From a virus, in the IMG/VR virus record IMGVR_UViG_3300015265_000024, positions 1-21,756 of that record: DNA of 21,756 bases; one strand, 5' to 3'. Every line of letters starts with the position of its first letter. Within the stretch, counting starts at the first letter, position 1. Under the pieces are notes generated by a model. It saw only the letters and a list, made by a program, of their open reading frames with translations, was not told where the DNA came from and did not search any database. A program made the translations under genes and the position numbers. Below are positions 1 through 21,756 of the stretch, piece after piece.

Positions 1-188
1 GCCATGTGATCCGCCAGCGCTTCCGGCAGGTGATCAGCGTTGACCAGGACCTTGCTTCGGCCCACCGGATTCGGCGCTTCGATATGGCGCCGGCACAGCA
101 GATCGTCGACCGACCCGGTCAACCATTCTTGACCAGCCTCCGTATCGAGAAAATCGTCTTCCGGGATGAGCTTGCGTAGAGCTGACAT
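1..188 (-). CDS. Hypothetical protein, C-terminus cut by window edge
   Basis: A leftward reading frame starts at an ATG (186-188) and stays open to the window edge, giving 62 complete codons. It begins MSALRKLIPEDDFLDTEAGQ and continues as a hydrophilic, acidic protein. A good ribosome binding site (GGAGG, six bases before the ATG) decides this start. I do not recognise the family. The gene lies at the outer end of the leftward accessory block and reads away from the immunity region, where a prophage integrase or excisionase often lies, but nothing visible supports such a role. The overlapping frame at 34-237 is arginine- and proline-rich and looks like a shadow. Confidence 0.65.
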   Translation of the reverse strand, partial: MSALRKLIPEDDFLDTEAGQEWLTGSVDDLLCRRHIEAPNPVGRSKVLVNADHLPEALADHM

Positions 189-340
189 GGTCGCCTCCAG
201 GGTGGCGGGGTGTTGATCCAACAAAACTCGGATGCACTCATCCGCTCCGCTGGTTGCCGTTGGGCGCGGAGGGGAGTGCATTCGGGATTGGTCGGGGTAT
301 TGATGACAAGCTGCGCAGGATCATTGCGATGCGACGCGCA

Positions 341-368
341 GAAAAAAGCCCGCGTGAGAGGCGGGCTT
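341..368 (-). terminator. Rho-independent terminator of the 142-residue membrane protein gene
   Basis: Read leftward, AGCCCGC and GCGGGCT form a seven-base stem around a seven-base loop, followed by a run of six T. It lies just past the stop codon of the leftward gene at 382-810, so it most likely ends that transcript. Confidence 0.85.
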
Positions 369-381
369 CAGGGGGCAGACT

Positions 382-810
382 TTAGAGGCAGTCGGATTTG
401 CCTATCTGAAACTCGGCTACCGGTGAACTGGTTGAATCTTTGTACAGGAGATCAACGGAAAGACCCGATTTCACGAATTGCCCTAACCCTTTTTCATTAC
501 AGAATGCAGTAGCTGCAAGCGCCTTTGCGTCCTTGGTGAATTCATCAGAATCGATTTCGTCTTTCGTGACTTTTGTGAGTGTGTAAGAGATACGCATGAC
601 CTCATCGCTGTAGGTCACAGAGTCGACGCGAGTTGAATCGTCAGAGACTTTTCCGGACTGAGCGCCCATGATGAGCGCGAGCCCTTTGAGCTGGCGTTCC
701 CGCTCCTCCTTTTTCTCTTCTGGGGCAGATCGTGTGTGCCATACCTGGGCCAAGACAAAGAGCAACGTCGTTGCCGAAAAAAAGATTATCAATCCGCGAT
801 ATTGCTTCAA
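382..810 (-). CDS. Membrane-anchored hypothetical protein (142 aa)
   Basis: The start is a TTG codon at 808-810. An in-frame TGA lies only three codons upstream, no ATG precedes the hydrophobic segment, and GGTGA is placed six bases before the TTG. Residues about 5-24 (RGLIIFFSATTLLFVLAQVW) form one membrane anchor or uncleaved signal. A charged stretch (EEKKEERERQ) follows, then a roughly 100-residue soluble domain with two cysteines near the C-terminus (FCNEKG and KSDCL), which could form a disulfide in the periplasm. The gene stands alone with its own terminator, typical of a lysogenic cargo (moron) gene. I do not recognise the domain. A role in altering the lysogen's envelope is only a guess from topology. 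Confidence 0.7.
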   Translation of the reverse strand: MKQYRGLIIFFSATTLLFVLAQVWHTRSAPEEKKEERERQLKGLALIMGAQSGKVSDDSTRVDSVTYSDEVMRISYTLTKVTKDEIDSDEFTKDAKALAATAFCNEKGLGQFVKSGLSVDLLYKDSTSSPVAEFQIGKSDCL

Positions 811-943
811 CTGAGATCACCGTAGCGAAAGGCCATCATCTATTGGACCATGCCGGTTGCACCATCTCAAGTTGGAAAACGTCGTAGCGAAGCGGTGGGG
901 CCGGCGGTGGAGTCTTATTCCAAGCCACCGGCAACGAGTATGG

Positions 944-1078
944 TCACTCTACGGTGCAGATCCAGAGATGGTTATGCCGGTATGGCGCGCGGGTAAAGTG
1001 GACATCTGAGACCAGATTCATTCCGCGCTGCTGCAGCGCCTCGGTCAGTTGTACGAGTGTCTCTGCTTGGATAGTCAT
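944..1078 (-). CDS. Small hypothetical protein (44 aa)
   Basis: A 44-residue frame begins MTIQAETLVQLTEALQQRGM and ends HLWICTVE. It has a good ribosome binding site (GAGGTGA) just before its ATG. The N-terminal half predicts a short helix. The ORF is too short for family recognition, but the start context, sensible composition and position in a leftward gene block support a real gene. It may share a transcript with the small frame at 1236-1427. Function unknown. Confidence 0.5.
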   Translation of the reverse strand: MTIQAETLVQLTEALQQRGMNLVSDVHFTRAPYRHNHLWICTVE

Positions 1079-1166
1079 TGCTGTCACCTCGTCAGATTTA
1101 CTGCGTTAATAATTCTTGACCGAGCGGGCAAGTGGCTAATTCATTTTTTCTACTTCGGCGATTGTT

Positions 1167-1245
1167 CAATCCATACCGCAGAGCGCTCCCTGACTGTCCC
1201 CTTCATCTGAGATTTAGGGCAAGGAGAGCTCTGCGCTATGGATTG
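1167..1245. repeat. Long imperfect inverted repeat, 23-bp arms, 33-bp loop
   Basis: The arm at 1167-1189 pairs with the arm at 1223-1245 with two mismatches in 23 positions (core CGCAGAGC/GCTCTGCG and outer CAATCCATA/TATGGATTG). It lies just downstream of, and slightly overlaps, the end of the leftward 63-residue frame. A transcript could fold into a stable stem-loop. There is no T run, so it is not a simple terminator. Confidence 0.7.
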
Positions 1246-1427
1246 ATGCCGCATAAAAAAACGGCATCAATAAATTTACGGAAATTGCTCGCGCCTCCTA
1301 CCAGGTCATTCGCCAGTTCGGTCAACACCTCGTCCGCCGTCGCAGTTCTGCGCGTTGGTAGCCTTTCGGGGCTATCGGATCGCCGGTCGCCAGTAGTGGC
1401 AGCGCGATTTTGTTCACCTGACTTCAT
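1236..1427 (-). CDS. Small hypothetical protein (63 aa)
   Basis: This leftward frame of 63 residues has an arginine-rich, low-complexity N-terminal third and a more protein-like C-terminal half (TADEVLTELANDLVGGASNF and on to GINP) that predicts two helices. No clear ribosome binding site is visible at the ATG. The opposite-strand frame at 1132-1455 has a poor, arginine-rich composition and is more likely the shadow. The gene lies downstream of the triple operator array, so phage repressor control is possible. Family not recognised. Confidence 0.4.
   Translation of the reverse strand: MKSGEQNRAATTGDRRSDSPERLPTRRTATADEVLTELANDLVGGASNFRKFIDAVFLCGINP
1243..1270. repeat. Perfect 9-bp inverted repeat (TTGATGCCG/CGGCATCAA)
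   Basis: TTGATGCCG at 1243-1251 pairs perfectly with CGGCATCAA at 1262-1270 around an A-rich ten-base loop. It lies inside the end of the 63-residue leftward frame and abuts the larger inverted repeat, so the two could form competing or tandem hairpins. No T tract follows the stem on either strand, so plain termination is unlikely. Confidence 0.6.
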
Positions 1428-1561
1428 CTCGCCCCACAGGTGTGGCCGGGGCTGACCTCCCAGCGTGAACCGGGTAATCGTTTATGGCGCGGGTTGTTAA
1501 AGAGCGGCGGGTCTCTTGAGGCCCTTCGCAGTGGCTGTGTGTCGCTGCGATTGGCTTAAGC

Positions 1562-1620
1562 TACAACCTAAAATTGTAATGCGCAACTCAAAATTGTAAT
1601 TATGGGCAGTCAAAATTGTA
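1562..1620. promoter_or_regulatory. Array of three repressor-type operators (distal cluster)
   Basis: Three 17-bp sites fit the pattern YRCAAC-N5-ATTGTA: 1562-1578 (TACAACCTAAAATTGTA), 1582-1598 (left half CGCAAC) and 1604-1620 (left half weaker). Their starts are 20 and 22 bp apart, about two helical turns, so they lie on one DNA face. The same dyad occurs in the repressor/Cro intergenic region at 3890-3963, so the phage repressor is the likely ligand. A promoter-like TTGTAA (1574-1579), 17-bp spacer and TAATTA (1597-1602) is embedded and points rightward, into the antisense strand of the kinase operon. Confidence 0.7.
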
Positions 1621-1646
1621 GTCCCTTTAAAATCAGTGGGTTGGGT

Positions 1647-2534
1647 CTAGGCGGCGCGCTCAAAATCAATGATTGCTGCAGCAGCCTCTTCCGCACCGTA
1701 AAAGACATGAGGCTCTATACCGTCCTCGATGCTCTGACGCTGGAGATCTTCAAGGTTCTGCTCGTACTCTGTGATGAGCCCAGGGTCGAAGCGATTGAGG
1801 TCCTTGGGCGTCCAAATGAAGAGAGTGCATTTGCTTTGAGGGGCATCTGTTACTTTGTGCTTCACAAAGTGCAAGTCCCACAGACGGCTCTTCGCTCCGT
1901 CAACGTGCCGACTGATCTGTTTTGATGGTTTGATCTTGGCTAGGCTAGCCGCCATGCGATTGCCTGCGAAAAACAAGCTTCCGCGAGCACCCTGCATTGC
2001 TTGCGTGTGAAGGGGGAGATTAAATCGATCGCGTAGCCGCGGGAGAATGCCTAGGACTCGCTCTTGAATGTCGGCCCGGAGTTGTCCGAGATTTAATTCG
2101 TAGGCTACAGGATCGTCGTCAACCTCATCTTCGTCCAACAATGCTTCTGAGTGTACAGAAGAAAGGCTAGAGGTAAGGCTGGATGCCTGCTGCAGGATGT
2201 GCGCCATGCTTTTCCCAAGGCCTCTTCGACGACGCCCAACAGAAAGCCCATGCATGCCACCTGAAAACGCGCCTTCAAAGCTAGATTCCGCATATTCCAG
2301 TGCCCGTTCCAAAGCGAGTGTCATCATACGGTGCATTCCCCCGGCTGACTCGCCATAAAGGCACTTAAGGGCCTTTTCACTGATCGTGAGGCATCCGCTC
2401 ACTTGGTCATGAGATTTCGCGACGACGGCTATCGTCAAGCGCTCCCCCGACTGAACTATTGGCTCCAGGTAAACAGGAGCCCAATCAGCCTCGTAATCAG
2501 GGAAGCTTGGGAATTCGGATAGATCTGGGAGCAT
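1647..2534 (-). CDS. Unrecognised partner protein of the HipA-like kinase (295 aa)
   Basis: This is the last gene of the leftward immunity operon. Its ATG lies three bases after the kinase stop codon, so translation is probably coupled. The protein is soluble with no signal peptide or membrane segment. It has a glycine/arginine-rich patch near residues 100-107 (VGRRRRGLG), a helical, serine-rich stretch after it, an acidic loop (LLDEDEVDDDP, about 131-141), and a C-terminal part with hydrophobic strands and an acidic helix. I do not recognise a family. An N-terminal resemblance to the DUF3037 proteins often encoded beside small HipA-like kinases (ERLTIAVV pattern) is weak. A role as kinase substrate, inhibitor or adaptor is inferred from gene order alone. 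Confidence 0.8.
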   Translation of the reverse strand: MLPDLSEFPSFPDYEADWAPVYLEPIVQSGERLTIAVVAKSHDQVSGCLTISEKALKCLYGESAGGMHRMMTLALERALEYAESSFEGAFSGGMHGLSVGRRRRGLGKSMAHILQQASSLTSSLSSVHSEALLDEDEVDDDPVAYELNLGQLRADIQERVLGILPRLRDRFNLPLHTQAMQGARGSLFFAGNRMAASLAKIKPSKQISRHVDGAKSRLWDLHFVKHKVTDAPQSKCTLFIWTPKDLNRFDPGLITEYEQNLEDLQRQSIEDGIEPHVFYGAEEAAAAIIDFERAA

Positions 2535-2537
2535 CCT

Positions 2538-3329
2538 TTACACCGCTAATGTTTTCTGATTCATGCCAAGCGCGCCATCCATAAGCGTGCTCATATGATG
2601 TACCCGAGACTCCAGGAATTCCACCACTCGGTTTACATGATCAGGCTCTACCTGACAGTATTGGGGCTGGCTTGCGGCTGCGTGCCGTCGGAAATCAGCT
2701 GTGTAAGCCGGGGCCGACTTATCCTTAAGCTTTCTGGACGCCATGTGACGTTCAAATTCGCTAACCTCTCCGATCACCATTCCCAGTAGGTGGTTCCGGA
2801 TGTTTTCGCTGGCTTGCAATGCTGGTGAGGCGAGAGCTTCTTCATGGTCGATGAGCCATATGGTGCCATCCCCGCCGATCAGCAGATTACGAAGATTTCG
2901 ATCGGTATTGGCCAACAGTTCATCGAATACAATGGCTGCATGAAGATGAGACCACTTGTTGAGCAGGTGCGATACTTTATCGAAGCTGATAACTCTGCTA
3001 ATTGGCACGGCATTGGTATCGACGCTAGCTAGGACGATGCATTTTCCGGAGCCCCGACCTACATCCTTTCCTCTGGCAATGGCGAGCGCAGTAAGAGGAA
3101 TCGGTAAGCCGAAATACCTTCCAATACTGGCGCTCATGGTTTCGGCGAAAAGCCGCTCTGCAGGTAGGACCTTGATGTAGGCGTGCATGTCACGCTTGTA
3201 GCCTTTGAGGCCTGAGATAGTTCCGTAGTACAGCGGATGCTGACCCCTTACATCAGGATCTTCAACAGCTTCACCCTGAAGGTACAGGGCTAGGGGAATA
3301 TCAATCGGTTCCGTTTTTCCGTTTTGCAT
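2538..3329 (-). CDS. HipA-like (HipA_2-type) protein kinase (263 aa)
   Basis: This is a small HipA-like kinase. Visible catalytic features are a candidate ATP lysine in AYIKVLP (K53), a glutamate in the next helix (E63), the catalytic loop NTDRNLRN with D143 and N148, and the metal-binding aspartate in WLIDHEEA (D161). All are present, so it should be active. It lacks the N-terminal subdomain of full-length HipA (about 440 aa). In known systems HipA-type kinases phosphorylate host proteins such as aminoacyl-tRNA synthetases and arrest growth, held in check by a HipB-type XRE protein. Here the upstream gene is an XRE protein whose end overlaps the kinase start by 29 bp. A toxin-antitoxin or exclusion role is therefore plausible but unproven, and the substrate is unknown. 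Confidence 0.85.
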   Translation of the reverse strand: MQNGKTEPIDIPLALYLQGEAVEDPDVRGQHPLYYGTISGLKGYKRDMHAYIKVLPAERLFAETMSASIGRYFGLPIPLTALAIARGKDVGRGSGKCIVLASVDTNAVPISRVISFDKVSHLLNKWSHLHAAIVFDELLANTDRNLRNLLIGGDGTIWLIDHEEALASPALQASENIRNHLLGMVIGEVSEFERHMASRKLKDKSAPAYTADFRRHAAASQPQYCQVEPDHVNRVVEFLESRVHHMSTLMDGALGMNQKTLAV

Positions 3330-3879
3330 TTTGCGAACTGCTTTCCTTGGCGCCAGACTTCTTAAGTCCGTGACCGATCATGTTGACCATATCTTCCGAA
3401 TCGCCACCACTATCCGCATTCACAAAGGCGGATTCAGCGAGGGCGTCCAGCTCTATAGGAAGTCGGGGTACTTCGTTCTTGGGGGATGCTCCGCGCTGAG
3501 CGAATGCATCTGCAATCCGCAATAAGATGCTGATCTCCCCACCGCTAAGTCCTCCAGAGTCCTCAGGCTTTCGCAACAGCTCGATTAGACTTTCGAGGAG
3601 TGGTTGCCGTAACTCTGGACGCCGAGCTACAGGGTCCGACCTAAGCCTTGAAACTGGAGAGTCCAAGACAGGGTTGACCCTTACTGGCTCGATCAAATCC
3701 ATTATCGGTATGCCGAGAAAGACTGATATCGCCTCGATTTTCTTATGGCGGGGAACGTTGCGGCCGGACTCCCAAGCCTGCACCGACTGTGGTTTCACGC
3801 CCAACGCCCGCGCCAACTCGGACTGGTTAAGACCAGCCTTCTCCCGCGCCTTTGTAATTCGCTTGCCAATATTGCTCAT
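3301..3879 (-). CDS. XRE-family phage repressor lacking a protease domain (192 aa)
   Basis: Residues about 5-60 form a Cro/CI-type helix-turn-helix (LNQSELARALGVKPQSVQAW). The rest is a mostly hydrophilic C-terminal region that does not look like the LexA/CI S24 peptidase: no clear Ser-Lys dyad context and no Ala-Gly cleavage site. The gene diverges from a YdaS-type cro, with repeated operators between them, so it is the likely lysogeny repressor. No good Shine-Dalgarno sequence precedes the ATG, and a possible -10 (TTGTAA) sits only about 10 bases upstream, so the mRNA may be leaderless, as known for lambda cI from PRM. Its 3' end overlaps the kinase gene, suggesting it is also the HipB-like partner. 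Induction is probably not by RecA-triggered self-cleavage. Confidence 0.88.
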   Translation of the reverse strand: MSNIGKRITKAREKAGLNQSELARALGVKPQSVQAWESGRNVPRHKKIEAISVFLGIPIMDLIEPVRVNPVLDSPVSRLRSDPVARRPELRQPLLESLIELLRKPEDSGGLSGGEISILLRIADAFAQRGASPKNEVPRLPIELDALAESAFVNADSGGDSEDMVNMIGHGLKKSGAKESSSQNAKRKNGTD

Positions 3880-3889
3880 AACCGAACTT

Positions 3890-3963
3890 TACAACCTCGC
3901 GTTGTAGATGGCATTGCAATTCTCGGTTGTAGTTTTCGTCTGAAAATTGTAATTTGCGTTGTA
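3890..3963. promoter_or_regulatory. Immunity operator region between repressor and cro
   Basis: A perfect dyad TACAAC-CTCGC-GTTGTA lies at 3890-3906. A near match (TGCAAT-N5-GTTGTA) lies at 3915-3931. Two weaker overlapping sites end in ATTGTA and GTTGTA at 3935-3951 and 3947-3963. The first abuts the repressor start codon and the others cover the rightward promoter, the layout of a lambda-type OR region. The repressor and the Cro-like protein are the expected ligands. Confidence 0.8.
3927..3955 (+). promoter_or_regulatory. Predicted rightward early promoter (PR-like)
   Basis: TTGTAG (3927-3932) and TAATTT (3950-3955) are separated by 17 bp, a sigma-70 arrangement. Transcription would start near 3962 and run into cro at 3986. 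Both hexamers lie inside operator dyads, so bound repressor would occlude the promoter. Confidence 0.6.
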
Positions 3964-3985
3964 GTTAAAAAATTCAGAGGTAGTC

Positions 3986-4201
3986 ATGAGCCAGAACGCC
4001 GCAATACGAGCAGCAAAGGCAGCCGGAAGCCAGTCCGCTTTGGCCCGCGTTCTCGGCTGCACGCCACAAAACGTACAGAAATGGTGTGCCAGCGGCCGGA
4101 TCCCGGCTGAGCGAGTTTTGCGGATTGAGCAAGTGACCGGGGTACCGCGCCATGAGTTGCGTCCAGATCTGTACCCCGCTGAATCACTTACTGCCGCCTA
4201 A
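3986..4201 (+). CDS. Cro-like regulator, YdaS family (71 aa)
   Basis: A small helix-turn-helix protein. The core SALARVLGCTPQNVQKWCAS, followed by GRIPAERVLRIEQVTGVPRH and a tail ending RPDLYP, is the hallmark of the YdaS/Cro group found opposite CI-type repressors. It starts at an ATG with AGAGG eight bases upstream. As first gene of the rightward operon it should repress the immunity promoters and commit the phage to lytic growth. The length (71 aa) is normal for the family. Confidence 0.9.
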   Translation: MSQNAAIRAAKAAGSQSALARVLGCTPQNVQKWCASGRIPAERVLRIEQVTGVPRHELRPDLYPAESLTAA

Positions 4202-4285
4202 GCGACATCCCTGTCCGCCGATCCATTGAGCAAATGATCGCCCCTGTATCAGCAGGGCGCCACGTAACGAATTTCGAGGTGTTAC

Positions 4286-4711
4286 ATGCAGGAATTGATG
4301 AAGGCGATCTACGACGTGGTTGACGACCATGGCACCAAAAGAATCGCCGAAGGTGCGGACTTCAAGTCGCGGACTCTTCTTTCCCAAAAGGCAAACCCGG
4401 ACTACGACACCCACCGCATGAACGTGGAAGAGCTGCACCGAATCATGAAGTTCACCCAAGACTTCCGCCCGCTAAAGGCCTGGGCAGAGGCGTTCGGTTT
4501 CGCCCTGGTTCCGAAGGAGCGGCCGGAAGGGATAAATCTCAACGCCGCGCTTTTGAGACTGCACGCAGATCTTGCCGACGTTACCCGACTCGCGTTCGAC
4601 GCACAGGCTGATGGTCGAGTCTGCTCGGTCGAGAAAACGAGCCTGCTCAAGGAGGCTGAGGAAGTAATCGTCAGCCTGGAAGTGTTCAAACAGTCCGTGA
4701 AGGCAGCCTGA
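4286..4711 (+). CDS. CII-like phage regulatory protein (141 aa)
   Basis: The second gene of the rightward operon matches the phage CII/CP76 type of regulator. The N-terminal half (EGADFKSRTLLSQKANPDYD, then HRMNVEELHRIMKFTQDFRP) is a DNA-binding-like helical domain with the family's typical ordering, and the C-terminal half is helical, probably for oligomerisation. Its ATG has GAGGTG upstream. It is expected to activate lysogeny promoters or otherwise tune the switch. A strong terminator follows within 15 bases, so this gene closes the first segment of the early transcript. Confidence 0.78.
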   Translation: MQELMKAIYDVVDDHGTKRIAEGADFKSRTLLSQKANPDYDTHRMNVEELHRIMKFTQDFRPLKAWAEAFGFALVPKERPEGINLNAALLRLHADLADVTRLAFDAQADGRVCSVEKTSLLKEAEEVIVSLEVFKQSVKAA

Positions 4712-4722
4712 ATTTCAGACAC

Positions 4723-4752
4723 AAAAAAGCCGACGTACGAGGTCGGCTTTTT
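4723..4752 (+). terminator. Terminator after the CII-like gene (may act on both strands)
   Basis: A11-base stem AAAAAGCCGAC/GTCGGCTTTTT with a seven-base loop has A and T runs on its two sides, so it could terminate on either strand. It lies between the CII-like gene and the Rha-family gene. Replication genes beyond it would need read-through, antitermination or another promoter. Confidence 0.88.
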
Positions 4753-4781
4753 CAACAGCGGTAAAACAAGTGGAGCCGATT

Positions 4782-5591
4782 ATGCACGCACAACCACAAC
4801 TGGACAATACCGGAAAGGTCGCGACACGTTTTTCGAATTCTGAAAACGTGTCGCGTAGTACGATGTCTTCCCGCGAAATCGCGAGTGTCACCGGCAAGCG
4901 CCACGACAACGTAAAGCGCACCATTGAGGACTTGGCCGCTAGCGGGTTGGTCCATCCTCAATCTGAGGATGAATGGTCCAGGGACAAACTTGGTCGCGCG
5001 CGCGCAACCCGTATCTACAACATCTGCGAGCGTGACAGCTACGTAATTGTCGCTCAGCTCTCGCCGGAGTTCACATCGAAGCTTGTGGATCGCTGGCAAG
5101 AGCTCGAGCGTGTTGTCGCAGCACAAGCCGCTCTTCCCGCCAACAGCTCAAAGATTGTCGGCGAGCTCGCCATTCTGGAGTGCTTCGATCGCCTCCTGAA
5201 ACCGGCACCGTCAAGCAAGATGATGATGCTGGCAAAGATCGCCGCCAACAATGGACTAGATGCCAAGTTCCTGCCTGGCTACGCCGTCGACGCTGCCCCC
5301 GATGCAACTGGCGGTACCTCCATGCCGACCAAGGCCGTTACTGCTCTCATCAAAGACTTCGACCTGCGCACGTCCGCACCAGCCTTTAACAAACTGCTGG
5401 CAACCCATGGTTTCCTCAAGCAGCTCCAGCGCAAGAACTCAAAGCAAGAAATGGTCGACTTCTGGTCGGTGACTGAGAAGGGTCTGGCCTACGGTAAGAA
5501 CCTCACCAGTCCTCAATGCCCCCGCGAAACACAGCCGCATTGGTACGTGGATCGTTTCCCTGAGCTGGCCAAACTGGTCGGGAAGGCCTGA
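4782..5591 (+). CDS. Rha-family phage regulatory protein (269 aa)
   Basis: I chose the ATG at 4782 because GGAG lies six bases upstream; the frame could extend to a GTG at 4770, but that overlaps this ribosome binding site. After a 27-residue N-terminal extension comes the Rha signature (TMSSREIASVTGKRHDNVKR, about residues 27-46), followed by the Rha-typical ARATRIYNICERDSYVIVAQ. The C-terminal half holds a second domain of the phage-antirepressor type (winged-helix-like, ending near WSVTEKGLAYGKN). Rha proteins are early phage regulators whose expression can disturb host growth. The extension is encoded by a perfect 13-bp inverted repeat at 4820-4855. The next gene starts one base after the stop. 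Confidence 0.85.
   Translation: MHAQPQLDNTGKVATRFSNSENVSRSTMSSREIASVTGKRHDNVKRTIEDLAASGLVHPQSEDEWSRDKLGRARATRIYNICERDSYVIVAQLSPEFTSKLVDRWQELERVVAAQAALPANSSKIVGELAILECFDRLLKPAPSSKMMMLAKIAANNGLDAKFLPGYAVDAAPDATGGTSMPTKAVTALIKDFDLRTSAPAFNKLLATHGFLKQLQRKNSKQEMVDFWSVTEKGLAYGKNLTSPQCPRETQPHWYVDRFPELAKLVGKA
4818..4855. repeat. Perfect 13-bp inverted repeat containing GTCGCGAC, inside the Rha gene
   Basis: CGCGACACGTTTT (4820-4832) pairs perfectly with AAAACGTGTCGCG (4843-4855) around a ten-base spacer. With the two bases before it the left arm reads GTCGCGACACGTTT, and the same 14 bases recur at 11134-11147 upstream of the acb2-like gene. A protein-binding operator or a conserved mobile element are the two simplest readings. 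Confidence 0.8.
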
Positions 5592-5592
5592 T

Positions 5593-6564
5593 ATGCAATT
5601 CACCGTCACGATCAATCAGGTGAAGGCGCTGGAGTGGGGGCTGAACTCTCAGCAGGCCCTGCTGTTCGCCTTCGTCTACGGCTGCCCGAGCTGGACCAAG
5701 CCAATCAAGACTGACGACGGGATCTTCTTCGCGTTGAGCAAGGCCAAGATCATCGAGGAGCTGCCATTGCTCACCGACAAGCCAGACACTGCTTACCGCA
5801 TGCTCAAGGCGCTAGAAGAAGCAGGTTTGATTGAGCTGTCCAGCACGTCGAACATCACTCTTTTTCGCCTGACCGACAAGGCGATCGAGTGGAACCAGAA
5901 GCTGGACGGGTCGGAAAAATATCCGACCCCACCGAAGAACGAAGGTCGGAAAAAAATCCGATCTACCTCGGAAAAAAATCCGAGCAAGGTCGGAGAAAAA
6001 TCCGAGCCAGGGTCGGAAAAATCTCCGACAAATCAGGATACCAATCATCAGGATACCAATCAGGAAACAAGTCAGGACATGCAGAGCGGCTCCGGCAAGC
6101 CGGCCCGCAACTTGGTGCTGGTGGTTGATCGCACCGATACGCCACGGGTTGAGATTCCCGCCGACATGCCTGGCCCCAAAGACCAATCCTGCAAAACCTT
6201 CAAGGTCTGGGCGAATTACGCCATGGCCTACCGCAAGCGCTACAGCACCTGGCCGGTGTGGAACGCCAAAGTCGGCGGACAGCTCGGACAACTGGTCGAC
6301 CGTCTCGGCGCCGATGTTGCCCACCACGTCGCGGCTCACTACCTGAAAACCAGCGACGCCGGCGTCCTGCGAAAGTGCCACAGCCTCAACGAGCTGCTCG
6401 CCAACGCCGAGAGCTACCACACCCAGTGGGTGACTGGTCAACGCATCAACGGGACCACCGCCCGCCAGATGGAGCGCACCGAGGCAAACGTCTCCGCTGC
6501 CGAGCAGGCCGCGCAAATGGTCTTGGCCAAGCGCAAAGGGGGAGAGCGCAATGAGTACCTCTGA
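5593..6564 (+). CDS. Phage replication initiator, O-like (323 aa)
   Basis: The N-terminal 100 residues read as a winged-helix DNA-binding domain (DKPDTAYRMLKALEEAGLIE, then ITLFRLTDKAIEWNQ), as in phage O-type initiators. Residues about 107-165 are a charged, low-complexity linker (many S, E, K, N, Q, T). The C-terminal part (about 195-300, with TFKVWANYAMAYRKRYSTWP) resembles domains of phage replication proteins and may contact the helicase or loader. The linker DNA contains five palindromic iterons, as lambda's origin lies inside gene O. It starts one base after the Rha gene and overlaps the next gene by 14 bp. No helicase or primase is encoded in the window, so host DnaB is probably recruited. 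Confidence 0.82.
   Translation: MQFTVTINQVKALEWGLNSQQALLFAFVYGCPSWTKPIKTDDGIFFALSKAKIIEELPLLTDKPDTAYRMLKALEEAGLIELSSTSNITLFRLTDKAIEWNQKLDGSEKYPTPPKNEGRKKIRSTSEKNPSKVGEKSEPGSEKSPTNQDTNHQDTNQETSQDMQSGSGKPARNLVLVVDRTDTPRVEIPADMPGPKDQSCKTFKVWANYAMAYRKRYSTWPVWNAKVGGQLGQLVDRLGADVAHHVAAHYLKTSDAGVLRKCHSLNELLANAESYHTQWVTGQRINGTTARQMERTEANVSAAEQAAQMVLAKRKGGERNEYL
5911..6028. other. Predicted replication origin: five 16-bp palindromic iterons
   Basis: Five copies of TCGGA-N6-TCCGA (core A-rich, TCGGAAAAAAATCCGA) start at 5911, 5946, 5968, 5990 and 6013. The spacings are 35, 22, 22 and 23 bp, so the last four lie about two helical turns apart on one face and carry phased A-tracts. They fall in all three codon phases of the initiator gene and encode different peptides (SEKYP, RKKIR, SEKNP, GEKSE, SEKSP), so selection is on DNA rather than protein. 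Confidence 0.85.
6033..6077. repeat. Short direct repeats TCAGGA(T/A)AC next to the iterons
   Basis: TCAGGA occurs at 6033, 6048, 6060 and 6072 (spacing 15, 12 and 12), within A-rich DNA encoding an NQDTN-type low-complexity stretch. They abut the iteron array where an origin unwinding element would be expected. Because the spacings are multiples of three, simple codon-repeat expansion is an alternative. Confidence 0.5.
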
Positions 6565-7348
6565 AATGAATGATCAACAGGTTGCCGGGCTCGCCGCTGC
6601 GATCTGCGCCACTGCCGAGGCCATGGGTCAGGAAATGAACCCAGGCACCGCGGCGATGATGGCTGAAGACCTCTGCGCTTACTCGGTGCCCACCGTGAAG
6701 GCTGCGCTGAAGGCCTGCCGCTTCGAGGTGAAGGGAAAGTTGGCGATGGCCGACATTCTCCAACGGGTGCTGGCCGCTGACGGGCGTCCGGGCAAGGACG
6801 AAGCTTGGGCGATCGCAATGACCACGAACGACGAGTTCGAGACCGTGGTGCTGACCGACGAAATCCAGCTCGCGCTGGCTGCCGCGAAACCTGTCCTTGA
6901 TGCCGGCGATAAGGTTGGTGCGCGCATGGCGTTCAACAGCGCCTATGAGCGGTTGGTGGGGCAGGCCAGGGAGGACAACAAACAGGTGAACTGGCATGTC
7001 TCTGTCGGTTTCGACTCCAACCGCCGCACGCAGTCGATAACCAAGGCTGTGCAGATGCAGCGGATCCCGCAGGAGCGCGCCCAGCAGTACCTGGCCGACT
7101 TGAGTGTCGTGCCGGTCACTGAAGACGGGCGGGCGGTTGCGGCTCTGCTCACCGGCGAAGTCGCGCGTCCATCTTCGAAGCTTCGGGAAAAACTCGCAGC
7201 GGTGAAGGACTCGATGCTCGCCATGCGTAAGGCATCAGCAGAGGAACAAACAGAACTGCGAATTCTGGCAGCCAACGAGCTGGCCGATCGCCGGGCGCTG
7301 CTCATTCAGCAGGCCGAACAATTGAAAGCAAGGAGCGCGGCTCAATGA
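6551..7348 (+). CDS. Early phage protein, candidate helicase loader (265 aa)
   Basis: The gene begins inside the end of the initiator gene (14-bp overlap) with GGGGGAG upstream, and its stop overlaps the next ATG. The protein is soluble, alanine-rich and mostly helical, with a long charged C-terminal helix (about residues 208-262). The N-terminal part (TAAMMAEDLCAYSVPTVKAA, then EVKGKLAMADILQRVL) looks like phage proteins encoded directly after O-like initiators. I see no Walker motif, so an ATPase such as DnaC is unlikely. A role like lambda P, delivering host DnaB to the origin, is inferred from position only. Confidence 0.85.
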   Translation: MSTSEMNDQQVAGLAAAICATAEAMGQEMNPGTAAMMAEDLCAYSVPTVKAALKACRFEVKGKLAMADILQRVLAADGRPGKDEAWAIAMTTNDEFETVVLTDEIQLALAAAKPVLDAGDKVGARMAFNSAYERLVGQAREDNKQVNWHVSVGFDSNRRTQSITKAVQMQRIPQERAQQYLADLSVVPVTEDGRAVAALLTGEVARPSSKLREKLAAVKDSMLAMRKASAEEQTELRILAANELADRRALLIQQAEQLKARSAAQ

Positions 7349-7740
7349 CCGATATCACTGAACAGAAAAAGCAGGCTGAGGCCGGCTTCAAAAGCTTCCA
7401 CCGCAGCCTTTGCGAGCGCTTCGGTTACTACCACGATGAGATCGACTGGCAGCGTGACCAGGTTTCGCTGGAGGAACACATCGCCACGCAGTTCAACCAC
7501 GTCAACGCGGAAAACGCTGCACTGCGCGGGCAGGTGCAGGCGTTGCAGCGTGGTGCAGGCCAGCTTCAGGAGCAAAACGAAGCTTTGACCAAGGATGCCG
7601 AGCGCTATCGATGGCTTCAGCATGAACACAGCGGTCACATCGAAGTCGTCGAGTGGATCGGCCCGCACGCTACAGGAATGACCGGCAAAAACCTCGATGC
7701 GCTCGTCGATACCGCGATGAGCAAGGCGGTGAAGCCATGA
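7345..7740 (+). CDS. Coiled-coil early phage protein (131 aa)
   Basis: Both ends overlap neighbours at ATGA, so it is translated in a coupled chain. Residues about 50-85 (NHVNAENAALRGQVQALQRG and on to NEALTKDAERYRWL) have heptad spacing typical of a coiled coil. The segment ending AERYRWLQ and the tail LDALVDTAMSKA resemble small Pseudomonas phage proteins of unknown function. No catalytic motif is visible. Probably a small accessory or adaptor protein. Confidence 0.85.
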   Translation: MTDITEQKKQAEAGFKSFHRSLCERFGYYHDEIDWQRDQVSLEEHIATQFNHVNAENAALRGQVQALQRGAGQLQEQNEALTKDAERYRWLQHEHSGHIEVVEWIGPHATGMTGKNLDALVDTAMSKAVKP

Positions 7741-8207
7741 CCGACAAGATCAGCGTTAACTGTCCGGCGAAACTCTCTGAAGCAATCACCGCGCTCAGCA
7801 CTATGTACCGCGACAAGAAATTCGTCGTGGTGTCGCTGCGCCCGGGCAAGGACCGCACGCTCGACCAGAACCGATTGTGGTTCGCGATGTACAAGCGCAT
7901 CGCACAAATGACCCAGATCGGCGACGAGGCTGACGCTCGCCGTTATTGCAAGCTGCACGTCGGTGTGCAGATCCTGCTGAATGAGGATGCCGGGTTCCAG
8001 GCGGAGTGGTATCGGGTGATGCGTCACCTGCCGTACGAGACGAAGCTGGCCATGATGGGCGGCTGCCATCTGTTCGGCCCGGACGGTTTCCCGGTAACCA
8101 GTCTATTTAATCGCGCCCAGGGCGTGGCGTACACCGACCGTATCGTCGCGCGCTTCGCTCCAGAGGGTGTGTATTTCGACGATCTGCTGAGCCAGGAGGC
8201 CGCATGA
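7737..8207 (+). CDS. NinB-like recombination protein (156 aa)
   Basis: I take the ATG at 7737 as start; the longer frame reaching 7653 would lie deep inside the upstream gene, whereas this ATG overlaps its stop as ATGA like the other junctions. The motif VVVSLRPGKDRTLDQNRLWF, a basic strand followed by LDQNR, is the feature by which NinB/Orf-like proteins are recognised. The C-terminal half differs from lambda NinB, so the assignment is moderate. NinB proteins bind single-stranded DNA and help phage recombination; the adjacent ninG gene fits this. Confidence 0.7.
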   Translation: MTDKISVNCPAKLSEAITALSTMYRDKKFVVVSLRPGKDRTLDQNRLWFAMYKRIAQMTQIGDEADARRYCKLHVGVQILLNEDAGFQAEWYRVMRHLPYETKLAMMGGCHLFGPDGFPVTSLFNRAQGVAYTDRIVARFAPEGVYFDDLLSQEAA

Positions 8208-8878
8208 AGCGAACTCCACTACAGCGCAAAACCCCGATCAGGTCTGGCAGTTCACGGCGAAAACGCTGCCCATCCTGCCGGGTCATGTTCACGCCGGCGC
8301 GTAACGGCCAAGCCGTGTGCGGAGAGATCGAGTGTGCCATCGCTCACGGCCAGTCAGAGAAGGGGCAGGCAAAAGCTCGCAAGGCTCTGGCAGATTTTGG
8401 GCGGCGCGAGATCGAAGTCCGAAAGGAAAAGCTGAAAACTCGTACCGACCACCTCAAGGATGCCGAAAAGGCAGTTCGCGACTACCGGCGCATCTACGAA
8501 TTGAGCATCGGCAGCGGCTGCATCAGCTGCGGCGAATCGCAGGATTCGATTCTGGCGGCGCAGGGCTGGAAGACTGGCGGCGCGTTCGACGCCGGCCACT
8601 TTCTCGGCAAGGGCGCAAGGCCGGAGCTGCGACTTGTGCCAAACAACATCTGGTTGCAGTGCAAAAGCTGCAACGCCGGCTCGTCCAAATACGCCCGAAA
8701 GGGTCAGACAGTTTCGCAAGGATTCCGCACCGGCCTTGTCGCCCGCATTGGCCTGGAGGCTGTCGAGGCGCTCGAAGCAGATCACGAACCACGCAAACAC
8801 ACAGCAGAGGAATTGAAAGCAATCACCGCTGAGTTCCGGGCAAAAACCAGGGAATTGAAGAAGGGGCAGGCAGCATGA
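8204..8878 (+). CDS. ninG: NinG (Rap-like) recombination protein (224 aa)
   Basis: An N-terminal zinc-finger-like set (C22, C25, C39, C44), a lysine-rich helix at about 55-95, then GCISCG (C106, C109), FDAGHFLGKG (D129, H132) and LQCKSCN (C153, C156) form the characteristic NinG order, which includes an HNH-like metal centre. NinG/Rap is a structure-specific junction endonuclease that promotes focused recombination in lambda. The length of 224 aa is normal. It overlaps both neighbours at ATGA within the early operon. Confidence 0.92.
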   Translation: MKRTPLQRKTPIRSGSSRRKRCPSCRVMFTPARNGQAVCGEIECAIAHGQSEKGQAKARKALADFGRREIEVRKEKLKTRTDHLKDAEKAVRDYRRIYELSIGSGCISCGESQDSILAAQGWKTGGAFDAGHFLGKGARPELRLVPNNIWLQCKSCNAGSSKYARKGQTVSQGFRTGLVARIGLEAVEALEADHEPRKHTAEELKAITAEFRAKTRELKKGQAA

Positions 8879-9456
8879 AAATCAACTCAGCGCGCCAGGC
8901 GTGGCATGACTGCAAATACAACCCGGCCCCCGGCCAGTCCTCCGACGTCGTTCAGCTCGGCGTGGTGGTCCAGGCCACTGAGCGCGGCCCAACGGCAAAC
9001 CACGCGGTGCACGGCGCACTGGCTGGACACATCCAATCGGCGATCGCGCGGCTGCATCCGCAGATCCGCGTGTTCGGCGACTTCATGTACGCGGCGGAAC
9101 AGAACGACGATATTCGTGAGGCGGCGGAGGAGGTGGTGTTCGGGCTGGTGCAAAGCAGGTCGCCGCGCATGACGGCGGCGAAGCGAGAAAAGCTTGAGTA
9201 CGTGGTAAAGGGCGTCATGAGGCGGTATCGATACATGCACCAGGGCGGACAGTCGTCAAACGAAGACCCGCTGGCCAACGCCGAGAAGTTCCGGGCGTGG
9301 ATGTGGCAGGTGTACGAGGTGCGGCTGGAATCGTGTAACTGGGAGCGAGATTGGGGCGGTGTAATCCAGCTGATTTTCGAGTGCTGCGAGGATTTGGATC
9401 GCCGCGCATTGAGCCCGGTTGCTGCCGTGATTTACGAAATGCGCGAGGCCGCTTGA
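8875..9456 (+). CDS. Protein in the antiterminator-Q position (193 aa)
   Basis: This is the last gene of the early operon, directly after ninG, the position where lambdoid phages encode the late antiterminator Q. The protein is soluble and helical, with a basic segment (SPRMTAAKREKLEYVVKGVM, then RRYRYM, about residues 95-121) and two tryptophan-rich stretches (FRAWMWQVYEVRLESCNWER). I cannot match it with certainty to a Q family; no zinc-finger cysteine pair like that of lambda Q is visible. The promoter-like sequence and close terminator immediately downstream support late-gene control, but by context only. Confidence 0.8.
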   Translation: MKINSARQAWHDCKYNPAPGQSSDVVQLGVVVQATERGPTANHAVHGALAGHIQSAIARLHPQIRVFGDFMYAAEQNDDIREAAEEVVFGLVQSRSPRMTAAKREKLEYVVKGVMRRYRYMHQGGQSSNEDPLANAEKFRAWMWQVYEVRLESCNWERDWGGVIQLIFECCEDLDRRALSPVAAVIYEMREAA

Positions 9457-9463
9457 GGGCCTA

Positions 9464-9492
9464 TTGCGTTCCCGTGCGGCTCATGGCATGAT
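9464..9492 (+). promoter_or_regulatory. Possible late promoter (PR'-like)
   Basis: TTGCGT (9464-9469) and CATGAT (9487-9492) are separated by exactly 17 bp, just after the Q-position gene. Each hexamer is a partial match. A transcript starting near 9500 would meet the terminator at 9542-9567 after about 60 bases, the arrangement of lambda PR' and tR'. A small TTGCC/GGCAA hairpin lies between them. Confidence 0.4.
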
Positions 9493-9541
9493 TTCGCCAC
9501 TGTTAGAGTTTTGCCTCCGGCAACTTACTCTCGAAACACTA

Positions 9542-9567
9542 AACCCGGCCACCGCGCCGGGTTTTTT
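9542..9567 (+). terminator. Strong rightward terminator after the early operon (tR'-like)
   Basis: The stem AACCCGGC/GCCGGGTT with a short loop is followed by a T run. It closes the early transcript and, if the adjacent promoter is real, also stops the leader of the late transcript unless antitermination occurs. Confidence 0.9.
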
Positions 9568-9579
9568 ATTGTCTCGAAT

Positions 9580-9840
9580 TTACCTGTAGCCAGGGCAGCC
9601 CTCGGGAAGGCCTGGACGTCGATAGCCGGATAGTGCGACGTACGGAATTAACGCCGGCAGCCCGCGCACCCTGACCTCACCATTTGCTTCAGGGTGGCGC
9701 GAGACTGGATCAGCGAGATCGATGCATAGGGGCGTCGACGTTGAGAAGGCCTTTGGCGGACAGCGCGGAAAGACGCGCGCACCTATTTTCGCATTGACCG
9801 CTTTATCCTCATCCAGTCTTGATAGGCGGCCGTGCGGCAA
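9580..9840 (-). CDS. Doubtful leftward ORF (up to 86 aa)
   Basis: This frame fills the otherwise empty stretch 9568-9782 and overlaps the end of the 79-residue gene in another frame. Translation could begin near the end of that gene, at a GTG in NAKIGARVF context, giving about 71 residues ending GLPEGCPGYR. The composition (rich in P, R and G) is only moderately protein-like and no ribosome binding site stands out. It could be the third gene of the leftward operon or a chance frame; apart from it I see nothing in this stretch. Confidence 0.25.
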   Translation of the reverse strand: MPHGRLSRLDEDKAVNAKIGARVFPRCPPKAFSTSTPLCIDLADPVSRHPEANGEVRVRGLPALIPYVALSGYRRPGLPEGCPGYR

Positions 9841-10022
9841 GCGTCAGCGCAGGCCTTGGCTTCGGTAAACCGCACCCAAGCATCTGCATTGTCTCGATCA
9901 TTTTGGATGATGTTGTAGGCGGCTTCGTCAAGTTGATCTGCTTTACGAAACAGCTCCGTGTTTGCATCAATCTGGTCATCCCATGAGTGTTCATCGGGTG
10001 GCCCAACGATTGCGTCAATCAT
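9783..10022 (-). CDS. Small hypothetical protein (79 aa)
   Basis: The gene has a strong ribosome binding site (AGGAGG, nine bases before its ATG) within the end of the upstream gene, four bases after whose stop it starts. The protein is acidic at its N-terminus, then predicts two helices (ELFRKADQLDEAAYNIIQND and VRFTEAKACADACRTAAYQD). I do not recognise a family. With the 10027-10299 gene it forms a leftward pair opposite to the early and late operons, typical of prophage cargo expressed in the lysogen. Confidence 0.65.
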   Translation of the reverse strand: MIDAIVGPPDEHSWDDQIDANTELFRKADQLDEAAYNIIQNDRDNADAWVRFTEAKACADACRTAAYQDWMRIKRSMRK

Positions 10023-10026
10023 TTTC

Positions 10027-10299
10027 TCAAACCTCCTCCCACGTGACGGCGGTAGTTTCCCGCCACTTCACGTCGGTGATGCCGAATCGTTCCGCCATTG
10101 GTTTTGAAAACCGTTTGAGAGGAGGTCGTCCCGGCTTGGGAATTGGAGCGATGCCGGCGTCACAGCTCGCCCATTGCCAAGCTTCCGCGTTGTTCATCAG
10201 TTTTGTTCGGATGACAAACGACATGGGTCTTCCGTGGAGCTTGTACTCAATAACAAAAATATTTACCTGACTCACGAGTACTGCTCCTTCTTGGCTCAT
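10027..10299 (-). CDS. Small DUF6555-like protein (90 aa)
   Basis: The segment FVIEYKLHGRPMSFVIRTKL, then NNAEAWQWASCDAGIAPIPK, then SKPMAERFGITDVKWR, agrees with my memory of a short Pseudomonas family (DUF6555) of unknown function. It may start at the ATG at 10299 (AAGAAGGAG lies downstream of that codon) or at an internal GTG such as the one in AVLVSQ, which has that GGAG upstream; the start is uncertain by a few residues. It is transcribed leftward with the 79-residue gene behind it. AT-rich DNA with a palindrome at 10336-10350 precedes it and probably holds its promoter. Confidence 0.65.
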   Translation of the reverse strand: MSQEGAVLVSQVNIFVIEYKLHGRPMSFVIRTKLMNNAEAWQWASCDAGIAPIPKPGRPPLKRFSKPMAERFGITDVKWRETTAVTWEEV

Positions 10300-10335
10300 G
10301 AATAAGTGATTTTTGCTGTTATAGAAAATTCAAAG

Positions 10336-10350
10336 AATTGTCTGACAATT
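10336..10350. promoter_or_regulatory. Palindrome AATTGTC-T-GACAATT in an AT-rich promoter region
   Basis: A perfect 7+7 palindrome with one central base lies upstream of the leftward 90-residue gene. On the leftward strand it contains TTGTCA, with TATAAC 19 bp downstream, so it could be an operator overlapping a weak promoter. The half site differs from the phage immunity operators (TACAAC), so another regulator may be involved. Confidence 0.5.
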
Positions 10351-10399
10351 TCTAATTTACTGATTTTGCTGAAATTTATATGAGCTTTATCTATACAAG

Positions 10400-10425
10400 A
10401 CCTCTGAATTTGTAGAGGTTTTTTG
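10400..10425 (+). terminator. Rightward terminator upstream of the holin genes
   Basis: ACCTCT and AGAGGT form a six-base stem with an eight-base loop, followed by six T. It lies just before the first holin gene, so it would attenuate rightward transcription entering the lysis cassette unless antiterminated. Confidence 0.75.
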
Positions 10426-10453
10426 TTTCCATCATGCACACGGAGTCGAGCGC

Positions 10454-10789
10454 ATGGAGTATTTGCAGCGCCTGCTCGACAAGATCGACAGGTTTGAATT
10501 GCTGATCGCAGGACTGGTCGGCGCTGTCGTCGCGAGCTGGTGGCACAAGGACGATCTGGCCGACTGGCGCGCCTGGATGATCTTCCTCATCACCGGCATC
10601 GCTTGCTCGCTGTATCTGACGAGCATGGTCAGCACTTATCTGGGAGTGACCGAGCCGAAGATCGTCGCGGGCATTGGTTTCCTGCTGGGCACCTTCGGCG
10701 GATCGCTGCTCGCGGCTATCAACCGAGCCATCAAAGCCGCTGACCTCTGGGCGCTCATTCGCCAGCGGTTCGGGGGAGGCAACCCATGA
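10454..10789 (+). CDS. Holin, three-transmembrane (111 aa)
   Basis: Three hydrophobic segments are visible: about 15-30 (ELLIAGLVGAVVASWW), 40-60 (AWMIFLITGIACSLYLTSMV) and 67-89 (the IVAGIGFLLGTFGGSLLAAI region), with a basic C-terminus. Size and topology fit class I phage holins, which form membrane lesions that time lysis. Its stop overlaps the ATG of a second holin-like gene as ATGA. I base the call on topology, size and pairing, not on a specific motif. Confidence 0.8.
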   Translation: MEYLQRLLDKIDRFELLIAGLVGAVVASWWHKDDLADWRAWMIFLITGIACSLYLTSMVSTYLGVTEPKIVAGIGFLLGTFGGSLLAAINRAIKAADLWALIRQRFGGGNP

Positions 10790-11133
10790 ATCTTGAACTG
10801 ATCAACTCCATCGCCTGCGGCTTGATTGCCTTCTGGGCGACCTGGTGTGTTCTGAGCGGTCGAGTGCGTGATGGCGTCATCGGAAAACTGATCTATTCGG
10901 CGATCGCCATCAGCGGTTTCGTTGTGATGAGTCGGGAGCAGAACATCTTCATGATGGGCCCGACCACGGCCGGGATCACGCTGCACGTTTCACTGGCCCT
11001 GGCCGGTATGCGCCACATCTTTATGGTCATCTGGTGGCAGCGGGTGAAGGCCTGGCTGTGCCGGACGCTAAACTGCGAGCAATGCCTGCGCTGTGACAAG
11101 GCGCCGGGCGGAATCGAACGGCGAGGCAAGTAA
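10786..11133 (+). CDS. Second holin-like membrane protein (115 aa)
   Basis: Three hydrophobic segments (about 5-23, 33-49 and 62-84) resemble the 3TM holins (Phage_holin_3_7 type) of Pseudomonas and related phages. It carries an unusual cytosol-facing or periplasmic tail with four cysteines (C92, C97, C100, C103; CEQCLRC), which could bind a metal. It is coupled to the first holin by ATGA. The two may work as a holin pair or as holin and antiholin. No endolysin gene follows in this window. Confidence 0.75.
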   Translation: MNLELINSIACGLIAFWATWCVLSGRVRDGVIGKLIYSAIAISGFVVMSREQNIFMMGPTTAGITLHVSLALAGMRHIFMVIWWQRVKAWLCRTLNCEQCLRCDKAPGGIERRGK

Positions 11134-11173
11134 GTCGCGACACGTTTCGCGAGTCAGCAAATTGTGTCGCGAC
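11134..11173. repeat. Perfect 10-bp inverted repeat (GTCGCGACAC/GTGTCGCGAC) before acb2
   Basis: GTCGCGACAC at 11134-11143 pairs with GTGTCGCGAC at 11164-11173 around a 20-base loop. Each arm contains the self-palindromic octamer GTCGCGAC. It starts directly after the second holin's stop and ends 19 bases before the acb2-like ATG. The first 14 bases equal a segment inside the Rha gene. No T run follows, so operator or RNA-structure roles are likelier than termination. Confidence 0.8.
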
Positions 11174-11192
11174 ATGCGACGAGGAGAGCAGC

Positions 11193-11423
11193 ATGGATAA
11201 CCAGCACAAGAAGATCACTGGCTACCGCGACCTGACCCAGTCCGAAATCGACGGCATGAACTCGATCAAGGCTCTGGAAGCCGACGCCGGCGAACTGTTC
11301 AAGCAGATCGGCCAGATTGAAGGTGTTGACCCTCGGCTGCTGGCATTGGCCAAGACCAATCTCCAGCAGGGCTTCATGTGGTTTGTTCGCTCGATCGCCA
11401 AACCTGCTGACCCTTTCAGCTGA
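11193..11423 (+). CDS. acb2: Acb2-like cyclic-oligonucleotide sponge, anti-CBASS (76 aa)
   Basis: The small protein has the Acb2/Tad1 hairpin-family pattern: N-terminal HKKITGYRDLTQSEIDGMN, then IKALEADAGELFKQI, DPRLLALAKTNLQQGFMWFV and RSIAKPADPF. Y11 and K26, reported as needed for ligand binding in Acb2 of Pseudomonas phage PaMx33, occupy the same positions here. Acb2 proteins assemble into hexamers that bind cyclic di- and trinucleotides and so blunt CBASS defence. GGAG precedes the ATG and the stop overlaps the next start (TGATG). A conserved palindrome lies in its leader. Length is normal for the family. Confidence 0.85.
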   Translation: MDNQHKKITGYRDLTQSEIDGMNSIKALEADAGELFKQIGQIEGVDPRLLALAKTNLQQGFMWFVRSIAKPADPFS

Positions 11424-11611
11424 TGAGCGACGTAACTCGCCTCCGCCACGCGCTACCCCTGAGCCAGGACATCAACAAGGTATTGACCGAGCTGGATAGC
11501 GCGATCGCCAAGGCCATCGACGCTGCCAAGGCTGCCGGACTTCCTCAGGGCCTGATCGTCGCCGAGCTGCACGGGCACGCCCAGGTGCAGACCAACATCA
11601 TGGTGAGTTGA
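11423..11611 (+). CDS. Small protein translationally coupled to acb2 (62 aa)
   Basis: Its ATG overlaps the last base of the acb2-like stop codon, so it is almost certainly translated with it. The protein predicts a helix (DINKVLTELDSAIAKAIDAA) and then a hydrophobic strand with LIVAELHGHAQVQ, which contains two histidines. There is no signal peptide or membrane segment. I do not recognise the family. The coupling suggests either a second counter-defence protein or a helper of the sponge. Confidence 0.75.
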   Translation: MSDVTRLRHALPLSQDINKVLTELDSAIAKAIDAAKAAGLPQGLIVAELHGHAQVQTNIMVS

Positions 11612-11775
11612 AGCGGGAAGCAGCAGTAGAGTGATGAGGGTGATTGTTCGAATGTAGTTACGCATAGGTATTGCCTGAAAAGTGGGTACCTAACCAGCAT
11701 CGGGTATCGGCCTTTTCAATTCATCTCAACCCTGTGCAGTTCCTCTCACCCTCCGACTTCGTGGAGTTTCATCGC

Positions 11776-12216
11776 ATGACGACCATTGCCTACAAAGACG
11801 GCGTGATCGCCTACGACTCCCAGATCACCAGCGGCAACACGATCATCTATGACGACTATCAAAAGTGCCATCAGGTGAAAGGCGTCAGGTTTTTCATGAG
11901 CGGTAAGACCTGTGACTACACCGCGCTGCAGGATGCTTACTTTGGTGGAGTCGTTACCCGGGAAGTCGATGCCTCAGCAATCGTTGCCGACGGTGAAGGT
12001 CTTTGGTGTATCGGTGCTGGGATTCAGGAAGGATTCTGGAAGAGTCCGATCATGCTCGACTCAATCTATGCAATCGGCTCTGGATCGGATCACGCTATAA
12101 CTGCCATGGATATGGGCGCCTCTGCGTACGAGGCAGTCCAGATGGCCGCAAGGCGGGACACTGGTACCGGCGGAACTATCCGTGCGGTGACAGTTGGCGT
12201 TGGCAAGGCTGGGTAG
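11776..12216 (+). CDS. HslV/proteasome-like Ntn-hydrolase (146 aa)
   Basis: I chose the ATG at 11776 (GGAG nine bases upstream) over an upstream extension because the mature family N-terminus begins with threonine. After removal of Met the protein starts TTIAYKDGVIAYDSQ, like HslV TTIVSV. Counting from that threonine, T1, D13 (AYDSQ) and K29 (YQKCHQV) match the T1/D17/K33 active-site set of HslV and proteasome beta subunits, and the conserved AIGSGSDHA loop follows. The length is slightly below HslV (about 175 aa). No HslU-type ATPase is in the window. It may process phage proteins, borrow a host unfoldase or modulate host proteolysis. Confidence 0.82.
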   Translation: MTTIAYKDGVIAYDSQITSGNTIIYDDYQKCHQVKGVRFFMSGKTCDYTALQDAYFGGVVTREVDASAIVADGEGLWCIGAGIQEGFWKSPIMLDSIYAIGSGSDHAITAMDMGASAYEAVQMAARRDTGTGGTIRAVTVGVGKAG

Positions 12217-12218
12217 GT

Positions 12219-12240
12219 GTGCCGCAGGTGAGTGCGGCAC
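12219..12240. terminator. Hairpin between convergent genes (weak terminator candidate)
   Basis: GTGCCGCA and TGCGGCAC form a perfect eight-base stem with a six-base loop, just after the HslV-like gene stop and just before the end of the leftward 69-residue gene. No T run follows on either strand, so efficiency would be low or Rho-dependent. Confidence 0.4.
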
Positions 12241-12247
12241 GGATAAG

Positions 12248-12457
12248 TCACTCGACTTTCAATGCCGCCTGAATCTGGTCTGCGTACAGCGAAAGTCGTT
12301 CCATTTCTTCTTTCAACGCCAAAGTCTTCTCTGGTGTATTGGCGACTTTTGAGTTGATCAGCACAAGCGCTGCACCGACTGCTGCCTCGCGAGTGTTTAT
12401 TGGCGCACCAACCCCGGACATGCCGGATCGGTTTAGATTTTTGAATAGCTCTGACAT
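12248..12457 (-). CDS. Small hypothetical protein on the opposite strand (69 aa)
   Basis: This leftward frame begins MSELFKNLNRSGMSGVGAPI and continues as a helical protein (NTPEKTLALKEEMERLSLYADQIQAALKVE), which may dimerise. AAGGA lies a suitable distance upstream of the ATG. It stands alone between the HslV-like gene and the head operon, against the direction of late transcription, as lysogen-expressed cargo genes do. Function not recognised. Confidence 0.6.
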   Translation of the reverse strand: MSELFKNLNRSGMSGVGAPINTREAAVGAALVLINSKVANTPEKTLALKEEMERLSLYADQIQAALKVE

Positions 12458-12530
12458 GTTGCTTTCCTTGCGTAGAGTGGATCCTCACCAATACCGGCAA
12501 CGCGCCACTATTTCAAGCTGGAGGTGACCT

Positions 12531-13154
12531 GTGGACAGGCCATACCCGCCTGCTTCATTGCTTGAGCTGTCCGATCTATCCGACTTTGGTATCCGCCTGA
12601 CCCCGGCGCCCGAGGTGTGGGAGTGGCTCCAAGCCGAAATCCTCGCCGACACCGGCAGCATCCACAACGAAGAGCATGCCCATCTGATCGATGCGGACAT
12701 CCGCGTGATGTGGGCGTCTGCTGCCTTCACGAAGAAGGGTCGGACTGTCGTGGGCCAGGCCGAGCAGGTGGCGTTCCGCGCCGGCGGCTGGCAGAAGGCC
12801 CGGATGGAGCAGCAGATGCTGGATTGGTTCGGCGACGTGCCTGCTTACATCATCACTCTGGCTGCCGACTACTGCGCCCAGTGCTCCGACGCTGACTTCT
12901 GCGCACTGGTCGAGCATGAGTTGTATCACATCGCCCAGGCGAAGGATCAGTACGGCGCACCCAAGTTCACTCAGGAAGGATTGCCCAAGCTTGAGATGCG
13001 CGGACACGACGTTGAAGAGTTCGTCGGTGTAGTGCGTCGGTATGGGGCAAGCCCTCAAGTGCAAGAGCTGGTGGACGCTGCAAACAAGCCTGCTGAGGTA
13101 GGAAAAATGAACATTGCGAGGGCCTGCGGAACCTGTCTGCTCAAGTCGGCCTGA
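12531..13154 (+). CDS. Putative phage metallopeptidase (207 aa)
   Basis: The start is a GTG with a near-perfect ribosome binding site (GGAGGTGA, five bases away). The zinc-binding motif HELYH (H129, E130, H133) lies in ALVEHELYHIAQAKDQ, and the MRGHDVEEF segment (H159, D160, E162) could supply the third ligand. This pattern matches the putative phage metallopeptidase family often encoded just before terminase genes. The substrate is unknown; cleavage of a host or virion protein is possible. C113, C116 and C121-C124 region residues (CAQCSDADFC) suggest a second metal site. It leads the head operon, 32 bases before the small terminase gene. Confidence 0.85.
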   Translation: MDRPYPPASLLELSDLSDFGIRLTPAPEVWEWLQAEILADTGSIHNEEHAHLIDADIRVMWASAAFTKKGRTVVGQAEQVAFRAGGWQKARMEQQMLDWFGDVPAYIITLAADYCAQCSDADFCALVEHELYHIAQAKDQYGAPKFTQEGLPKLEMRGHDVEEFVGVVRRYGASPQVQELVDAANKPAEVGKMNIARACGTCLLKSA

Positions 13155-13186
13155 TTCTAGACAGGCCCTAGACGGATAAAGAATTT

Positions 13187-13663
13187 ATGGCAGCCCTGAA
13201 AAATGAGGTGAAGAGCTTCATCGTTCAGGCCTTGGCGTGCTTTGACACACCATCTCAGGTGGCTGAGGCCGTCAAGAACGAATTCGGTGTGGTTCTGACC
13301 CGCCAGCAAGTGGAAAGCCACGACCCGACCAAGGCATGCAGCAAGGGATTGGCGGCGAAGTGGCAAACCCTATTCAACGACACCCGCCAACGCTTCCGCG
13401 AAGAAACCGCCGAGATCCCGATCGCCAACCGAGCATACCGCCTCCGGGCCATGAACCGGTTCGTCGAGAAGGCGGAGACGATGAAGAACATCGGCCTTGC
13501 CATGCAGATCCTCGAGCAGGCTGCGAAGGAAGTCGGCGACGTGTATGTAAATCGCCGCCTCGAACAAGAAAAGCCCTTGGGCTCCCAGGCGGACCAGCAG
13601 CACGCAGTTGCTGAGTACACCTTGGAGCCTGACGAGAATGTCCCCGCTACCCCGTACCTTTGA
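13187..13663 (+). CDS. terS: Terminase small subunit, DUF2280 type (158 aa)
   Basis: The protein begins MAALKNEVKSFIVQALACFD and continues TPSQVAEAVKNEFGVVLTRQ, a helix-turn-helix typical of DUF2280 small terminase proteins. A helical oligomerisation region (EIPIANRAYRLRAMNRFVEK, then AETMKNIGLAMQILEQAAKE) follows. It recognises the packaging site and presents DNA to the large subunit. It overlaps the large terminase gene by about 26 bp. The variable C-terminal tail is normal for this family. Confidence 0.85.
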   Translation: MAALKNEVKSFIVQALACFDTPSQVAEAVKNEFGVVLTRQQVESHDPTKACSKGLAAKWQTLFNDTRQRFREETAEIPIANRAYRLRAMNRFVEKAETMKNIGLAMQILEQAAKEVGDVYVNRRLEQEKPLGSQADQQHAVAEYTLEPDENVPATPYL

Positions 13664-14957
13664 CCCACCGGTAAAGCTGACGCCGAAACAGGCGAACATT
13701 TACTGCTGGGGCTTTCAGCCAGAGGCGCGATTCCGCGATGCGGTATGTGGCCGACGGTTTGGCAAGACATTCCTCGGCAAGGCTGAGATGCGCCGCGCGG
13801 CTCGGCTCGCAGCCGAGTGGGGCGTGAGCGTCGAAGATGAGATCTGGTACGGCGCGCCCACGTTCAAGCAGGCCAAGCGTGTTTTCTGGCGTCGCCTGAA
13901 ACAGGCGATCCCCGAAGCGTGGCGTGCACACCGCCCGAACGAAACGGAATGTTCGATCACCCTCAAGTCTGGCCACGTCATGCGTGTGGTGGGGCTCGAT
14001 AATTACGACAACTTGCGCGGCTCCGGCCTGTTCTTCGTCCTGGTGGATGAATGGGCAGACTGCCCATGGGAAGCCTGGGAAGAAGTCCTGCGGCCCATGC
14101 TTTCGACCTGTCAGTACACGATTCCCGGTGCGGGGGCTCGGAAGGGTGGCCATGCACTGCGCATCGGTACACCAAAGGGCTTCAACCACTGCTACGACAC
14201 GTTCCAGGACGGACGTCCGGGTCATGAGCCTGATCACAAGAGCTGGCTATACACCTCGCTCGATGGCGGCAATGTTCCGGCTGAAGAGCTTGAAGCGGCC
14301 CGTCGCAAGATGGACCCTCGAACCTTTCGGCAGGAATACGAGGCCAGCTTCGAGAACTACGCGGGTGTCGTCTATTACACGTTCAATCGTGAGGCGAACC
14401 GTACCAGCGAGACCATAAAGCGCGGTGAGGCGCTGCATATCGGCATGGACTTCAACGTTATGAAAATGGCGGCCGTCGTGCATGTGATTCGCGATGATTT
14501 GCCACTGGCGCTCAGCGAATTCTCAGATGTGCGGGACACGCCCGAGATGATCGAGAAGATCAAGCTGCGCTTCCCCGACCACAGCATTGCGATTTACCCG
14601 GATGCCAGCGGCCAGAACACCAGCAGCAAAAGTGCGAGCGAATCGGATCTGTCGCTGCTCAGGAAGGCCGGCTTCACCGTGGTGGTGGATTCGACCAACC
14701 CGGCCGTGAAAGACCGGGTCAACGCCATGTGCGCGATGTTCGCCAACACGTATGGCGAGCACCGGTACCTGATCAACGTCGACCAGTGTCCGAAATACAC
14801 GCAGTGCCTGGAACGGCAGATCTACACAGACAAGGGCGAACCCGACAAGAAAGCCGGTTATGACCACCTGGTGGACGCCCCCGGTTATTTCATTGCCAAG
14901 CGGTACCCGATCAAAACACGCACAGGCGGAACACGCCGAATTGGAGGCTTGGCCTGA
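13638..14957 (+). CDS. terL: Terminase large subunit (439 aa)
   Basis: The ATG at 13638 is preferred over an upstream TTG in the same frame. The Walker A motif GRRFGKT (about 38-44) and Walker B VLVDE (about 134-138) form the packaging ATPase. The RNase H-like nuclease has GMDFNV (D271), IYPDASG (D322) and YDHLVDA (D409, D413). The enzyme pumps DNA into the prohead and cuts the concatemer. The length is normal. Its stop overlaps the portal start (TGATG). Confidence 0.95.
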   Translation: MSPLPRTFDPPVKLTPKQANIYCWGFQPEARFRDAVCGRRFGKTFLGKAEMRRAARLAAEWGVSVEDEIWYGAPTFKQAKRVFWRRLKQAIPEAWRAHRPNETECSITLKSGHVMRVVGLDNYDNLRGSGLFFVLVDEWADCPWEAWEEVLRPMLSTCQYTIPGAGARKGGHALRIGTPKGFNHCYDTFQDGRPGHEPDHKSWLYTSLDGGNVPAEELEAARRKMDPRTFRQEYEASFENYAGVVYYTFNREANRTSETIKRGEALHIGMDFNVMKMAAVVHVIRDDLPLALSEFSDVRDTPEMIEKIKLRFPDHSIAIYPDASGQNTSSKSASESDLSLLRKAGFTVVVDSTNPAVKDRVNAMCAMFANTYGEHRYLINVDQCPKYTQCLERQIYTDKGEPDKKAGYDHLVDAPGYFIAKRYPIKTRTGGTRRIGGLA

Positions 14958-16417
14958 TGCCAGTGCAATCGACAAACCCCGACTACGACGCGCACATTGC
15001 CGAGTGGGAGATGATGGACGACGCGCTCGAGGGTGAGTGTGCCGTGAAGCGTAACGAGCGCAACCTGCCCAAGCCGAGCGGAATGGTTGAAGCAGAAAAG
15101 CTCGACGGTGCGGGCAACAAGTACCTCTACGAGAACTACACGGCCCGCGCTCAGTACGAGCACTGGGTACGCGACTCGCTGCGTTCGATGATGGGCCTGG
15201 TTTCTCGGTTGATCCCGGAGATCGAACTGCCCGCCGGCCTGAAAGGACTGGAGGACAACGCCACGGCGGACGGCTTCGGTCTGAAGCAACTGTTCTTCCG
15301 CATGGTGCGTCAGGCTATCTCGCATGGTCGGGTGCCGCTGGTAGTGAACATCGATGATCGCGGCGAACCGTATTTCTCGACGTATGCCACGCGCAACGCC
15401 ATCAACTGGGACACTGCTGATCAGGGCGGCCGGCAGGATCTGGTCCTTTCGGTGTTCCGCGAGTTTCGCAAGAAGGGCGGCGATCGCTACAGCCACGACT
15501 GCGACACGGTTTACCGTGAGTTCTTTATGCAAGGCGATACCTGCTATACATCGGTGCGTAACGAGGGTGGCGAGCTCGTCGAGGATGAGAAACCGTTGGG
15601 CACCACCGGCACGGACAACCGGCTGCTCAGAGGCCTGGCCTACCTTCCGGTGATCTACTGCGGCTCTACCGACAACTCGCCAGACGTTGACGAGGTGCCG
15701 TTGCTGACCATGGCGCGAGCCGCGTTGAAGTCGTACCAGCTGAGTGCCGACTACTTCACCGCATTGCACCAAACCAGTCATCCGCAACCGTGGGTGTCTG
15801 GCCTTGATGACTCCGTAGAGCTCAGTGTGACGGGGCCATCGGCGGCGTGGGATCTTGGGCCCAGCGGACAGTGCGGCTATCTGGAGTTCCAGGGTGCCGG
15901 CGTCGAGGCTGTTCGCAAGGCCATGGATAACCAGAAGAACGCCGCGCTTGAAGCGGGTGCCAAGGTCATGGATGTCGGCGGAACCGAGTCGGGCGAAGCG
16001 CGCAAGACACGTCAGAACGACCAGCACGCCACGCTACACAGCATTGTCGTCACGGTGGCAGAGGCAGTGGAGCAGGCGCTGCGCTACGCCGCTGAGTGGA
16101 AGGGATACGACCCCAAGCAGGTCAAGTTCAAGGTGAGCCCTGAATTTGTGACCCCTGTGGTCGATGCCCAGGTGCTTGCTGAGCTGCTCAAGGGCGTGAT
16201 GGCCGGCACGATCAGCGCCGACACCTACTGGCAGTACCTCACCACCGGCAAGTTGCCGGAACGCCCATACGAAGACGAAGCCGATCTGATCAGCGATGAG
16301 CGCGAGTCGGCCGGCATTAACCTGGACAAAGAAGATGCCAACGACAAGCCAGGCTCAGGCGGACAGCCAACTGCTGGAGCAGACGACCCGTCACTCGGTA
16401 ATGCTGGAGCGGCTTAA
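14957..16417 (+). CDS. Portal protein, DUF4055 type (486 aa)
   Basis: The order terminase, portal, MuF-like protein and the internal pattern identify a DUF4055 portal: an N-terminal YENYTARAQYEHWVRDSLRS, central RMVRQAISHGRVPLVVNIDD and YATRNAINWDT, then LAYLPVIYCGSTDNSPDVDE and the long helix region near 320-400. Portals form the dodecameric DNA channel at one capsid vertex. The acidic, glycine-rich C-terminal tail (about 445-486) is low complexity. The next gene begins inside this gene's end. Confidence 0.93.
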   Translation: MPVQSTNPDYDAHIAEWEMMDDALEGECAVKRNERNLPKPSGMVEAEKLDGAGNKYLYENYTARAQYEHWVRDSLRSMMGLVSRLIPEIELPAGLKGLEDNATADGFGLKQLFFRMVRQAISHGRVPLVVNIDDRGEPYFSTYATRNAINWDTADQGGRQDLVLSVFREFRKKGGDRYSHDCDTVYREFFMQGDTCYTSVRNEGGELVEDEKPLGTTGTDNRLLRGLAYLPVIYCGSTDNSPDVDEVPLLTMARAALKSYQLSADYFTALHQTSHPQPWVSGLDDSVELSVTGPSAAWDLGPSGQCGYLEFQGAGVEAVRKAMDNQKNAALEAGAKVMDVGGTESGEARKTRQNDQHATLHSIVVTVAEAVEQALRYAAEWKGYDPKQVKFKVSPEFVTPVVDAQVLAELLKGVMAGTISADTYWQYLTTGKLPERPYEDEADLISDERESAGINLDKEDANDKPGSGGQPTAGADDPSLGNAGAA

Positions 16418-17447
16418 GGCTGGCGAGGTTAAAAAGTTCGAGAAGTACCTGCGCCAGATCGACAAGTTGGCGCGCGAGCAGTTGACCCGCAAGGAGCTGA
16501 CCACCTACAGCCGGGACCGCCTTGAGCAGTTTCTGGCCCGAGTGGATGGCAAGCTGCTGGAGATCTACAAGTCCTACGGTGATCTGGTTCAAGCCGATTT
16601 GGTCGATATCGCGCTGTACGAATCGAGTTTTGAGGCCAAGAGCCTGAGCAATGCGCTCTCTATCGATGCGGTTGTGCCGACCAACACGGTGATCCGCGCT
16701 GCGGTGTTCTCCTATCCGCTGCAGGTGAAGGGCATCGACGGCGGCAAGTTGCTGAAGAGCTTCGTCAGTGGCTGGACGCGCACCGAGACGATGCGGATCA
16801 CGAACACCATCCGCCTCGGCTTCGGCCAAGGCCAGACCAACGCCCAAATCATCCAGGCCCTTCGCGGCACTGCGGCGCAGAACTTTACGGACGGCGCATT
16901 GGCGGTGAGCAACCGCAACGCCGCATCTGTGGTACAGACTGCGATCCAACATGTTGCCACCACGGCCCGGATGGAAACGTTGAAAGCGAACAGCGATGTG
17001 GTGCTGGGTTATCGCTGGGTGTCGACGCTCGACCGCAAGACCTCGCAGCAGTGCAAGGGCCTGGACGGCATACGCTTCGATCTGGGTAAAGGGCCTTTGC
17101 CGCCGGCGCACATCAACTGCCGGTCGACCACGGTGCCGACCACCAGGCTTTCGGAGACGTTTGCCAAGGACGCCACGCGCGCTTCGGTGGGCGACAATGG
17201 CGGGGTGCAAGTCGATGCCAGCCTGAACTATTACGAGTGGCTGGCAACACAGCCGGCGAGTTTCCAAGATCATGCGCTCGGCCCGGTGCGGGCCAAGTTG
17301 TTCCGCGATGGCGGGCTGACGCCGGAGAAGTTCGCCAAGCTGCAGCTCGACAAGTCGTTCAAGCCGTTGACACTGGTGCAACTGAAGGCGGCTGAGCCTG
17401 ACATGTTCATCCGAGCAGGCGTTACACTCGGCGCTCAACCAGGCTGA
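16338..17447 (+). CDS. Head morphogenesis protein, SPP1 gp7/MuF-like (369 aa)
   Basis: I place the start at the ATG at 16338 (MPTTSQAQADSQLLEQTTRH) because the family usually has a short stretch before the conserved TRHSVMLERLKAGEV; a longer frame to 16296 and an internal ATG at 16401 are alternatives. The gp7 signature is clear: YRWVSTLDRKTSQQCKGLDG followed by LPPAHINCRSTTVP. These minor head proteins bind the portal and are packaged at low copy, sometimes ejected with DNA. It overlaps the portal gene by 80 bp, long but seen in compact head operons. Confidence 0.9.
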   Translation, partial: PTTSQAQADSQLLEQTTRHSVMLERLKAGEVKKFEKYLRQIDKLAREQLTRKELTTYSRDRLEQFLARVDGKLLEIYKSYGDLVQADLVDIALYESSFEAKSLSNALSIDAVVPTNTVIRAAVFSYPLQVKGIDGGKLLKSFVSGWTRTETMRITNTIRLGFGQGQTNAQIIQALRGTAAQNFTDGALAVSNRNAASVVQTAIQHVATTARMETLKANSDVVLGYRWVSTLDRKTSQQCKGLDGIRFDLGKGPLPPAHINCRSTTVPTTRLSETFAKDATRASVGDNGGVQVDASLNYYEWLATQPASFQDHALGPVRAKLFRDGGLTPEKFAKLQLDKSFKPLTLVQLKAAEPDMFIRAGVTLGAQPG

Positions 17448-17455
17448 GATAGCAC

Positions 17456-17944
17456 ATGCAGATCATTGTTGAGGACGGGAAGGGTAGGCCGGACGCGAAT
17501 AGCTTCGTACCGCTGGAGAAGCTGACCTTCTATCGCGACTACTACGGGTTCCGGATACCTGAAGCAGAGGCCGAGCAGGTGGAACTGCTGCTGCGCGCTG
17601 CGGCCGACATCAACTGTCGACAGTGGAAGGGTCGAAAAGCCAATTCTGATCAGACTATGGCTTGGCCACGGCGTGACTGCAAAATCGAATACCAGACGCT
17701 CTCCGAGACATTCGTGCCTTTTGAGCTTGAATGGGGGCAGGTGCGGCTGGCTGTCGAGCTGTATGCTGCCGAGCAAGGCTTCGAGATCGTAGAGCCAACG
17801 CATTGCACGGAGCCAAACGGGCGACGAACGCGGCTCAATCGCGATACACCGGGTTTTCGCATGCGCCCACCGCCGTATGCACCGAGCAGGACTCAGTTCG
17901 CGGACTACCTTAAAATGCGCGGATTATTTCTGGCTAAGGGATAG
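17456..17944 (+). CDS. DnaT-like head adaptor protein (162 aa)
   Basis: The N-terminal MQIIVEDGKGRPDANSFVPL, the later RWKGRK-like QWKGRKANSDQTMAWPRRDC and VRLAVELYAAEQG follow the pattern of phage proteins labelled 'DnaT-like ssDNA-binding', usually encoded near the capsid genes and acting as head-tail connectors. The conserved WPR motif is present. The C-terminal 40 residues (RTRLNRDTPGFRMRPPPYAP) are an extension. The start at ATG 17456 lies eight bases after the previous stop. The adaptor role is inferred from family position. Confidence 0.75.
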   Translation: MQIIVEDGKGRPDANSFVPLEKLTFYRDYYGFRIPEAEAEQVELLLRAAADINCRQWKGRKANSDQTMAWPRRDCKIEYQTLSETFVPFELEWGQVRLAVELYAAEQGFEIVEPTHCTEPNGRRTRLNRDTPGFRMRPPPYAPSRTQFADYLKMRGLFLAKG

Positions 17945-17947
17945 CTG

Positions 17948-18541
17948 ATGTTCAGATTTCTGCGTTGGGTGTTTTTGCTTGTTGTGCTGATCACTATGAT
18001 CGGGTTGGCCTTTTTGCTGGGACTGTCATATGGCCTCGGCAATAATCACGAAAAGTTCATCGCCGAAACCGTACCTGTCCTTTCTATGCTTGGCGGATGG
18101 GTCTCAGGCATTGGCGCGCTAGCAGCCGTCCTCACAACTCTCTGGCTCGCAGATAAGCAGCGAAGGGAAGATGTCGAGCACGTAAAAGTTACTGTGAATA
18201 TGGCGCTAGCAGGGCACAGTGATCCTTGGTTTATTTCCATCCAAGCTGTCGCGGATGGAAAGCGTCCGGCCACATTAAGGGCGCTTACATTTACGTCGCC
18301 CCACGCAAAACATGCTGCCCACATCACTGGGTTCATGCCTTTCGGGGACCAGTTGCCTATACAGCTCAGCTACGGTGAAAAAGCTGATTTTCATCTCGAA
18401 TACGGTACTGAGGAAATGCTAAGAAATTTTGTTAATCAACACTGCAAGGGCAACTCAGCAGGATTGAAAGCTGTGATTTCAACAAACCTTAATTCTTTCA
18501 CCGCCAACGTTGATAAAAACTTTCTCACTCTAAATACCTAA
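17948..18541 (+). CDS. Two-transmembrane protein, probable cargo (moron) gene (197 aa)
   Basis: Two hydrophobic segments are obvious: about 7-30 (WVFLLVVLITMIGLAFLLGL) and 42-68 (VPVLSMLGGWVSGIGALAAV and on to WLA). A basic, acidic linker (DKQRREDVEHVKV) and a roughly 120-residue soluble C-terminal domain rich in strands follow. It lies between head genes but has no head-assembly signature, uses more A/T-ending codons than its neighbours, and ends at its own terminator. AAGGGA precedes the ATG. Prophage membrane proteins placed this way often mediate exclusion of other phages; that is inference. No family recognised. Confidence 0.85.
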   Translation: MFRFLRWVFLLVVLITMIGLAFLLGLSYGLGNNHEKFIAETVPVLSMLGGWVSGIGALAAVLTTLWLADKQRREDVEHVKVTVNMALAGHSDPWFISIQAVADGKRPATLRALTFTSPHAKHAAHITGFMPFGDQLPIQLSYGEKADFHLEYGTEEMLRNFVNQHCKGNSAGLKAVISTNLNSFTANVDKNFLTLNT

Positions 18542-18558
18542 CTGCTACCGAAACAATG

Positions 18559-18582
18559 AACCCGCCAATGGCGGGTTTTTTT
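18559..18582 (+). terminator. Terminator after the two-transmembrane cargo gene
   Basis: AACCCGCC and GGCGGGTT form an eight-base stem with a three-base loop, followed by a T run. It separates the cargo gene from scaffold and capsid genes, so late transcripts must read through it or restart; no obvious promoter is visible in the 40 bases before the scaffold gene. Confidence 0.88.
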
Positions 18583-18622
18583 ATGCCCGTCAGGCGGGCC
18601 AACCAATCCCCAGGGGATAACC

Positions 18623-19396
18623 ATGCCATTTGAATTCGACCCGGCCGCCGCTGGCCTCACCCTCGACGCAACCCAAACCGCAGCCCTCCAGGAGGCGCTT
18701 GGCGGAAAGGTTCAGGAGTATCTGGACAAAGAAGTAAACGGGCTCAAGTCCAAGAATCAGGAATTGCTCGGGTCCAACCGTACCATCAAGACCGAACTGG
18801 ACAAGCTGAAAGGTCAATTCGAAGGCTTGGATATCGACGCGGTGAAAGGCTTGCTCGCGAAGGTGGGCCAGGACGAAGAAACGAAACTGATCGCCGAGGG
18901 CAAGCTCGACGAGGTTATCAACCGCCGCACTGAGCGCCTGCGCACCGACTCCGAGAAGCAAATCAAGGCCGCCAACGAGCGCGCCGACAAGGCTGAAGCA
19001 TTCGCTGCCAAGTACAGCGACAAGGTGCTGGCCGACTCCATCCGCGCTGCTGCCATCAAGGCCGGCGCGCTCCCAGAGGCTGCCGAGGACATCATCCTGC
19101 GCGCCCGGGGTATTTTCAAACTCAGTGAAGACGGCGAGGCGATCGCCACTGACCGGGACGGCGAGGTCGTTTACGGGAAGGACGGGAAAACCCCACTGTC
19201 GCCGCTCGAATGGGCTGAATCGCTGCGTGAAACAGCAACACACCTGTGGCCAAGGGCTCAGGGCGCCGGGCAGATCGGCGACAACGGTGGCAAGGCCACG
19301 AAGAAATGGGGCGAGTACACCGAGCAGGAGCGCGCCGCGCTGGCCCGGGACAACCCCGACGCATTCAAAAAACTCCAGGCCACCAAAGGAACCTAA
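18623..19396 (+). CDS. Phage scaffolding protein (257 aa)
   Basis: The gene lies directly before the capsid gene. The protein is highly charged and helical, with a coiled-coil region at about 30-70 (LKSKNQELLGSNRTIKTELD) and 105-135 (RTERLRTDSEKQIKAANERA), typical of scaffold proteins that fill the prohead and are removed before packaging. The C-terminal part holds DGKTPLSPLEWAESLRETAT and a basic tail (KATKKWGEYTEQERAALARD) that probably contacts the capsid. No protease domain is visible. Confidence 0.88.
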   Translation: MPFEFDPAAAGLTLDATQTAALQEALGGKVQEYLDKEVNGLKSKNQELLGSNRTIKTELDKLKGQFEGLDIDAVKGLLAKVGQDEETKLIAEGKLDEVINRRTERLRTDSEKQIKAANERADKAEAFAAKYSDKVLADSIRAAAIKAGALPEAAEDIILRARGIFKLSEDGEAIATDRDGEVVYGKDGKTPLSPLEWAESLRETATHLWPRAQGAGQIGDNGGKATKKWGEYTEQERAALARDNPDAFKKLQATKGT

Positions 19397-19399
19397 TCC

Positions 19400-20377
19400 A
19401 TGGCAACTACCCAACTGACCGACATCTTCGTCGGCGACTACTACGCCTCCCTGGCGCCGGTTAACAGCCCGGAAAAGACCGCTGTTTACGAGTCGGGCAT
19501 CGTGACTCGCTCGCCTGTGCTGGATGCGATCGCCTCCGGCAGTCAAGGCACTGCTGAGATCAGCTACTGGCAGGATCTCAACGCTGATGAAGCCCCGAAC
19601 ATCAGCAACGATGACCCGAACGACCAGGGCGAAGTCGGCAAGGTTGAGCAGGACAGCATGCGTGCCCGCGTCCTGTACCTCAACAAAGGTTACGGCGTAA
19701 CCGATTTGACCGCGGAACTGGCCAACACCGAGCCACAGCAGCAGATTCGGAACCGCTTCGGTACCTACTGGACTCGTCAGTGGCAGCGCTACACCTTGGG
19801 TGCTGCTCGCGGCATCATCGCCTCGAACATCGCCAATAACGGCGGTGACATGGTCATCGACGCGGGCGCGACCATCAACGCCAATGCCTTTCAGGATGCC
19901 GCGTTTACCGCCGGCGATGCTGCTGATCAGTTCGGCGCGATCGGCGTGCACTCGGTCGTGATGAACCAGATGGTCAAGCAAGACCTGATCGAGTACCTGC
20001 GCGACTCCGACGGCAAAATCATCTTGGCCACCTACCTGGGCAAACCGGTGTTTATGGATGACGGTCTGGTCTATGGCGCTGGCAAATACCTGTCTGTGTT
20101 CTTCGGCCAGGGCGCATTCGGCTACGGCGAAGGTGCCCCGAAGGTGCCGGTCGAGCTGGAGCGTAAGCCGGGCGGGGGCAACGGTGGCGGTGCGGAAGTG
20201 CTGTGGGAGCGGAAGACCTACATCCTCCAGCCTGCTGGTTTCAGCTGGAAGGGTTCTGAAGCACAGAACGCCAGCCCGACCGCGACCCAATACGCCGCCG
20301 CAGCCAACTGGCAGCGCGTGTTCAGCCGTAAGCAGGTTCCATTCGCAGCGGTGATCAGCGGTACCACCACGCCGTAA
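19400..20377 (+). CDS. Major capsid protein, Gp13-like (325 aa)
   Basis: The start MATTQLTDIFVGDYYASLAP has AAGGA eight bases upstream. The protein resembles Gp13-like major coat proteins, with DSMRARVLYLNKGYGVTDLT, a central GVHSVVMNQMVKQDLIEYLR and a C-terminal YILQPAGFSWKGSEAQNASP motif. It follows scaffold, as expected for an HK97-fold coat gene. A glycine-rich insert (KPGGGNGGGAEV, about 256-267) may be a surface loop. It would form the icosahedral shell. Confidence 0.92.
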   Translation: MATTQLTDIFVGDYYASLAPVNSPEKTAVYESGIVTRSPVLDAIASGSQGTAEISYWQDLNADEAPNISNDDPNDQGEVGKVEQDSMRARVLYLNKGYGVTDLTAELANTEPQQQIRNRFGTYWTRQWQRYTLGAARGIIASNIANNGGDMVIDAGATINANAFQDAAFTAGDAADQFGAIGVHSVVMNQMVKQDLIEYLRDSDGKIILATYLGKPVFMDDGLVYGAGKYLSVFFGQGAFGYGEGAPKVPVELERKPGGGNGGGAEVLWERKTYILQPAGFSWKGSEAQNASPTATQYAAAANWQRVFSRKQVPFAAVISGTTTP

Positions 20378-20391
20378 CTCGGCCCACACAA

Positions 20392-20420
20392 CCTGGCGCC
20401 CGTATGGCGCCGGGATGCTT
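20392..20420 (+). terminator. GC-rich hairpin after the capsid gene (attenuator candidate)
   Basis: CCTGGCGCC (20392-20400) pairs with GGCGCCGGG (20406-20414) through nine base pairs, one of them a T-G wobble, with a five-base loop. Only a short T stretch (CTTTT) follows. Such a hairpin could lower expression of downstream genes relative to the abundant capsid protein. Confidence 0.5.
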
Positions 20421-20432
20421 TTGAGGTGACTT

Positions 20433-20738
20433 ATGAAAGTGATCTACACGCACAAGCCAGGCAAAGAGCGCGGCGTGTGCTACCGCCTGCTGAGCGAATT
20501 CTTCGGTGTCATCGGCTCCGCTACCGAGGTGGTCGTCGATGGCGATGCCCCGGATATCGTCGATGCCTACCAAGCGGCCGGCATCAAGGTATCCGACGGT
20601 AACGAACAGGAAGCCCCGGAAACCGACCCTCTGAAAATGAAGGTTCCCCAGCTAAGAGAATGGCTGACCGAGAAGGGCATCACCTTCGATCCGACCGCCA
20701 AGAAAGAAGACCTGCAGGCCTTGGTGCCGGCGGAATAA
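20433..20738 (+). CDS. HeH/LEM-domain head protein (101 aa)
   Basis: The N-terminal half (MKVIYTHKPGKERGVCYRLL) is a small unassigned domain. After an acidic linker the last 35 residues (KVPQLREWLTEKGITFDPTA, then KKEDLQALVP) form a helix-extended-loop-helix (HeH/LEM-like) domain common in small phage head and neck proteins. GAGGTGA precedes the ATG. It lies between the capsid and connector genes, so a head-completion or head-decoration role is likely. Confidence 0.8.
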   Translation: MKVIYTHKPGKERGVCYRLLSEFFGVIGSATEVVVDGDAPDIVDAYQAAGIKVSDGNEQEAPETDPLKMKVPQLREWLTEKGITFDPTAKKEDLQALVPAE

Positions 20739-20748
20739 GGAAAAGCAC

Positions 20749-21126
20749 ATGACTGACTTCATCACCGTCGCCGATGTTGACGCCCAGCTCGGTCCTGGTT
20801 GGGCCGGCACCGGTGATCCGGTCCTTGCCGTGACCATGGCCAATGCCTGGCTCACGACCAAGATTAAGCGGGCTGTTCCAGATCCGGTTCCGGCCGAGAT
20901 CAAAACAGCCGGTGCTCAGGTCGCCAAAGAGGCGGCGGCGGGCAAGCTGTACACGTCCACGCAAAAGGAAGTGCAGAGCAAGACCGTATCGGCTCAGTCC
21001 GGTACGTCGGTGAGCAAAACCTACGTGGCGGGCTCTATCGATCAGTCAGCGGGCGTGAATTTCGCCGTGGCGCTGCTCGATCCGTGGATCAAGCGCTCCG
21101 GTGTAATGATGCTCAAGAGGACCTGA
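20749..21126 (+). CDS. Head-tail connector protein, adaptor-like (125 aa)
   Basis: The N-terminal FITVADVDAQLGPGWAGTGD, then a helix (AVTMANAWLTTKIKRAVPDP) and PAEIKTAGAQVAKEAAAGKL, is the pattern of small connectors that attach beneath the portal. The C-terminal strand-rich part (KTVSAQSGTSVSKTYVAGSI) fits the rest of the fold. AAGGAAAAG precedes the ATG. The family is inferred mainly from position and helical layout. Confidence 0.8.
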   Translation: MTDFITVADVDAQLGPGWAGTGDPVLAVTMANAWLTTKIKRAVPDPVPAEIKTAGAQVAKEAAAGKLYTSTQKEVQSKTVSAQSGTSVSKTYVAGSIDQSAGVNFAVALLDPWIKRSGVMMLKRT

Positions 21127-21128
21127 TC

Positions 21129-21518
21129 ATGGGCATGCGGGAAGAGATCCAGGCCGAAATGGCTGAGGCATTCGATGATCCTGATGGCCTTGCCGACGCG
21201 GTGAAGCCAGTGACAGGTGTGCGCAAGGTTGTGGGCGATTATGACCCTGACTTGGGTGGCGCCCCCGAAGTGACCACCACCTACGGCGGTCGTGGAGTAT
21301 TTGGCAGTTACCTGGCCAAAGAAATCGACGGGTCCTTGGTCCAGACGACCGACGAAAAGCTGCTGGTACTGCAAAACGAGCTATTCATCACCGTGATGGG
21401 AGAGCCAACAGCAGAGGCTGCCACTCCAAAAATTGGCGACATCATTGGCGGCAAGCGCGCGCTCAACGTTGCTGAGGATCCTGCAGGTGCCACTTGGACC
21501 ATTCAGTTGAGGGTCTGA
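21129..21518 (+). CDS. Head completion/stopper-like protein (129 aa)
   Basis: I choose ATG 21129 (AGAGG eight bases upstream) rather than the GTG further upstream inside the previous gene. The protein starts MGMREEIQAEMAEAFDDPDG and then is strand-rich (YGGRGVFGSYLAKEIDGSLV, KLLVLQNELFITVMGEPTAE, and a C-terminal WTIQLRV). Proteins of this size and layout between connector and gp10-like genes act as stoppers or head-closure proteins. I do not recognise an exact family. Confidence 0.82.
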   Translation: MGMREEIQAEMAEAFDDPDGLADAVKPVTGVRKVVGDYDPDLGGAPEVTTTYGGRGVFGSYLAKEIDGSLVQTTDEKLLVLQNELFITVMGEPTAEAATPKIGDIIGGKRALNVAEDPAGATWTIQLRV

Positions 21519-21519
21519 C

Positions 21520-21756
21520 GTGAGTAAATACACAGGCCTCCACGGCAGTTTCGCCGAGAACATCCGTCAGTTTGCCGAACAGGCCCAGGCAGGGCTCGAC
21601 GCCACCTTCCGCGAAATCGTGATCGAGATCGGTAGCAGCGTCATCCGCATGTCACCGGTGGGTAACCCCGAGATCTGGGCCGCGAACGTGGCGCATCGCG
21701 CTACCAATACCCGCGCTGCCGATCACTACGACTTCAAGGTCGCCGTGCGCAACACC
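21520..21756 (+). CDS. HK97 gp10-like neck protein, C-terminus cut by window edge
   Basis: The frame opens at a GTG one base after the previous stop codon and stays open to the window end, giving 79 codons. It begins SKYTGLHGSFAENIRQFAEQ and continues AGLDATFREIVIEIGSSVIR, then SPVGNPEIW, the pattern of HK97 gp10-like proteins that adapt the tail to the head. The early VIRMSPVG resembles the usual V-R-x-T-P-V-D-T-G motif of the family, with N-P-E in place of D-T-G. Confidence 0.85.
   Translation, partial: MSKYTGLHGSFAENIRQFAEQAQAGLDATFREIVIEIGSSVIRMSPVGNPEIWAANVAHRATNTRAADHYDFKVAVRNT

Follow-up and report, generated by a model that had tools for sequence, protein, structure and literature searches.

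Organization of the immunity region

The window, i.e. the whole 21,756-base stretch of DNA analysed here, is IMG/VR virus record IMGVR_UViG_3300015265_000024. Its replication and structural region has its nearest relatives among Pseudomonas phages, e.g. Medea1 and phiAH14a, and the window is a Pseudomonas prophage. On the minus strand, the transcript order is XRE repressor (3879–3301), kinase (3329–2538), and a third protein, here termed C3 (2534–1647). Because Cro-like, CII-like, and Rha-like anti-repressor genes adjoin this trio on the plus strand, the region is of the lambdoid immunity type, in agreement with the initial annotation, which had taken the XRE–kinase operon for a prophage immunity operon. 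The genes are as follows.

3301–3879, minus strand: XRE repressor gene, 192 aa; HTH head, variable linker, helical hairpin, and conserved tail, without an S24 peptidase domain
3301–3329, minus strand: overlap of the repressor and kinase genes, 29 nt
2538–3329, minus strand: HipA_2-type kinase, 263 aa; D143 at 2901–2903 and D161 at 2847–2849; PI3K/PI4K-like fold
1647–2534, minus strand: C3, HipD-like partner, 295 aa; 3-nt gap after the kinase; N-terminal DUF3037-like domain with an SGERLTIAVVA motif, plus a second alpha/beta domain
3986–4201, plus strand: cro-like gene, 71 aa, divergent from the repressor
4286–4711, plus strand: CII-like regulator (Phage_CP76)
4770–5591, plus strand: Rha/anti-repressor-like gene

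All three open reading frames of the trio are intact, and the repressor–kinase overlap and three-base gap described initially were borne out. The suggestion that the same trio be sought in other genomes was also followed, and the three-gene order was found conserved in related IMG/VR phages, with kinase identities of 86–88% and about 45%; it is likewise present in the named phages Pseudomonas phage vB_PaeS-D14P and Alteromonas phage P24. Comparison of the window with its 86–88% relatives gave a dN of about 0.1 for kinase and C3, with saturated dS, from which it follows that both genes are under strong purifying selection.

Outside the immunity region, a weak proteasome-subunit-like open reading frame (11758–12216, plus strand; PF00227, E 0.0011, below cut-off) was noted, and the stretch of phiAH14a that matches the window includes a gene annotated as "proteasome subunit beta". 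A putative phage metallopeptidase (12531–13154, plus strand; PF18894, E 1e-43) and a DUF6555 family protein (10027–10299, minus strand; E 3e-29) were also found.

The kinase and its partner

Against HipA_2, the kinase scored 26.3 bits, below the cut-off of 27, and it weakly matched PADLOC PDC-M66A (6e-4). An alignment of 43 kinases shows no variation at K53, E63, D136, N141, D143, and R144, and at least 90% conservation at N148, I160, D161, and H162. By this conservation the catalytic residues of the window kinase are intact, and the enzyme is, as first proposed, probably active, judging from its sequence. The structure model is confident (pLDDT 91) and adopts a PI3K/PI4K-like fold; HipA is a member of the same superfamily. 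Neither a HipA N-terminal subdomain nor a separate HipS (Couple_hipA) was matched in the kinase or C3 by Pfam or NCBIfam models, and sequence searches of solved structures returned nothing useful for the kinase, C3, or DUF3037.

Related kinases were collected by profile from viral contigs and Pseudomonadaceae genomes, and 52 of these 59 are directly followed by a partner of at least 240 aa. C3, listed as unrecognised in the initial annotation, gave no Pfam or PADLOC match itself; it belongs to phrog_21150 and carries a conserved SGERLTI motif. Compared directly with DUF3037, it gave a weak and unconvincing result (P 0.015–0.04, single comparison), so that the connection rests on a bridge family, the partner proteins of some prophage kinases, which are intermediate between the two. 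The C3 profile aligned with the bridge at an hhalign probability of 98.7% (E 1.5e-16), and the bridge with DUF3037 at 93% (E 3e-7). C3 and bridge combined matched bona fide DUF3037 at E 2.2e-5 with a score of 43; the 30 column-shuffled controls reached at most 19.7, and unrelated profiles scored no higher than about 12. One bridge member, L044, itself matches PF11236 (0.002) and PDC-M66B (3e-5). The C3 model (pLDDT 84, pTM 0.52) contains two alpha/beta domains; its matches in the PDB were weak and confined to ERCC4/XPF-type folds. A viral DUF1828 protein matches C3 at E 1.4e-3, and the second domain of C3 may or may not be of the DUF1829 type. Taken through the intermediates, with the two-domain model and the PADLOC match on an intermediate, C3 is a DUF3037-like protein.

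Relationship to HipAD

A kinase paired with a DUF3037 protein constitutes HipAD, or DS-6, an anti-phage system that defends only with the kinase catalytic residue in place, the mutant being inactive (PMC13092281); PADLOC names the pair PDC-M66. Its DS-6B component is described as DUF3037 plus DUF1829 (PMC13092281), and the same source attributes the first report of HipAD to Brenes and Laub 2025. HipAD has been reported from E. coli prophages and from the Retron-Sda1 locus. Genetic work on Retron-Sda1 showed that defence is lost without the kinase, that removal of the DUF3037 gene is toxic, and that the HTH can be dispensed with (PMC12548924). In the published picture of the pair, the kinase is the toxin and the DUF3037 protein neutralises it.

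With C3 tied to DUF3037, the kinase and C3 thus form a divergent HipAD/DS-6/PDC-M66 pair, and the view that the module was of an undescribed type no longer stands, kinase–DUF3037 systems having been published (PMC13092281, PMC12548924). Shared with HipAD are a HipA-type kinase followed at once by a DUF3037-type protein, a two-domain partner, a prophage location, and intact kinase residues. The window differs in that C3 is too diverged for detection by Pfam or PADLOC, that the kinase gene overlaps that of a non-S24 repressor bearing a tail, and that the pair is flanked by OL/OR-like operators. HipBA and HipBST also combine an XRE protein and a HipA-superfamily kinase in one operon, but in the window the XRE protein is a phage repressor, the third protein is DUF3037-like, and a HipS-like protein and a match to the HipA N-terminal subdomain (Couple_hipA) are missing. 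Membership of the trio in HipBST was rejected for want of a HipS-like protein.

The gene upstream of such kinase–partner pairs varies and may encode an XRE protein without peptidase, an S24 CI repressor, or a ribbon-helix-helix protein, or there may be none. Since this gene is exchanged while the pair stays, the repressor does not serve as antitoxin across the family, contrary to the initial proposal that the XRE repressor neutralises the kinase. By analogy with the toxic DUF3037 deletion in Retron-Sda1, the family's general antitoxin is most likely C3, the conserved partner.

Operator-like sites on both sides of the operon

The pattern TACAAC-N5-RTTGTA occurs nine times in the window against 0.84 expected, and none of 100 shuffles reached nine; in this count palindromes score on both strands, and one match pair (8642) lies outside the two clusters. 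These are found in the repressor–cro interval (3890–3931) and downstream of C3 (1562–1598), with the following elements.

3890–3906: OR-like operator TACAACCTCGCGTTGTA, palindromic half-sites TACAAC/GTTGTA
3915–3931: OR-like operator TGCAATTCTCGGTTGTA, from the pattern search
3947–3963: more TTGTA half-sites in the OR region, beside the cro start
1562–1578: OL-like operator TACAACCTAAAATTGTA, downstream of C3
1582–1598: OL-like operator CGCAACTCAAAATTGTA, from the pattern search
1604–1620: third OL-like site (TCAAAATTGTA), half-site only
1573–1600, minus strand: candidate pL, promoter-like ATTACA-16-TACAAT inside the OL-like sites; the scan found one such site where chance alone predicts 2.6, the position being its sole support

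A two-sided layout was also seen in two relatives that carry other repressors and other operator words, TATCTCCA-NN-GGAGATA in L009 and TATATCCA-NN-GGATATA in L007. Three repressor lineages therefore use different words within a common lambda-like OL/OR layout. This two-sided claim is based on palindrome searches and not on a test for shared OL/OR words by 8-mers, which did not reach significance in every relative. After the OL-like sites, a CGCAGCGACACACAGCCACTGCGAAGGG-type sequence at 1500–1560 is common to the window, L009, and L017 though their operators differ; it is possibly a left-operon leader.

In lambda, the exclusion genes rexA and rexB lie between the repressor gene and the left operator and pL. 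With operator clusters on both sides, the kinase–C3 pair occupies this same slot; what is new here is its location, with the repressor at one end and a second operator cluster at the other. As in cI-rexA-rexB, the genes are co-oriented with the repressor, opposite to cro, in the interval from repressor to left operator/pL; the window differs in holding a kinase–antitoxin pair in place of the Rex pair, and family searches linked neither the kinase nor C3 to RexA or RexB. A rexA-rexB-like slot also holds annotated DUF3037 pairs in lambdoid phages of two hosts: in E. coli, those of ES2, where gam, bet, and exo come next, and of OW1E2; in Klebsiella, a phage-like replicon of 43.5 kb. At the corresponding place, Medea1 has an S24 CI repressor and no pair, in keeping with an exchangeable cassette.

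The repressor and its tail

The XRE protein matched HTH_3 (7.8e-13), and a domain search found no Peptidase_S24 domain in it. Two parts of the protein are of interest.

3682–3879, minus strand: HTH head, residues 1–66, 56–64% identical to the corresponding region of the S24-type repressors from Pseudomonas phages PS-1 and vB_PaeP_Tr60_Ab31
3304–3459, minus strand: C-terminal tail, residues 141–192 (LDALAESAF..DMVNMIGHGLKK..), retained in kinase-linked repressors whose HTH heads are unrelated

Used alone as a query, the window repressor found no relatives in the viral contigs scanned. Against the repressor of L004, the tail has 41 of 52 residues identical, the HTH 43 of 66, and the linker 6 of 43, making the tail the most conserved part. 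Of 298 Pseudomonadaceae genomes searched, four have a tail of this type (class A), each with an adjoining kinase, the profile having been built from those genomes or close relatives too. Beyond the helical hairpin, 21–36 residues follow in all six hairpin XREs that adjoin a kinase, most with a second tail type, RLRxKLKxND; of 17 without a kinase, 16 end 2–5 residues past it, although many of these are orthologues and the independent cases are therefore fewer. The hairpin itself was rejected as a kinase-specific feature, 17 of 23 Pseudomonadaceae hairpin XREs having no kinase. At L139 (1405–1947), an XRE with hairpin and RLRxRL tail has no recognisable kinase downstream, and tblastn gave no support for a decayed one.

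The conservation and distribution of the tail, together with the gene overlap, speak for a model in which the repressor is the antitoxin, as HipB is in HipBA and HipBST, so that its loss upon induction or infection frees the kinase and C3 is an accessory. Kinase–partner pairs nevertheless exist without any XRE (the chromosomal DUF3037 pairs), others accompany ribbon-helix-helix genes or S24 repressors set apart from the kinase, and the Retron-Sda1 deletions point to the DUF3037 protein. The tail is, moreover, absent from the kinase-linked XREs of L001, L074, L083, and L090, and was for this reason rejected as a universal feature; it is a lineage-specific hint of contact with the kinase or C3, not proof. 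As an account of the system this reading is unlikely; for the window lineage, where a physical link of repressor and kinase is possible, a repressor acting as antitoxin is possible too, though the rest of the family does not require it.

Gene spacing separates two kinds of repressor: those with an S24 domain are set apart from the kinase gene by at least 17 nt or an intervening gene, and non-S24 XREs overlap it or abut at +8 nt or less. This arrangement, the fact that PS-1 and Tr60_Ab31 combine the window's type of HTH head with an S24 domain, and the co-occurrence of tail and kinase could be explained by a switch confined to non-S24 lineages, in which the kinase, held back by C3, would decide when the prophage is induced by phosphorylating either the repressor tail or a repressor–C3 complex. 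We regard such a switch as quite improbable: S24 repressors, which need none, accompany the same pair, non-S24 repressors without a kinase exist, and the Rha-like anti-repressor gene could do the switching instead.

Proposed role of the kinase–C3 pair

The reading that we favour, at a probability of roughly 0.7, is that kinase and C3 are a divergent HipAD-type toxin–antitoxin and anti-phage pair, whose biology is known from distant homologues, carried as a prophage lysogenic-conversion cassette in the rexA-rexB-like slot between repressor and left operator. The conserved pair and the published homologues thereby favour, by analogy, the toxin–antitoxin or superinfection-exclusion module put forward initially. 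In a lysogen, repressor, kinase, and C3 would be co-expressed from one leftward transcript, with OL and OR under the repressor's normal control and C3 restraining the kinase, as in the HipAD homologues. An infecting phage would upset the kinase–C3 balance, and the freed kinase would phosphorylate a host target, stopping growth and protecting the lysogen population. In the window lineage, the conserved repressor tail may also contact the kinase or C3.

More speculatively, and we consider this doubtful, the repressor of this lineage may have given up a self-cleaving S24 domain and gained in exchange a tail that binds the HipAD pair or serves it as a phosphorylation substrate; the pair would then read out the repressor and link phage defence to the lysis–lysogeny decision. 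A plain addiction or lysogeny-maintenance module that leaves other phages unaffected is very unlikely: toxin–antitoxin pairs can stabilise prophages, and in a Pseudomonas sp. BGI-2 relic (L018, 6001–7680), which has no repressor upstream, the kinase is frameshifted and C3 intact, a usual decay route of such pairs, but an integrated prophage needs little stabilisation, and the closest homologues with test results defend against phages (PMC12548924, PMC13092281).

The favoured HipAD-type reading extends a newly described defence family into a sequence range that standard models miss. It also indicates that the repressor-operon position, comparable with that of rexA-rexB, has been used repeatedly by kinase–antitoxin pairs, in phages of Pseudomonas, Acinetobacter, Alteromonas, Klebsiella, and E. 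coli. Repressors that carry a kinase-linked tail make a connection of abortive defence with the control of immunity directly testable.
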